Positions 1 to 64,000 of a stretch of DNA of 64,000 nucleotides are shown one piece after another. Source of the stretch: Microbacterium terrae. GTDB taxonomy: Bacteria; Actinomycetota; Actinomycetes; Actinomycetales; Microbacteriaceae. The notes beneath the pieces were generated by a model, which saw nothing but the letters and a program-made list of their open reading frames with translations, was not told the origin of the DNA and did no database searches. The position numbers and the translations under genes were made by a program. The DNA lies in the NCBI RefSeq assembly GCF_017831975.1, contig NZ_JAFDSS010000001.1, positions 1,488,001-1,552,000 on the forward strand. The letters run 5' to 3'. Positions within the stretch are counted from its first letter, which is position 1. Each line of letters opens with the position of its first letter.

Positions 1-2592
1 GACGTCTCGGAGTGGCTCACCCTCGACGACATCGAGTCGAGCCTGCTGTGGGGGCATCTCGCGGCCGCGTCGAGCGTCGGCATCGCGCTCACTGCGACCA
101 AGCGCACGCAGAGCGTGTCGATCGCGGCGGAGGCGAGCGTGTCGGTCCGCGCCGTGCCCCACCGCGGCGAGGTGCACGTCGAGCCGCGCGTCGCCATCGC
201 AGGCGAGACGGTGGATGCCGCGCGCGTGCGCCCGATCGGCCGCAGCGGTCTGTACCAGGTGACGGTGCGCGGCGAGCAGCTCGACCTCGTCCTCGCTCCG
301 GTCGGGCTCGACGACACCACGGCGGCCCTGCTGTCGGCCGGCGGCGAGATCACGGTGCCCGAGGAGGATGCCGACGAGTTCGTCCGCCTGCACCTTCCGC
401 GGATCGCGCGATCGTCGACGGTCGAGGCGCCCGGCCTCGACGTGCCGCCGCCCGAGCGGCCCGCAGCGGTGCTCCGCGTGATCTTCCAGCCCGGGCATCG
501 CGTGCAATGGGTGCTGCAATGGCGCTACGCCGACGACACGCATCCCGCGTGGGACTCGGTACCCACCCCCGAACGCGACGCGCGCGCCGAGCGCGACATC
601 CGCGAGCGCGTCGTGACGGCGTGGGAGCAGGCGTCGCCGGTGCCCCTCTCGGCACACGGATCCGCATCCGGTCTCGACGCCGCGGAGTTCGCCTCGAAGC
701 TCCTGCCGCTCCTCGAGGCCGAGGACGACGTCGAGGTCGAGATCAGCGGCACGCGCCCCGCGTACCGGGAGCTCGCCGGAGACCCCCGCATCGCGGTCAC
801 CACCGTCGAATCGCCCGACCCCGACTGGTTCGAGCTCGGCGTCGTGGTGACGATCGACGGGCGGCGCATCCCGTTCGCGTCGCTGTTCACCGCGCTCTCG
901 CTGGGGCGCAAGCGCCTGCTCCTCAGCGACGGCGCCCACTTCTCGCTGATGCATCCGTCGCTGCAGCGGTTGAAGGACCTCATCGGCGAGGCGGGCGAGC
1001 TCGAGGAGTGGGAGACCGGGCCGCGCCTCAGTCGCTACCAGACCGACGTCTGGGCCGACTTCGAAGACCTCGCGCACGAGGCCCAGCCCGCCGTCTCGTG
1101 GCGGGCGACGGTCGAAGGGCTCCGCACCGCCGAGGGCGTGCCCGCCGCGCCCGCCCCGGTGGGCCTCGCCGCCGAGCTGCGCCCGTACCAGCGTGCCGGG
1201 TACGACTGGCTCGCGTTCCTGTGGGAGCACCGGCTCGGCGGCATCCTCGCCGACGACATGGGACTCGGCAAGACGCTGCAGATGCTGGCGCTCGTCTCCC
1301 GCACCCGAGACGCCGGCGAGCGGCGCCCGTTCCTCGTCGTCGCCCCCACCTCGGTGCTCCCGACCTGGCGCGACGAGGCGGCCCGGTTCGCCCCGGGCCT
1401 CCGGGTCGCGGTCGTGGACGGCACCCGCGCGAAGCGCGGACGGACGGTGGAGGATGCCGCCGCGTCGGCCGACATCGTGGTCACCTCGTACACGCTGCTG
1501 CGGCTCGACGAGCCCGAGTTCGCGGCGGTCGAATGGGCCGGCCTCGTGCTCGACGAAGCGCAGTTCGTCAAGAACAGCAGGACGAAGGCGTACCGGGCGG
1601 CGAAGGGCCTGCGGGCCGACGTGGTGTTCGCCGTCACGGGAACACCGCTCGAGAACAGCCTGAGCGAGCTGTGGGCGCTGCTGTCGCTCACAGCACCCGG
1701 CCTCTTCCCCTCCGAGCGCCGGTTCCGCGAGGAGTACATCGGACCGATCGAGAGGGGCAAGGTGCCCGAGAATCAGGAGGGCTCCACGTTCCGTGCCGGA
1801 CGGCTCGCGCGGCTGCGGCGGCGCATCCGCCCTCTCGTGCTGCGGCGCACGAAAGAGCTCGTCGCGCCGGAACTGCCCGCGAAGCAGGAGCAGCACGTCC
1901 ACGTCGAGCTGAGTGCGGCGCACCGGGCGCTCTACGACACCGTGCTGCAGCGGGAGCGCCAGAAGGTGCTGGGCCTGCTCGACGACCTCGACCGCAACCG
2001 GTTCATCGTCTTCCGCTCGCTCACGCTGCTGCGACTGCTGAGCCTCGCACCCGAGCTCGTCGACCCGGCGCACGCGTCGATCGCCCCGAGCAAGCTCGGC
2101 GCCCTGTTCGAGCGCCTCGACGAGGTCGTCGCCGAGGGCCACCGGGTGCTCGTGTTCAGCCAGTTCACCTCGTTCCTCGCGCTCGTGGCCGCACGACTCG
2201 ACGAGCGACGGGTGCCGTACGCCTACCTCGACGGATCGACGCGCGACCGGGAGGGGGCGATCGAGTCGTTCCGTGCGGGCGACGCGCCGGTGTTCCTCAT
2301 CAGCCTCAAGGCAGGCGGGTTCGGGCTCACCCTCACCGAGGCCGACTACGTGTTCCTGCTCGACCCGTGGTGGAATCCGGCGGCCGAGGCGCAGGCCGTC
2401 GACCGCGCGCACCGCATCGGCCAGGAGCGCACAGTCATTGTCTACCGGCTGATCGCGGCAGGGACGATCGAAGACAAGGTGATGGCGCTCCAGCAGCGCA
2501 AGGCGCGGTTGTTCCGCTCCGTGATGGACGACGACGCGCTGTTCGGGCAGGCTCTCACGGCCGACGACATCCGCGGGCTGTTCGAGGCGTGA
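1..2592 (+). CDS. SNF2-family DEAD/DEAH-like helicase, 5' end outside window
   Basis: ATP-dependent DNA translocase/helicase of the SNF2 (RapA-like) superfamily, acting on DNA or DNA-protein complexes; the exact role is unknown. The frame is open from base 1, so the gene starts upstream; 863 residues are visible. Motif I (DDMGLGKT) lies at 1252-1275, motif II is DEAQ at 1552-1563, and motif III is VTGTPLEN. The second RecA lobe carries VFSQF, DGSTRDRE and the motif V/VI block with WWNPAAEAQ, DRAHRIGQ. The first ~380 visible residues carry no motif I recognise; a SWIM-type zinc finger could lie upstream but cannot be seen. The downstream gene is 124 bp away with its own promoter-like site. The family call is firm; the substrate is unknown. 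Confidence 0.92.
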   Translation, partial: DVSEWLTLDDIESSLLWGHLAAASSVGIALTATKRTQSVSIAAEASVSVRAVPHRGEVHVEPRVAIAGETVDAARVRPIGRSGLYQVTVRGEQLDLVLAPVGLDDTTAALLSAGGEITVPEEDADEFVRLHLPRIARSSTVEAPGLDVPPPERPAAVLRVIFQPGHRVQWVLQWRYADDTHPAWDSVPTPERDARAERDIRERVVTAWEQASPVPLSAHGSASGLDAAEFASKLLPLLEAEDDVEVEISGTRPAYRELAGDPRIAVTTVESPDPDWFELGVVVTIDGRRIPFASLFTALSLGRKRLLLSDGAHFSLMHPSLQRLKDLIGEAGELEEWETGPRLSRYQTDVWADFEDLAHEAQPAVSWRATVEGLRTAEGVPAAPAPVGLAAELRPYQRAGYDWLAFLWEHRLGGILADDMGLGKTLQMLALVSRTRDAGERRPFLVVAPTSVLPTWRDEAARFAPGLRVAVVDGTRAKRGRTVEDAAASADIVVTSYTLLRLDEPEFAAVEWAGLVLDEAQFVKNSRTKAYRAAKGLRADVVFAVTGTPLENSLSELWALLSLTAPGLFPSERRFREEYIGPIERGKVPENQEGSTFRAGRLARLRRRIRPLVLRRTKELVAPELPAKQEQHVHVELSAAHRALYDTVLQRERQKVLGLLDDLDRNRFIVFRSLTLLRLLSLAPELVDPAHASIAPSKLGALFERLDEVVAEGHRVLVFSQFTSFLALVAARLDERRVPYAYLDGSTRDREGAIESFRAGDAPVFLISLKAGGFGLTLTEADYVFLLDPWWNPAAEAQAVDRAHRIGQERTVIVYRLIAAGTIEDKVMALQQRKARLFRSVMDDDALFGQALTADDIRGLFEA

Positions 2593-2664
2593 GCGCCGGG
2601 TCCGGGGCCGGCCGGATCGCCATTCTCACGGCCCGTCCGGATGGGCCCTCGCGGACGCCTCGCC

Positions 2665-2670
2665 TATGAT
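2665..2670 (+). promoter_or_regulatory. Candidate -10 box for the MBL/Rieske gene
   Basis: TATGAT is a near-consensus -10 hexamer in the 124-bp gap after the helicase gene. No convincing -35 is visible 17-18 bases upstream (TGGGCC). It would give a leader of about 40 nt, ending in a G-rich ribosome-binding stretch (GGGGGAG) before ATG 2717. Confidence 0.4.
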
Positions 2671-2716
2671 CGTGTGGTTCGACGGGTTGGTCTAGAGGAA
2701 ACAAAGGGGGAGTCCC

Positions 2717-4291
2717 ATGCGCATCACGGGCCTCGGCCACGCTGGGATGTTCATCGAGACCGCGGGCGGGAGCATCCTGTGCGACCCGGTGATCGGGCCG
2801 ACGTTCTTCGGCTCGTGGTTCCCCTTCCCCGACAACCGTGGCCTGGATTGGGACAAGTACGGCAAGGCGGACTTCCTGTACGTCTCGCACCGTCACCGCG
2901 ACCACTTCGACCCGGCGCTCATGGAGCGCCACATCCCGAAGGACATCACGGTGCTCCTGCCGGAGTACCCGACCGACGACCTCGAGCAGGACCTCCGGCG
3001 CCTGGGCTACGACAACATCGTCTACACGCAGGCGGGCGTACCGCTGGAGTTCGGCCCGCTGAAGCTCATGGTCACCCCGCTGCGCGCGCCGAGCGACGGA
3101 CCGATCGGCGACTCGTCGCTGAGCGTGGACGACGGCACCGCGAGCATCCTGAACCAGAACGACTCCCACCCGCTCGACCTCGAGAAGCTGATGGCGTTCT
3201 CGAAGCCCGAGGCGTACTTCACCCAGGTGTCGGGTGCGATCTGGTGGCCCATGGTCTACGACCTGCCGCAGGACGCCAAGCAGAACTTCGCGAAGCTCAA
3301 GCGCGACGCCCAGAACAAGCGCGCCATGTACTACATCGAGCGGGTCGACGCCGAGCACGTCTTCCCGATGGCGGGGCCGCCGATGTTCCTCCGCGAAGAG
3401 CTGTTCCGCTACAACGGCACCGGGCAGGACGGCGACTCGATCTTCACCGACCAGCGCGAGTTCCTCGCGCACATGGCCGAGGTGCGTCCCGACCAGAAGG
3501 GCTACGAGTTCGTGCCCGGCACCGTGGTCGAGATCCACGGCGGCGTGCTCACCGTCGAGCAGACGCTGTACACCGAGGCCGAGATCGACCGCATCTTCGA
3601 CGACAAGTGGTCGTACCTCGCCGAGCAGCAGGCAGCCCGGCAGGACGAGATCCGCGCGGAAGAGGCGACGCGCGCCGCGGTGCTTCCCCCCGACGAGATG
3701 CTCGCGGCGATCAAGGAGTGGTGGGAGCCGCTGATCCGTCGCGCCCGCACGATCCGCACCGGCATCGGCGGCAACGTGCGCTTCCGCATCGGCGACCTCG
3801 ACATGGTCGTCGACTTCCCGAAGGCGAAGGTGCGCGAGTACGCGGGGGAGGAGTGCATCTACTGGTACACGATCCCCGCAGACCTCGTCTCGACGAACAT
3901 CCGCGACCACGAGATCGACTGGTCGAACTCGATCTTCCTGTCGATGCAGTTCTCGGTGGGCCGCAGCGGCAAGTTCAACGAGTTCCTCACGACCTTCCTC
4001 AAGTGCCTCTCGCGCGACCGCATCGAGTACGTCGAGAACTGGTACGCGGAGCAGACCGACCAGACCGAGGATGCCGAGATCGGCGACTGGGTCGTGCAGC
4101 GCCGCTGCCCGCACCTGCGCGCCGACCTCACCCAGACCGGCAAGATCCAGGACGGCGTGCTCACCTGCTCGCTGCACGACTGGAAGTGGGACCTCGCGTC
4201 GGGCAAGTGCCTCACGAGCCCCGGGCACCCGATCCGCGCCACCGCGGTCGGCTCCGAGGCCACGCGCCACGAGGGCGCATCGGTCGCCTGA
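2717..4291 (+). CDS. MBL-fold hydrolase with C-terminal Rieske [2Fe-2S] domain
   Basis: 524 residues. The N-terminal metallo-beta-lactamase fold (UlaG-like) has the metal motif H58-R-H60-R-D62-H63. The C-terminus has a Rieske cluster site, C464-x-H466 and C484-x2-H487, within a CPH...CSLHDW pattern. A linker with a charged helix (about residues 290-330) joins them. CMP-sialic acid hydroxylases combine the same two domains, but with the Rieske domain first; here the order is reversed. Actinobacteria have related proteins of unknown function (Rv3818-like, from memory). Probably a cytosolic redox or oxygenase enzyme; no signal peptide or membrane segment is visible. GGGGGAG precedes ATG 2717. 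Domains are certain; the reaction is unknown. Confidence 0.85.
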   Translation: MRITGLGHAGMFIETAGGSILCDPVIGPTFFGSWFPFPDNRGLDWDKYGKADFLYVSHRHRDHFDPALMERHIPKDITVLLPEYPTDDLEQDLRRLGYDNIVYTQAGVPLEFGPLKLMVTPLRAPSDGPIGDSSLSVDDGTASILNQNDSHPLDLEKLMAFSKPEAYFTQVSGAIWWPMVYDLPQDAKQNFAKLKRDAQNKRAMYYIERVDAEHVFPMAGPPMFLREELFRYNGTGQDGDSIFTDQREFLAHMAEVRPDQKGYEFVPGTVVEIHGGVLTVEQTLYTEAEIDRIFDDKWSYLAEQQAARQDEIRAEEATRAAVLPPDEMLAAIKEWWEPLIRRARTIRTGIGGNVRFRIGDLDMVVDFPKAKVREYAGEECIYWYTIPADLVSTNIRDHEIDWSNSIFLSMQFSVGRSGKFNEFLTTFLKCLSRDRIEYVENWYAEQTDQTEDAEIGDWVVQRRCPHLRADLTQTGKIQDGVLTCSLHDWKWDLASGKCLTSPGHPIRATAVGSEATRHEGASVA

Positions 4292-4325
4292 TACAGACGC
4301 TGTCGCCTCTCCACAAAGAGTGACC

Positions 4326-4362
4326 GAATGGATGCCGCCGCCTTGTGGCGCGGCATCCATTC
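4326..4362 (+). terminator. Hairpin after the MBL/Rieske gene
   Basis: Perfect 13-bp inverted repeat, GAATGGATGCCGC paired with GCGGCATCCATTC around an 11-nt loop, 34 bases after the stop. There is no long T tract, which is usual for terminators in high-GC actinobacteria. The stem contains the GGATGC word that recurs through the window. Confidence 0.65.
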
Positions 4363-4455
4363 TGCGTTCGCCGGTATCACCGCCCACCGCCGACGCCACC
4401 TGATCACCGTGCCCGCGACCGTGGGCGCACCATTCCGATCAGAGGGAGTCACGCG

Positions 4456-4989
4456 ATGACCACCGTCCCCGTCCGACACGGCGCCGCCGGCGTCACCCTG
4501 CCCACCTCGACCCGCCCGGTCCGCGCGCTGCTCGCGTGGGAGTCACGTGCCGAGGCCGGCCTCAAGTCGTTCCTGCAGGCCTGGAGCATCCCCGCGCTGC
4601 GCGTCGCGCTCGGCACCGTGTTCGCGGTGTTCGGCGCGCTCAAGTTCATCCCCGGCGCGAGCCCGGTCGAGTCCCTCGTCATGCAGACATGGGAGAAGCT
4701 CACCTTCGGCCTCGTCGGCGGGCAGGCCGCGATGATCGCCACCGCGGTCATCGAGGTCGCCGCGGGCGTGCTGCTCCTCGCGGGCGGAGCGTTCGCCCGG
4801 ATCGGGCTGGTCGTGCTCGCCCTCGCCTTCGTCGGCATCCTGTCGCCGATCGTGCTGCTCCCCGCAGAGGTGTGGAGCGCCGCAGGCCCCACGCTGACGG
4901 GTCAGTACATCTTCAAGAACGCGGTGCTCATCGCCGCCGCGCTCGTCGTCGCCTCGCAGGTGCTGCGCGGGCCGTCGGCGAAGCGCTGA
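4456..4989 (+). CDS. DoxX-like integral membrane protein
   Basis: 177 residues with four hydrophobic segments (roughly residues 45-65, 85-110, 112-135 and 150-170), as in the DoxX/SURF4-like family. These are small membrane proteins whose biochemical role is mostly unresolved; some are linked to quinone or thiosulfate oxidation or to redox stress. ATG 4456 follows AGAGGGAG, a good ribosome-binding site; upstream in-frame starts would overlap the preceding terminator. It stands alone between two hairpins, so it is probably monocistronic. Family is likely; function is not assigned. Confidence 0.8.
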   Translation: MTTVPVRHGAAGVTLPTSTRPVRALLAWESRAEAGLKSFLQAWSIPALRVALGTVFAVFGALKFIPGASPVESLVMQTWEKLTFGLVGGQAAMIATAVIEVAAGVLLLAGGAFARIGLVVLALAFVGILSPIVLLPAEVWSAAGPTLTGQYIFKNAVLIAAALVVASQVLRGPSAKR

Positions 4990-4997
4990 ACGATCAG

Positions 4998-5033
4998 GAG
5001 GCGGGGCCGGTCCGATTGGGCCGGCCCCGCCTC
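4998..5033 (+). terminator. Strong GC hairpin after the DoxX-like gene
   Basis: 13-bp perfect stem (GAGGCGGGGCCGG / CCGGCCCCGCCTC) with a 10-nt loop, starting 9 bases after the DoxX stop. Its loop and right arm overlap the candidate pyrR -35 box, so terminator and promoter are packed together. Confidence 0.7.
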
Positions 5034-5045
5034 TGACGCTAGACT
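5016..5045 (+). promoter_or_regulatory. Candidate promoter of the pyr operon
   Basis: TTGGGC (5016-5021), an 18-bp spacer and TAGACT (5040-5045). Transcription would start near 5052, about 12 nt before the PyrR RNA-binding motif, giving a leader of about 50 nt. The -10 is of the TAGACT/TAGGCT kind seen repeatedly in this window; the -35 is weak. Confidence 0.5.
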
Positions 5046-5063
5046 GGCCGTCGCAACCAGCAA

Positions 5064-5095
5064 CCTTTAACCCCGTCCCGTGAGGCGGAGAAGGG
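5064..5095 (+). promoter_or_regulatory. PyrR RNA-binding leader (translational operator)
   Basis: CCTTTAA, then a CCG stem half, TCCCGTGAGG loop, CGG stem half, and GAAGG closing the CCTT/AAGG lower stem. This matches the conserved PyrR recognition hairpin (a GTCC.GTGAGGC-type loop). The AAGGGAG ribosome-binding site of pyrR lies on its 3' side, so PyrR-UMP binding should block translation, the mode known from mycobacteria, rather than drive attenuation as in Bacillus. Motif and position are seen directly; the mechanism is inferred. Confidence 0.75.
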
Positions 5096-5103
5096 AGCGG
5101 CGG

Positions 5104-5634
5104 ATGAGCACACGAACTGTGCTGCACCAGGCCGACATCGCCCGCGCACTGACTCGGATCTCGCACGAGATCCTGGAGTCCAACAAGGGGCCGGCAGGCC
5201 TCGTGCTCCTGGGCATCCCCACCCGCGGCGTCACCCTCGCCGAACGCATCGGCGCGCTGATCGCCGACTTCGCGGGGGCCGCGGTCCCGGTCGGATCCCT
5301 CGATGTGACGATGTACCGCGACGATCTGCACCGCAACCCCACCCGCTCCCCGCGCCCCACGCAGATCCCCGCGGGCGGCATCGACGGCAAGGTGGTCGTG
5401 CTCGTCGACGACGTGCTGTTCTCCGGGCGCAGCATCCGCGCCGCGCTCGACGCCCTCCAGGACATCGGGCGGCCCGCCGCCGTGCGCCTGGCCGCCCTCG
5501 TCGACCGCGGACACCGAGAGCTGCCGATCCGCCCCGACTTCGTGGGCAAGAACCTGCCGTCCTCGCGGGAGGAGCGCGTCAACGTGCACCTCGCCGAGAT
5601 CGACGGCGTCGACGAGGTGACGATCGCATCATGA
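5104..5634 (+). CDS. pyrR: PyrR pyrimidine regulatory protein / uracil phosphoribosyltransferase
   Basis: 176 residues. It binds UMP/UTP and the pyr leader RNA, and often has weak uracil phosphoribosyltransferase activity. The PRPP-binding loop is [13 protein letters not shown] at about residues 98-110, and the N-terminal half has the typical helical start ([16 protein letters not shown]). ATG 5104 follows AAGGGAG with 7-nt spacing, inside the predicted PyrR hairpin, so the gene is probably autoregulated. First gene of the operon; its TGA overlaps the pyrB ATG. Length is typical for the family. Confidence 0.95.
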
Positions 5635-6617
5635 GGCACCTGCTCGACACCCGCACCCTCACCCGCGCCGACGCCCTCCGCATCCTCGACGTCGCCGAAG
5701 ACATGGCCGACACCCAGCAGCGCGAGGTGAAGAAGCTGCCGACGCTGCGCGGCAAGACCGTCGTGAACCTCTTCTTCGAGGACTCCACCCGCACCCGCAT
5801 CTCGTTCGAGGCCGCCGCCAAGCGCCTCAGCGCCGACGTCATCAACTTCTCCGCCAAGGGGTCGAGCGTCTCGAAGGGCGAATCGCTGCAGGACACCGCT
5901 CAGACCCTGCAGGCGATGGGCGCCGACGCCGTCGTCATCCGCCACGGCGCATCGGGCGCTCCGCGCACGCTCGCCACGAGCGGCTGGATCACCGCGGGCG
6001 TGGTCAACGCCGGCGACGGCACGCACGAGCACCCCACGCAGGCCCTGCTCGACGCGTTCACGATCCGCAAGCGACGCTTCGGCGCCGACAGCCGCGGACA
6101 GGGCCTCGACGGCGTGAAGGTCACCATCGTGGGCGACGTGCTGCACTCGCGCGTCGCGCGGTCGAACGTGTGGCTGCTGACGACCCTCGGCGCACGGGTG
6201 ACGCTCGTCGCGCCGCCCACGCTCGTTCCGCAGGACGTCTCGGCCTGGCCGGTCGAGATCGTCTACGACCTCGACGACGCGATCGCCGCCGAGCCCGACG
6301 CGCTGATGATGCTCCGCATCCAGCTCGAGCGCATGAATGCCGCGTATTTCCCGACTGAACGGGAGTATTCACGCCGGTGGGGCCTGGATGCGCGGCGGCT
6401 GGAGGCCCTGCCACCGGCTAGCATTGTCATGCACCCCGGGCCGATGAACCGGGGTCTCGAGATCTCCGCAGAAGCCGCAGACTCGGCCCGCTCGACAGTG
6501 CTCGAGCAGGTCGCCAACGGCGTCTCGGTGCGCATGGCCGCGCTCTACCTGCTCCTGGCAGGCGCGGAGCGCGACACCGATACGACGGATGCCTCAGGGA
6601 AGGAGCCCACGCAATGA
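5631..6617 (+). CDS. pyrB: Aspartate carbamoyltransferase catalytic chain
   Basis: 328 residues. Condenses carbamoyl phosphate with L-aspartate to N-carbamoyl-aspartate, the committed step of UMP synthesis. The carbamoyl-phosphate signature [13 protein letters not shown] is at residues 45-57, with HPTQALLD in the middle and [10 protein letters not shown] near the C-terminus. ATGA overlap with both pyrR and pyrC implies translational coupling. No pyrI regulatory chain is present, as usual in actinobacteria. Confidence 0.97.
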
Positions 6618-7924
6618 ACGAGGTGCTTCTCTTCCGCGGAGCCCTGATCGAGGGCACCGGCGCCGCCGACGTGCTCGTCGAGGACGGCGTGATCGCCGGC
6701 ATCGGCCCGCGCGTCTCCCGTGCCGGGGCCACCGAGATCGACGCCGACGGCCTCGTGCTGCTCCCGGGGCTCGTCGACCTGCACACGCACCTGCGCGAGC
6801 CGGGGTACGAGGCCAGCGAGACGATCCTCACCGGGTCGCGCGCGGCAGCCGCGGGCGGGTACTCCGCCGTGTTCGCGATGCCGAACACCTCGCCGGTCGC
6901 CGACACCGCGGGCGTCGTCGAGCAGGAGCTCGCCCTCGGCGAAGCCGCCGGGTTCGTCACCGTGCAGCCCATCGGCGCCGTCACCGTCGGCCAGAAGGGC
7001 GAGCGCCTCGCCGAACTCGGCGCGATGGCCTCGTCGCTTGCCCGCGTGCGGGTGTTCAGCGACGACGGCTTCTGCGTGTGGGATCCGCTGATCATGCGAC
7101 GCGCGCTCGAGTACGTGAAGGCGTTCGATGGCGTCATCGCCCAGCACGCGCAGGACCCGCGCCTCACCGAGGGCGCCCAGATGAACGAGGGGTCGGTCTC
7201 GGCCGAGCTCGGCCTCGCCGGCTGGCCGGCGGTCGCCGAGGAGTCGATCATCGCCCGGGACGTGCTGCTGGCCGAACACGTCGGCTCGCGCCTGCACGTC
7301 TGCCACCTCTCCACCGCCGGGTCGGTCGACATCATCCGGTGGGCGAAGAAGCGCGGCGTGAACGTCACCGCCGAGGTGACCCCGCACCACCTGCTCCTCA
7401 CCGACGAGCTGGTGCGCGACTACGACGCCCGCTTCAAGGTGAACCCGCCGCTGCGCCGTGAGGAGGATGTCCTCGCGGTGCGCGAGGGCCTCGCCGACGG
7501 CACGATCGACATCGTGGCGACCGACCACGCCCCGCACCCGGCCGAGGCGAAGGCCTGCGAATGGCAGGCCGCCGCGAACGGCATGGTCGGGCTCGAGTCC
7601 GCCCTGCGGGTCGTGCAGCAGTCGATGGTCGACACCGGCCTCATCACCTGGGGCGACGTCGCCCGCGTCATGTCGCGCGAGCCCGCCCGCATCGGGCGCC
7701 TGGCCGGCCACGGCACGCCGCTGACGTCGGGCCAGCCGGCGTCGCTGACGTTCTACGACACGAAGCCGTCGCGGGCGTTCACGACCGCCGACCTCCGCGG
7801 CCGGAGCACCAACTCGCCCTACCTCGGACGCGAGCTCCCGGGCGAAGTGCGCTGGACCCTGCACCAGGGCGTGGTCACCGTCGCCGACGGTTCGGTGCTC
7901 GATGCTCCGGGGGTGCGCGCATGA
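6614..7924 (+). CDS. pyrC: Dihydroorotase
   Basis: 436 residues. Zinc amidohydrolase closing N-carbamoyl-aspartate to dihydroorotate. The metal-binding HTHLREPG lies near residue 56; the substrate and metal motifs [17 protein letters not shown] and [10 protein letters not shown] follow. Length and motifs fit the class I (long, multifunctional-type) bacterial enzyme rather than the short E. coli form. ATGA overlap with pyrB; the next start overlaps its stop by four bases. Confidence 0.96.
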
Positions 7925-8430
7925 CGCAGGCGCTGGCCGTCGCCCTCATGATCGCCCTCGCTGTCGCGCTGCTGGCATCGCTGCTCCTCGCCTGGTGGGT
8001 GCGCACCCGCCGCGACGCCGGTCTTGCGGCGCCCGTCGGCGAGGCGCCGGCCGGCGCCACCGAGATCGCGTCGTTCGAGACGCTGTACGTCGCGACCACG
8101 CGGGCCGGCGAGCCGCTCGAGCGGCTCGCGATCCGCGGGCTCGGGTTCCGCTCGCGCGCCGACGTCACCGTGCTGAGCACGGGCGTCGCCATCGACCTGA
8201 CCGGGCAGCCCCGCCTGTACCTCGCCGCCGACCGCATCGCCGATGTGGCCCAGGCGACCGTGACGATCGACCGCGTTGTCGAGTCCGACGGCCTCACGCG
8301 CCTGTCGTGGCGCCTCGACGACGGCACCGTCGTCGACTCCTATCTCCGCCCCCAGGATGCTTCCGCCCGCGCCCTCGCGGACGCGATCGGCGGCATCCTC
8401 CCCACCCTCCACACGGGAAGCGACGCATGA
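7921..8430 (+). CDS. Membrane-anchored protein of the actinobacterial pyr operon (Rv1382-like)
   Basis: 169 residues: one N-terminal transmembrane segment (residues 4-27, ending WWVRTRR) and a soluble domain with alternating beta strands that looks PH-like. A small export/membrane protein occupies the same slot between pyrC and carA in other actinobacteria such as M. tuberculosis (Rv1382). No catalytic motif is visible. The position inside the operon, with four-base overlaps on both sides, implies co-expression with pyrimidine synthesis, but the role is not known. Confidence 0.75.
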
Positions 8431-9667
8431 CCTCCCTCTTCACCACCGATCCCGCGGTGCTCGTCCTCGAAGACGGCACGCGCCACGTCGGCCGCGCCTA
8501 CGGCGCAGTCGGCACCACCCTGGGCGAGGTCGTCTTCGCCACCGGCATGACCGGCTACCAGGAGACGCTCACCGACCCGTCGTACGCCGGTCAGATCGTG
8601 CTGCAGACCGCACCGCACATCGGCAACACGGGAATGAACGACGAAGACCCCGAGTCCCGCCGCATCTGGGTGTCGGGCTACATCGTGCGCGACCCCTCGC
8701 GCGTCGTCTCGAACTGGCGCGCCGACGAATCGCTCGACGACGCGCTCGTCAGCGACGGCGTCATCGGCATCAGCGGCATCGACACGCGAGCGGTGACGCG
8801 CCACATCCGCTCCGCCGGCAGCATGCGCGGCGGCATCTTCTCGGGTGCGGCGGCGAACCTCGACGCCGACGAGCAGGTGCGCCTCGTGCGCGAGGCTCCG
8901 CAGATGGCGGGACAGAACCTGTCGGCAGCCGTGTCGGTGTCGGCCGCCGAGATCACTCCCGCGACGGGCGAGCGCATCGGCAACCTCGCCGTGCTCGACC
9001 TCGGCGTCAAGCAGGCGACGGTCGACAACCTCGCCGCACGCGGCTTCGACGTGCACGTGCTGCCGCAGGACGTCACGATCGACGGGATCCGCGCGATCGA
9101 CCCGGTCGCGGTGTTCTACTCGAACGGCCCGGGCGACCCCGCCGCGTCGGGCGACCACGTCGCGCTGCTGCGCAGCGTGCTCGACGACGGCCTGCCCTTC
9201 TTCGGCATCTGCTTCGGCAACCAGCTGCTCGGCCGCGCACTGGGCCTCGGAACCTACAAGCTGCCGTTCGGCCACCGCGGCATCAACCAGCCCGTGCTCG
9301 ACAAGGCCACCGGCCGGGTCGAGATCACGGCGCACAACCACGGCTTCGCCGTCGAGGCGCCCATCGCGGGCACGTTCGACAGCCCGAACGGCTACGGCCA
9401 GGTCGAGGTCAGCCACGTCGGGCTCAACGACGATGTCGTGGAAGGCCTGCGCGCCCTCGACATCCCCGCCTTCTCGGTGCAGTACCACCCCGAGGCGGCG
9501 GCCGGACCCCACGACGCCAATTACCTGTTCGACCGCTTTGCGGAGCTGGTCCGTGAGGACCAGCGAAGCAGGTTGAGCGAGCGAAGCGAGTCGAAACCCA
9601 GCGACCGAACGCGTTTCGACTCGCAAGCTCGCTCAACGACCGGGGCTATCCAGGAGGACCAGCAGTA

Positions 9668-9668
<1 letters not shown>
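8427..9668 (+). CDS. carA: Carbamoyl-phosphate synthase small chain, with palindrome-derived C-terminal tail
   Basis: 413 residues. Class I glutamine amidotransferase that delivers ammonia to CarB. The N-terminal CPSase domain is followed by the GATase with nucleophile Cys in FGICFGNQ and the His-Glu pair in QYHPEA. The family ends near the ...FDRFAELV stretch; the last ~34 residues here are an added tail rich in Ser, Arg and Glu. The tail is encoded by a palindromic repeat element (9572-9637) that stays in frame and by the short stretch after it. The stop TAA shares one base with the carB ATG. The core enzyme is intact. Confidence 0.95.
9572..9637. repeat. Palindromic intergenic-type element inside the 3' end of carA
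   Basis: Left arm 9572-9597 begins GTTGAGCGAGCGAAGCGAG and ends CGAAAC; right arm 9613-9637 begins GTTTCGACTCGC and ends GCTCGCTCAAC. The arms are complementary except for a small internal difference (GAA versus AA). This REP-like element is of a kind I associate with Microbacteriaceae intergenic regions; a related sequence forms the array at 48.8 kb. Confidence 0.8.
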
Positions 9669-12972
<3,304 letters not shown>

Positions 12973-12976
<4 letters not shown>

Positions 12977-13812
12977 CCTCGTTCGGAGAGCGCCTCCGTT
13001 CCGCCGTCGACGCACGCGGGCGCCTGTGCGTCGGGATCGACCCCCACGCGTCGCTCCTCGCCGAGTGGGGGCTGGATGCCTCGGCAGCCGGCGTCCGCGA
13101 GTTCGGCCTGCGCGTGGTCGAGGCCTCGGCCGGCGCCGTCGGCATCGTCAAGCCGCAGGTGTCGTTCTTCGAGCCGTACGGCTCCGCGGGGATCGCGGCG
13201 CTCGAAGACGTGATGCGCGCGGCGCGCGACGCCGGTCTGCTCGTGCTCGCCGACGCCAAGCGCGGCGACATCGGGTCGACGATGGACGCGTACGGCGCCG
13301 CCTGGCTCACGCCCGGTTCTCCCCTCGAGGCCGACGCGATGACCGTCAGCCCGTTCCTCGGCGTCGGCGCCCTCGACGGCACCTTCAAGATCGCCGAGCG
13401 CGGCGGCAAGGGCGTCTTCGTCCTGGCCGCGACGAGCAACCCCGACGGCCGCGCCCTCCAGGGGGCCGCGCTCTCCGACGGACGAACGGTCTCGGCCGGC
13501 ATCGTGGCCGAGGTCTCGGCGCGCAACGCCCGGACCACGCCGGAGGGGGAGTGGGCGAGCCTCGGGTTCGTCGTCGGCGCGACCGTCGACTGGCAGGAGG
13601 CGGGACTCACCGCATTCGCCCCGCCCGCGCCGATCCTTGCACCCGGGTTCGGCTTCCAGGGCGCCGACGCCGGCGAGCTCGACCGCCGCTTCGGAGAGGC
13701 CGCCCCGCTCGTGATCGCGAGCGAGAGCCGGAGCATCCTCTCCGCAGGCCCCGGCGGCATCGCCGCGCGCGTCGCCGAGCGCGCCGAGCAGTATGCGAGG
13801 GTTGATGTCTGA
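12973..13812 (+). CDS. pyrF: Orotidine 5'-phosphate decarboxylase (type 2)
   Basis: 279 residues. Decarboxylates OMP to UMP, the last step of the pathway. The catalytic [11 protein letters not shown] motif is at about residues 93-103 and the phosphate-binding loop is near [13 protein letters not shown]. Length and motif place it in the type 2 (actinobacterial/myxobacterial) group. Start is GTG 12973, in a GTGA overlap with carB. pyrD and pyrE are not in the window. Confidence 0.96.
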
Positions 13813-14701
13813 CGCACGCACCCCTCCCGAGGTCGATCGGGTCGCGGCGTCGCGACGCGCCGTCGCCGCACGGCGCGAGCGCGCGGCGCTGAAGAAGGAC
13901 GTCGCGATGCGGGTCATCACCCCGCAGGAGCTGCTGCGCCGAGCGCTCGCCAACCCCGAGTCACCCGCGGGCGCCATGCGGGTGACCGAGTTCCTCACGA
14001 GCATCCCGGCGATCGGCGAGGGCAAGCGCGACCGCATCCTCTCCGACCTCGAGATCTCGCCCGTGAAGCGCCTCGGCGGGCTCGGCTCGCGCCAGCGCGA
14101 TGCGCTCGCCCGCTTCCTCGACGACCGCTGGCCCGAGCTCGCGCCGCGGCGCGGACGCAGCCGGCTCGTCGTCCTCGCTGGGCCGACCGCCGTCGGCAAG
14201 GGCACTGTCGCCGCGCACATCAAGGAGCACCACCCCGACATCCACCTGTCGGTCTCGGCGACCACGCGGGCTCCGCGCCCGGGCGAGGTCGACGGCGAGC
14301 ACTACTTCTTCGTCGACGACGCCGAGTTCGACCGCCTCGTCGCCGACGGCGAGCTGCTGGAGTGGGCGACGGTGCACAACCGCCACCGCTACGGCACGCC
14401 GCGCGGTCCGATCGAGGAGGTTCTCGCCGACGGACGCACCGCGCTGCTCGAGATCGACCTGCAGGGCGCTCGCCAAGTGCGCGCCGCGGAGCCCTCGGCG
14501 ACGCTGGTCTTCCTCCTCCCGCCGAGCTGGGACGAGCTCGTCCAGCGCCTCGTCGGGCGCGGCACCGAAGACGAGGAGGAGCGCGCGCGACGCCTCCGCA
14601 CCGCCAAGACCGAGCTCGCCTCGCAGGGTGAGTTCGACTTCCGCGTGGTCAACGACGACGTGGCGCGAGCCGCCGACGAGGTGTCTCGTCTCGCCCACTG
14701 A
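13805..14701 (+). CDS. gmk: Integration host factor (mIHF)-guanylate kinase fusion protein
   Basis: 298 residues, about 100 more than an ordinary guanylate kinase. Residues 1-~105 match actinobacterial mIHF: a basic start (ARRERAALKKDV), a VTEFLTSIPAIGEGKRDRIL-like helix-turn segment and SPVKRLGGLGSRQRDAL. Residues ~120-298 are a complete Gmk: P-loop GPTAVGKGT, SVSATTRAPRPGE, YGTPRG, and LLEIDLQGA. It phosphorylates GMP to GDP; the N-terminal part should bind DNA. ATG 13805 lies 8 bases inside pyrF; an in-frame ATG at 13793 is less likely. In mycobacteria mihF and gmk are separate neighbours, which fits a fusion. Confidence 0.9.
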   Translation: MSDARTPPEVDRVAASRRAVAARRERAALKKDVAMRVITPQELLRRALANPESPAGAMRVTEFLTSIPAIGEGKRDRILSDLEISPVKRLGGLGSRQRDALARFLDDRWPELAPRRGRSRLVVLAGPTAVGKGTVAAHIKEHHPDIHLSVSATTRAPRPGEVDGEHYFFVDDAEFDRLVADGELLEWATVHNRHRYGTPRGPIEEVLADGRTALLEIDLQGARQVRAAEPSATLVFLLPPSWDELVQRLVGRGTEDEEERARRLRTAKTELASQGEFDFRVVNDDVARAADEVSRLAH

Positions 14702-14724
14702 TCCGCTTCGGGGCGAGCCTCCCG

Positions 14725-14730
14725 TAGACT
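14725..14730 (+). promoter_or_regulatory. Candidate -10 box for rpoZ
   Basis: TAGACT between gmk and rpoZ. The predicted start of transcription (about 14737) coincides with an out-of-frame ATG. The roughly 65-nt leader contains an 8-bp inverted repeat (GCCTGCGC/GCGCAGGC, 14739-14756). Confidence 0.45.
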
Positions 14731-14801
14731 AGGGGGATGCCTGCGCTCGCGCAGGCCCGCAGATCTCCGCTTCATCCGCCATCCGATCCAGGAGGTTTCC
14801 C

Positions 14802-15056
14802 ATGGCCGGAACCAACCAGGGCATCATCGAGCCCCCCATCGACAGCCTGCTCGAGAAGGTCGACTCGAAGTACCAGCTCGTCATCTACGCATCCAAGCGC
14901 GCGCGTCAGATCAACGACTACTACTCCGACCTGCACGAGGGGAACCTCTTCGACAACGTCGGGCCGCTGGTCGACTCGACGGTCGAGGACAAGCCCCTCA
15001 CCATCGCGATGCACGAGATCCACGAGGACAAGCTCCGCCTCCGTCGCGCCGAGTAA
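14802..15056 (+). CDS. rpoZ: RNA polymerase omega subunit
   Basis: 84 residues. Small subunit that helps fold and assemble beta-prime into RNA polymerase. Conserved features are the [20 protein letters not shown] start, the [12 protein letters not shown] core and the C-terminal [16 protein letters not shown] sits 5 nt before ATG 14802. It lies between gmk and metK as in other actinobacteria, with its own -10-like site and a terminator hairpin downstream. Confidence 0.96.
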
Positions 15057-15074
15057 CACAGCGTCCTCCTGATG

Positions 15075-15108
15075 TGCCCCCGGTCGGCGTTGTCCGCCAC
15101 CGGGGGCA
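15075..15108 (+). terminator. Hairpin between rpoZ and metK
   Basis: 10-bp perfect outer stem TGCCCCCGGT/ACCGGGGGCA with inner pairing, 18 bases after the rpoZ stop. No T tract. A possible metK -10 (CATACT, 15107-15112) overlaps its 3' edge. Confidence 0.65.
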
Positions 15109-15142
15109 TACTGGTGCCTGCCCGAACCCTGTCTGGAGCATG

Positions 15143-16336
15143 ATGAGCGACCTCCGCCTGTTCACATCCGAGTCCGTCACCGAAGGACACCCCGACAAGA
15201 TCTGCGACCAGATCTCGGACTCCATCCTGGACGCACTCCTGGCGGAGGACCCGGGCAGCCGTGTCGCCGTCGAGACGCTCGTGACCACGGGCCTCGTGCA
15301 CGTCGCGGGCGAGGTGCGCACCGAAGGCTACGTCGACATCCCGGGCATCGTCCGCAGCGTCGTCAACCGCATCGGCTACACCTCGAGCGAGACGGGCTTC
15401 GACGGCGACTCGTGCGGCGTCACGGTGTCGATCGGCGAGCAGTCCGGCGACATCTCCGCCGGCGTCGAGACGGCGCTCGAGCATCGCGAGGGCGGGTCGG
15501 TGGACCCGACTGACGCGCTCGGCGCGGGCGATCAGGGCATCATGTTCGGCTACGCCACCAATGAGACGCCGCAGCTCATGCCGATGGCGATCTGGACGGC
15601 GCACCGCATCGCGGAGCGCCTGACCGATGCGCGTCGCAGCGGCGCGCTCCCGTTCCTGCGGCCCGACGGCAAGACGCAGGTCACCCTCGGCTACGAAGGC
15701 GCCGTGCCCCGCACGATCGAGACGGTCGTGCTCTCGACGCAGCACCAGCCCGACATCTCGCTCGCTGCGCTGCGTGCGGCCGTGCAGGCCGAGGTGATCG
15801 ACCCGGTCATCTCGCAGACCGGACTCGACATCAGCGGCGTCGAGTACGTCATCAACCCCGCGGGCGCCTTCGTCATCGGCGGGCCGAAGGGCGACGCCGG
15901 CCTCACGGGCCGCAAGATCATCATCGACACCTACGGTGGCGCAGCCCGTCATGGCGGCGGCGCGTTCAGCGGCAAAGACCCGTCGAAGGTCGACCGGTCG
16001 GCCGCGTACGCGATGCGCTGGGTGGCGAAGAACGCGGTGGCCGCGGGGCTCGCCGACCGGCTCGAAGTGCAGGTCGCCTACGCGATCGGCCGCGCGGCGC
16101 CCGTCGGTCTGTACGTCGAGACGTTCGGCACCGGGCACGTCGCCGACGAGACGATCACCCACGCCATCCGCGAGGTCTTCGACCTGCGTCCGAAGGCCAT
16201 CATCGACGACCTCGACCTGCTCCGCCCGATCTACGCGCAGACCGCCGCCTACGGGCACTTCGGCCGTGAGCTGCCGGAGTTCACCTGGGAGCGCACCGAC
16301 CGCGTCGAGGCTCTGCGTACCGCTGCCGGCCTGTGA
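15143..16336 (+). CDS. metK: S-adenosylmethionine synthetase
   Basis: 397 residues. Makes S-adenosylmethionine from methionine and ATP. Signature motifs: [21 protein letters not shown] at the N-terminus, [12 protein letters not shown] in the first third, and [16 protein letters not shown]. The tandem ATGATG allows starts at 15140 or 15143; the second leaves a usable 4-nt gap after GGAG and gives the family's usual beginning, so it is preferred. No SAM riboswitch is recognisable in the 86-nt upstream gap. Confidence 0.96.
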
Positions 16337-16393
16337 TCGCGCGGTCCGCCCCGCCTCGGGGGATCCGCAGCGCATGAACGCCGGGGGTCGGCG

Positions 16394-18370
16394 ATGACCG
16401 TGCAGCGTGTGGCACGCGTGCTGGTCGACTCGCCGCTGCCGCAGCTCGACCGACTGTTCGACTACGCGATCCCCGACGCCCTCGCCGGCGAGGTGGTCGC
16501 CGGCATCCGTGTGAAGGTGCCGCTGCGGTCGGCCGGACGCATGATCGAGGCGTACGTCGTCGAGGTCGGCGTGGCCGATGCGTCGGCGCGGCCGCTGTCG
16601 GAGCTCGACTCGGTGGTCTCACCGGTCCCCGTGCTCACACCGGCGCTGTGGACGCTCGCGCGACGCGCCGCGGACCGTGCGGCGGGGTCGGCGGGCGACA
16701 TCCTGCGCCTCGCGATCCCGCGCCGCATGGTGCGCGCCGAGAAGGCCTGGCTCGCCGCGCCGCCGCCGGGCGCACCCGTCGTGGCCGACGAGCAGCACGC
16801 CTGGGCGCTCCGGGTGCTCGGCGCGTACCCCGGCCTCGCCGACGCGATCGCGGCCGCCGAGCGCCTCGCCGTCGACGCACCTCCGGCGGTGGCGCGCCTC
16901 GCCGACGGCACGCCGGTGGGCGAGTGGGCCGAACTCCTCGCCGCGGCGGCGGTCGACACCCTCGCGCGCGGGCGCAGCGCGGTGCTCGTCGTGCCCGATC
17001 ACCGCGACCGTGCCCAGCTCGAAGGCGCTCTCGCGGCGCGGCTCCCGGCAGAGGCGCTCGTGCGCGACGACGCCAAGCAGCCGGCGCCTGCGCGCTACAG
17101 CGCCTACCTGCGCACCCTCGCCGACGTGCCCTGCGTCGTGCTCGGGAACCGCTCCGCGGTGTACGCGCCGGTGAATGCCCCCGGGCTCGTCGCGATCTGG
17201 GACGACGGCGATCCGCTCCTCTCCGAGCCGCTGAGCCCGGGGGTGCACGCCCGCGACGCCGCGCTCCTGCGGCAGGAGCTCGACGGAACCGCGCTCGTGT
17301 TCGCCGGGCACACGCGCACCGCCGACGTCGAGCGCCTCGTGCAGCTGGGGTGGGTGCGCGAGATCGCCGCGACCCGCAGGCGGAGTCCACGGGTGGTGCT
17401 CAGCGCGACGCGCGAGGGCGAGAACCGGGGTCAGCGGGTTCCGTCCGCAGCCTTCGCCGCCGCGCGGGAGGCCCTCGCCGACGGACCGGTGCTCGTGCAG
17501 GTCGCCCGCCCCGGATACGCCCCGGTGCTGGTGTGCGCGGAGTGCCGCGACCCGGCGCGCTGCGCGCACTGCGGCGGACCTCTGCACGCCGCACGTCAGG
17601 GCGCCGCACCCGCGTGCTCCTGGTGCGGACGCACCGCGCACGGTTGGTCCTGTCCCAACTGCACCTCGACCCGCGTGCGCATGGCGGCGTCCGGCAGCGA
17701 GCGCACCGCCGACGAGCTCGGTCGGGCGTTCCCCGGCGTACGGGTGATCGTGTCCGACGGCGATCATGCGGTGCTCACCGTCGACGAGAAGCCCGCGCTC
17801 GTCATCGCGACCCGCGGCGCCGAGCCTCTCGCGGCCGGCGGCTATCGTGCGGTGCTGCTGCTCGACGGCGATCGGATGCTCCTCGCAGAAGATCTGCGCA
17901 TCGGCGAGTCCTGCCTGCGGTGGTGGTCCAACGCGGCAGCCCTCGCTGCCCCCGGCGCACCGGTGCACCTCGTGGGTGTCGCCGGTCCCGTCGCCCGCGC
18001 GCTGGCGACCTGGACGCAGCCCGCCTACGCCCGCTCCGAACTCGCCGACCGGGGGCCGCTGAAGATGCCGCCGACGGTGCGCGTCGCGTCGATCGAGGGG
18101 GAGCGGCCGCGCGTCGAGGCCGCCATCGCCACCGCTCGTGCCGCCGTCCCCGAGCTCGACTCCGACGCCGTCCTCGGGCCGCTCGCCCACGGTGAGGGCG
18201 TGCGCGCGCTCGTGCGGTTCGAGTACGCGCTCGGCACCCGCGTCACGGCGTCGCTGCGCGCCTCGGTCGTCGAGGCGGCGGTCAGCGGACGCCGCCCGCC
18301 CCGCGGGCGCGGCGGTGGCCCGCGCAATACACTCAGAGTCCGGGTCGACGTGCCCGATCTCGACCTGTGA
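16394..18370 (+). CDS. priA: Primosomal protein N' (PriA), helicase-inactive actinobacterial form
   Basis: 658 residues. Replication-restart factor that binds stalled forks. The N-terminal 3'-DNA-binding domain (residues 1-100) and the zinc-binding cysteine cluster (CAECRDPARCAHC ... CSWCGRTAHGWSCPNC, about residues 379-420) are intact. The Walker A position reads LARGRSAVLVVPDH with no GKT, and the DEEH box reads WDDGDP. It therefore should not hydrolyse ATP, a known feature of actinobacterial PriA. The stop overlaps a GTG 12 bases before the fmt start. Confidence 0.92.
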   Translation: MTVQRVARVLVDSPLPQLDRLFDYAIPDALAGEVVAGIRVKVPLRSAGRMIEAYVVEVGVADASARPLSELDSVVSPVPVLTPALWTLARRAADRAAGSAGDILRLAIPRRMVRAEKAWLAAPPPGAPVVADEQHAWALRVLGAYPGLADAIAAAERLAVDAPPAVARLADGTPVGEWAELLAAAAVDTLARGRSAVLVVPDHRDRAQLEGALAARLPAEALVRDDAKQPAPARYSAYLRTLADVPCVVLGNRSAVYAPVNAPGLVAIWDDGDPLLSEPLSPGVHARDAALLRQELDGTALVFAGHTRTADVERLVQLGWVREIAATRRRSPRVVLSATREGENRGQRVPSAAFAAAREALADGPVLVQVARPGYAPVLVCAECRDPARCAHCGGPLHAARQGAAPACSWCGRTAHGWSCPNCTSTRVRMAASGSERTADELGRAFPGVRVIVSDGDHAVLTVDEKPALVIATRGAEPLAAGGYRAVLLLDGDRMLLAEDLRIGESCLRWWSNAAALAAPGAPVHLVGVAGPVARALATWTQPAYARSELADRGPLKMPPTVRVASIEGERPRVEAAIATARAAVPELDSDAVLGPLAHGEGVRALVRFEYALGTRVTASLRASVVEAAVSGRRPPRGRGGGPRNTLRVRVDVPDLDL

Positions 18371-18378
18371 GGAACTTC

Positions 18379-19302
18379 ATGCGCCTGGTGTTCGCCGGTA
18401 CGCCCGACCCTGCCGTGCCGTCGCTGCGACGCCTCGCGGCATCCGGTCACGAGATCGTCGCGGTGGTGACCCGCCGCGACGCGCCGCTCGGCCGCAAGCG
18501 CGTGATGACCCCGTCGCCGGTCGCGACCGCGGCCGGGGAGCTCGGGCTGCGGGTCATCCGCGCCGATCGGCTCGACGACGCCGTCACCGGCGAGATCGCC
18601 GCGCTCCAACCCGATCTGGGTGTGATCGTCGCGTATGGGGGGCTGGTGCGCGAGCCGCTGCTGACGACTCCCGCGCACGGCTGGATCAACCTCCACTTCT
18701 CGCTCCTGCCGCGCTGGCGCGGCGCCGCACCCGTGCAGCACGCGCTCATCGCCGGTGATGGCGAGACGGGGGCGAGCGTGTTCCAGCTCGTCGCGGGGCT
18801 CGACGCCGGCGACGTGTTCGCCGAGCGTGCGCACACCATTCCGGCGGATGCGACAGCCGGCGACCTCCTCGCGGCCCTCGCCGACGACGGCGCCGACCTC
18901 CTCGCCGACGTCGTCGATGCCATCGCGGCGGGCACCGCGACCGCCCGGCCGCAGGTCGGCGATTCCACGTACGCCGGCAAGCTGGGCGATGAGGACGGGC
19001 GCATCCGCTGGAACGAGCCGGCGTCCGCGGTGCTCGGACGCATCCGCGGGGTGACCCCCGAGCCCGGCGCGCACACGACGATCGACGGCGCCCGCCTGAA
19101 GGTGCACACCGTCGGCCGAGCCCCCGACGACGCTCCCGCTCTCGCGCCCGGAGCGCTGACGCTGCACGACAAGGCGGTCATCGTGGGCACGGCGACCGAC
19201 CCGATCCGGCTCGACAGCGTGCAGCCCGCCGGCAAGGCGCCGATGCGCGCCGCCGACTGGGTGCGGGGTCTGCGCGCCGCCGAGCCCGTGCTGGGGGCAT
19301 GA
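18379..19302 (+). CDS. fmt: Methionyl-tRNA formyltransferase
   Basis: 307 residues. Formylates initiator Met-tRNA using 10-formyl-tetrahydrofolate. The N-terminal MRLVFAGTPDPAVPSL and the active-site region INLHFSLLPRWRGAAPVQ are diagnostic, followed by the C-terminal OB-like domain. ATG 18379 has TGAGGA as ribosome-binding site, partly within the priA stop; a GTG at 18367 would be in frame but would add non-family residues. The stop overlaps the rsmB start. Confidence 0.95.
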   Translation: MRLVFAGTPDPAVPSLRRLAASGHEIVAVVTRRDAPLGRKRVMTPSPVATAAGELGLRVIRADRLDDAVTGEIAALQPDLGVIVAYGGLVREPLLTTPAHGWINLHFSLLPRWRGAAPVQHALIAGDGETGASVFQLVAGLDAGDVFAERAHTIPADATAGDLLAALADDGADLLADVVDAIAAGTATARPQVGDSTYAGKLGDEDGRIRWNEPASAVLGRIRGVTPEPGAHTTIDGARLKVHTVGRAPDDAPALAPGALTLHDKAVIVGTATDPIRLDSVQPAGKAPMRAADWVRGLRAAEPVLGA

Positions 19303-20669
19303 TGCGCGTCGCCGCTTCACGTTCGGTCGCGTTCGACACGATCCGTGCCGTGCACGAGTCCGATGCCTACGCCAACCTCCTGCTGCCGACGTCGATCTCC
19401 CGCGCGGGGCTCGAGGGCCCCGACGCCGCGCTGGCCACCGAGCTGACGTACGGCACTCTGCGCCGCCAGGGAACGTACGACGCGGTCATCTCGCTCGCAG
19501 CGGAGCGCAGCGTGCAGGACATCGATCCCGGCGTGCTCGACGCACTGCGTCTCGGCGTCCACCAGCTGCTGTCGACCCGCGTCGCCTCGCACGCCGCGGT
19601 GAACGAGTCGGTCGAGCTCGCCCGAGCCGCCGCCGGTCGCGGCGCGTCGGGCTTCGCGAACGCCGTCCTCCGACGCGTGTCCCGCGACACGCCCGGCGAC
19701 TGGATGACGCGCATCGCCGAGAGCGCGCGCTCCGACGACGAGCGCATCGGCCTGCTCACCTCGCACCCGGTGTGGGTCGTGCGGGCGATGCGCCGTGCCC
19801 TCGCCGCCGAGGGCCGGGCCGAGGAGCTCGAGGCCCTGCTGACGGCCGACAACGCCGCACCCCGCGTCACGATGGCCGCCCTGCCGGGACTCGCCGAGAT
19901 CCCGGAGGATGCGCGTCAGACGCCGTTCTCGCCGCTCGGGTTCCGCCTCGGCGGCGGTGACCCCGAGTCGATGATCACCGGCTCGGGCGGCCGCATCCGC
20001 GTGCAGGACGAAGGGTCGCAGCTGGCCGCCCTCGCCCTGACCCGGGTGATGCCGATCGCGCCGGGGGAGCGGTGGCTGGATCTGTGCGCAGGCCCTGGCG
20101 GCAAGACGGCGGTGCTCGCAGCCGAGGCGCTCGCCTCGGGCGCCCTGCTGGAGGCGAACGAGATCTCGCCCGCGCGGGCGGGCCTCGTCCGCCGAGCGAT
20201 CGCCGGCGTTCCGCTCGAGGTGACGGTGTCGGAGGAGGACGGGCGCGTCCGGGCGCAGGAAGCTCCCGAGACGTACGACCGCATCCTCGTCGACGCGCCG
20301 TGCACCGGACTCGGCGCCCTGCGCCGCCGGCCCGAGGCGCGCTGGCGCAAGTCCGCGTCCGACGTCCCCGCGCTCACGGCCCTGCAGCACGAGCTGCTCG
20401 ACGCAGCGCTGGGCGCCCTCAAGCCCGGGGGAGTCGTGGCCTACGTGACGTGCTCGCCGCACCTCGCCGAGACGTCGGGCGTCGTCGCCGAGGTGCGCCG
20501 GGAGTGGGGTGCCGCGGTCGAGGAGGTGTCGGCGCGCGACGTGATCACCGCGCTCTCGACCGGCGACCCCGACCTCGCTCCGCAGGCCGACGGTTCGGGC
20601 CGCGCGCAGCTGTGGCCGCACCGGCACAACACCGACGCGATGTCGATCTCGCTGCTGCGCCGCGTCTGA
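19299..20669 (+). CDS. rsmB: 16S rRNA m5C967 methyltransferase (RsmB/NOL1 family)
   Basis: 456 residues. N-terminal NusB-like RNA-binding domain (1-~140) and C-terminal Rossmann methyltransferase: SAM motif LDLCAGPGGKTA, DAPCTGLGALRRRPEARWR with the PC motif, and the TCSPHLAET catalytic cysteine block. ATGA overlap with fmt, as in many bacteria. ATG 19299 or the adjacent ATG 19302 could be used. Confidence 0.93.
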   Translation: MMRVAASRSVAFDTIRAVHESDAYANLLLPTSISRAGLEGPDAALATELTYGTLRRQGTYDAVISLAAERSVQDIDPGVLDALRLGVHQLLSTRVASHAAVNESVELARAAAGRGASGFANAVLRRVSRDTPGDWMTRIAESARSDDERIGLLTSHPVWVVRAMRRALAAEGRAEELEALLTADNAAPRVTMAALPGLAEIPEDARQTPFSPLGFRLGGGDPESMITGSGGRIRVQDEGSQLAALALTRVMPIAPGERWLDLCAGPGGKTAVLAAEALASGALLEANEISPARAGLVRRAIAGVPLEVTVSEEDGRVRAQEAPETYDRILVDAPCTGLGALRRRPEARWRKSASDVPALTALQHELLDAALGALKPGGVVAYVTCSPHLAETSGVVAEVRREWGAAVEEVSARDVITALSTGDPDLAPQADGSGRAQLWPHRHNTDAMSISLLRRV

Positions 20670-20687
20670 GACCTCTCCAGCGGCCGA

Positions 20688-20701
20688 GGCCGCCGGCGGC
20701 C
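20688..20701. terminator. Candidate bidirectional terminator between rsmB and glsA
   Basis: Perfect 14-bp palindrome GGCCGCCGGCGGCC in the 69-bp gap between two convergent genes, flanked by further CGGCCGAGG copies. There is no real loop or T tract, so the call is tentative. Confidence 0.3.
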
Positions 20702-20738
20702 GAGGACGCACCTGTCGCGCCTGCACTCCCGAGGCGAC

Positions 20739-21911
20739 TCACTCGCGCAGGATGAACCGTCCGGGCATCACGGCGAACTCGGCGCGCAGCGCGACCATCG
20801 CCTCGGGATGGGTGCGGGCCAGCTCCGCGGCATCGACGGTGACCGCAGCACCCTCCGGCACGACGGCGGCGATCTCGCGCAGAACCGCGACCACGCGCTC
20901 GATGCCGGCGAAGCCCAGCTCGCCGCTCAGACGCACGACGCGCCCGTCGGCATCCGACTGCACCCGGATCGACGGGACCGCCACGCTCTCGTGCGGCTCG
21001 AGCATGTGCATCCCGAAGCGCTCGGCGATCGCCTCGACGACGCTGCTCGCGCGCACGCTGTTGCCGTGCCCGTCGAGGTTGGGGCTGAACGCCCCGACGC
21101 CGAACTGCGACGGCGCGACCGCGACGAGGCCCCCGCTGACCCCGCTCTTCGCCGGCAGCCCCACCCGAAGCAGCCATTCGCCCGAGAAGTCGTACATGCC
21201 GCAGCTCGCCATGATCGACATCACGTCGCGCGCGACCTCCTCGCGCACGACCCGGTCGCCGGTCATCGGGTTCACGCCGCCGAAGGCCAGCGTCGCCGCC
21301 ATCACGGCGAGGTCGCGCACCGTCACGAGCAGCGAGCACTGCCGGAAGTACGTCTCGACCGCGATGTCGACGGGTCCGTCGATCACGCCGTGCGAACGCA
21401 GCAGATGGGCGAGGGCCCGATTGCGGTCGCCGGTCGCGGACTCGGATGCGTACACGGCCTCGTCGACCCACAGCGAACGCCCGGCGAAAGCGGAGAGCGT
21501 GTCGACGATCCGCGTCATCCGGTCGTCGATCTCGTCGCCGACCACCAGGGCGGAGGTCGCGATCGCCCCGGCGTTCACCATCGGGTTCGCCGGTCGCCCG
21601 GTGCCGGCCTCGAGACTGATCGCGTTGAACGGCTCGCCGCTCGGCTCGACGCCGACCTTCGCGAGCACCGCTTCGCGGCCCCGCTCCTGGAGGGCGAGCG
21701 CGAGCACGAAGGGCTTCGAGATCGACTGGATGGTGAACTGCGCGTCGGCGTCGCCGACGGCACGCACCCGGCCGTGCGGTCCGACCACGGCCAGGGCGAG
21801 CTGGTCGGGGTCGGCGACCGCGAGCTCGGGGATGTAGTCGGCGGGAGCACCGTCGCGGAGCGCCCTGCTCTCCTCGAGGATCTCGTCCAGCAGCGCGGTG
21901 ATCGGTTCCAC
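20739..21911 (-). CDS. glsA: Glutaminase with C-terminal STAS domain
   Basis: 390 residues. Serine-dependent beta-lactamase-fold glutaminase hydrolysing glutamine to glutamate and ammonia; the catalytic Ser-Lys is in FTIQSISKPF, and NAGAIATSALV and YFRQCSLLVT are family blocks. Residues ~305-390 form a STAS-like domain (VVRLSGELGFAGIERV ... VTVDAAELARTHPEA), which would sense nucleotides or protein partners. GTG start at 21911 with a TATGGT -10 exactly 7 bases upstream, so the mRNA is probably leaderless. Divergent from rpe over only 20 bp. Confidence 0.92.
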   Translation of the reverse strand: MEPITALLDEILEESRALRDGAPADYIPELAVADPDQLALAVVGPHGRVRAVGDADAQFTIQSISKPFVLALALQERGREAVLAKVGVEPSGEPFNAISLEAGTGRPANPMVNAGAIATSALVVGDEIDDRMTRIVDTLSAFAGRSLWVDEAVYASESATGDRNRALAHLLRSHGVIDGPVDIAVETYFRQCSLLVTVRDLAVMAATLAFGGVNPMTGDRVVREEVARDVMSIMASCGMYDFSGEWLLRVGLPAKSGVSGGLVAVAPSQFGVGAFSPNLDGHGNSVRASSVVEAIAERFGMHMLEPHESVAVPSIRVQSDADGRVVRLSGELGFAGIERVVAVLREIAAVVPEGAAVTVDAAELARTHPEAMVALRAEFAVMPGRFILRE

Positions 21912-21917
21912 GGCTCG

Positions 21918-21925
21918 ACCATAAT
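21918..21925. promoter_or_regulatory. Overlapping divergent -10 boxes for glsA and rpe
   Basis: The plus strand reads CATAAT at 21920-21925, for rpe. The minus strand reads TATGGT at 21923-21918, for glsA. They share four base pairs, and each -10 ends 7 bases before its gene's GTG start, so both transcripts would be leaderless and the two promoters cannot be occupied together. Confidence 0.6.
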
Positions 21926-21931
21926 GGACGC

Positions 21932-22624
21932 GTGTCCCACGACGACCCGAACCGCCGCAACGGCACCGCCCGCATCAACCCGAGCATCCTCGCCGCCGAC
22001 TTCGTGAACATGCAGGCCGAGCTCGCCCGCATCCACACCGCCGACTTCGTCCATGTCGACGTCATGGACAACCACTTCGTGCCGAACCTCACCTTCGGAC
22101 CGCAGATGGTCGAGCGGATCCAGGCGACGAGCCCCGTCCCGCTCGACGTGCACCTGATGATCGCCGATCCCGACCGCTGGGCTCCCGGCTACGCCGAGCT
22201 CGGCGCTGCATCGGTGACGTTCCATCTCGAGGCGGCGACCGAGCCGGTCGCCCTCGCGCGGCGGCTGCGTGCGATCGGCGCACGGGCCGGGGTGGCCGTG
22301 AAGCCCGCGACGCCCGTCGACGGCCTGTTCGACCTGCTCGACGACTTCGACCAGATCCTGGTGATGACCGTCGAGCCGGGGTTCGGCGGCCAGTCCTTCA
22401 TGCCCGAGACGATGCCCAAGCTCCGCCGTCTGGCGGACGAGGCGCGCCGCCGTGGATCCCAGATCTGGCTGCAGGTCGACGGCGGAATCGGGGAGTCCAC
22501 GATCGCGCAGGCTGCCGAAGCGGGCGCGGACACGTTCGTCGCCGGCAGCGCGGTGTTCGCGGTGGGCGATCCGGATGCCGCGATCGCGGGTCTGCGGGCG
22601 GCCGCCGCCGCACACCGGCACTGA
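21932..22624 (+). CDS. rpe: Ribulose-phosphate 3-epimerase
   Basis: 230 residues. Interconverts ribulose-5-phosphate and xylulose-5-phosphate in the pentose phosphate pathway. TIM-barrel motifs: INPSILAADF, HVDVMDNHFVPNLTFG with metal-binding His/Asp, DVHLMI, and MTVEPGFGGQSF. GTG 21932 lies exactly where transcription from the CATAAT box is predicted to begin; no Shine-Dalgarno sequence is present. Confidence 0.95.
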   Translation: MSHDDPNRRNGTARINPSILAADFVNMQAELARIHTADFVHVDVMDNHFVPNLTFGPQMVERIQATSPVPLDVHLMIADPDRWAPGYAELGAASVTFHLEAATEPVALARRLRAIGARAGVAVKPATPVDGLFDLLDDFDQILVMTVEPGFGGQSFMPETMPKLRRLADEARRRGSQIWLQVDGGIGESTIAQAAEAGADTFVAGSAVFAVGDPDAAIAGLRAAAAAHRH

Positions 22625-22665
22625 CCGCAGCCGTCATGCGGCGCCGCGGCATCCTGCTCGCCCGG

Positions 22666-22671
22666 TAACCT
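22666..22671 (+). promoter_or_regulatory. -10 box of hisE (leaderless)
   Basis: TAACCT ends 7 bases before GTG 22678. The overlapping upstream ATG 22675 would lie before the predicted transcript start. Confidence 0.5.
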
Positions 22672-22677
22672 GGCATG

Positions 22678-22941
22678 GTGAAGACGTTCGACTCTCTGTT
22701 CGCCGAGCTCTCCGTCAAGGCGCAGGAGCGCCCGGAGGGCTCGGGCACCGTCGCGGAGCTGGATGCGGGCGTCCACGCCATCGGCAAGAAGATCGTCGAA
22801 GAGGCCGCCGAAGTGTGGATGGCCGCGGAGTACGAATCGTCGGATGCCGCGGCCGAGGAGATCTCGCAGCTGCTGTACCACCTGCAGGTGCTCATGCTCG
22901 CCAAGGGTCTGTCGCTGGAGGACGTCTACCGACATCTCTGA
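22678..22941 (+). CDS. hisE: Phosphoribosyl-ATP pyrophosphohydrolase
   Basis: 87 residues. Removes pyrophosphate from phosphoribosyl-ATP, step 2 of histidine synthesis; MazG-like fold with the metal-binding [16 protein letters not shown] helix and [14 protein letters not shown]. Start chosen as GTG 22678 (MKTFDSLF) because the -10 box fits a leaderless mRNA; ATG 22675 would add one Met. hisG follows after 42 bp with its own ribosome-binding site. HisE and HisI are separate proteins, as in other actinobacteria. Confidence 0.93.
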
Positions 22942-22983
22942 TCGGTACGAGACAGCCCACCCGCGACTCAAGGAAGCAGACAC

Positions 22984-23826
22984 ATGCTGCGCATCGCCGT
23001 GCCGAACAAGGGCTCGCTCGCCGAGACCGCCTCAGAGATGCTGAAGGAGGCGGGGTACAGCGGCAGGCGCGACCCCAAGGACCTCCACGTCGTCGATTCA
23101 CTGAACGACGTCGAATTCTTCTACCTGCGCCCCAAGGACATCGCCACCTACGTCGGATCCGGAGCGCTCGACGTCGGGATCACCGGCCGCGATCTGCTCC
23201 GGGACGCCCGCATGCCCGGCGCACGCGAGATCGAGGCCCTCGGGTTCGGGCGCTCCACGTTCCGCTTCGCCGCACCTCCGGGCCGGTTCACCGAGCTCGC
23301 CGACCTCGAGGGCGTCCGCATCGCGACGTCGTACCCGGGGCTCGTCGACGGGTTCCTCGACACACACGGCGTGGCGGTCGACCTCGTGCCGCTCGACGGA
23401 GCCGTGGAATCGGCCGTGCGCCTCGGCGTCGCCGACGCGGTGGCCGACGTGGTCGAGACCGGCACGACGCTCCGCCAGGCCGGGCTCGAGGTGTTCGGGC
23501 CGCCGCTGCTCGAATCGGAGGCCGTGCTGGTTGCCGGCCCCGAGGATGCAGCCGGCACCGAGACGCTGCTGCGTCGCCTGCGCGGCGTCATGGTCGCGCG
23601 CCGCTACGTGATGGTCGACTACGACCTGCCCGCAGCGCTCGTCGACGACGCCGTCAAGATCGCGGGCGGCATCGAATCGCCGACGATCTCGCCGCTGCGC
23701 GATCCGGAGTGGGTGGCCGTGCGGGTGATGGTCGCACGCGCAGGCGTCAACCAGGTGATGGACGAGCTCTACGCCATCGGTGCGCGAGCGATCCTCGTCA
23801 CCGCGATCCACAACGCGAGACTGTGA
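22984..23826 (+). CDS. hisG: ATP phosphoribosyltransferase, long form
   Basis: 280 residues. First and feedback-regulated step of histidine synthesis (ATP + PRPP). Long-form HisG with a C-terminal regulatory ACT-like domain ([29 protein letters not shown]), so no HisZ partner is needed. The N-terminal [11 protein letters not shown] and central [18 protein letters not shown] (PRPP loop) are clear. AAGGAAG precedes ATG 22984. The next start, hisF, lies 16 bp after the stop. Confidence 0.96.
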
Positions 23827-23842
23827 TGGAAGGCGTCCGCCG

Positions 23843-24616
23843 ATGAGCCTCGTGTGCCGCGTCATCCCCTGCCTCGACGTCGCCGCCGGGCGTGTGGTCA
23901 AGGGCGTGAACTTCCAGAACCTGCGCGACATGGGCGACCCCGTCGAACTCGCCCGCCTGTACTTCGAACAGGGCGCAGACGAGATCACCTTCCTCGACGT
24001 CACCGCCACCGTCGATGAGCGCTCCACCACCTACGACGTGGTGCGCCGCACCGCCGAAGAGGTCTTCATCCCGCTGACCGTCGGCGGGGGAGTGCGCTCC
24101 GCCGAAGACGTCGCGCGGCTGCTCGGCGTCGGCGCCGACAAGATCGGCGTGAACTCCGCAGCGATCGCACGCCCCGACCTGCTCGACGAGATCGCCGACC
24201 GCTTCGGAGCCCAGGTGCTCGTGCTGTCGCTCGATGTGAAGCGCGGCGGCGACACCGAGTCCGGCTTCGTGGTCACGACCCACGGCGGCCGCACCGAGAC
24301 GACGCTCGACGCGCTCGAGTGGGCGCGCGAGGCGATCGAGCGCGGAGCCGGCGAACTCCTGGTCAACTCCATCGACGCCGACGGCACGAAGCAGGGCTTC
24401 GACCTCGAGCTCGTCAGCCTCATGCGCGAGATCTCGAGCGTCCCCGTCATCGCCTCGGGCGGCGCGGGCAAGGCATCGGACTTCGGGCCCGCGATCGCCG
24501 CGGGCGCTGACGCCGTGCTCGCGGCATCCGTCTTCCACTCCGGCCAGCTCACCATCGGCGACGTCAAGCGCGCCATGATCGACGACGGCATCGCCGTGCG
24601 CGAGACGGTCTCATGA
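23843..24616 (+). CDS. hisF: Imidazole glycerol phosphate synthase cyclase subunit
   Basis: 257 residues. TIM-barrel subunit that joins PRFAR and ammonia from HisH to give imidazole glycerol phosphate and AICAR. Catalytic Asp in RVIPCLDV (N-terminus) and [11 protein letters not shown]; phosphate loops VGGGVRS and ASGGAGK are present. ATG 23843 is the family start; longer frames run into hisG. The stop overlaps hisI by ATGA. hisH is not in the window. Confidence 0.96.
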
Positions 24617-24978
24617 GCGGCACGATCGACGAGCGCATCGCCCGCGTGACGTTCACGCCCGACGGCCTGGTGGCCGCGATCATCCAGCAGTGGGACACGC
24701 GCGAAGTGCTCATGCTCGGGTGGATGGATGCTGAGGCGCTGCGCCGCACGCTCACCGAGGGCCGCGTGACGTTCTGGTCGCGCTCGCGCCGGGAGTACTG
24801 GCGCAAGGGAGACACGTCGGGGCACATCCAGCTCGTGCGGGAAGCGCGACTGGACTGCGACGGCGACGCGATCCTCATCACGGTCGACCAGGTCGGCCCC
24901 GCGTGCCACACCGGCACGAGGACCTGCTTCGACGCCGACGACCTCGAAGCGGTCCGCGGGCCCGAGGTCACCGCGTGA
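24613..24978 (+). CDS. hisI: Phosphoribosyl-AMP cyclohydrolase
   Basis: 121 residues. Opens the adenine ring of phosphoribosyl-AMP (step 3 of histidine synthesis). Zn/Mg motifs: LDCDGDAI and CHTGTRTCF supply the conserved cysteines and aspartates; [18 protein letters not shown] is the substrate-binding block. ATGA overlap with hisF and GTGA overlap with the next membrane gene. Confidence 0.96.
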
Positions 24979-25586
24979 CGCGCCGCGCCAAGCTGCTGGC
25001 CGTCCTCGTCATCCTGGCGTGCGGCGCTCTGGGCGTCATCTCGTCGACGCAGACCTGGCTCGACGTGACGCTCGACGACGGCGCGGGGCACGTGCTCGCG
25101 GTTCCCGGGGCCTCTGCGGTCCCGGTGCTGGCACCACTCAGCCTCGCCGTGCTGGCCCTCGGCGGGGCTCTGACGATCGTCGGCCGGGTGCTGCGATACG
25201 TGTTCGGCGCGCTCACTGTCGCCATCGCGGGGATCCTCGGCTGGCTGTCGGCGTCGGTCGCGTTCTCGCACCCGACGTCGGCGATCACCGCGACCGTGAC
25301 CGAGGCTACGGGCATCACCGGCGAGGAGTCGGTCGCCGCCCTCGTCGCACAGATCACCAGCACCGCATGGCCGGGGGTCACCCTCGCGAGCTCCCTCGTG
25401 CTGCTCGCCGCGGGCGTGCTCACCCTCGCCACCGCGCACCGGTGGCAGGGGAGCGACCGCCGGTACCGCACGGATGCCGACGCCACGGCGGGCGCGCACA
25501 CCGGCGCCCGCCCGCACGACGCCGCCCAGACCGACGCGATCGAGTCGTGGGACGAGCTGTCGCGCGGCGAGGATCCGACCGTCTAG
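24975..25586 (+). CDS. Trp-biosynthesis-associated membrane protein (TIGR02234-like)
   Basis: 203 residues with four hydrophobic segments (about 7-24, 44-65, 70-90 and 130-155) and a polar, acidic C-terminal tail. Matches the conserved hypothetical membrane protein found between trpE and trpC in actinobacteria (Rv1610-type). Here it overlaps hisI by GTGA, and trpE, normally just upstream, is missing. Downstream comes the large secreted esterase gene instead of trpC. Function unknown. Confidence 0.8.
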
Positions 25587-25593
25587 ATCGCAC

Positions 25594-25623
25594 TTGTCAT
25601 TCGTTCGCATGGACCGATAGCTT
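25594..25623 (+). promoter_or_regulatory. Promoter of the large secreted protein gene
   Basis: TTGTCA (25594-25599), an 18-bp spacer and TAGCTT (25618-25623; the register GATAGC at 25616 gives a 16-bp spacer). This is one of the better -35 boxes in the window and gives an independent transcription unit with a leader of about 80 nt. Confidence 0.5.
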
Positions 25624-25711
25624 GATCGCGGACGTCGCGATCGTGGCGTCCATCGGTTCGGGAGCGTGTGAAGCACGGCGCCGCCCGCGCAATGCGATCT
25701 GGGGAGACGCG

Positions 25712-28700
25712 TTGATCGAACAGTTCGGGGACTCTACTCGTCGCGCGCGCATGCAGTGGCAAGTCGGTCGGAGAACACGTCAGGGCATTCTCGTCGTCAT
25801 GACGACAGCTGCGCTCGTGCTGGGCATGGGCGTCGGGACGGCCACAGCGGCCACCGCGTTCACGAAAGCACCCGTGCCGACGATCAGCGGCACCGTCAAA
25901 GTGGGGTCGACGCTCACCGCTGCAGCAGGCACGTGGTCGCCGTCTGCGACGCTGAGCTATCAGTGGAAGCGGAACGGCACGTCGATCTCGGGGGCGACCG
26001 CGAAGACGTACAAGCTCACGACGTCGGATGCCGGTCGCACGGTCGCCGTCACGACGACAGGCAAGCGCTCGGGGTACACGACGACGAGCAAGACGAGCGC
26101 CGGCACGGCGGTCCCGACGGTCGCGTTCACCACCGCGCCCACCCCGACGATCAGCGGCACGTCGTCTGTCGGGTCGACGCTGACCGCGACCGCCGGCACA
26201 TGGTCGCCCACCGCGACCGTGTCGTATCAGTGGAGGCGGAACGGGACTGCGATCGCCAGCGCGACGGCGAAGACTTACAAGCTCGCCACAGCGGATGCCG
26301 GACAGAAGCTCACCGTCACGGTGACCGGCAAACGCACCGGGTACACGACCACCGCGAAGACCTCCGCAGCGAAGACCATCGCGACGCTGACATTCGGCAC
26401 GGCGCCGACTCCGACCATCAGCGGTACTGCGTCGGTCGGATCGACGCTCACCGCGAACCCCGGCACATGGTCGCCCACTGCCACACTCAGCTTCCAGTGG
26501 AAGCGCAGCGGAGCAGCGATCAGCGGCGCCACCGCGAAGACCTACAAGCTGGTCGCGGCCGACGCCGGCGCATCGATCACAGTCACGGTGACGGGAAAGA
26601 AGACCGGCTACACCACGGCAGCGAAGACCTCCGCCGCCAAGACCATCGCTGCGACCGCGTTCACCACCGCGCCGACCCCGACGATCAGCGGCACCGCGAC
26701 CGTCGGCTCGACGCTCACAGCGAACCCCGGCACCTGGTCGCCCGCCGCAACCCTCACCTACCAGTGGAAGCGCAACGGGAGCTCGATCAGCGGCGCTGCA
26801 GCGGCGACGTACAAGCTCGCCGACGCTGACGCGGGGCAGAGCCTCACCGTCACGGTGACCGGTGCGCGGGCCGGCTACGCGACGACAGCGAGGACGTCGG
26901 CTGCGAAGGCGATTCCCGCGCTCGCATTCACCGCGGCGCCCACGCCGACCATCACCGGCACAGCCGCAGTCGGATCAATCCTCACCGCAAATGCCGGCAC
27001 CTGGTCGCCCACACCCACGCTCGCCTACCAGTGGAATCGCAATGGAATCGCGATCAGCGGCGCCACGAAGACGACATACGCGCTCGTCTCCGCCGATCAG
27101 GGCGCCATGATCACCGTCACCGTCACGGCGTCGAGGTCGGGCTATGCGTCGACCACACGAACAAGCGCTGTCGTCACCGTGCCGACAGGGCCTGGCGCAG
27201 CGGTTGTACAGATCTCGGCTGACATCACGGCTGACACCACGTGGGCACCTGCCAGTTCGACCGTGTATCTCCTCACGACTCAGGTAGATGTGCGGTCGGG
27301 TGTGACGTTGACCATCGGCGCCAACGCGATCGTCAAGGCGCGTACCAACGCGGGTCTGGCAGTGGAGGGGGCGTTGGTGGTGAACGGGACCGCGGGCAAC
27401 CCGGTCACCTTCACCTCGCTGCGCGATGACACCATCGGCGGAGACAGCAACAGCGACGGCGACGTCACCACCCCGCAACCCGGCGACTGGTACGGCATCA
27501 CCATCAGCTCGAAAGCGTCGATGACCGCCACGTATGCGACGGTCAAATACGCAAGTTCGGGCTGGCAATCCTCTGGCGCGGATGTTTTCCGGCTCTCGCA
27601 CGGCGCCGTCTCCGACACCCAGTACGACGGCATCCGGGTCGCAGCCGACCGATCCGGTGCGAACGCGGGCAACGCGATCATCTCGATCACCGACACGACA
27701 GTGCGCCGGGCAGGCCGGAACGGAATCACCGTGTCCGCGACGGGGCAACCCGCAGGTTCCGGAACACAGATACCCGTCCCCGTCGTCACCGACAACACCG
27801 TCACCGACTCCGGAAAGGGTTACAACAACTCATCAGTGCCCAACCAAGTCGCGATCCGGGTTCACGGGTATGCGCTCGACGGCTCCAAACTGACCGGCAA
27901 CGACGGCAACGGGAACAAGATCTCCGCGATCGCACTCTCGGGAACCCTCAAGACGAACCTCAGCCTCCCTCAGGGCGACCTCCCACTCGCCCTTCTGGAC
28001 TCCGACTACCTGACGGTCGCCGCCGGCGCGACCCTCACCATCGCCGCCGGACAGACCGTGAAGGCATACCAAGCCGGTCTGGCAGTGGAGGGGTCGTTGG
28101 TGGTGAACGGGACCGCGGGCAACCCGGTCACCTTCACCTCGCTGCGCGATGACACCATCGGCGGAGACAGCAACAGCGACGGCGACGTCACCACCCCGCA
28201 ACCCGGCGACTGGTACGGCATCACCATCAGCTCGAAAGCGTCGATGACCGCCACGTATGCGACGGTCAAATACGCAAGTTCGGGCTGGCAATCCTCTGGC
28301 GCGGATGTTTTCCGGCTCTCGCACGGCGCCGTCTCCGACACCCAGTACGACGGCATCCGGGTCGCAGCCGACCGATCCGGTGCGAACGCGGGCAACGCGA
28401 TCATCTCGATCACCGACACGACAGTGCGCCGGGCAGGCCGGAACGGAATCACCGTGTCCGCGACGGGGCAACCCGCAGGTTCCGGAACACAGATACCCGT
28501 CCCCGTCGTCACCGACAACACCGTCACCGACTCCGGAAAGGGTTACAACAACTCATCAGTGCCCAACCAAGTCGCGATCCGGGTTCACGGGTATGCGCTC
28601 GACGGCTCCAAACTGACCGGCAACGACGGCAACGGGAACAAGATCTCCGCGATCGCACTCTCGGGAACCCTCAAGACGAACCTCAGCCTCCCTCAGGGCG

Positions 28701-30841
28701 ACCTCCCACTCGCCCTTCTGGACTCCGACTACCTGACGGTCGCCGCCGGCGCGACCCTCACCATCGCCGCCGGACAGACCGTGAAGGCATACCAAGCCGG
28801 TCTGGCAGTGGAGGGGTCGTTGGTGGTGAACGGGACCGCGGGCAACCCGGTCACCTTCACCTCGCTGCGCGATGACACCATCGGCGGAGACAGCAACAGC
28901 GACGGCGACGTCACCACCCCGCAACCCGGCGACTGGTACGGCATCACCATCAGCTCGAAAGCGTCGATGACCGCCACGTATGCGACGGTCAAATACGCAA
29001 GTTCGGGCTGGCAATCCTCTGGCGCGGATGTTTTCCGGCTCTCGCACGGCGCCGTCTCCGACACCCAGTACGACGGCATCCGGGTCGCAGCCGACCGATC
29101 CGGTGCGAACGCGGGCAACGCGATCATCTCGATCACCGACACGACAGTGCGCCGGGCAGGCCGGAACGGAATCACCGTGTCCGCGACGGGGCAACCCGCA
29201 GGTTCCGGAACACAGATACCCGTCCCCGTCGTCACCGACAACACCGTCACCGACTCCGGAAAGGGTTACAACAACTCATCAGTGCCCAACCAAGTCGCGA
29301 TCCGGGTTCACGGGTATGCGCTCGACGGCTCCAAACTGACCGGCAACGACGGCAACGGGAACAAGATCTCCGCGATCGCACTCTCGGGAACCCTCAAGAC
29401 GAACCTCAGCCTCCCTCAGGGCGACCTCCCACTCGCCCTTCTGGACTCCGACTACCTGACGGTCGCCGCCGGCGCGACCCTCACCATCGCCGCCGGACAG
29501 ACCGTGAAGGCATACCAAGCCGGTCTGGCAGTGGAGGGGTCGTTGGTGGTGAACGGGACCGCGGGCAACCCGGTCACCTTCACCTCGCTGCGCGATGACA
29601 CCATCGGCGGAGACAGCAACAGCGACGGCGACGTCACCACCCCGCAACCCGGCGACTGGTACGGCATCACCATCAGCAATGGCGGCAGTGTGCACGGCTC
29701 CGGTCTGTCGGTGCGGTACGCATCGTACGGAATCACCGCAGGCCAGACATCCTCGCTTCAGCTCTCTGATTCGGGGGTCTCGTCCACGACCTCGCGGTGT
29801 CTCGATGTCACAGGGGCGGACTCCGCGAGCTACTTCCACGGCACCGTTCGCGACTGCGAGTTCGGGGTCTTTTCCTCCGGGCTTACGTACTTCGACGCTT
29901 CCGCTGTCGATTGGGGCGGCGACGAACCCCCGGGGAACGGCGCGGACGAGAGGCCGCGCGCATCAGGACCAGGGGTCGATGTCTTCCCCTGGGTTGGCTG
30001 GGTCGATCCACCCCCAGCGTCCAAGCCCAAGGTGTATGCCGCGTCGCCCTGCAAGGATCTTCTCGTCATCGGTGTCCGTGGCTCCGGTGAGGAGGCAACC
30101 TCGGCCAATCGCGACATGGGCAACATGGTCAAGACCTTCCACGACGCGTTCGTCGAGGAACTCGCCGAACAGTCGGCCTCACCGATCTCCACGCGAACCA
30201 TCGGCCTGGAGTACCCGGCGTACGCCGTACCGCTGTCATCCCCAGATGCGCCAGGTCTGCTCACTTACACGAGCGGAGCCTGGAGCGGCGCCGTCGAACT
30301 GATGTCCACACTCGAGAACGAGATCGAGCGATGCGGCTCGTCAGGGGAGAAGATTGTCCTCAACGGCTACTCCCAAGGCGCTTGGGTGATTCACTCAACC
30401 CTGGCTTACATGGAGAAGTCGAAGCGGCTACCTGTCTCGAATCTTGCTGCAGTGAATCTCATCGCGGATCCGCAGCGCGCTCAGCTCGGGGCTGAATACA
30501 ATGCGGGCAGCGCCACAGGTGACACATGGGGCGTAGCCAACGCTCAGGTCGTCGGCGTCCCAGCCGTCAGGTTCAGCAACTGGCTGGCAGGCTCGATCTA
30601 CCCTGAAGTTCGACAGTTCCAAGCGAGCAACGTGAGCAGCGAGGACATGATCACGCCGGTCGACATTCCCACCAGCTTGTTGTCACGCGTCGTGACGATC
30701 TGCAACTTCACCGATCCTGTATGCGCGATCGGCGGACGGGGCTTCCCCGACGCCGACGTTCACGGCGAATACCCGACGTCGAGCGGCTGGGCGAGATTCG
30801 TGGAGGAGTCGGCCAGCACCGCCCGAATCTACGCCGACTGA
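25712..30841 (+). CDS. Giant secreted protein: Ig-like repeats, beta-helix repeats and C-terminal cutinase-like esterase
   Basis: 1709 residues. TTG 25712 follows GGGGAG with 5-nt spacing; ATG 25751 is an alternative without a ribosome-binding site. A signal peptide (about residues 14-48, ending ATAATA) is followed by five Ig-like repeats of exactly 89 residues (49-493), each with a P[TV]ISG...TAGTWSP...YQWKRNG pattern. Residues 548-1322 hold three 241-residue repeats plus a partial fourth, with right-handed beta-helix character (Gly/Asp/Asn/Thr-rich, DWYGITI). Residues ~1440-1709 are cutinase-like: C1447, GVRGSGE, nucleophile S1554 in GYSQGA, D1668 within a CNFTDPVC loop and H1684 in DVHGEYP. 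No LPXTG or C-terminal anchor, so it is probably released or wall-associated. Ester substrate unknown. Flanked by trp-linked genes. Confidence 0.85.
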   Translation: MIEQFGDSTRRARMQWQVGRRTRQGILVVMTTAALVLGMGVGTATAATAFTKAPVPTISGTVKVGSTLTAAAGTWSPSATLSYQWKRNGTSISGATAKTYKLTTSDAGRTVAVTTTGKRSGYTTTSKTSAGTAVPTVAFTTAPTPTISGTSSVGSTLTATAGTWSPTATVSYQWRRNGTAIASATAKTYKLATADAGQKLTVTVTGKRTGYTTTAKTSAAKTIATLTFGTAPTPTISGTASVGSTLTANPGTWSPTATLSFQWKRSGAAISGATAKTYKLVAADAGASITVTVTGKKTGYTTAAKTSAAKTIAATAFTTAPTPTISGTATVGSTLTANPGTWSPAATLTYQWKRNGSSISGAAAATYKLADADAGQSLTVTVTGARAGYATTARTSAAKAIPALAFTAAPTPTITGTAAVGSILTANAGTWSPTPTLAYQWNRNGIAISGATKTTYALVSADQGAMITVTVTASRSGYASTTRTSAVVTVPTGPGAAVVQISADITADTTWAPASSTVYLLTTQVDVRSGVTLTIGANAIVKARTNAGLAVEGALVVNGTAGNPVTFTSLRDDTIGGDSNSDGDVTTPQPGDWYGITISSKASMTATYATVKYASSGWQSSGADVFRLSHGAVSDTQYDGIRVAADRSGANAGNAIISITDTTVRRAGRNGITVSATGQPAGSGTQIPVPVVTDNTVTDSGKGYNNSSVPNQVAIRVHGYALDGSKLTGNDGNGNKISAIALSGTLKTNLSLPQGDLPLALLDSDYLTVAAGATLTIAAGQTVKAYQAGLAVEGSLVVNGTAGNPVTFTSLRDDTIGGDSNSDGDVTTPQPGDWYGITISSKASMTATYATVKYASSGWQSSGADVFRLSHGAVSDTQYDGIRVAADRSGANAGNAIISITDTTVRRAGRNGITVSATGQPAGSGTQIPVPVVTDNTVTDSGKGYNNSSVPNQVAIRVHGYALDGSKLTGNDGNGNKISAIALSGTLKTNLSLPQGDLPLALLDSDYLTVAAGATLTIAAGQTVKAYQAGLAVEGSLVVNGTAGNPVTFTSLRDDTIGGDSNSDGDVTTPQPGDWYGITISSKASMTATYATVKYASSGWQSSGADVFRLSHGAVSDTQYDGIRVAADRSGANAGNAIISITDTTVRRAGRNGITVSATGQPAGSGTQIPVPVVTDNTVTDSGKGYNNSSVPNQVAIRVHGYALDGSKLTGNDGNGNKISAIALSGTLKTNLSLPQGDLPLALLDSDYLTVAAGATLTIAAGQTVKAYQAGLAVEGSLVVNGTAGNPVTFTSLRDDTIGGDSNSDGDVTTPQPGDWYGITISNGGSVHGSGLSVRYASYGITAGQTSSLQLSDSGVSSTTSRCLDVTGADSASYFHGTVRDCEFGVFSSGLTYFDASAVDWGGDEPPGNGADERPRASGPGVDVFPWVGWVDPPPASKPKVYAASPCKDLLVIGVRGSGEEATSANRDMGNMVKTFHDAFVEELAEQSASPISTRTIGLEYPAYAVPLSSPDAPGLLTYTSGAWSGAVELMSTLENEIERCGSSGEKIVLNGYSQGAWVIHSTLAYMEKSKRLPVSNLAAVNLIADPQRAQLGAEYNAGSATGDTWGVANAQVVGVPAVRFSNWLAGSIYPEVRQFQASNVSSEDMITPVDIPTSLLSRVVTICNFTDPVCAIGGRGFPDADVHGEYPTSSGWARFVEESASTARIYAD
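25856..27190 (+). repeat. Five tandem 267-bp Ig-like coding repeats
   Basis: Repeats begin at 25856, 26123, 26390, 26657 and 26924 with exact 267-bp period. They are clearly homologous but diverged at synonymous sites, unlike the 723-bp repeats that follow. Confidence 0.9.
27353..29677 (+). repeat. Near-identical 723-bp tandem coding repeats (3.2 copies)
   Basis: Copies at 27353-28075, 28076-28798, 28799-29521 and a partial copy at 29522-29677. By eye copies 2, 3 and the partial 4 are identical, and copy 1 differs at one position near its start (GGGGGCG versus GGGGTCG). Each encodes 241 residues. Confidence 0.95.
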
Positions 30842-30889
30842 TCATCGACCCAGACCTGCGTCCGTCCTGAGTGTGTGGCAGGTGACCGC

Positions 30890-30895
30890 TAGACT
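30890..30895 (+). promoter_or_regulatory. Candidate -10 box for the HGxxPAAW-trpCBA unit
   Basis: TAGACT with a weak CTGAGT at 30867-30872 (17-bp spacer). Placed 44-39 bases before the HGxxPAAW ATG, downstream of the large secreted protein gene, so trpCBA would have its own promoter. Confidence 0.45.
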
Positions 30896-30933
30896 GACCA
30901 CGGAATCCCGCGCCCCATCCAGGAGGAACAACC

Positions 30934-31164
30934 ATGAGCAACCCCATCGGCGACCCCGGCCACGGACACTCGCCCGCCGCCTGGACTGCCGTCGTGATCA
31001 TGCTCGTGGCGGTCGCGTTCGGCACCCTGTTCTTCTACCTCGACATGCCGGTGCTCGTGTGGATCTCGGCGGGCCTGCTCGTCGTCGGCGCACTCGTCGG
31101 CTGGGGCATGACGAAGGCCGGCTACGGCGTTGGTGGATCCAAGTACGTCGCGAAAGAGCACTGA
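30934..31164 (+). CDS. HGxxPAAW-type small membrane protein
   Basis: 76 residues. Contains the family signature HGHSPAAW near the N-terminus, two transmembrane segments (about 18-36 and 39-60) and a basic Gly-rich tail (GYGVGGSKY). AGGAGG precedes ATG 30934. Found next to trpC in many actinobacteria; no function is known. trpC starts 3 bases after its stop, indicating co-translation. Confidence 0.85.
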   Translation: MSNPIGDPGHGHSPAAWTAVVIMLVAVAFGTLFFYLDMPVLVWISAGLLVVGALVGWGMTKAGYGVGGSKYVAKEH

Positions 31165-31166
31165 GC

Positions 31167-31943
31167 GTGCTCGCCGACCTCACGGCCGGCGCGGTTGCGG
31201 ATGCCGAGGCCCGCGCCTCGGAGCGGCCTCTGGCCGCAGTCGAGAAGGCGGCCCTCGCGCAGGCGCCCGCAATCGACGCCCTCGCCGCTCTGGCTCCGGC
31301 CGACCGCGTGAAGATCATCGCCGAGGTCAAGCGCGCGAGCCCGTCGCGCGGTGACCTGGCCGACATCCCCGACCCGGCGCTCCAGGCGCAGCGCTACGAA
31401 GACGGCGGTGCGTCGGCGATCTCGGTGCTCACCGAGGGCCGTCGCTTCAAGGGCAGCCTCGCCGATCTCGAAGCCGTGAAGTCCGCGGTGCGGCTCCCCG
31501 TGCTCCGCAAGGACTTCATCGCGAACGAGTACCAGGTGCTCGAGGCGCGTGCCTCGGGCGCAGACCTCGTGCTGCTGATCGTCGCCGCGCTCGAGCAGGA
31601 CGTGCTCGAGCGCCTCCACGGCATGGTCCGCGAGCTCGGCATGACGCCGCTCGTCGAGACCCACTCGGCCGACGAGGTGGCTCGGGCCGCCGACATCGGC
31701 GCGAAGCTCGTGGGCGTCAACGCCCGCAACCTCTCGACGTTCGAACTCGACCGCGACCTGTTCGGCTCCCTCGCGAGCCACATCCCGGCCGACGCCGTCA
31801 AGATCGCCGAGTCCGCGGTGCTGGCTCCCGCCGACGTCGCGCACTATCGCGCCGCGGGCGCCGACGTCGTGCTGGTGGGCGAGGCGCTCGTCACCAACGA
31901 CCCGGTATCGACCCTTCACGCATTCCTGGAGGCAGGATCATGA
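31167..31943 (+). CDS. trpC: Indole-3-glycerol phosphate synthase
   Basis: 258 residues, single-function TrpC (no TrpF fusion). Closes CdRP to indole-3-glycerol phosphate. Motifs: [13 protein letters not shown] (catalytic Lys), [15 protein letters not shown], and [16 protein letters not shown] 31167 gives the usual N-terminus ([10 protein letters not shown]). The stop overlaps trpB by ATGA. trpE, trpD and trpG are not in the window. Confidence 0.95.
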
Positions 31944-33148
31944 GTCTGCGCGAGGCCGCGGGGCCGTTCTTCGGCGAGTTCGGCGGGCGCTACATGCCTG
32001 AGTCGCTCATCGCCGCCATCGACGAGCTCACGGCGGAATACGAAGCGGCGAAGGCCGACCCCGCCTTCCAGGACGAGTTCGTTCGCCTGCTGCTGTCGTA
32101 CGCGGGTCGCCCATCGCCGATCACAGAGGTGCCCCGCTTCGCGGAGCACGCCGGCGGCGCGCGCATCTTCCTCAAGCGCGAGGACCTCAACCACACCGGC
32201 TCGCACAAGATCAACAACGTGCTCGGCCAGGCGCTGCTCACCAAGCGGCTCGGCAAGACGCGCGTGATCGCCGAGACGGGCGCGGGCCAGCACGGTGTCG
32301 CCACGGCGACTGCGGCCGCACTGTTCGGCTTCGAGTGCACCATCTACATGGGCGAGGTCGACACCGAGCGTCAGGCGCTCAACGTCGCTCGCATGCGCCT
32401 CCTCGGCGCCGAGGTGGTGCCGGTGAAGACCGGGTCGCGCACCCTGAAGGACGCCATCAACGACGCGTACCGCGACTGGGTGGCGAGCGTCGAGAACACC
32501 AACTACATCTTCGGCACAGCCGCGGGACCACACCCGTTCCCCGCGATGGTCCGCGACTTCCAGAAGGTCATCTCGGAAGAGGCGCGCGAGCAGCTCCTGA
32601 AGGTGGCGGGGCGACTGCCCGACGCGGTCCTGGCCTGCGTGGGCGGCGGCTCGAACGCGATCGGCATGTTCGACGCGTTCCTCGACGACGCCGAGGTGAA
32701 GCTCTACGGCGTCGAGGCTGCCGGCGACGGCGTCGACACGCCCCGGCACGCGGCGTCCATCGAACGCGGTCGCCCCGGCGTGCTCCACGGCGCGAAGACC
32801 TTCGTCCTCCAGGACGAGGACGGCCAGACGATCGAGTCGCACTCGATCTCCGCGGGTCTGGACTACCCGGGCGTCGGCCCCGAGCACTCGTGGCTCGCGG
32901 CGATCGGCCGCGCGGAGTACATCCCCGCCACCGACGACGAGGCGATGCAGGCGCTGCGCCTCCTCAGCCGCACCGAGGGCATCATCCCGGCCATCGAGTC
33001 GGCGCACGCCCTCGCCGGCGCGCTGCGCATCGGCCGCGAGCTCGGCCCCGACGCGATTCTCGCCGTCTGCCTGTCGGGCCGTGGCGACAAGGACATGGAC
33101 ACCGCCGCCCGCTACTTCGGGCTCTACGACGAAGGAGCCACCCCGTGA
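31940..33148 (+). CDS. trpB: Tryptophan synthase beta chain
   Basis: 402 residues. PLP enzyme joining indole and serine; the PLP lysine lies in [11 protein letters not shown], and the glycine-rich phosphate loop is [22 protein letters not shown] at the N-terminus marks the TrpB1 type that pairs with TrpA. GTGA overlap with trpA. Confidence 0.97.
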
Positions 33149-33939
33149 CCTCGCGCGTCGCCGCGGCAATCGACGCCGCCCGTGCGGAGGGGCGCGGCGC
33201 GTTCGTCGGCTATCTGCCGCTCGGCTACCCCGATCTCGAGGCGAGTATCGAGGCCGCCGTGACCCTCGCCGAGAACGGCGCGGACGTGCTCGAGCTCGGC
33301 CCGCCGTACTCCGACCCCGTGATGGACGGCACGATCATCCAGGAGGCGACGCAGGCGGCACTGGCCGGCGGCTTCCGCCTGCGCGACACGTTCACCGCCG
33401 TGCGGGAGATCACCCGCCGCGTCGACGTGCCTGTGCTCGTGATGACGTACTGGAACCCCGTGCTGCAGTACGGCATCGACCGGTACGCCGACGACCTGCT
33501 CGCCGCCGGGGGAGCGGGCCTGATCACGCCTGACATCACGCCCGACGCCGCAGCCGAGTGGATCGCCGCGAGCCGGCGCACGGGTCTCGACCGCGTGTTC
33601 CTCGCCGCCCCGACGTCGACTGACGAGCGTCTCGACCTCATCATCGAGAACTCCACCGGGTTCGTGTACACCGTCTCGACGATGGGGATCACCGGCGAGC
33701 GGGCGCAGCTCGACGCCGCCGCGCGCACGCTGACGGCACGGCTGCGCGATCGAGGCGCGACCCACGCGTGCGTCGGCATCGGCATCTCGAACGCCGAGCA
33801 GGTGGCCGGGGTGCTCGAATACGCCGACGGCGCCATCGTCGGCACGGCGCTCGTGCGGGCCCTGCGCGACGGCGGTCAGGACGGCCTCGCCGACACCGCA
33901 CGCGCCCTCGCCGCGGGCACCGTTCGGGCCGCGAACTAG
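33145..33939 (+). CDS. trpA: Tryptophan synthase alpha chain
   Basis: 264 residues. Cleaves indole-3-glycerol phosphate to indole and G3P, channelled to Trp[15 protein letters not shown] holds the active-site Glu and the conserved SDP segment; [13 protein letters not shown] and [11 protein letters not shown] are phosphate loops. The family normally reads LGxPFSDP; here it is LGPPYSDP, a conservative change. GTG start 33145. The stop TAG is also the first part of a TAGACT box for lgt. Confidence 0.95.
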
Positions 33940-33942
33940 ACT
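33937..33942 (+). promoter_or_regulatory. Candidate -10 box for lgt
   Basis: TAGACT overlapping the trpA stop codon. The predicted leader of about 45 nt contains a 7-bp hairpin (CGTCGGC/GCCGACG, 33948-33966). Confidence 0.4.
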
Positions 33943-33993
33943 TCTCACGTCGGCCACCCGCCGACGCCCCCTTCAGCAAGGACACGGTTCTCC

Positions 33994-34965
33994 ATGATCA
34001 ACGCCGCTGCGAGCGTCTTCGCCAGCATCCCGAGCCCGTCGATCAGCTACTTCGACATCGGCCCGCTGCGGATCCACATCTACGCGCTGTGCATCATCAC
34101 GGGGATCATCGTCGCCGTGCTCCTGACGAACCACCGCCTGTCCAAGCGCGGCGCCGAGCCGTGGGTGGTCATCGACATCGCCCTGATCGCCGTTCCCCTC
34201 GCGATCATCGGCGCGCGCATCTACCACGTGCTCACCCACTTCGACTTCTACTTCGGCGACGGCGCGAACCCGCTCTCGGCGCTGTACATCTGGGAGGGCG
34301 GCATTGCGATCTACGGCGCCCTCATCGGCGGCGCGATCGGCGCCTGGCTCGGATGCCGGTGGACCGGCATCCGCTTCTGGACGTTCGCCGACGCCCTCGC
34401 TCCCGGACTCCTCCTCGCGCAGGCGATCGGGCGATTCGGCAACTGGTTCAACCAGGAGCTGTTCGGCCTCCCCACTGACGTGCCGTGGGGCCTCGAGATC
34501 GCGTACCCGAACCCCGCGTGGCCGACCGGCATCGCCGAGGGCACCCTGTTCCACCCCACGTTCCTCTACGAGGTGCTGTGGAACACCCTGGGCGTCGTGG
34601 TGCTCCTGTGGATCAGCTGGCGCTTCACCGCACTGCAGTGGGGCCGCGTGTTCGCGATCTATCTGATCTGGTACAGCGCCGGGCGCATCGTGTGGGAGTC
34701 GATCCGCATCGATCCGAGCGACATCATCCTGGGCCTGCGCACCAACGTGTGGGCGGCGATCTTCGGCGTGGTCGCCGGCCTCGTGATCTTCTTCGTCCAG
34801 AAGCGTCGCCACCCGGGCCTCGAGCCGTCGCCCTACACGCCCGGACGCGAATGGCACCCCGAAGGTTCTGTACAATCACAGAACACCGACGACTACGTCG
34901 ACGTCTCAGAACCCCCGACGTCCGCAGTCGACGAGGCCGCCACAAGCACTCCCGCCACGAAGTAA
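33994..34965 (+). CDS. lgt: Prolipoprotein diacylglyceryl transferase
   Basis: 323 residues, polytopic (about seven membrane segments). Transfers diacylglycerol from phosphatidylglycerol to the lipobox cysteine of prolipoproteins. The signature [13 protein letters not shown] is present, preceded by [14 protein letters not shown]. The hydrophilic C-terminal extension (about residues 270-323, acidic) is longer than in E. coli, as is common in actinobacteria. Confidence 0.95.
34865..34884. promoter_or_regulatory. Inverted repeat with TACAAT -10 upstream of gltB
   Basis: GTTCTGT-ACAATC-ACAGAAC, perfect 7-bp arms, in the 3' part of lgt, about 150 bp before gltB. It contains TACAAT (34871-34876), a good -10. 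The local AT content is high for this genome. It may be an operator for gltBD; no regulator can be named. Confidence 0.35.
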
Positions 34966-35029
34966 CGAGCTCCCTGAGCACACGGGCCGACGTCGTCCCA
35001 TCTTGAGTATCAACGTGAGGACGGTAGGT

Positions 35030-38000
35030 ATGGCTGCGAGCCCCCGTTCCGTCGCCTCTTCCGAGGCGAAGTCCACCCGAATGCCCGGCTTCCCCCAGAA
35101 GCAGGGCATGTACAACCCGGCGTTCGAGAAGGACGCCTGTGGCTTGGCCATGGTCGCGACCCTGCGGGGCGAGGCCGGTCACGACATCATCGACCTGGCG
35201 CTGACCGCGCTGCGCAACCTCGAGCACCGCGGTGCGATCGGGTCCGACGCGGGCACCGGCGACGGCGCCGGCATCCTCACGCAGATGCCCGACGCGTTCC
35301 TGCGCGCGGTCGTCGGCTTCGACCTGCCTCCGGTGGGGGAGTACGCCGCCGGAATGGTGTTCCTGCCGCGCGACGACGACGCCCGCGCGGCCCAGAAGGC
35401 CGGCATCGAGCGGATCGCGGCATCCGAGAACCTCACCGTGCTCGGCTGGCGCGAGGTCCCCACCGAGGACGACAACCTCGGCAAGCTCGCCTTCGAGGCG
35501 CGCCCCGTCTTCGAGCAGCTGTTCATCTCGCGTCCGGGCACCGGTGGCGAGCCCGCGCTGTCGGGCATCGCCCTCGACCGCCGCACGTTCCGGCTGCGCA
35601 AGCGCGCCCGCACCGAGCTCGACGCCTACTTCGTGTCGCTGTCGGCGCGCACGCTCGGCTATAAGGGCATGGTCACCACGCTCCAGCTCGAGCCGTTCTA
35701 TCCCGACCTGCAGGACGAGCGCTTCGCCTCGGAGCTCGCCGTCGTGCACTCGCGCTACTCGACCAACACGTTCCCGTCGTGGCCGCTCGCCCAGCCGCTG
35801 CGCATGCTCGCTCACAACGGCGAGATCAACACCGTCAACGGCAACCGCAACTGGATGCGCGCGCGCCAGTCGCAGCTCGAGTCCGAGCTGCTGGGCGACA
35901 TCCGTCCCCTGCTGCCGATCTGCACCGACGGCGCGAGCGACTCCGCCTCGTTCGACGAGGTGCTGGAGCTGCTCACCCTCACCGGGCGGAGCCTCCCGCA
36001 CGCGGTGATGATGATGGTGCCCGAGGCCTACGAGAAGCAGGCCGACATCGACCCGAAGCTGCGGGCGTTCTACGACTTCCACTCCATGCAGATGGAGCCC
36101 TGGGACGGTCCGGCCGCGCTGATCTTCACCGACGGCACGCTCGTCGGCGCCACCCTCGACCGCAACGGGCTGCGCCCGGGCCGCTGGACCGAGACGACCG
36201 ACGGACTCATCGTCATCGGCTCCGAGACCGGCGTGCTCGACTTCGAACCCGAGCGCATCAAGCGCCGCGGACGCCTGCGTCCGGGCCGCATGTTCCTCGT
36301 CGACACGGCTGAGCGCCGCATCATCGAGGACGACGAGATCAAGGCGCAGCTGTCCGACCTCGAGCCGTGGCAGGAGTGGCTCGACGCCGGTCGCGTGCGT
36401 CTGGCGGACCTCCCCGAGCGCGAGCACATTGTGCACCCGATCGCCTCGATCACCCGTCGCCAGCGCACATTCGGCTACACCGAGGAAGAAGTCAAGATCC
36501 TCCTCACCCCGATGGGGCAGAACGGCGCGGAGCCGCTCGGCGCCATGGGGTCGGACACCCCGGTCGCGGTGCTCAGCGAGCGCCCGCGCCTGCTGTTCGA
36601 CTACTTCACGCAGCAGTTCGCCCAGGTGACGAACCCGCCGCTGGACTCGATCCGCGAAGAGGTCGTGACCTCGCTCGCGCTCGGTCTCGGCCCGGAGCGC
36701 AACCTGCTCGAGTGGGGTCCGGAGCACACGCGTGTCGTCACGCTCGACTTCCCGGTCATCGACAACGACGAGCTCGCCAAGATCCAGCACATCGACACCG
36801 CCCTGCCGGGCCGCACGTCGGTGACGATCCGCGGTCTCTACCGCGTCGAGGCCGGTCACAAGGGCATGCGCAAGCGCCTCGAGCAGATGTGCGCCGAAGT
36901 GGATGCCGCGATCGAGGACGGCGCCGAGTTCATCGTGCTCAGCGACCGCGACTCGAACAAGGACCTGGCGCCGATCCCGTCGCTGCTCATGCTCGCCGCT
37001 GTGCATCACCACCTCATCCGCAACGAGACCCGCATGAAGTGCGGCCTCGTGATCGAGGCCGGCGATGTGCGCGAGGTCCACCACGTCGCCACCCTCATCG
37101 GGTACGGCGCGTCGGCGGTCAACCCGTACCTCGCCATGGAGACGGTCGAGTACCTCGTCCGGGCTGGCTACATCACGGGGCTCACGCCCGAGAAGGCCGT
37201 CAAGAACCTCATCTATGCGCTCGGCAAGGGCGTGCTGAAGATCATGTCGAAGATGGGCATCTCGACCGTGTCGTCGTACGCCGGCGCCCAGGTCTTCGAG
37301 GCCGTGGGCCTGTCGGACGAGTTCGTCGCCGCCTACTTCACCGGCACCGAGTCCAAGCTCGGCGGTGTGGGTCTCGAGGTGATCGCCTCCGAGAACGCGG
37401 CGCGCCACACGTACGCGTATCCCGAGGATGCAGCGGTTCGTGCGCACGAGCGGCTGTGGACCGGCGGCGAGTACCAGTGGCGCCGCGACGGCTCTCCGCA
37501 CCTGTTCAATCCCGAGACCGTGTTCCGCCTGCAGCACTCGACGCGCGAGCGCCGGTACGACATCTTCCGCGAGTACACCAAGCTCGTCGACGACCAGGCC
37601 GAGCAGCTCAAGACCCTGCGCGGCATGTTCAAGCTGCGCACCGGCGTGCGTCCGCCCGTGCCGATCGACGACGTCGAGTCGGTGTCGTCGATCGTGAAGC
37701 GCTTCTCCACCGGGGCGATGAGCTACGGCTCGATCTCCAAGGAGGCGCACGAGACGCTCGCCATCGCCATGAACCGGATCGGCGGCAAGTCGAACACCGG
37801 TGAGGGCGGCGAAGACGTCGATCGTCTCCTCGACCCGGAACGCCGCAGCTCGATCAAGCAGGTGGCCTCCGGCCGGTTCGGCGTGACGAGCATGTACCTC
37901 ACCCACGCCGACGACATCCAGATCAAGCTCGCCCAGGGCGCCAAGCCCGGCGAGGGCGGCCAGCTGCCCCCGGCGAAGGTGTACCCGTGGATCGCCCGCA

Positions 38001-39620
38001 CGCGCGGCGGCACGGCCGGCGTCGGACTCATCTCGCCGCCGCCGCACCACGACATCTACTCGATCGAAGACCTCAAGCAGCTGATCTTCGACCTGAAGCG
38101 CGCGAACCCCGCCGCCCGCGTCCACGTCAAGCTCGTGAGCCAGTCGGGCATCGGCGCGGTCGCCGCGGGCACCGCGAAGGCGCTGGCCGACGTCATCCTC
38201 GTCTCGGGGCACGACGGCGGAACGGGCGCCAGCCCGCTCAACTCGCTCAAGCACGCCGGTACGCCGTGGGAGCTGGGTCTCGCCGAGACGCAGCAGACGC
38301 TGATGCTCAACGGCATGCGCGACCGCGTGGTGGTGCAGGCCGACGGCCAGCTCAAGACCGGGCGTGACGTCGTCGTGGCCGCGCTCCTGGGTGCGGAGGA
38401 GTACGGCTTCGCGACCACGGCGCTGGTCGTCGAGGGCTGCATCATGATGCGGGTCTGCCACCTCGACACGTGTCCGGTGGGCGTCGCGACGCAGAACCCC
38501 ACGCTGCGCGCCCGCTTCAGCGGCAAGCCCGAGTTCGTCGTGAACTTCATGGAGTTCATCGCCCAGGAGGTGCGCGAGTACCTCGCCGAGCTCGGCTTCC
38601 GCTCGCTCGACGAGGCGATCGGCCACAACGAGCTTCTCGATGTGGACGGTGCGGTCGACCACTGGAAGGCCAACGGCCTCGACCTGACGCCGATCCTCGA
38701 GGGCCCCGCCTTCGCCGAGGACGAGCCGCGCCGCAATGCGCGCGGTCAGGACCACGAGCTCGACGAGCACTTCGACGTGCAGCTGATCGAGCGCGCGCAG
38801 GATGTGATCGCCCACGGCGGCGAGATCTCGATCGACCTGCCGGTGCGCAACACCGCACGGTCGGTGGGCACGATGCTCGGACACCACGTGACCCGCGCAC
38901 ACGGCGAGAACGGTCTTCCCGCGGGGTCCATCACGGTGAACCTCACGGGCTCGGCCGGCCAGTCGTTCGGCGCGTTCATGCCCGCCGGCATCACGCTGAA
39001 GCTCGAGGGCGACTCGAACGACTACGTCGGCAAGGGTCTCTCGGGCGGCCAGATCGTGGTGCGCCCGCCGCGCGGTGCGACGTTCGACGCCGCACAGAAC
39101 GTGATCGCCGGCAACGTCATCGGCTACGGCGCGACGCAGGGAACGATGTTCCTGCGCGGCGTCGTCGGCGAGCGGTTCCTGGTGCGCAACTCCGGTGCCA
39201 CCGCGGTGGTCGAGGGTGTGGGCGACCACGCGCTCGAGTACATGACCGGCGGGCTCGCCGTGATCCTCGGCGCCACCGGCCGCAACCTGGGCGCCGGCAT
39301 GTCTGGCGGTACCGCGTACGTGTACAAGCTCGACCGCAAGCTGGTCAACCGCGAGGCCATCGCGACCGGCGAGCTGGTCCTCGGCGAGCTCGGCTCGGGC
39401 GATGCCGAGATGCTGCGCGACCTGCTCGAGCAGCACGTCGCCGAGACCGGATCCGCGCTTGCCGAAGCGCTCCTCGCCGACTTCGAAGGCGAGCTCGACA
39501 ATTTCGTCCGCGTGCTCCCGCGTGATTACGCGGCAGTGCTGCAGACCCGCCAGGATGCCGTCGCCGAGGGGCTCGACCCCGACGGAGACGTCGTCTGGAC
39601 GCGAATCATGGAGGTGACGG

Positions 39621-39628
<8 letters not shown>
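35030..39628 (+). CDS. gltB: Glutamate synthase (NADPH) large subunit
   Basis: 1532 residues. Makes two glutamates from glutamine and 2-oxoglutarate. Order: propeptide (1-36), class II glutamine amidotransferase with the processed N-terminal Cys37 in DACGLAM, a central domain, an FMN/Fe-S synthase domain ([14 protein letters not shown]; cluster cysteines in [13 protein letters not shown]), and the C-terminal GXGXG beta-helix domain. ATG 35030 has GAGG 9 bases upstream; a TTG at 35003 is possible. The last 8 bases overlap gltD. Confidence 0.96.
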
Positions 39629-41087
<1,459 letters not shown>

Positions 41088-41139
41088 GCTGGCCCCGGCT
41101 GTTCGCCCCTGACCCCTCCCTCCCGGAAGAAAGACACGG

Positions 41140-42588
41140 ATGAGACGCGCCAAAATCGTGGCCACCCTGGGCCCCGCAACATCGACCTACGAGATGGTCC
41201 GAGCGATCATCGAAGCGGGCGTCGATGTCGCCCGGTTCAACCTGAGCCACGGGGACTACTCGGTCCACGACAACAACTTCGCCAACGTGCGCAAGGCGGC
41301 CGACGACGCCGGCCGCGCCGTCGCCATCCTGGTCGACCTCCAGGGCCCGAAGATCCGCCTCGGCAAGTTCGAGAACGGGCCGCACGAGCTCGCCGTGGGC
41401 GACATCTTCAAGATCACCACCGAAGACATCCTCGGCACCAAGGAGATCGTCGGAACGACGTTCAAGGGCCTGCCCAACGACGTCAAGGCGGGCGACTTCC
41501 TGCTGATCGACGACGGCAAGGTGCGGGTCGAAGTCATCGAGACCGACGGCACGGTCGTCACCACCAAGGTGATCGTCGCGGGCGCCGTCTCGAACAACAA
41601 GGGCATCAACCTGCCCGGCGTCGCCGTCAACGTCCCCGCGCTGTCGGAGAAGGACGAGGCCGACCTCCGCTGGGGTCTGCGCGCCGGCGCCGACATCATC
41701 GCGCTGTCGTTCGTGCGCGACGCCAAGGACGTGCAGCGCGTCCACGTGATCATGGCCGAAGAAGGACGCCACGTCCCGGTCATCGCCAAGATCGAGAAGC
41801 CGCAGGCCGTCGACAACCTCGAAGAGATCATCGACGCGTTCGACGGCATCATGGTCGCCCGCGGCGACCTCGGCGTCGAGCTCCCGCTCGAGGCCGTGCC
41901 GATCGTGCAGAAGCGCGCGGTGGAGCTCTGCCGCCGCATGGCCAAGCCGGTCATCGTCGCGACGCAGATGCTCGAGTCGATGATCGACAACCCGGTGCCC
42001 ACCCGCGCCGAGACGAGCGACGTCGCCAACGCCGTCCTCGACGGCGCTGACGCGGTCATGCTCTCGGGCGAGACCAGCGTCGGCAAGTACCCCGTCGTCG
42101 TGGTCGAGACCATGGCCCGCATCGTCGACTCGACCGAGGTCCACGGCCTCGAGCGCATCGCACCGCTGACCACGAAGCCCCGCACCCAGGGCGGCGCGAT
42201 CACCCTGGCAGCGAACGAGGTCGCCGAGTTCGTCGACGCGAAGTTCCTCTGCATCTTCACCGAGTCGGGCGACACCGCACGCCGCATGTCGCGCCTGCGC
42301 CCGCGCATCCCCATGATCGGGTTCGCGCCCGAGCCGGCCATCCGTCGCCGCATGGCCCTCACGTGGGGCGTGCAGTCGACGCTCGTCGAGCACGTCGCCC
42401 ACACCGACCTCATGTTCATCCAGGTCGACGACTACCTGCTGTCCAACGACCTCGCGAAGGTCGGCGACAAGGTGGTCGTGATCTCCGGTTCCCCTCCCGG
42501 GATCATCGGGTCGACCAACGACATCCGCATCCACAAGGTCGGAGACGCGGTGCACGGTAAAGCGCCGATCTACAAGACACGCGACTGA
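41140..42588 (+). CDS. pyk: Pyruvate kinase
   Basis: 482 residues. Converts phosphoenolpyruvate and ADP to pyruvate and ATP. RRAKIVATLGPA at the N-terminus, ARFNLSHG, the catalytic VIAKIEKPQAV lysine, MVARGDLGVE and the MLSGETSVGKYP motif are all present, followed by a full C-terminal allosteric domain. Followed by a strong terminator. Confidence 0.97.
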   Translation: MRRAKIVATLGPATSTYEMVRAIIEAGVDVARFNLSHGDYSVHDNNFANVRKAADDAGRAVAILVDLQGPKIRLGKFENGPHELAVGDIFKITTEDILGTKEIVGTTFKGLPNDVKAGDFLLIDDGKVRVEVIETDGTVVTTKVIVAGAVSNNKGINLPGVAVNVPALSEKDEADLRWGLRAGADIIALSFVRDAKDVQRVHVIMAEEGRHVPVIAKIEKPQAVDNLEEIIDAFDGIMVARGDLGVELPLEAVPIVQKRAVELCRRMAKPVIVATQMLESMIDNPVPTRAETSDVANAVLDGADAVMLSGETSVGKYPVVVVETMARIVDSTEVHGLERIAPLTTKPRTQGGAITLAANEVAEFVDAKFLCIFTESGDTARRMSRLRPRIPMIGFAPEPAIRRRMALTWGVQSTLVEHVAHTDLMFIQVDDYLLSNDLAKVGDKVVVISGSPPGIIGSTNDIRIHKVGDAVHGKAPIYKTRD

Positions 42589-42601
42589 CGCACCTACCGG
42601 G

Positions 42602-42648
42602 CGGGCTGTCACGATCACTAAGGTGAGCGTGACAGCCCGTTCTTCTTT
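42602..42648 (+). terminator. Rho-independent terminator of pyk
   Basis: 12-bp perfect stem CGGGCTGTCACG/CGTGACAGCCCG (42602-42613, 42628-42639) followed by TTCTTCTTT. Confidence 0.85.
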
Positions 42649-42668
42649 GAGTCGAAAGAGACCCCCCG

Positions 42669-43058
42669 ATGTTCTTCCAAGACTTCTTCTGGTTCCTCCT
42701 CTGGAGCTTCTACTTCATCGCGTACCTGTACGTCGTGATCCTCATCATCACCGACCTGTTCCGCGACGACTCGCTCAACGGCTGGCTCAAGGCGGTCTGG
42801 ATCATCGCGCTGCTGTTCGTGCCCTTCCTCACCGCATTGGTCTTCATCATCGTCCGCGGCAAGGGCATGGCCGCCCGCGCCATGGCCGCCCGGGGGAACG
42901 TCGTCGCCGAAGACGACGCCTATCGGCCCACCGCATCGGCGAGCCCGGCCGACGACATCGCGAAGGCGAAGGCGCTCCTCGACGCCGGCACCATCTCGCA
43001 GGGCGAGTTCGACGCGCTCAAGAGCAAGGCGCTCGGCAACCAGTTCTTCGGCGCCTGA
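42669..43058 (+). CDS. Small membrane protein with PLDc_N-like and SHOCT domains
   Basis: 129 residues. Two transmembrane segments (about 3-27 and 41-63) resemble the phospholipase D/cardiolipin synthase N-terminal module. The C-terminal ~30 residues (DDIAKAKALLDAGTISQGEF...) are a SHOCT oligomerisation motif. No enzyme domain is present. Monocistronic between two strong terminators. Role unknown. Confidence 0.8.
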   Translation: MFFQDFFWFLLWSFYFIAYLYVVILIITDLFRDDSLNGWLKAVWIIALLFVPFLTALVFIIVRGKGMAARAMAARGNVVAEDDAYRPTASASPADDIAKAKALLDAGTISQGEFDALKSKALGNQFFGA

Positions 43059-43070
43059 CACCCGCAGATC

Positions 43071-43110
43071 AGAAGAGCGGATGCCCCGGGTCGGGGCATC
43101 CGCTCTTCTT
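43071..43110. terminator. Terminator between the SHOCT gene and tRNA-Leu
   Basis: AGAAGAGCGGATGCCCCG pairs perfectly with CGGGGCATCCGCTCTTCT around GGT. T-rich on one strand and A-rich on the other, so it can serve both converging units. Confidence 0.85.
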
Positions 43111-43118
43111 GCAATACG

Positions 43119-43201
43119 TGCCGGTGGTGGGAGTCGAACCCACACGCCCTTGCGGGCAACCGAGTTTGAGTCGGTCGCGTCTGCCATTCCGCCACACCGG
43201 C
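43119..43201 (-). tRNA. tRNA-Leu (anticodon CAA)
   Basis: 83 nt on the minus strand. Acceptor stem GCCGGTG/CACCGGC with discriminator A, anticodon stem ACCGA/TCGGT, loop CTCAAAC giving anticodon CAA (codon TTG). A long variable arm with a CCCGC/AAGGG-type hairpin marks a class II tRNA. The T loop GTTCGACTC is canonical. The 3' CCA is not encoded. No integrase or att duplication nearby. Confidence 0.95.
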
Positions 43202-43238
43202 GCGCGGTCAGACCGCACGTCCGCGAACGACCATACCG

Positions 43239-43244
43239 TAGGAT
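43239..43244 (+). promoter_or_regulatory. -10 box of pdtaR (leaderless)
   Basis: TAGGAT; 7 bases downstream lies GTG 43251. ATG 43248 would lie before the predicted transcript start. Confidence 0.5.
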
Positions 43245-43250
43245 TCAATG

Positions 43251-43868
43251 GTGACTGAGCAGGAACAGACCGCCCCCGCGTCGGCATCCACCCCCCGTCG
43301 AGTCGTGGTGGCGGAAGACGAATCGCTGATCCGCCTCGACATCGTCGAGATCCTCCGTGACAACGGATTCGATGTGGTCGGCGAAGCGGGTGACGGTGAG
43401 ACCGCGGTGGCATTGGCCACCGAACTGCGCCCCGACCTCGTGATCATGGACGTCAAGATGCCCCAGCTCGACGGCATCTCGGCGGCCGAGCGCCTGAGCA
43501 AGGACCACATCGCACCCGTCGTCCTCCTCACGGCGTTCAGCCAGAAGGAGCTCGTCGAGCGGGCGAGCGAGGCCGGTGCGCTGGCCTACGTCGTCAAGCC
43601 ATTCACCCCGAACGACCTGCTGCCCGCGATCGAGATCGCCCTGGCCCGCTACGAGCAGATCATCACGCTCGAGGCCGAGGTGGCCGACATGGTCGAGCGC
43701 TTCGAGACCCGCAAGCTCGTCGACCGCGCCAAGGGCCTGCTCAACGAGAAGATGGGGCTGTCCGAGCCCGAGGCCTTCCGCTGGATCCAGAAGGCGTCGA
43801 TGGACCGTCGCCTCACCATGCAGGACGTCGCCAAGGCGATCATCGAGCAGCTCGCTCCCAAGAAGTGA
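43251..43868 (+). CDS. pdtaR: Two-component response regulator with ANTAR RNA-binding domain (PdtaR-like)
   Basis: 205 residues. Receiver domain (residues ~18-130) with acidic pocket AEDE, phospho-acceptor Asp in LVIMDVKMP, Thr in LLTAF and Lys in VVKPF. The C-terminal ANTAR domain (~145-200) binds paired hairpins in mRNA leaders to prevent termination. The orthologue in M. tuberculosis (Rv1626) works with the histidine kinase PdtaS, which is not in this window. Start set at GTG 43251 from the -10 spacing; ATG 43248 gives one more residue. Confidence 0.92.
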   Translation: MTEQEQTAPASASTPRRVVVAEDESLIRLDIVEILRDNGFDVVGEAGDGETAVALATELRPDLVIMDVKMPQLDGISAAERLSKDHIAPVVLLTAFSQKELVERASEAGALAYVVKPFTPNDLLPAIEIALARYEQIITLEAEVADMVERFETRKLVDRAKGLLNEKMGLSEPEAFRWIQKASMDRRLTMQDVAKAIIEQLAPKK

Positions 43869-43898
43869 GGTGCGGCGCGCAGCGCCGACACCTGTGAC

Positions 43899-43927
43899 AG
43901 CGGATGCCTCGCCACGAGGCATCCGCT
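43899..43927. terminator. Bidirectional terminator between pdtaR and the thioesterase gene
   Basis: 13-bp perfect stem AGCGGATGCCTCG/CGAGGCATCCGCT with a 3-nt loop in the 62-bp gap between convergent genes. Contains the GGATGC word. Confidence 0.75.
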
Positions 43928-43930
43928 TCG

Positions 43931-44362
43931 TCATGTCGGGGGCAGGTCCTTGATCATGTTCGTGATGCGGATCGTCGAGCAGCGCCGCCCCTGATCATCG
44001 GTCACGACGATCTCGTGCACGGTGATGCTGCGGCCGAGGTGCACCGGGGTGCAGACGCCGGTCACGACACCGGACGTCGCAGACCGGGTGTGCGTGGCGT
44101 TGATGTCGACGCCGACCGCGAGCCGGCCGGGCCCGGCGTGCAGGTTCGCGGCCATCGAGCCGAGCGATTCGCCGAGCACCACGTACGCGCCGCCGTGCAG
44201 GAGGCCGACCGGCTGCGTGTTCCCCTCGACCGGCATCGTGCCGACGCAGCGGTCCACCGAGAACTCGGTGAACTGCATCCCCATCTTCTCCGCGAGGGCG
44301 CCCATGCCGCGCAGGGCCGCCCACTCGAGTCCGTTCACGTCTGCCGGGGGTGCGTCGGTCAT
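43931..44362 (-). CDS. Hotdog-fold thioesterase (PaaI/YdiI-like)
   Basis: 143 residues. Probably hydrolyses acyl-CoA or aryl-CoA thioesters. The hotdog helix motif LLHGGAYVVLGESLGSMAA carries the HGG and the catalytic Glu; VDINATHTRSATSG and HLGRSITVHEIVV complete the fold. ATG 44362 is preceded by GAAGGCGAG. Divergent from polA. Substrate not predictable. Confidence 0.85.
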   Translation of the reverse strand: MTDAPPADVNGLEWAALRGMGALAEKMGMQFTEFSVDRCVGTMPVEGNTQPVGLLHGGAYVVLGESLGSMAANLHAGPGRLAVGVDINATHTRSATSGVVTGVCTPVHLGRSITVHEIVVTDDQGRRCSTIRITNMIKDLPPT

Positions 44363-44403
44363 CGCTCGCCTTCGATCGGGTCGGGGGTGTCCGATGCCCT
44401 GAC

Positions 44404-44409
44404 TAGGCT
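44404..44409 (+). promoter_or_regulatory. -10 box of polA (leaderless)
   Basis: TAGGCT ends 7 bases before GTG 44416. No Shine-Dalgarno at a usable distance. Confidence 0.55.
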
Positions 44410-44415
44410 TGCAGG

Positions 44416-47073
44416 GTGATGGACTCCGCAAAGCCTACCCTCCTGGTCGTCGACGGCCATTCGCTGGCATATCGGGCGTTCTACGCCCTTCCCGTCGACA
44501 ATTTCTCGACCAAGGACGGGCAGCACACGAACGGGATCTACGGGTTCCTGGCGATGCTCATCAACCTGCTCAAGGCCGAGCATCCCACCCATCTCGCGAT
44601 CGCGTTCGACACGTCGCGGCAGTCCTTCCGCACCCGCGAGTACACCGAGTACAAGGCCAATCGGTCCGAGACCCCCTCCGAGTTCAAGGGCCAGATCCCG
44701 CTGCTGCAGGACTGCCTGGCGGCGATGGGCATCACGGTCATCCAGAAGGAGGACATCGAGGCCGACGACATCCTCGCGACCCTCGCCACGCAGGGCTCCT
44801 CCCAGGGTTTCCGCGTGCTCGTCTGCTCCGGCGACCGCGACACCATCCAGCTCGTCGACGACGACGTGACACTGCTGTACCCCAACGTGCAGGGCGTCTC
44901 GCAGCTCAAGCGCTACGACCGCGACGCGGTGATCGAGCGGTACGGCGTTCCTCCCGAGCAGTACCCCGACATCGCCGCGCTCGTCGGCGAGACCAGCGAC
45001 AACCTGCCGGGCGTCCCGAAGGTGGGGGAGAAGACCGCCGTCAAGTGGCTGACGCAGTTCGGCTCGCTCGACGCACTGCTCGAGGGCGCGGGCACCATCA
45101 AGGGCGTGGTCGGCGGCAACCTGCAGGAGAACGTCGAGGTCGTGCGTCGCAATCGCCGCCTGAACCGCCTCCTCCGCGACGTCGAGCTGCCCTACGGGCC
45201 GGCCGATCTCGAGGTGCAGCCTATGGACGCGCAGGCCGTGCGCGACATCTTCTCGCGGCTCGAGTTCAAGACGCTCATCCCGCGCGTCGCCGAACTCGCC
45301 GGCATCGAGCAGCAGATGGCCGCGGTCAACTCCGCGGCTGCCGAGCTCGCCCCCGTCGCAGCCGAGCTCGCCGCCGCGGATCTCGCGGCGTGGCTCGGCG
45401 ACGCGTCCGGCGAGGTGGGAGTCACCCTCACCGTCGAGCGCGGGCTGCCGGCGCGCGTCGGCTTCGCCACCGCCTCGACAGCCGCCGAGGCCACGTGGAC
45501 GCCCGATGTGCAGGCCGCGCTCACGGCGTGGCTGGCCTCCGACGCCCCCAAGGTGTTCGCCGATGCGAAGCCGCAGATCAAGGCCCTGCAGCGCAGCGGT
45601 CTCACGCTCGGAGGGCTCGCGCTCGACGTCGTCCTCGCCGGCTGGCTGCTGCGCCCGAGCTTCCCCGACAAGACCCTCGCGCACCTGGTCGACCGCTACC
45701 TCGACGAGAAGCTGCCCGAGTCCGACCCCACCCAGCTCGTGCCCGAGACCGAAGGCGCGACCCCCGGTCAGCTGTCGTGGTACACGCTGCGGGTCGCCGC
45801 CGCGGTGCGCGCGGAGCTGCCTGAGAGCGTGGCGACCGTGCTCACCGACATCGAGCTGCCCACGCTGCACACGCTCGCAGCGATGGAACTCGCCGGCGTC
45901 GCTGTCTCGCACGAGAAGCTCTCGGGGTTCTCGGCCGAACTGGGCGCACGTGCCGACGCGCTCGCCCAGGACGCGTACGCCGCGATCGGCCGCGAGGTGA
46001 ACCTCGGGTCGCCGAAGCAGCTGCAGGAGGTGCTCTTCGAAGACCTCCAGCTGCCGAAGACGCGCAAGACCAAGACGGGCTACTCGACGGATGCCGCCGT
46101 GCTCGCCGATCTGCAGGAGTCGAACCCGCACCCGTTCCTCGACCTGCTGCTGCAGCACCGCGAGGCGACGAAGCTGCGCCAGATCATCGAATCGCTCGAC
46201 AGCGCCATCGGCAATGATCGGGCGATCGGCGACGACGGGCGCATCCACACCACGTACGTGCAGACCGGCAGCCAGACCGGCCGCCTCTCGAGCACCGACC
46301 CGAACCTGCAGAACATCCCCGTCCGCACCGACGAGAGCCGGCGCATCCGCTCCGCGTTCGAGGTCGGCGAGGGCTACGAGACGCTGCTGACCGCCGACTA
46401 CTCCCAGATCGAGATGCGCATCATGGCGCACCTGTCGGAGGACCCGGGCCTGGTCGAGGCGTTCAACTCCGGCGAGGATCTGCACCGGTTCGTCGGAGCC
46501 CGCGTCTTCGGGGTCGCCCCCGAAGACGTCACGCCCGCGATGCGCACCAAGGTCAAGGCGATGTCGTACGGCCTCGTCTACGGCCTGTCGGCGTTCGGAC
46601 TCTCGAAGCAGCTGCGCATCGAGCAGTCCGAGGCGAAGCAGCTCATGATGGAGTACTTCGCGCGCTTCGGGTCGGTGCGGGACTACCTGCGCTCGTCGGT
46701 CGAGCAGGCTCGCATCGACGGGTACACCGAGACGATCTTCGGGCGGCGCCGCCCGTTCCCCGACCTCGCGAGCCCGAACCGCGTGCTCCGCGAGAACGCC
46801 GAGCGTGCGGCGCTCAACGCCCCCATCCAGGGGAGCGCAGCCGACATCATGAAAATCGCGCTGTTCCGCATCCACGATCAGCTCGCCGCCGACGGCCTGC
46901 GCTCGCGCGTGCTCATGCAGATCCACGACGAACTCGTGGTCGAGGTCGCGCCGGGGGAGTGGGATGCGGCGGAGGCGATCGTGCGTGAGCGCATGGGCGA
47001 TGCGGCGACCCTCTCCGTGCCGCTCGATGTGCAGATCGGGCGCGGCGCCGACTGGAACGACGCCGGGCACTGA
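44416..47073 (+). CDS. polA: DNA polymerase I
   Basis: 885 residues. N-terminal 5'-3' exonuclease (residues 1-~300; GDRDTIQLVDDDV, ETSDNLPGVPKVGEKTA), a degenerate 3'-5' exonuclease region without the DxE metal motif (so probably no proofreading), and the polymerase domain with motif A DYSQIEMR, motif B KAMSYGLVYGLSAFG and motif C QIHDELVVEV. Fills gaps in repair and lagging-strand synthesis. GTG 44416 (followed by ATG) fits a leaderless start. Confidence 0.96.
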   Translation: MMDSAKPTLLVVDGHSLAYRAFYALPVDNFSTKDGQHTNGIYGFLAMLINLLKAEHPTHLAIAFDTSRQSFRTREYTEYKANRSETPSEFKGQIPLLQDCLAAMGITVIQKEDIEADDILATLATQGSSQGFRVLVCSGDRDTIQLVDDDVTLLYPNVQGVSQLKRYDRDAVIERYGVPPEQYPDIAALVGETSDNLPGVPKVGEKTAVKWLTQFGSLDALLEGAGTIKGVVGGNLQENVEVVRRNRRLNRLLRDVELPYGPADLEVQPMDAQAVRDIFSRLEFKTLIPRVAELAGIEQQMAAVNSAAAELAPVAAELAAADLAAWLGDASGEVGVTLTVERGLPARVGFATASTAAEATWTPDVQAALTAWLASDAPKVFADAKPQIKALQRSGLTLGGLALDVVLAGWLLRPSFPDKTLAHLVDRYLDEKLPESDPTQLVPETEGATPGQLSWYTLRVAAAVRAELPESVATVLTDIELPTLHTLAAMELAGVAVSHEKLSGFSAELGARADALAQDAYAAIGREVNLGSPKQLQEVLFEDLQLPKTRKTKTGYSTDAAVLADLQESNPHPFLDLLLQHREATKLRQIIESLDSAIGNDRAIGDDGRIHTTYVQTGSQTGRLSSTDPNLQNIPVRTDESRRIRSAFEVGEGYETLLTADYSQIEMRIMAHLSEDPGLVEAFNSGEDLHRFVGARVFGVAPEDVTPAMRTKVKAMSYGLVYGLSAFGLSKQLRIEQSEAKQLMMEYFARFGSVRDYLRSSVEQARIDGYTETIFGRRRPFPDLASPNRVLRENAERAALNAPIQGSAADIMKIALFRIHDQLAADGLRSRVLMQIHDELVVEVAPGEWDAAEAIVRERMGDAATLSVPLDVQIGRGADWNDAGH

Positions 47074-47127
47074 GTCGCCCGGTCGTTCGGGTCGGCCGAA
47101 GGGTTTTGCTCGCCCGCCGCACACTCC

Positions 47128-47133
47128 TAGGCT
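47128..47133 (+). promoter_or_regulatory. -10 box of the DUF885 gene (leaderless)
   Basis: TAGGCT ends 8 bases before ATG 47141. Confidence 0.5.
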
Positions 47134-47140
47134 CGTGGGC

Positions 47141-48814
47141 ATGACTGAAGCACCCCGTACCCCCACGCCGATCGACAAGATCGCTGACGCGTGGGTCGAC
47201 ACCCTTGCCGAGCTCGAACCGACGCTGGCGACGTACATCGGCCGCGCCGAGTTCAACGACCGGTTCGGCGACTACAGCCCGGCCGGCCAGGAGCGCCTGG
47301 TCGAGGAGGGCCGCAAGACCCTCGATGCGCTCACCGCGGCCGCGCCCGTCGACGACATCGATGCCGTCACCCGCGACGACCTGCGGCGCGAGCTGGAGCT
47401 CGGCGTCGAGCTGCACGACGCGAAGTGGCACCTGCGCGACCTGAACGTCATCGCCTCGCACGCGCAGAACATCCGGTCGGCGTTCGACCTCATGCCCACC
47501 GCCACCACCGACGACTGGTCGGTCATCGCCGCCCGTCTGCAGGCCGTCCCCGAGGCGATCTCGGGCTACATCGAGACGCTCCGCACCGGAATGGGCGAAG
47601 GCATCGTGCCGGCACGGCGCCAGGTCGTCGAGGTCGTCACCCAGATCGGCCGCTACACCGCCGACGGCGGCTTCTTCGCGAACTTCGCTGCCGACGCCGC
47701 TCCGGCCGAAGGCCAGCTCCCCGCGTCGCTCGCCCGTGAGCTCGCGAATAACAGCAACGCCGCCCGCGTGGCCTACGACGAGCTCGCCGCGTTCCTCGGC
47801 AAGGAGCTCGCCCCCGCCGCATCCGAGAGCGACGCCGTCGGCCGCGAGCTGTACGCGCTGCACTCGCGCCGCTTCCTCGGCGCCACGATCGATCTCGACG
47901 AGACGTACGAGTGGGGTCTCGAAGAGCTCGCCCGCATGGTGGCCGAGCAGGAGTCGATCGCGAACGAGATCCTTCCCGGGGCGAGCGTCGACGAGGCGGT
48001 GGCGTTCCTCGAGAAGGATGCGTCGCGCAAGCTCCACGGCACCGATGCGCTGCAGAAGTGGATGCAGGAGACGAGCGACCGCGCGGTGGAGGAGCTCGGC
48101 CGCACGCACTTCGACATCGCGGACCCGATCCGACGCCTCGAATGCATGATCGCGCCGACGAAGGAAGGCGGCATCTACTACACGGGGCCGACCGATGACT
48201 TCTCGCGTCCGGGACGCATGTGGTGGTCGGTTCCCGAGGGCGTCAACGAGTTCGACACCTGGCGCGAGCTCACGACCGTGTACCACGAGGGTGTTCCCGG
48301 CCATCACCTGCAGATCGCGCAGGCCGTGTACAACCGGGCGCAGCTGAACTCGTACCGCCGTCTTCTCGGCGGAACCTCGGGTCACGCCGAGGGCTGGGCG
48401 CTCTACGCCGAGCGCCTCATGGAGCAGCTGGGCTACCTCGACGACCCTGCCGACCGCCTCGGCATGCTCGACGGGCAGCGGATGCGCGCGGCCCGCGTGG
48501 TGCTCGACATCGGCGTGCACCTGGGCAAGCCGCGCCCCGACGGTCAGGGCACCTGGGATGCCGACTTCGCGCTGGAGTTCATGCGGCGCAACGTGAACAT
48601 GCCCGACGAGTTCGTGCAGTTCGAGGTCAACCGCTACCTCGGCTGGCCCGGACAGGCCCCGTCGTACAAGGTGGGTCAGCGTATCTGGGAGCAGCTGCGC
48701 GACGACATGGCTGAGCGCGAAGGCGCCGACTTCTCGATCAAGTCGTTCCACAAGCGCGCGCTCGACATCGGCGGCGTCGGTCTCGACACCCTGCGCGCGG
48801 CGCTCTCGCGCTGA
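47141..48814 (+). CDS. DUF885-family putative metallopeptidase
   Basis: 557 residues. The family signature HEGVPGHHLQ is a zinc-type HExxH-like motif, followed by HAEGWALYAERLM. Residues 1-300 are mainly helical. No signal peptide is seen, so it is probably cytosolic. Related proteins are predicted thermolysin/M3-like peptidases without proven substrates. A repeat array follows its stop within 10 bases. Confidence 0.85.
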   Translation: MTEAPRTPTPIDKIADAWVDTLAELEPTLATYIGRAEFNDRFGDYSPAGQERLVEEGRKTLDALTAAAPVDDIDAVTRDDLRRELELGVELHDAKWHLRDLNVIASHAQNIRSAFDLMPTATTDDWSVIAARLQAVPEAISGYIETLRTGMGEGIVPARRQVVEVVTQIGRYTADGGFFANFAADAAPAEGQLPASLARELANNSNAARVAYDELAAFLGKELAPAASESDAVGRELYALHSRRFLGATIDLDETYEWGLEELARMVAEQESIANEILPGASVDEAVAFLEKDASRKLHGTDALQKWMQETSDRAVEELGRTHFDIADPIRRLECMIAPTKEGGIYYTGPTDDFSRPGRMWWSVPEGVNEFDTWRELTTVYHEGVPGHHLQIAQAVYNRAQLNSYRRLLGGTSGHAEGWALYAERLMEQLGYLDDPADRLGMLDGQRMRAARVVLDIGVHLGKPRPDGQGTWDADFALEFMRRNVNMPDEFVQFEVNRYLGWPGQAPSYKVGQRIWEQLRDDMAEREGADFSIKSFHKRALDIGGVGLDTLRAALSR

Positions 48815-48820
48815 CGCGCC

Positions 48821-49037
48821 GTCTGGTCTCGCTGCGCTCCTCGTTCGTCGAACGGGGAGCGCAGCGGGCTTCGGCCCGGTGAGCGAGGAGCGCAGCGGGC
48901 TCCGGTCGTTGAGCGAGGAGCGCAGCGGGCTCCGGCCGGGTGAGCGGGGAGCGCAGTGGGCTCCGGTCGTCGAGCGAGGAGCGCAGCGGGCTCCGGCCGT
49001 CGAGCGAGGAGCGCAGCGACGAAACGAGACGAGACGC
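48821..49037. repeat. Expanded palindromic element: about six tandem ~30-bp units
   Basis: A left half (GGTCTCGCTGCGCTCCTCG...GTCGAAC) is followed by units of the form GTCGAGCGAGGAGCGCAGCGGGCTCCGGCC starting near 48847, 48879, 48908, 48939, 48968 and 48998. The last ends in CGACGAAACGAGAC, complementary to the left half. This is a REP-like palindrome whose right arm has been tandemly duplicated. It fills the 229-bp gap between convergent genes and holds no gene. Confidence 0.8.
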
Positions 49038-49043
49038 GCCGGT

Positions 49044-49664
49044 TCACCCGGCGGCCAGCAGCCGCACCACCTCGGCGTCCGAGGTCTGCGTGAAGTCGTC
49101 GTAGTACTCGCCGACCGCCCAGAAGTCCTGCATGCGGTGCGGGCACACGAACTCGTCGACCGCATCACCCGGTGGCGCCCAGCTCGCGGGAGCGACCGGA
49201 ACGGCGAGGATGATCCGCGACGCACCGCGCAGGCGCAGCGATCGGCACGCGGCGATCGCCGTCGATCCGGTCGCTACACCGTCGTCGACGACGACAGCCG
49301 TACGCCCGGCGGCGTCGAACGGGCTCGCCTCGAAGGCCCGCATCCGCCGTTCCAGCTCCGCATGCTCGGCGGCTTCCACGTGCGCGAGATCGACTGCCGA
49401 CATCCCCGCCGACCGGAGCGACCCCCGCGTCACGAGTCGCACGCCGTCGGCGATCGCGCCGACGGCGAACTCCTCGTGGCGTGTCGCACCCAGCTTCCGC
49501 ACGACGACGGCCGTGAGCGGCAGCCCGAGTTCCCCGGCGACGGCTGCGGCCGTGACGACGCCGCCGCGCGGGATGCCGAAGACGACGGCATCCGTCCCCG
49601 CCGCACCGGTGAGTTCCGCTGCCAGCTCGCGGCCGGCGTGAGCACGATCGGCGAACAGCGCCAT
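49044..49664 (-). CDS. Phosphoribosyltransferase-domain protein
   Basis: 206 residues. Type I PRTase fold with the PRPP loop VVVDDGVATGSTA at about residues 115-127 and IPRGGVV near residue 30. Proteins of this type (often paired with dienelactone hydrolase or stress genes) have no proven substrate. ATG 49664 lies exactly 7 bases after a TACCGT -10 box, supporting a leaderless start; a longer frame begins at 49724 without support. Divergent from the LLM gene. Confidence 0.85.
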   Translation of the reverse strand: MALFADRAHAGRELAAELTGAAGTDAVVFGIPRGGVVTAAAVAGELGLPLTAVVVRKLGATRHEEFAVGAIADGVRLVTRGSLRSAGMSAVDLAHVEAAEHAELERRMRAFEASPFDAAGRTAVVVDDGVATGSTAIAACRSLRLRGASRIILAVPVAPASWAPPGDAVDEFVCPHRMQDFWAVGEYYDDFTQTSDAEVVRLLAAG

Positions 49665-49670
49665 GCCCTC

Positions 49671-49676
49671 ACGGTA
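49671..49676 (-). promoter_or_regulatory. -10 box of the phosphoribosyltransferase gene (leaderless)
   Basis: Minus strand TACCGT, last base at 49671, 7 bases before the ATG first base at 49664. Confidence 0.5.
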
Positions 49677-49750
49677 CGCTCGCGTCGGCGCTCCGGGAAT
49701 GCACCGACCCTGCGCGACGTTCATTCACGCGCATGGAAAGGATGCCCGCG

Positions 49751-50788
49751 ATGACCACGAACACCCCCGTCGAGCTCGGTCTCGACACATTCGGCGACGT
49801 CACGCTCGGCGACGACGGCGCACTCGTGAGCCACGCGCAGGCGATCCGCGACGTCGTCGACCAGGCCGTCCTCGCAGACGAGTCCGGCCTGGCGTTCTTC
49901 GGCGTGGGGGAGCACCACCGGCGCGAGTTCGCGGTGTCGAGTCCCGAGCTGGTCCTCGCCGCCGCTGCGGCCCGCACCTCGCAGATCCGGCTCGGCACCG
50001 CGGTGACCGTGCTGTCGAGCGATGACCCGGTGCGCGTGTACGAGCGGTTCGCGACGCTCGATGCCGTCTCGAACGGTCGCGCCGAAGTGATCCTCGGGCG
50101 TGGATCGTTCATCGAGTCCTTCCCGCTGTTCGGATACGACCTGCGCGACTACGAGGCGCTCTTCGAGGAGAAGCTCGACCTGTTCGCCCGGCTGCGCGAC
50201 GAGGAGCCCGTGACCTGGCAGGGGCGGCTGCGCCCCGCGCTGGAGAGCGCAGACGTCTACCCGAAGACGGCGAACGGCATCCCCACCTGGGTCGGCGTCG
50301 GGGGCACACCCGAGTCCGCCGTCCGCGCCGCCAAGCACGGGTTCGGCCTCATGCTCGCGATCATCGGCGGCCCGGCGGGTCGCTTCCGTCCCTTCGCCGA
50401 TCTGTTCCGCCGCTCGCTCGGCGAGTTCGGGCATACCGCGCGCCCGGTCGGCGTGCATTCGCCCGGACACGTCGCCGCCACCGACCAGCAGGCCTGGGAA
50501 GAGGCTTACGAGGGCTTCGCCGCGATGAACAACACGATCGGCCGAGAGCGCGGCTGGCCGCCGTACAGCCGCATGCGGTTCCAGCACGACGTCGGTCCCG
50601 ACGGCGCGCTGTACGTGGGATCACCTGAGACCGTCGCCCGGAAGATCGCCGACACGGTGCGGACCGTCGGGCTCGACAGGTTCGACATGAAGTTCTCGAC
50701 GGGCACGCTGTCGCACGCGAAGCTCATGAGCTCGATCGAGCTCTACGGCACGCGCGTGGCACCCCTGGTGCACGACATGCTGGCCTGA
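49751..50788 (+). CDS. LLM-class flavin-dependent oxidoreductase
   Basis: 345 residues. Luciferase-like TIM barrel using FMN or F420. GVGEHHRREFAVSSP, RLGTAVTVLSSDDPVRVYERFATLDAVS and ILGRGSFIESFPLFGYDL are typical of the family. ATG 49751 has AAAGGA 8 bases upstream; two further upstream ATGs (49733, 49742) are less well placed. Substrate and cofactor cannot be told from sequence alone. Confidence 0.88.
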   Translation: MTTNTPVELGLDTFGDVTLGDDGALVSHAQAIRDVVDQAVLADESGLAFFGVGEHHRREFAVSSPELVLAAAAARTSQIRLGTAVTVLSSDDPVRVYERFATLDAVSNGRAEVILGRGSFIESFPLFGYDLRDYEALFEEKLDLFARLRDEEPVTWQGRLRPALESADVYPKTANGIPTWVGVGGTPESAVRAAKHGFGLMLAIIGGPAGRFRPFADLFRRSLGEFGHTARPVGVHSPGHVAATDQQAWEEAYEGFAAMNNTIGRERGWPPYSRMRFQHDVGPDGALYVGSPETVARKIADTVRTVGLDRFDMKFSTGTLSHAKLMSSIELYGTRVAPLVHDMLA

Positions 50789-50811
50789 CGTCGCCGACCC
50801 ATCTCACGCCG

Positions 50812-50827
50812 GATGCCGCGGCATCCG
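50812..50827. terminator. Palindrome between LLM gene and MFS gene
   Basis: GGATGCCGCGGCATCC, a perfect 16-bp palindrome 23 bases after the LLM stop and directly before the TACGAT box. It could be a short terminator or an operator. Confidence 0.4.
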
Positions 50828-50833
50828 TACGAT
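50828..50833 (+). promoter_or_regulatory. -10 box of the MFS gene at 50841 (leaderless)
   Basis: TACGAT ends 8 bases before ATG 50841. An in-frame ATG at 50832 lies inside the box and is therefore unlikely. Confidence 0.45.
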
Positions 50834-50840
50834 GACACGT

Positions 50841-52196
50841 ATGGCCGACGCCCCACCCGCCGCGGTGACGCTCTCGCAGCGTCTCGACGCACTGCCGTTC
50901 ACCCGCCGCCATCTCCGCGTGCTCACGGGCTCGGGCCTCGGCTGGGCGCTCGACGCGATGGACGTCGGACTCATCTCGTTCGTGATCGCCGCACTCGCGG
51001 TGCAGTGGGACCTGAGCCCGACCGAGTCGTCGTGGATCGCATCGGCGGGATTCGTCGGCATGGCCGTCGGAGCCACGGTCGGCGGGCTCCTCGCCGACCG
51101 GTACGGCAGGCGGAGCATCTTCGCCGTCACACTGCTCGTGTACGGCCTCGCCACCGGCGCGAGCGCCCTGGTCGGCGGTCTGGCCGCGCTCCTCGTGCTC
51201 CGGTTCCTCGTCGGGCTCGGGCTCGGAGCCGAACTGCCGGTGGCGAGCACCTACGTGAGCGAGTTCGCGCCGGCGCGCATGCGCGGCCGACTCATCGTGA
51301 TCCTCGAGGCGTTCTGGGCGCTCGGCTGGACCGCAGCGGCGCTCATCGGCTTCCTCGTGATCCCCGGCTCGGACGACGGATGGCGCTGGGCGTTCGCGAT
51401 CGGCGCGATCCCCGCCGCCTACGCCCTCGCGGTGCGGTGGGGACTCCCGGAATCACCGCGCTGGCTCGAACGCCGCGGCCGTGCCGACGACGCCAACGCC
51501 GTCGTGCGATCGTTCGAGGCATCCGCATCGATGTCGGCTGTGGCCCGGCGGCGGATCACCACCGACGTCGTGGAGCCCGCCGCAGCCACGAGCGTGCGGG
51601 AGCGGCTCGCGACCCTGTGGTCTGCGGAGTTCCGGCTGCGCACGGCCAGTCTCTGGCTGGTGTGGTTCTGCGTCAACTTCGCGTACTACGGCGCGTTCAT
51701 CTGGATCCCGTCGATCCTCGTCGCCCAGGGGTACGACCTGGTGCGGTCCTTCGGCTTCACCGTGATCATCACGCTCGCTCAGCTTCCCGGCTACGCGGTG
51801 GCCGCCTGGCTGATCGAAGTGTGGGGGCGCAGGCTCACCCTCTCGGTGTTCCTCGTCGGCTCGGCGGCGTCCGCTGTCGCCTTCGGCACGTCGACGGGGG
51901 AGACGTTCGTCATCGGCGCGGGGATGGCGCTGTCGTTCTTCAACCTGGGCGCGTGGGGCGCGCTGTACGCGGTCACCCCCGAGATGTATCCCACCTCGCT
52001 CCGCGCCACCGGCTCGGGCTGGGCAGCCGGCGTGGGCCGGATCGCCTCCATCGTCGCACCACTGTCGGTGCCGCCGCTGCTCGCCCTGGGCGGCGCGCCG
52101 ACGCTGTTCGTCGTGTTCGCGGTGTTCTTCGCGGTCGCCGCCGTCGCCGCCTGGGGCCTCGCGGACCGGCGGGGCGCCGCGCTCGACGACCGCTGA
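50841..52196 (+). CDS. MFS transporter, sugar-porter/AAHS-like
   Basis: 451 residues, 12 predicted membrane segments. Family motifs: LLADRYGRRSI between segments 2 and 3, GLGLGAELPVASTYVSEFAP, and PESPRWLE after segment 6. The best relatives are NiaP-like and aromatic-acid:H+ symporters, but the substrate is not determined. Preceded by a GGATGCCGCGGCATCC palindrome (50812-50827) that may end the LLM transcript. Confidence 0.85.
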   Translation: MADAPPAAVTLSQRLDALPFTRRHLRVLTGSGLGWALDAMDVGLISFVIAALAVQWDLSPTESSWIASAGFVGMAVGATVGGLLADRYGRRSIFAVTLLVYGLATGASALVGGLAALLVLRFLVGLGLGAELPVASTYVSEFAPARMRGRLIVILEAFWALGWTAAALIGFLVIPGSDDGWRWAFAIGAIPAAYALAVRWGLPESPRWLERRGRADDANAVVRSFEASASMSAVARRRITTDVVEPAAATSVRERLATLWSAEFRLRTASLWLVWFCVNFAYYGAFIWIPSILVAQGYDLVRSFGFTVIITLAQLPGYAVAAWLIEVWGRRLTLSVFLVGSAASAVAFGTSTGETFVIGAGMALSFFNLGAWGALYAVTPEMYPTSLRATGSGWAAGVGRIASIVAPLSVPPLLALGGAPTLFVVFAVFFAVAAVAAWGLADRRGAALDDR

Positions 52197-52239
52197 GCGG
52201 TCGTACCGGAGGGGTCCCACTCCGCAGCACCGAGTCACT

Positions 52240-52245
52240 TAAGGT
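52240..52245 (+). promoter_or_regulatory. -10 box of the GDSL gene (leaderless)
   Basis: TAAGGT ends 7 bases before ATG 52252. GGAGG at 52246-52250 is only one base from the ATG, too close to work as a ribosome-binding site. Confidence 0.5.
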
Positions 52246-52251
52246 GGAGGG

Positions 52252-53007
52252 ATGGGCACGCTGCGCTACGTCGCCATCGGCGACTCGTTCACGGAAGGGG
52301 TCGGCGACGAGCTGCCCGACGGTCGCGTCCGGGGGTGGGCAGACCTCGTGGCCGAGGGATGGGCGGCGAGCGGGGCCGACGTCGAGTACGCGAACTTCGC
52401 CATCCGCGGCAAGCTCGTCCAGCCCATCGTCGACGAGCAGCTCGAACCCGCACTCGCGCTGCGCCCGACGCATCTGTCATTCAACGGCGGCGGCAACGAC
52501 ATGCTCCGCCCTCGCACCAGCGTCTCGCGCGTGGTGGCGGCGTTCGAGCATGTGCTGAGGCGCTGCGACGAGGAGGGCGTGCAGCTCATCGTGCTGTCGG
52601 GCGCGAACCCGTCGGGGCAGCTGCCGCTCCGCCGCGTCATCCAGCGCCGTGGCGACCTGCTGTCGGCCGCCGTCTCGGCCGCACTCGCAGACCGCCCGGA
52701 CGTCGTCCGCGCGTTCAACTGGCCTGATCGCGAGCTCTCCTCGCCGCCCTACTGGTCGGAGGACCGACTCCACATGAACTCGCGCGGTCATCACCGGGTC
52801 GCGGCGAGGGTGCTCACCTCACTCGGCGTCGAGCCGCCCGCCGCATGGTGGTCGCTTCCGCCGCTGCCCGATGTCGGAGCACGCGGAACCGCCTACTACC
52901 GCGAGCACGTCGGCCCCTGGATCCAGCGCCGCTTGACCGGCACGTCGTCGGGCGACGGCCGGCATCCGAAATACGCTGCGTGGACCCGGCTCGACTCAGC
53001 CGGCTGA
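52252..53007 (+). CDS. SGNH/GDSL-family hydrolase
   Basis: 251 residues. Block I is AIGDSFTEGVGDE with the nucleophile Ser; block III FNGGGNDML; block V has the catalytic Asp-x-x-His in EDRLHMNSRGHHRVA. No signal peptide, so the enzyme is probably cytosolic. Substrate unknown (esterase or lipase). Its last 12 bases overlap the 3' end of the convergent reductase gene. Confidence 0.9.
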   Translation: MGTLRYVAIGDSFTEGVGDELPDGRVRGWADLVAEGWAASGADVEYANFAIRGKLVQPIVDEQLEPALALRPTHLSFNGGGNDMLRPRTSVSRVVAAFEHVLRRCDEEGVQLIVLSGANPSGQLPLRRVIQRRGDLLSAAVSAALADRPDVVRAFNWPDRELSSPPYWSEDRLHMNSRGHHRVAARVLTSLGVEPPAAWWSLPPLPDVGARGTAYYREHVGPWIQRRLTGTSSGDGRHPKYAAWTRLDSAG

Positions 53008-53577
53008 GCGCTCCCGCGCCGCGTCGACCGCGTAGGTGAGCTCGGCGAATGCCCCCGCCTGACGCACGGCCGTGAGGGTCAGCCGATCCGCTCCGAGTGC
53101 GCGGGGGAGGAGAGGCTTGCCGGTGGGGAGCGTCGCCGGAGCGATCGAGACGCGGATCTCGTCGAGGAGCCCCGCATCGGCGAACTGACCCGCCAGATCG
53201 CCCCCGCCCACGATCCACACGTCGCGACCGGCTGCCGACGCCACGATCGCGGGCCACACCTCGCCGACATCGCCGCGGACGAAGCGCACGTCGGCCCCGG
53301 GGACGGCAGGCAGCTCCCGCGTGCTGAACACCCACGTCGGGCGGTCGCCGTAATAGGCGGGCCACTTCTCGGGGTGCGCGACGAGGTCTTCGTGCTCCAC
53401 GACCCACTCGTAGGTCGACGAGCCCTGCACGAGCACGCCGATGCCGTCGAGGAACGCGCGGAAGTCGGCATCCCCACCCTCGCCGCCCGGCGCGGCGAAG
53501 AGCCAGTCCAACGAGTCATGCTCGTCGGCGAGGAAGCCGTTGAGCGTGGTTGCGGTGTAGAAGATCGCGCGAGGCAT
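52996..53577 (-). CDS. Dihydrofolate-reductase-like protein (RibD C-terminal fold)
   Basis: 193 residues. NADPH-binding reductase fold with YTATTLNGFLAD at the start, GSSTYEWV, and the cofactor loop DVWIVGGGDLAGQF. Such stand-alone RibD_C proteins reduce various heterocycles; the substrate is unknown. ATG 53577 is 7 bases after a TAGCGT box (minus strand, 53589-53584), consistent with a leaderless start. Confidence 0.85.
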   Translation of the reverse strand: MPRAIFYTATTLNGFLADEHDSLDWLFAAPGGEGGDADFRAFLDGIGVLVQGSSTYEWVVEHEDLVAHPEKWPAYYGDRPTWVFSTRELPAVPGADVRFVRGDVGEVWPAIVASAAGRDVWIVGGGDLAGQFADAGLLDEIRVSIAPATLPTGKPLLPRALGADRLTLTAVRQAGAFAELTYAVDAARERSAG

Positions 53578-53583
53578 GGCCTC

Positions 53584-53589
53584 ACGCTA
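53584..53589 (-). promoter_or_regulatory. -10 box of the reductase gene (leaderless)
   Basis: Minus strand TAGCGT, last base 53584, 7 bases before ATG 53577. Confidence 0.5.
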
Positions 53590-53648
53590 CTGCGGTGCAC
53601 CGACACCGGCACCGGCACCGATACGCCGACCGAGCACTCCGGCGATGG

Positions 53649-54488
53649 TCAGAGCGCACCGGCACGCCGCAATGCCGCCATCGCGCGGACGCCGCCCGCA
53701 CGTGCGGCTGCAGCCGCATCCGCTCCCGCGAGCGCGGCGACGATGTACCCCGCGGCGAAGGCGTCTCCCGCCCCGGTCGAGTCGAGCACGTCATCGACGG
53801 GGTCGACGGCGATCTCGGCCACCGCTCCGCGCTCGTGGACGAGCACCGGCTCAGGGCCACGCTTGACCACCAGCACGCCGCGCGTCGTCAGACCGAAGCT
53901 GCCGGCCACATCGGCCTCGTCGCGGTTGGCGAAGACCACGTCGGGTGAGATGCGGCGCAGCACCTCGGCGACCGCTCGCGCGCCCAGCGCCCGCAGCGTC
54001 GCCACGCTCGAGAGGTCGACGCTCACGCAGCCGCCTTCCGCCGCAACCGAGGTCGCGGCATCCGTCAGCGCCTGTCGCGATCCCGGCTCGGCGAACCCGT
54101 ACAGCGGCAGGTGCAGCCACCGCGCACCGGTGAGCCATGCCGGGTCGATCGCCGCGAGCTCGGCGGCGGCGCCGCGGTCGGTGATCATGGTCCGCTCGCC
54201 GACCGCGTCGACCAGCACCACGATGGCTCCGGTGCGCTCGGCCCGCTGCACCCGCACGTCGACACCCGCCGATTCGAGGTCGGCGATCAGGGCGGTCGCG
54301 AGCGGATCGACGCCGACGCACCCGATGAAACGGGTCGGCACGGCTGACGCCGCGGCCGCGGCCACGTTCGCGGCGCTGCCGCCGCGGGTGAGCCGCACCT
54401 CGGCGGGGTTGTCGGTGCCGCGCTCGAGCGTCGCGCCGCCGAGCACGATGAGGTCGGCGACGAGGTCTCCGATGACGATCAGCATCAC
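53649..54488 (-). CDS. PfkB-family sugar kinase, probable pseudouridine kinase
   Basis: 279 residues. Ribokinase fold: GGSAANVAAAAA near residue 36, and the ATP/anion-hole signature DSTGAGDAFAAGY at about residue 238. It overlaps the pseudouridine-phosphate glycosidase gene by four bases, so the likely substrate is pseudouridine (phosphorylation to the 5'-phosphate). The substrate is inferred from the neighbour only; PfkB sequence does not decide it. Confidence 0.85.
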   Translation of the reverse strand: MMLIVIGDLVADLIVLGGATLERGTDNPAEVRLTRGGSAANVAAAAASAVPTRFIGCVGVDPLATALIADLESAGVDVRVQRAERTGAIVVLVDAVGERTMITDRGAAAELAAIDPAWLTGARWLHLPLYGFAEPGSRQALTDAATSVAAEGGCVSVDLSSVATLRALGARAVAEVLRRISPDVVFANRDEADVAGSFGLTTRGVLVVKRGPEPVLVHERGAVAEIAVDPVDDVLDSTGAGDAFAAGYIVAALAGADAAAAARAGGVRAMAALRRAGAL

Positions 54489-55399
54489 TCCGCCGCGAGG
54501 GCGCGCGCGATCTCGGCCCCGAGGCCGACGTTGCCGCGGTACACGTCGACGTTGACATCGAGGCTGCGTCCACCGGTCTCGCGCTGCATGACATCGAGGA
54601 GGAACGGCGTCGTGTCGTGACCGGTGATTCCCTCGGCCTCGGCGCGATCCAGCGCCCGTGCGAGCACCTCGTCGTGCAGGGCCGGGTCGAGTTGACGGTC
54701 CGCCGGGAGCGGATTCGCGACGAGAAGCGTGGACGTGAGCCCGAGGGCGTCGCGCGCGCGGGCGATCGCCGCGATCTCCTCGGGGGAGTCCGCTGAATAC
54801 TCCAGGTCATAGCCGGAATCGGCGATGTAGAACGCGGGATAGTCCGTCGTGCGGTAGCCGACGACGCCGAGGTTGAGCGTCTCGAGCCGCTCCAGCGTGA
54901 GCGGGATGTCGAGGATCGACTTCACCCCGGCGCTCACGACCACGAGGGGGAGTGTCGCGAGCGTACCGAGGTCGGCGGATTCGTCGAATGTCGCCGGGGC
55001 GCCGCGATGGACGCCGCCGAGCCCGCCGGTCGAGAACACCCGGATGCCGACGCGGTGGGCGAGGAACGCGGTGGCTGCGACCGTGGTGCCGGCGCACAGT
55101 CCCTTCGCCGCGGCGATCGGCAGATCGCGCAGACTCGCCTTGACCACGCGCGGGGCGGTGGAGAGCCGCTCGATCTCGCTCGGCGAGAGGCCCACGGTGG
55201 GGCGACCGTCCACGACACCGATCGTGGCCGGCACGACCCCGGCGGCGCGCACCTGCTCCTCGGCAGCGAGGGCGACCTCGACGTTGCGGGGCCGGGGGAG
55301 CCCGTGGGTGAAGATCGTCGACTCGAGCGCGAGTACGGGCTCGCCGTCTGCGAGGGCGGCGCGGACGACGGGGGAGACGCGGATGCCTGCGGCGGTCAC
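54485..55399 (-). CDS. psuG: Pseudouridine-5'-phosphate glycosidase
   Basis: 304 residues. Splits pseudouridine-5'-phosphate to uracil and ribose-5-phosphate. LESTIFTHGLPRPRN, VFSTGGLGGVHRGA and VSAGVKSILDIPLTLE, containing the family's catalytic lysine, are diagnostic. GTG 55399 is chosen because a TAGCGT box ends 7 bases upstream; a GTG at 55405 would lie before the transcript start. Forms a two-gene unit with the kinase for salvage or breakdown of modified RNA bases. Confidence 0.93.
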   Translation of the reverse strand: MTAAGIRVSPVVRAALADGEPVLALESTIFTHGLPRPRNVEVALAAEEQVRAAGVVPATIGVVDGRPTVGLSPSEIERLSTAPRVVKASLRDLPIAAAKGLCAGTTVAATAFLAHRVGIRVFSTGGLGGVHRGAPATFDESADLGTLATLPLVVVSAGVKSILDIPLTLERLETLNLGVVGYRTTDYPAFYIADSGYDLEYSADSPEEIAAIARARDALGLTSTLLVANPLPADRQLDPALHDEVLARALDRAEAEGITGHDTTPFLLDVMQRETGGRSLDVNVDVYRGNVGLGAEIARALAAE

Positions 55400-55405
55400 G
55401 GTCAC

Positions 55406-55411
55406 ACGCTA
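55406..55411 (-). promoter_or_regulatory. -10 box of psuG (leaderless)
   Basis: Minus strand TAGCGT, last base 55406, 7 bases before GTG 55399. Confidence 0.5.
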
Positions 55412-55562
55412 TCGCCGGAGGCCGCCGCGCGCGCGAACCATGATCGCGCACGCGTGTCAAGACCCTGCGACTCAGGCATCGCATGGGCCAGGGTGGTCAT
55501 GCAGGATCACCGAGTCCTGCGCACAGGGGAGGGGCCGACCGCCGCCCCCGGAAAGGATGATC

Positions 55563-55820
55563 ATGAGCATCGGAGCAGGCATCGCCCTCTTCGCGATCGG
55601 CGCCATCCTCGCGTTCGCCGTCAACGTCGAGGTCGAGTGGGTGAACCTCGACCTCATCGGGTACATCCTGATGGGCGCCGGCGCCCTGGTGTTCGTCATC
55701 GGCTTGGTGCTGATGCTGCGCCGCCGGCGCACCGAGACCGTGACCCGTACGGCCGTCGACCCGAACAGCAGCGAGCAGGTCACCCGCCGCAGCACGAGCC
55801 AGACCGACGAGACCCTCTGA
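55563..55820 (+). CDS. Small two-TM protein, DUF6458-like
   Basis: 85 residues. Two membrane segments (about 4-20 and 29-50) joined by a short VEWVNLDLIG loop, then a basic RRRR stretch and a Ser/Thr-rich tail. Resembles the small membrane family DUF6458 of actinobacteria. ATG 55563 with GGAAAGGA upstream. No function known. Confidence 0.75.
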   Translation: MSIGAGIALFAIGAILAFAVNVEVEWVNLDLIGYILMGAGALVFVIGLVLMLRRRRTETVTRTAVDPNSSEQVTRRSTSQTDETL

Positions 55821-55829
55821 CCTCGAGAC

Positions 55830-55875
55830 GACCGCCGGTCGCGGCTCCCGAACGCCGGTTCCGCGGCCGGCGGTC
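55830..55875. terminator. Convergent terminator hairpin
   Basis: GACCGCCGG (55830-55838) pairs with CCGGCGGTC (55867-55875) around a long loop with its own CG-rich pairing, between the DUF6458-like gene and the convergent MFS gene. Confidence 0.4.
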
Positions 55876-57211
55876 ACTTCGTCCGCCGCGGCGGCTTCGG
55901 CTGATCGAGACCCACGTGGATGCGCGTGCGGCGGCGCTCGCAGATGATGAAGTACCCGCCGAGCAGCCACAGCGGAACCTGTGTCAGGAACGCGAGCCGG
56001 AACGCCTCCAGCGAATACGTCTCGGGGGTGCCGGCGCCCTGCAGGTCGAGCGCGAGGCCGATCGCGTAGATCGCGATGAGTGCGGCGATGAAGCCGCCGG
56101 CGTTCGTGACCCCGGTGGCCGTGCTGAGCCGGTGCGCGGGGTTGTGGGTTCGGGCGTGGTCGAACGCGATCATCGACGCGGGTCCGCCCATCGCGAGCGC
56201 GAAGGCGAGTGCGTAGAGCAGCCAGAGCGGCGCCGGGCCCGGGTACACGATGACTGCGAGCCAGGCGAACAGCTGCAGTCCTACCGCAGGGAGGACGAGG
56301 GCTCGCGAGCGCATGGTCGGGATGCGCCGCGACAGCTCGCCCATGATCGGGCCGATGACCATGCCCATCACGACGTACGTCGAGAGGATCCCGGCGGCGG
56401 CGGCGGTCGAGAGTCCCTCACCTGCGGTGAGGAACGGCATGCCCCACAGCAGCACGAAGGCGGTCCCGGCGAACGGCGCGGTGAAGTGCGACCAGAATGC
56501 CAGCCGTGTTCCGGGATGCGCCCATGCGGCGCGGATGCCCACCCCCGAGTCGACCGAGGACGTCACCACGCGGATCACCCCGGTGTCGGTGTCGACCGAG
56601 ACGTCGCGGTCGACCTCCGGCGGGTGGTTCCGGATGATGACGAAGATCAGGACGGCGAAGAGGACCCCGAGACCGGCGATGCTGCCGAATGTGATGCTCC
56701 ACGTGGTGGCGTGCAGGAGAGCAGCGAGCGGGATCACCGCGATCAGCTGACCCGTCTGCCCGATGATCCCCGTGAGCTGCACCATGATCGGTCCGCGTTG
56801 CGCGGGGAACCACGTCGCGATGAGGCGCAGCACCCCGGGGAAGATGGCGGCGTCACCGGCTCCGAGGAGCACGCGCGCCGCGATGGCGACGCCGACGGTG
56901 GGGGAGAAGGCCATGACGAGCTGTCCGGCGGCCATGAGCAGCATCCCGACCACCATGATGGGTCGCGAGCCGAACCGATCGAGCAGCACGCCGATCGGTA
57001 TCTGCATGCCGCCGTAGACCGCCAGCTGCACCACGGCGAACAGCGACAGTGTCGACGCGTCGGCGTGGAACCGCTCGGCTGCATCGACGCCCACCGCGCT
57101 CAGCGAGGAGCGGTTCACGATCGCGAGGATGTAGCCGGCGACGGCCACCGACCAGATCAGCCATGCCTGCCACCCCGGCCCGGCGGATGCGGGGCGGGGG
57201 AGAGCGGTCAC
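55874..57211 (-). CDS. MFS transporter
   Basis: 445 residues, 12 predicted membrane segments. VYGGMQIPIGVLLDRFGSRPIMV is the segment 2-3 loop motif; the centre holds a soluble loop of ~40 residues (about 195-235). Substrate unknown. GTG 57211 lies 8 bases after a TAGCGT box (57224-57219, minus strand), consistent with a leaderless mRNA. Confidence 0.85.
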   Translation of the reverse strand: MTALPRPASAGPGWQAWLIWSVAVAGYILAIVNRSSLSAVGVDAAERFHADASTLSLFAVVQLAVYGGMQIPIGVLLDRFGSRPIMVVGMLLMAAGQLVMAFSPTVGVAIAARVLLGAGDAAIFPGVLRLIATWFPAQRGPIMVQLTGIIGQTGQLIAVIPLAALLHATTWSITFGSIAGLGVLFAVLIFVIIRNHPPEVDRDVSVDTDTGVIRVVTSSVDSGVGIRAAWAHPGTRLAFWSHFTAPFAGTAFVLLWGMPFLTAGEGLSTAAAAGILSTYVVMGMVIGPIMGELSRRIPTMRSRALVLPAVGLQLFAWLAVIVYPGPAPLWLLYALAFALAMGGPASMIAFDHARTHNPAHRLSTATGVTNAGGFIAALIAIYAIGLALDLQGAGTPETYSLEAFRLAFLTQVPLWLLGGYFIICERRRTRIHVGLDQPKPPRRTK

Positions 57212-57218
57212 CCCGTCA

Positions 57219-57224
57219 ACGCTA
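57219..57224 (-). promoter_or_regulatory. -10 box of the MFS gene (leaderless)
   Basis: Minus strand TAGCGT, last base 57219, 8 bases before GTG 57211. Confidence 0.45.
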
Positions 57225-57253
57225 CTCCTGCCCGCGCTGTGGTCTGACCACGG

Positions 57254-57931
57254 TCACGGAGTGACCTGCGCACGGAACTGCTCGACGCCCCGCAGAATGA
57301 CCGGCGCCCCGAGCCGGTCCGCGTGCGTCGGGCGCAGCTGCTTCCATCGTTCACGACTCATCCGGTACCGCCGGTGCTCCACCGCCACACCGTCGCGGGG
57401 ATGCCGGAACGCACCGTCGTCGTCGTAGCCGACCGCCCGGGAGACGGCGTTCGATGCGGCGTTGTCCGCGAACGCGCCCGACAGCGCCTCCTCGGCGCCG
57501 AGGCCGTCGAACGCCAAGTTCAGGGCGAGCATCCGCATACGGGTGCCGATGCCGTGGCCCTGGTGGGCTCGGCCGAGCCACGAGCCGGTGCGGATGCTGC
57601 GCAGCACGCCCCACTCGGGTGCGTCGAGCCCCTGGATGCCGACCGGTACGCCGCGGTGGAGCACCCCCAGCTCGAGGGCGAACGCGCCGGACTCGACGTG
57701 GCCGCGCGCATTCCATTGGTACGTCAGGACGCTGCGGGCGACATCGTCGGGAGCGCCGCGCGACCAGGGGTGTTCGAAGGGCATGGCTCCGGGATCATGG
57801 ATGCCGGCACCCGCGAGCTCGGCGAGCGCGACGAGCAGCTCGTCGTCGATCCACCGCAGCTCGAGGTCGCCGGAGCACACACTCACCCCGGCCGCAGGCC
57901 AGAGTCGCGCGAGATCGTCGAGGTGGGGCAT
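57254..57931 (-). CDS. GNAT-family N-acetyltransferase
   Basis: 225 residues. RimJ/RimL-like GNAT: the acetyl-CoA loop is GRAHQGHGIGTRMR, followed by LGAEEALSGAFADNAASNAVSRAVGYDDDG. Probably acetylates a protein N-terminus or a small amine; the substrate cannot be told. ATG 57931 is preferred over an ATG at 57967 because a CAGACT box (57944-57939) lies 8 bases upstream. Confidence 0.85.
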   Translation of the reverse strand: MPHLDDLARLWPAAGVSVCSGDLELRWIDDELLVALAELAGAGIHDPGAMPFEHPWSRGAPDDVARSVLTYQWNARGHVESGAFALELGVLHRGVPVGIQGLDAPEWGVLRSIRTGSWLGRAHQGHGIGTRMRMLALNLAFDGLGAEEALSGAFADNAASNAVSRAVGYDDDGAFRHPRDGVAVEHRRYRMSRERWKQLRPTHADRLGAPVILRGVEQFRAQVTP

Positions 57932-57938
57932 CCGCGCA

Positions 57939-57944
57939 GTCTGC
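57939..57944 (-). promoter_or_regulatory. -10 box of the GNAT gene (leaderless)
   Basis: Minus strand CAGACT, last base 57939, 8 bases before ATG 57931. Confidence 0.4.
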
Positions 57945-58011
57945 CAGATCCTCGCCGCGGTGCGCATCGGTCGCGCGGCATGCGGGGACCGGCGACTTCG
58001 CCCGATCTGAC

Positions 58012-58025
58012 ATAATGTACATTAT
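58012..58025. promoter_or_regulatory. AT-rich 14-bp palindrome, candidate operator
   Basis: ATAATGTACATTAT, a perfect palindrome and about the most AT-rich stretch in the window. It overlaps the stop of the APH gene and lies about 80 bases upstream of the GNAT start. Fits a dimeric repressor site (TetR/GntR/MarR type), but no regulator gene is nearby. Confidence 0.4.
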
Positions 58026-58804
58026 CGGCTAATCGTTAATCGGCCGGCGTGCAGCATCCGCTCGACGTCTCGCTCGTACATCTCGGCATGTCCGATGAGG
58101 TCGGTCCGCCCCGTGAGAGCAGCCCGGTCGCGCGTGAACACCGCCAGGTCTGCGACGGATGCCGCTGCAGCAGCGATCACGTCGTCGACCGACCAAGACG
58201 CGCCGTACGCGCCGATCATCGCACCGATGCGCGCACGCCGGTCGAGTCCGTCGGCCTCCGGCGAATCCTCAGCGAACGGTGCGAGTCGGTACGCGAGGTA
58301 TCCGACGTCGCGGATGCGCGGTCCCGGCCCCGCGAAGTCGACATCGATCACCCCGCTCAATCGACCTCCGCTCACGAGCAGGTTGTACGGTGCGTAATCG
58401 TTATGACAGATCACCTCGTGCGGCTCCCGAGCCACAGATCGCCATTCCAGGTCGCCACGCATCGCCAGGCCGGCGGACGCGTCGTGCAGGCGTCGCAGCA
58501 GTCGTGCGGCATCCGTCAGAATGCGGTCTGACCACAGGGCCTCCGGGGCCGCACCCGCGAGCACCTCCCCCGGGAGGAACGACAGCACCTCGCGACCCTT
58601 CTCGTCGGTGCCGAGCGCCCGCGCAGTCTCGTCGATCCCCGCCCCAGCCCAGCACCCCAGCAGCGCGTGCACCGCCGGCGTCCATGGGCCCGTCTGACGG
58701 CGGACGGTGTCGCCGACGCGCACGACCGGCTCCATGTTCCCGCCGGTCAACGCCACCTCCACATCCGGACCCCCATCCGCATCCGACTCCGGTGTCGACG
58801 TCAC
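58022..58804 (-). CDS. Aminoglycoside-phosphotransferase-like kinase
   Basis: 260 residues. APH/choline-kinase fold: catalytic loop VICHNDYAPYNLLV (HxDxxxxN) and the metal-binding VIDVDFAGPGPR. Proteins of this type phosphorylate varied small molecules, and a resistance role is not implied. GTG 58804 overlaps the stop of the upstream peptidase gene (GTGA), so it is co-translated. An internal ATG at 58735 is an alternative start. Confidence 0.85.
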   Translation of the reverse strand: MTSTPESDADGGPDVEVALTGGNMEPVVRVGDTVRRQTGPWTPAVHALLGCWAGAGIDETARALGTDEKGREVLSFLPGEVLAGAAPEALWSDRILTDAARLLRRLHDASAGLAMRGDLEWRSVAREPHEVICHNDYAPYNLLVSGGRLSGVIDVDFAGPGPRIRDVGYLAYRLAPFAEDSPEADGLDRRARIGAMIGAYGASWSVDDVIAAAAASVADLAVFTRDRAALTGRTDLIGHAEMYERDVERMLHAGRLTISR

Positions 58805-60147
58805 CCTCCTGCGAACTCCTGGATGAACCGCGTCTGTGCCACGATCATCCGCTCGATCTCAGCCGGGTCGACAGACTCGTCGGACGCGTGGATGCGGGCG
58901 TGGGCGGTGTCCTCCGCACCCCAGAGCACGATCGCCGCGTCGGGGGCGATCTTCTTCAGCGATGCAACCAGCGGGATCGACGCCCCGCTCCCGATCGACT
59001 CGACCTCTGCGCCGTATGCTTCGCGCAGCGCGTCCTCGGCGGCGACGATCGCGGGGTGCGACTCATCGACGGCGAACGGATGGCCGACCTTGACCTTCTC
59101 GACGACCACCTCGCAGTTCCATGGTCGCTGCGCTCGCAGGTGTGCCATCAGAGCCTCGAGCTGCCCATCGCCGTCGGAACCCGGGATGATGCGCATCGAC
59201 AGCTTCGCCTTCACCTCGTTGAGCAGGACGTTCGACGCTTCTGCGGTGCTCGGAACATCCATGCCGAGCACCGTCACCGAGGGCTTCGCCCAGATGCGGT
59301 CGGACAGCGATCCCGTTCCGAGGTAGTCGACACCGGGCAGGATCGCCGACCCGCCGCGGTAGACGTCCTCGTCCATCGCTGCGCCGTCCCATCTCCCGCT
59401 GTCGACGCCGGGGATCACGGTGTCGCCGTTCTCGTCGTGGAGCGTGTCGAGGATGCGGATCATCGCGGTGAGCGCGTCGGGCGCCGCTCCCCCGAACTCC
59501 CCCGAGTGCACCGGATTCGCGAGGGTGCGCACGGTGACCGTGCACGCGACATCACCGCGCAGCGCAGTCGTGAGACCCGGTCGTCCCGGTGACTGGGGTC
59601 CGATGTCGGCGATGACGAACGCGTCGGCTGTGAACAGCTCCGGGTTCGCCTCGACGAACGGCTCGAGGTGCGAGATCGTCTCCTCCTCCCCCTCGACGAG
59701 GATCTTCACGCGGCAGGGGCGGTCGGCGCCGAGGAGCTTGAGCGTCGCGTAGTGGATGACCAGACCCGACTTGTCGTCGGCGGCACCGCGTCCGTAGATG
59801 CGTCCGTCGCTCTTCGTAACCGGCTCGAACGGAGGGGTCGACCAGTTCTGGCTCGCGGGCGCCGGCTGCACGTCGTAGTGGGCGTACAACAGCACCGTCG
59901 GCGCGCCGTCGGGCCCGGGAAGGTCGGCGAAGACGCAAGGGTACCCGTCGGGCACGTCGACCAGCCGCACGCCCTCGGCGCCCGCCGCTTCGAACAGGTC
60001 GACGACCGCCTGTCCCATGCGGTGCACGGGTTCGGGGTCGAACCCGGGGAACGCGATCGACGGGATGCGGACGAGATCACCGAGGCGATCGAGCACATCG
60101 GGCATGAGGGCGGCGGCCGCGGCGCGCGCGTCGGATGGATCGGACAT
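58801..60147 (-). CDS. M20-family dipeptidase
   Basis: 448 residues. Zinc exopeptidase: LLYAHYDVQPA (metal His, catalytic Asp), GRGAADDKSG (bridging Asp) and VEGEEE (catalytic Glu). A dimerisation domain is inserted at about residues 200-345. AGGAGG lies 4 nt before ATG 60147. Sits between a Dcu transporter and a kinase gene on the same strand, suggesting uptake and use of a dipeptide or N-acyl amino acid. Confidence 0.9.
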   Translation of the reverse strand: MSDPSDARAAAAALMPDVLDRLGDLVRIPSIAFPGFDPEPVHRMGQAVVDLFEAAGAEGVRLVDVPDGYPCVFADLPGPDGAPTVLLYAHYDVQPAPASQNWSTPPFEPVTKSDGRIYGRGAADDKSGLVIHYATLKLLGADRPCRVKILVEGEEETISHLEPFVEANPELFTADAFVIADIGPQSPGRPGLTTALRGDVACTVTVRTLANPVHSGEFGGAAPDALTAMIRILDTLHDENGDTVIPGVDSGRWDGAAMDEDVYRGGSAILPGVDYLGTGSLSDRIWAKPSVTVLGMDVPSTAEASNVLLNEVKAKLSMRIIPGSDGDGQLEALMAHLRAQRPWNCEVVVEKVKVGHPFAVDESHPAIVAAEDALREAYGAEVESIGSGASIPLVASLKKIAPDAAIVLWGAEDTAHARIHASDESVDPAEIERMIVAQTRFIQEFAGG

Positions 60148-60189
60148 GGTTCCTCCTGAGTGGGACGGGAGACGGATGGACGACAGTGC

Positions 60190-61599
60190 TCAAGCCGGGA
60201 TGACGAGCTGCAGGAGCAGACCCGCTCCGACCACCGCGACCCAGGAGACGAGCATCGGGATCGTGAACGAGTGCCACACCGGCACCTGGGTGAGCTTCGT
60301 CGATCCCGTCAGGTCTGTCTCGACGGCGGCAATCTGCGACCCGTTCGCAGGGAAGAGCCAGACGCCGATGAGCGACGGCCACATCGCGGTGATGACGCCT
60401 GGGGCGAGCCCCGCGGCGAGCGCGATCGGAATGAGGGTGTTGGTGGTCGCCGACTGGCTGGTGGTGAGGCCGCAGACGATGAACAATGCGACCGCGAGCA
60501 GCAGCGGGTTCGCCTCGATCATCGCCCCGAGCGGCTCGATGATCGTCTCCTCGTTGCCCGAGATGAAGGTGTCGGCCATCCACGCGATGCCGAAGAGTGC
60601 CACCGCCGCGACGAAGCCGGCCTTCAGGAGCGGCTGCTCGACGACGACCGAGGGCTCGACCTTGCGGACGAGGATGATCACCAGCGCCGCAGTGAACATC
60701 ACCATCTCGATCACGATCGACATTCCGATCGGCTCCAGTTCGCCGTCCTCGTTCGGGAACGCGGGGCGCAGCCCGGAGAAGAGCCCGAGCAGCACCACGA
60801 TCAGCGTGCCGGAGATGAAGATCCACGCCGCCGTCGCTCCGCCCGGGGGCACGATGTGCTCGATCCTCGCGGTGGACGCGGTGGGGCCTGCGCCATCGCC
60901 GGTCGAAGCGGCGCCGCCCACCTTCGCGGCGTATCGCTCCCGCAGGGCCGCCGGCACCTCGACCGTGCCGTCCTCGACGCGCTTGAGGAACACCGGGTCG
61001 TCCAGCAGGTCCTTGCCCAGCCGCTGCTGCACGAGCGAGGTGGCGATGCAGGCGACGACGGCGGCCGGTACGGTGATCGTGAGGATCTGCACCAGGCCGT
61101 AGCCGGTGCCTTCCATGAGGATGAGGTAGGCCGCCATGGCCGCCGACACCGGGCTCGCAGTGATGCCCAGGCCGGATGTGACGGTCGACGCGGCGAGCGC
61201 CCGCTCGGGTCGCTGCCCGTTCCGATAGGCGGTCTCGTAGATCACCGGGATCAGGGCGAAGAAGATGTTGGAGGTGCCCGACAGCACGGTGAAAACGAAC
61301 GCGACAAGAGGTGCCACGAACGTGAGCCGCGCGGGGTTGCGCTGGATGATGCGCGAGGCGAGGGCGACGAGGTAGTCGATGCCACCGGCGGCCTGCATTG
61401 CCGACGACGCCGTGATCACGGCGATGATGATGAAGAACGCGTCGACCGGCGGACTCCCCGGCGCCAGGTGGAAGACGAAGACGAGGATGGCGGTGCCGAC
61501 CACACCCCACAGTCCGAGCCCGAGCCCGCCGGTGCGGACGCCGAGCATGATCGCGCCGAGCACGACGCAGGTCTGCAGCACCACGGAGACGATATCCAC
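60190..61599 (-). CDS. Anaerobic C4-dicarboxylate transporter (DcuA/DcuB family)
   Basis: 469 residues, 10-12 membrane segments. Alignable by eye to E. coli DcuA from the start (GAIMLGVRTGGLGLG), AITASSAMQAAGG, ITASPVSAAMAAY, DDPVFLKRVEDG and IAWMADTFISGNEE. Family members exchange fumarate, aspartate, malate and succinate. GTG 61599 is preceded by GGGGGG; earlier in-frame codons are non-family. First gene of a three-gene unit with the peptidase and kinase. Confidence 0.88.
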   Translation of the reverse strand: MDIVSVVLQTCVVLGAIMLGVRTGGLGLGLWGVVGTAILVFVFHLAPGSPPVDAFFIIIAVITASSAMQAAGGIDYLVALASRIIQRNPARLTFVAPLVAFVFTVLSGTSNIFFALIPVIYETAYRNGQRPERALAASTVTSGLGITASPVSAAMAAYLILMEGTGYGLVQILTITVPAAVVACIATSLVQQRLGKDLLDDPVFLKRVEDGTVEVPAALRERYAAKVGGAASTGDGAGPTASTARIEHIVPPGGATAAWIFISGTLIVVLLGLFSGLRPAFPNEDGELEPIGMSIVIEMVMFTAALVIILVRKVEPSVVVEQPLLKAGFVAAVALFGIAWMADTFISGNEETIIEPLGAMIEANPLLLAVALFIVCGLTTSQSATTNTLIPIALAAGLAPGVITAMWPSLIGVWLFPANGSQIAAVETDLTGSTKLTQVPVWHSFTIPMLVSWVAVVGAGLLLQLVIPA

Positions 61600-61643
61600 C
61601 AGAGACCCCCCGAGACCGCGGACTTCTCCGCCCGCTGGCGCCG

Positions 61644-61672
61644 ACGATATCGGTGCGTCAGCGACGTGTCGA
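61644..61672 (-). promoter_or_regulatory. Promoter of the dcu-peptidase-kinase unit
   Basis: Minus strand TCGACA (61672-61667), 17-bp spacer, TATCGT (61649-61644). Start of transcription near 61637, giving a ~38-nt leader with a ribosome-binding site. The best-spaced promoter in the window. Confidence 0.55.
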
Positions 61673-61749
61673 GATGGTGACGCCGCGCTTCGGCGGGCGT
61701 CCCGAGGAGAACACTGCCCGCTGTGAACGGCGGCCGGTGCCCGCCCCTC

Positions 61750-61755
61750 TAGGCT
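61750..61755 (+). promoter_or_regulatory. -10 box of the AEC transporter gene (leaderless)
   Basis: TAGGCT ends 7 bases before ATG 61762. Confidence 0.55.
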
Positions 61756-61761
61756 CGAATC

Positions 61762-62682
61762 ATGCTGGAATCGCTCACCGGGTTCGTCGTGGTGGGCCTG
61801 GCCATCGTCGTCGGCTGGATCATCGGGCGCATCGATCTGCTCGGCGAGCACGCGCGTCCCGTGCTGGCCCGGCTGACGTTCTTCGTGCTCTCGCCGTTCC
61901 TGCTGTTCGTCGTGCTTTCGCAGGCCGACGTGCACAGCCTGTTCTCGGCGCTGCTCCCGGTGTCGGCGATCGCGGCGCTCGTGATCTTCGTCGTGTACGT
62001 GACCGTCGCGAAGCTGCTCTGGCGCCGGTCGGTCGGCGAGACGGTGATCGGGGCGCTCAGCGCCGGGCAGGTGAACTCCAACAACATCGGCATCCCGCTC
62101 TCGCTCTACCTGCTGGGAAGCGCTGCGTACCCCGCACCGGTGATCCTGCTGCAGCTGCTCGTGTTCACGCCGGTCACCATTGCCGTTCTGGATGCCGTCA
62201 CCTCAGGCCGCTCGTCGGTCTGGCGGACGCTCGCGCGCACCGCATCGAACCCGATCGTGCTGGGATCGGTGCTCGGCACGCTCGTCTCGGTGTCGGGTAT
62301 AGACCTGCCGCCGATCGTGCTGGAGCCGGCGAACCTGATCGCCAACGCCTGCGTGCCGATCATGCTGATCAGCTACGGCATCTCGCTGCACGGCCAGCGG
62401 GTGCTCGGCGCATCGGGGCGGCGCCGCGACATCGTGCTCGCGACCACGCTGAAGCTCGTCGCCATGCCGGTGATCGCCTGGGCGGTCGCCGAGTTCGTCT
62501 TCGGGCTGAGCCCGCACGACGTGCTCGTCGTGACGGTGCTCGCCGCCCTGCCGACCGCGCAGAACGTGTTCAACTACTCGCAGCGCTACGGCATCGGCGA
62601 GACGATCTCGCGCGACACCGTGTTCCTCACGACGATCGGATGCGTGCCGGTGCTGCTCGCGATCACGCTCATCCTGGGGTGA
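61762..62682 (+). CDS. AEC-family (auxin efflux carrier-like) transporter
   Basis: 306 residues, about ten membrane segments in two five-helix halves. GQVNSNNIGIPLSLYLLG in the first half and LPTAQNVFNYSQRYG in the second hold the family's broken-helix motifs. Bacterial members carry malate or other carboxylates; the neighbouring divergent Dcu gene supports a carboxylate substrate. Its last 14 bases overlap the convergent DUF6510-like gene. Confidence 0.85.
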   Translation: MLESLTGFVVVGLAIVVGWIIGRIDLLGEHARPVLARLTFFVLSPFLLFVVLSQADVHSLFSALLPVSAIAALVIFVVYVTVAKLLWRRSVGETVIGALSAGQVNSNNIGIPLSLYLLGSAAYPAPVILLQLLVFTPVTIAVLDAVTSGRSSVWRTLARTASNPIVLGSVLGTLVSVSGIDLPPIVLEPANLIANACVPIMLISYGISLHGQRVLGASGRRRDIVLATTLKLVAMPVIAWAVAEFVFGLSPHDVLVVTVLAALPTAQNVFNYSQRYGIGETISRDTVFLTTIGCVPVLLAITLILG

Positions 62683-62962
62683 CCGCAGCTCCGGGAACGT
62701 GGAACCCGCGGATCGCCGCGAGCACGATGCGCACGCCGTCTCCGGTCCGCAGCGCCGTGAAGAGCGTGTGCGTGCACGACCGGCAGCGCACGAGCGCCGC
62801 GACCTCATCGATCTCGACGACGGCGTCGGCGAGCGGCGCCGTGGCCCCGCATCCTCCGCACGTCCCGACGACCGTGGTCACGTCGACCGCGAACACGTCG
62901 CTCAGCAGCCCGGCCAGTGCATTGCCGTCGACGACGGCTCCCGCGATGTCGGCACGCATCAT
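62669..62962 (-). CDS. Small zinc-ribbon-like protein (DUF6510-like)
   Basis: 97 residues. Two cysteine pairs, CGGCGA and CRSC, about 30 residues apart, form a probable zinc ribbon; the N-terminus is MRADIAGAVVDGNALAGLL. ATG 62962 overlaps the stop of the FAD reductase gene (ATGA), so the three minus-strand genes are one unit. Function unknown. Confidence 0.75.
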   Translation of the reverse strand: MMRADIAGAVVDGNALAGLLSDVFAVDVTTVVGTCGGCGATAPLADAVVEIDEVAALVRCRSCTHTLFTALRTGDGVRIVLAAIRGFHVPGAAVTPG

Positions 62963-63684
62963 GCCCCTCCGAATCGTTCGGTCCTGATCCGCGACGGATC
63001 GTGTCCGAGAGCCACCAGGGCGTCGGCGACGGTCTCGACGAACCCCGTCGATCCGCACACGAACACGATCGGCGCGCGATCGGCGGGCCATGCCGCGGCG
63101 GCGATCCGCTCGGCGTCGAGTCGGCCGACGCTCCCCGGCCACCCATCGGGGCCACCGCGGGTGTACGCCCACGTGGTCCCCACTCCCCCGCGCCCGACCC
63201 ACCCATCGAGCTCATCGCGATATATCGCGTCTTCGGGTCGTCGCACGGAGTAGAGCAGACGGACGGATGCCGCCGCCCCGGCATCCGTCGCCGCACGAGC
63301 CATCGCCATCAGCGGCACGATCCCCGAACCGCCGGCGATGAGCTGCACCGGCTCCGCTCCCCCGGGCTCCCACACGAAGTAGCCGCCGAGCGGACCTTTG
63401 ATCTCCAGCTCGTCGCCGGGCTGCGCGTCATGCACGAGGTACGGCGACACCTCGCCGTCGGGAACCTCGTCGATCGCGAGCTCGATCTCGTGCGCCGCAC
63501 CGTAGGAGCCGAGCGAGTAGGACCGGACCGCCTGGTAGCCGTCCTCCGCGGTGAGGCGCACGTCGACATGCTGCCCCGGCCGGCTCCCCGGCCAGTCGTC
63601 GATCGCCACGCGCAGCACGCGGGCCGTCGAGGTCGCCGCCGTCGCGCTCGAGATGCGCGCCGGACGCCACCCGCCGACGCTCAC
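62959..63684 (-). CDS. FAD-binding oxidoreductase (ferredoxin-NADP reductase-like)
   Basis: 241 residues. FAD domain with RSYSLGSY, a linker, and NAD(P) domain with LIAGGSGIVPLMAM and FVCGSTGFVETVADAL, ending in ERFG. No [2Fe-2S] domain. GTG 63684 overlaps the stop of the sulfite-oxidase-like gene (GTGA). It probably supplies or accepts electrons for that molybdoenzyme. Confidence 0.88.
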   Translation of the reverse strand: MSVGGWRPARISSATAATSTARVLRVAIDDWPGSRPGQHVDVRLTAEDGYQAVRSYSLGSYGAAHEIELAIDEVPDGEVSPYLVHDAQPGDELEIKGPLGGYFVWEPGGAEPVQLIAGGSGIVPLMAMARAATDAGAAASVRLLYSVRRPEDAIYRDELDGWVGRGGVGTTWAYTRGGPDGWPGSVGRLDAERIAAAAWPADRAPIVFVCGSTGFVETVADALVALGHDPSRIRTERFGGA

Positions 63685-64000
63685 CAGTACCGCTCCTCCG
63701 TCCACGGATCGCCGTGCATGTGGTAGCCGTTCTGCTCCCAGAACCCCGGCTCGTCCTCGTCCATCAGCACGAGGCCGCGCACCCATTTCGCGCTCTTCCA
63801 GAAGTAGAGGTGGGGCACCAGCAGCCGCGCCGGGCCGCCGTGCTCGGGATCGAGCGGCTCGCCGTCGAACTCGAACGCGACCCATGCCTTCCCGCCGAGG
63901 AGGTCCTCCATCGGCAGATTGGTGGTGTACCCGCCGTAGGAGTGCACCATCGCGTAGCCGGCATCCGACTCGACCGATTCCATCAGCGTGTCGAGCGACA
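63681..64000 (-). CDS. Sulfite-oxidase-like molybdopterin oxidoreductase, 5' part outside window
   Basis: 106 C-terminal residues visible; the frame runs past the window end (SLDTLMESV at the edge). YAMVHSYGGYTTNLP, EDLLGGKAWVAFEFDGEPL and the HGGPARLLVPHLYFWKSAKWV region match the C-terminal part of sulfite-oxidase/YedY-like enzymes. The cofactor cysteine lies upstream and cannot be seen. Operon partner of the FAD reductase. Confidence 0.85.
   Translation of the reverse strand, partial: SLDTLMESVESDAGYAMVHSYGGYTTNLPMEDLLGGKAWVAFEFDGEPLDPEHGGPARLLVPHLYFWKSAKWVRGLVLMDEDEPGFWEQNGYHMHGDPWTEERYW

What the first reader, a model, noticed from the sequence alone, without database searches (positions are those of the whole stretch)
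25712..30841. Giant secreted protein ending in a cutinase-like esterase
One 1709-residue frame joins a signal peptide, five exact-length Ig-like repeats, beta-helix-like repeats and a C-terminal domain with a full cutinase pattern: GVRGSGE, GYSQGA nucleophile (S1554), Asp within a C-x6-C loop, and His in DVHGEYP. Known cutinases and Culp proteins are single small domains. A long repeat stalk carrying an esterase at the tip suggests a surface-displayed or released enzyme acting on polyester, lipid or mycolate-like targets, or on other cells. I know of no described protein with this order.
Basis: partly seen in the sequence, partly recalled or inferred. Interest (0 to 1): 0.75.

Follow-up and report, generated by a model that had tools for sequence, protein, structure and literature searches.

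The report
Repeat stalk with exchangeable cutinase tip
A Microbacterium makes a giant secreted protein that carries a cutinase-like enzyme at the end of a long repetitive stalk; a close relative keeps the stalk but carries a different tip, which suggests a swappable extracellular tool rather than a one-off fusion.

Summary
One frame (25712-30841, 1709 aa) encodes a signal peptide, five 89-aa Ig-like repeats, a beta-helix-like stalk and a C-terminal PF01083 cutinase domain (E 3.4e-12) with Ser1554, Asp1668, His1684 and four cysteines invariant in 39 sequences. AlphaFold2 gives a cutinase fold (pLDDT 84.6; Z 19.4 to a cutinase-like enzyme). The order is not unique: 9 of 295 sampled Microbacterium genomes have it (two cut by contig ends), as do one more Microbacterium and Herbiconiux oxytropis. 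Of 148 genomes whose site could be judged, 7 carry a stalk gene at this trp site and 141 do not. Two close relatives share stalk and flanks, but one ends in a cutinase and the other in an unrelated 8-cysteine domain, which recurs on this stalk type in another genus. Most likely: a secreted, stalk-borne CE5 esterase in a family of modular stalk proteins with homogenised repeats and replaceable tips. Substrate and anchoring are unknown. New variant of known kinds.

The parts
25594..25621 (+). promoter-like element TTGTCA-N16-GATAGC; a similar element is seen by eye upstream of the gene in G247, G103 and G009
   Evidence: read by eye; the consensus scan reported no promoter here
25701..25706 (+). 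Shine-Dalgarno-like GGGGAG, 5 nt before the TTG start
25712..30841 (+). giant secreted protein, 1709 aa
25712..25858 (+). signal peptide, residues 1-49 (cleavage near A46 or A49, inferred)
   Evidence: sequence; strongest hydropathy windows of the protein at residues 24-44
25868..27208 (+). five Ig-like repeats of 89 aa (residues 53-499)
27209..27355 (+). lead-in to the beta-helix stalk
27356..28078 (+). beta-helix repeat copy 1 (723 bp)
   Evidence: 1 mismatch of 723 to copies 2 and 3
28079..28801 (+). beta-helix repeat copy 2 (723 bp)
   Evidence: identical to copy 3
28802..29524 (+). beta-helix repeat copy 3 (723 bp)
29525..29677 (+). partial fourth copy, 153 bp, identical to copy 3
29678..30037 (+). 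end cap of the beta-helix and proline-rich linker to the tip (PWVGW motif)
   Evidence: alignment A4, model
30038..30838 (+). cutinase (CE5) tip domain, residues 1443-1709
30371..30373 (+). nucleophile Ser1554 codon (GYSQGA)
   Evidence: invariant in A1 and A2
30713..30715 (+). catalytic Asp1668 codon inside the C1664-C1671 loop
   Evidence: invariant in A1 and A2
30761..30763 (+). catalytic His1684 codon
   Evidence: invariant in A1 and A2
24975..25586 (+). upstream flank: small membrane protein gene of the trp region (TIGR02234-like, name recalled)
   Evidence: the same neighbour in G009, G017, G052, G103 and G247; not seen for G111, whose contig ends in the gene
30934..31164 (+). downstream flank: HGxxPAAW-type small membrane protein gene (name recalled), followed by trpC, trpB, trpA, lgt, gltB
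   Evidence: follows the gene at all 7 occupied trp sites

Best explanation
This is a secreted, stalk-borne carboxylic-ester hydrolase of the cutinase/CE5 family. Shown by sequence and model: a signal peptide, an Ig-like segment, a beta-helix-like rod built of perfect repeats, and a cutinase fold with an intact catalytic triad at the far end. Inferred: the protein is exported by Sec, stays at or near the wall through its N-terminal part, and the rod holds the esterase away from the cell so that it can attack insoluble or bulky ester substrates such as plant polyester (cutin, suberin) or acylated polysaccharide. Supported by comparison: the stalk gene is modular. Its repeats are homogenised or re-amplified within each gene, and its C-terminal tip can differ as a unit: diverged cutinase alleles, an unrelated 8-cysteine domain, or no tip.
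For: Domain and triad: Pfam E 3.4e-12; S, D, H and four Cys invariant in 39 sequences. Fold: pLDDT 84.6, pTM 0.85; Foldseek E 1.7e-8 to acetylxylan esterase, 58 PDB matches at E<=0.001; Z 19.4, rmsd 2.5, 189 aligned to 7cc4. Purifying selection on the tip: dN 0.14-0.18 against dS 1.3-1.7 in three species pairs. Recurrence: 9 of 295 genus genomes plus two further loci. Repeat homogenisation: G247 copies 99.9% alike against about 89% to the copies of its close relative G103. Tip replacement: between G247 and G103, eight of ten flank genes have dS 0.11-0.27 and two have under 0.02, the Ig part dS 0.31 and the first helix 0.23, but the tips are 25% identical, as shuffled sequence is (26%). The G103 tip has a homologue in another genus, G333, E 6e-24 in a two-sequence comparison, 8 cysteines aligned. 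Wall contact for a cousin of the same order: CWB2 E 3.9e-37.
Against: No activity, localisation or substrate is known. No sortase motif or C-terminal anchor is present, so the protein could simply be released. Only one close pair shows a complete tip difference; the second pair (G134/G121) is mosaic but ambiguous, because its one informative upstream gene has dS 0.75 against 1.32 for the tip and 0.12 for the Ig part. The stalk model is of moderate confidence (pLDDT 74, pTM 0.58), rests on 6 sequences, and its PDB match is weak. Residues about 1610-1650 of the cutinase model are weak (pLDDT 58-68). The gene is rare (7 of 148 at the site), so its benefit is conditional.
Confidence: 0.66

Rival explanations
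1. An ordinary secreted depolymerase: the repeats are a passive substrate-binding or spacer part, the enzyme is released, and tip differences are just sequence drift and domain loss.
For: No wall anchor. Cutinase domains are found in many unrelated multi-domain secreted proteins of the same family and phylum. The weak PL6 match of the stalk is to a polysaccharide-cleaving beta-helix enzyme.
Against: Near-perfect repeats are also present, with another sequence and length, in G247. The G247/G103 tip break is abrupt and flanked by about 90% identity before and 98-100% just after, which drift does not give. The replacement tip has a relative in another genus.
Confidence: 0.22
2. An antagonism system: a stalk that delivers exchangeable C-terminal toxins (here a lipid or mycolate esterase, as phage lysin B) to other bacteria, like a polymorphic toxin.
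For: Exchangeable C-terminus on a conserved stalk. Fold close to mycobacteriophage lysin B, Z 17.3, and to viral lysin B models.
Against: No gene that could be an immunity partner at the trp site: the next gene is the conserved HGxxPAAW gene at all 7 occupied sites, whatever the tip. Between G247 and G103 no neighbour is replaced with the tip. Lysin B is not the nearest fold. Neighbours at the other loci were not examined for this.
Confidence: 0.08
3. An adhesin in which the cutinase-fold tip serves mainly for binding, with catalysis secondary.
For: Stalk-plus-tip layout like fibrillar adhesins and Periscope Proteins (PMC8201768, PMC9704523). The alternative 8-Cys tip matches no Pfam family.
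Against: Triad, oxyanion-hole motif and disulfide cysteines are conserved and the tip is under purifying selection, which a mere binder would not need.
Confidence: 0.12

Closest known systems
Cutinase / carbohydrate esterase family 5 (PF01083), e.g. fungal cutinases, acetylxylan esterase, 7cc4
   Same: fold, Ser-Asp-His triad, GYSQG motif, conserved cysteines
   Different: known enzymes are described as 20-25 kDa (PMC8577158, abstract and introduction); here the domain ends a 1709-aa stalk protein
Mycobacterial cutinase-like proteins (Culp, Rv3802c)
   Same: 27-32% identity over the domain, Z 19.0 to 5w95
   Different: the mycobacterial rows, with one unassigned actinomycete, form their own clade of 27 (98/96) without the window's protein, which groups with stalked Microbacteriaceae tips; no mycolate envelope in Microbacterium (recalled)
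Periscope Proteins (SasG, Rib, Sgo_0707)
   Same: long, near-identical DNA repeats forming a stalk (PMC8201768: found passages and section 7 read). Enzymes with such repeats are known: the review PMC9704523 (found passages read) names autolysins and LytD and says the role of their repeat variability is not defined
   Different: SasG and Rib have a ligand-binding N-terminal head and a C-terminal wall anchor; here a C-terminal esterase, no LPXTG, and a beta-helix-like repeat of 241 aa against the 50-165 residues given in the review
Polymorphic toxins
   Same: conserved long N-terminal part with replaceable C-terminal domain
   Different: no adjacent immunity gene at the trp site; the tip is an esterase-type domain without known toxicity
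Mycobacteriophage lysin B
   Same: cutinase-like alpha/beta hydrolase, Z 17.3
   Different: phage lysis enzyme in another context; no stalk (recalled)

Membership tests
Cutinase / CE5 (PF01083) | profile match over the curated cut-off | tested here: met
   47.1 bits against 25.9
Cutinase / CE5 (PF01083) | Ser-Asp-His triad with GxSxG nucleophile | tested here: met
   S1554, D1668, H1684 invariant in 9 and in 39 sequences
Cutinase / CE5 (PF01083) | two conserved disulfide cysteine pairs | tested here: met
   C1447, C1541, C1664, C1671 invariant; the bonds themselves were not tested
Cutinase / CE5 (PF01083) | alpha/beta hydrolase fold of the cutinase type | tested here: met
Cutinase / CE5 (PF01083) | esterase activity on cutin or short esters | not testable with these tools
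   needs an assay
Cutinase / CE5 (PF01083) | small enzyme of 20-25 kDa (typical, not required) | tested here: not met
   1709 aa; size of known enzymes from PMC8577158
Mycobacterial Culp | groups with mycobacterial cutinase-like proteins | tested here: not met
   mycobacterial rows form a separate starred clade; the tree has long branches and weak deep forks
Periscope Proteins | highly identical tandem DNA repeats coding for a stalk | tested here: met
   723-bp copies with 0-1 mismatches
Periscope Proteins | repeat number varies between closely related strains | tested here: inconclusive
   G247 has one roughly 843-bp helix repeat more than its close relative G103; no strains of one species were at hand
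Periscope Proteins | C-terminal wall anchor (LPXTG) with N-terminal head | tested here: not met
   no LPxTG-like motif; the enzyme is C-terminal
Periscope Proteins | repeats fold individually and form a rod | tested here: inconclusive
   nearly all-strand, beta-helix-like model, pLDDT 74
Polymorphic toxin | exchangeable C-terminal domain on a conserved N-terminal part | tested here: met
   one close pair, G247 and G103; second tip type also in G333
Polymorphic toxin | adjacent immunity gene that changes with the tip | tested here: not met
   the HGxxPAAW gene follows at all 7 occupied trp sites; no replaced neighbour between G247 and G103; other loci not examined
Polymorphic toxin | toxicity of the C-terminal domain | not testable with these tools
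   needs an assay

The most novel reading that the evidence does not exclude
Microbacteriaceae own a modular 'interchangeable-tool' secreted stalk: a variable-length rod of homogenised repeats whose C-terminal tip is replaced as a cassette, in several lineages at one fixed chromosomal site between trp genes, with diverged cutinases and an 8-cysteine domain as two recurrent tools, so that close species differ in what they do at a distance from the cell.
Probability: 0.4. Interest if true: 0.75.

Novelty: new variant of a known kind. Interest (0 to 1): 0.6.

Why it matters
It joins two fields that rarely meet: length-variable repeat stalks, known mainly as adhesins of pathogens, and CE5 esterases, known mainly as small free enzymes. 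If the tips are swapped as units, the locus is a natural experiment in which one scaffold carries different extracellular functions. It also offers deeply diverged cutinase alleles (28-44% identical between the tip lineages compared) for polyester and plant-surface work.

Tried and rejected
Considered and rejected: (1) a chance motif match: rejected by Pfam, alignment and fold. (2) A frame artefact of high G+C: rejected by 77% identity to G017 at the same site and dN/dS well under 1. (3) A unique fusion: rejected by recurrence. (4) Remnants ('scars') of the gene on empty sites of the G247 clade: the gaps of 31-479 nt (57 of the 59 loci fetched) hold no piece that I recognised by eye as the gene; those of the G247 clade hold other short inverted repeats. 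(5) An immunity gene: none seen at the trp site. (6) The 2.8-kb hisI-trpC distances in six genomes as another insert: on reading, their trpMem-HGxxPAAW gap is 49-109 nt, so the extra DNA lies before trpMem (a seventh, G013, is alike). (7) tblastx between seven non-trp loci for shared neighbours gave scattered matches and no clear common neighbour by eye except G134/G121.

Led nowhere: a first genome-contig scan with the window's domain alone (28 pattern matches, no relative); promoter and terminator scan; plasmids, where only 5 of 72,556 records had a match, 24-30% identical, in Rhodococcus and Gordonia; papers with cutinase plus Ig-like plus beta-helix, cutinase plus polymorphic toxin, cutinase plus multidomain plus actinobacteria plus domain architecture, and Ig-like plus beta-helix plus Microbacteriaceae (none held all terms). 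Of the 80 loci kept (162 relatives found) I read the frames of nine. VIA-align lists only Foldseek's own matches, so absent families mean nothing there. Repeat number within one species could not be studied, because one genome per species is held.

Results against my reading, told plainly: only one complete tip difference between close relatives; G134/G121 ambiguous; dS values above 1 are near saturation and come from the simple NG86 method; one search lists every open frame, right or wrong, so I recomputed flank dS from the true coding sequences; the tree has long branches and an open deep fork; the 8-Cys tip was found in 1 of 247 genus genomes and, by its stalk, in one genome of another genus; repeat-bearing enzymes are already named among Periscope Proteins; the promoter scan did not confirm the promoter that I read by eye.

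Full report
WHAT IS THERE. The window lies in a 3,895,570-base genome held as one contig. Its genus is Microbacterium: G017, of the same genus, has the gene on a contig of 640,414 bases at the coordinates of NZ_JAKYXC010000002.1, Microbacterium sp. CFH 31415. The frame 25712-30841 translates to 1709 aa without a stop. It starts with TTG behind GGGGAG, the arrangement seen with ATG in G247. It has a signal peptide, five Ig-like repeats with exact 89-aa spacing that are 74% alike in DNA, a beta-helix-like stalk, and a cutinase domain (Pfam E 3.4e-12). It is the only gene of the genome that matches PF01083 at E<=0.001.

THE TIP. In an alignment of nine relatives and of 39 the nucleophile Ser1554, Asp1668, His1684 and Cys1447, 1541, 1664 and 1671 are invariant. 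AlphaFold2 with the 39-sequence alignment gives pLDDT 84.6 and pTM 0.85, with a weak stretch near residues 1610-1650. Foldseek finds acetylxylan esterases and cutinases (E 1.7e-8 at best; TM to the query about 0.5). VIA-align gives Z 19.4 (rmsd 2.5, 189 aligned) to 7cc4, 19.0 (3.7, 230) to Rv3802c (5w95), 18.7 (3.6, 195) to acetylxylan esterase 1qoz and 17.3 (3.5, 184) to lysin B 3hc7. Z values under 1 apart are tied, so the fold does not tell the substrate. By sequence alone one PDB sequence was found (4psc, called carbohydrate esterase family 5, E 2.1e-4).

THE STALK. They are in fact a 723-bp tandem array: copies 2 and 3 are identical, copy 1 differs at 1 of 723 positions, a 153-bp partial fourth copy is identical, and the run 27372-29677 is exact. 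A model of the last repeat, cap and tip (6 sequences, pLDDT 74, pTM 0.58) is nearly all strands up to the tip. Its best PDB match by E-value is a PL6 alginate lyase, a beta-helix protein (E 2.4e-4, TM 0.09: a weak match).

RELATIVES. In 295 genomes of the genus, 11 have a relative of the tip at E<=1e-5. Read one by one, 9 of the 11 have Ig-like repeats, beta-helix coils and the tip; two of these are cut by contig ends (G111 inside the Ig part, G052 in the stalk, with Ig repeats on L057 and the tip on L021). G169 has the tip inside a different giant protein and G293 is a single-domain enzyme. The stalk search found 11 of 295 genomes: the same 9 plus G009 and G103. Among 80 loci kept from the genome collection, of which I read nine, Herbiconiux oxytropis (L119) and Microbacterium sp. 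VKM Ac-2923 (L120) have the same order. A scan of the family with the tip alignment found 21 of 299 genomes, 15 of 85 genera. Of ten such loci fetched I read nine: G415 (L218) has CWB2 wall-binding repeats, Ig, beta-helix and cutinase; the other eight have other orders, three of them with a hydrophobic or LARTG-type end (L222, L225, L227, by eye).

THE SITE. The gene sits between a small membrane-protein gene after hisI and the HGxxPAAW gene before trpC. Of 148 genus genomes for which the site could be judged, 7 hold a stalk gene there (G000, G009, G017, G052, G103, G111, G247) and 141 do not. The 148 are: 94 with hisI and trpC on one contig and both places listed (2 occupied; 86 empty by a distance of 867-1099 nt; 6 empty on reading); 49 of 51 further fetched loci (2 too short to judge, all 49 empty with gaps of 41-486 nt between the two matches); and 5 occupied loci (G111 and G052 on two contigs). 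The other 147 of 295 were not judged, because their places were not listed. The stalk genes of G008, G096, G121, G134, L119, L120, L218, L238 and L239 have no his or trp gene nearby; in G121 and G134 the gene lies before ribosomal protein genes (read by eye). The cutinase tips at the trp site belong to three deep lineages: G000/G017; G111, which groups with Herbiconiux and G008; and G247/G052, which group with G415 (2 changes of the label 'stalk' on the tree, 0 of 500 shuffles as low; deep forks weak, long branches flagged).

REPEATS AND TIPS. G247 carries 843-bp helix repeats that are 99.9% alike, while they are about 89% like those of its close relative G103, whose own copies are 96.8% alike. 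So copies are made alike within each gene. The two genes are 89.5% identical over 4120 nt. Of ten flank genes, eight have dS 0.11-0.27; the gene just after the tip (HGxxPAAW) and part of lgt have only 0.02 and 0.01, which would fit, but does not prove, an exchange tract ending there. The Ig part has dS 0.31 and the first helix 0.23. Then, from about L022:9101 to 10400, identity falls to 0.44-0.69 and returns to 0.98-1.00 from 10501. The tips are 25% identical, and shuffled sequence gives 26%. G247 has a cutinase; G103 has a domain without any Pfam match, found in 1 of 247 genus genomes but homologous, with all 8 cysteines aligned (E 6e-24 in a two-sequence comparison), to the end of a stalk protein of another genus, G333. 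G009 and G391 end after the stalk without a tip; I recognised no relic in the three forward frames of the next 300 and 700 nt. G008 has a second stalk protein whose end matches neither tip clearly. The pair G134/G121 is also mosaic (Ig part dS 0.12, helix 0.65, tip 1.32), but the one informative gene upstream has dS 0.75, so there it may be the Ig part that was exchanged.

HOW IT PROBABLY WORKS. Export by the signal peptide and catalysis by the triad follow from the families. That the rod holds the enzyme away from the cell is inference from the layout; that the protein stays on the cell is open, since there is no LPxTG motif and no second strongly hydrophobic segment. Low dN/dS in the tip (0.14-0.18 over 1.3-1.7) argues that its function matters. 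The target is not settled by any result here. I favour external ester polymers of plant or organic matter, because the nearest folds are cutinases and acetylxylan esterases and because the organism lacks mycolates (recalled); lysin-B-like attack on mycolate-bearing neighbours is the bolder rival.

KNOWN OR NEW. As an enzyme it is a CE5 member. As a layout it resembles Periscope Proteins (found passages and section 7 of PMC8201768, found passages of PMC9704523), of which the best known have N-terminal heads and C-terminal anchors; the review also names some repeat-bearing cell-wall enzymes. A CE5 survey that mined over 3000 members (PMC8577158; abstract, outline and found passages seen) does not use the words modular, multimodular or binding module in its main text. 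A fibrillar-adhesin survey that covers Actinobacteria (PMC9210967; found passages seen) does not mention cutinase or esterase. The lists of nine paper searches (some lists were cut, e.g. 20 of 51) show no description of this order; only open-licence papers are held. I therefore call it a new variant of a known kind.

Noticed in passing
L055:7504-8118 and the C-terminal 200 aa or so of the stalk protein in L239: An unnamed domain with 8 conserved cysteines ends stalk proteins in two genera of Microbacteriaceae; no Pfam match for the L055 copy.
   Followed up: partly
L056:5147-8728: G008 has a second Ig-plus-beta-helix stalk protein (1193 aa) with yet another C-terminus.
   Followed up: partly
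L218:8819-12976: A protein of another Microbacteriaceae genus joins two CWB2 wall-binding repeats, Ig, beta-helix and cutinase.
   Followed up: partly
L022:10501-10900 against L055: The stretch just after the replaced tip is almost identical between G247 and G103 (HGxxPAAW gene dS 0.02 against about 0.2 for most other flank genes), as if an exchange tract ended there.
   Followed up: partly
L022:13654-14644: lgt of G247 matches the window's lgt in two pieces, perhaps a frameshift or a sequencing error.
   Followed up: no
L133:9806-11968 and L158:9809-11887: Blastococcus proteins that join a cutinase domain to what looks like an SGNH-type esterase (second domain judged by eye).
   Followed up: no
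L023:9249-10121: Single-domain cutinase of Microbacterium G293 close to a relaxase/helicase-like gene and a resolvase-like gene (judged by eye), as on a mobile element.
   Followed up: no
L064, L097, L069 and other loci of the G247 clade, gap before the HGxxPAAW gene: The intergenic gap holds repeated short inverted repeats (GAGAAACGC ... GCGTTTCTC type) that I did not see in the short gaps of other clades.
   Followed up: no
L109-L114 and L060, between hisI and the next small membrane-protein gene: About 1.8 kb of extra DNA in seven genomes, probably trpE (not tested).
   Followed up: no
L020:6489-19901: Microbacterium G169 has a cutinase domain in the middle of a protein of over 4400 aa with many other repeats.
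   Followed up: no
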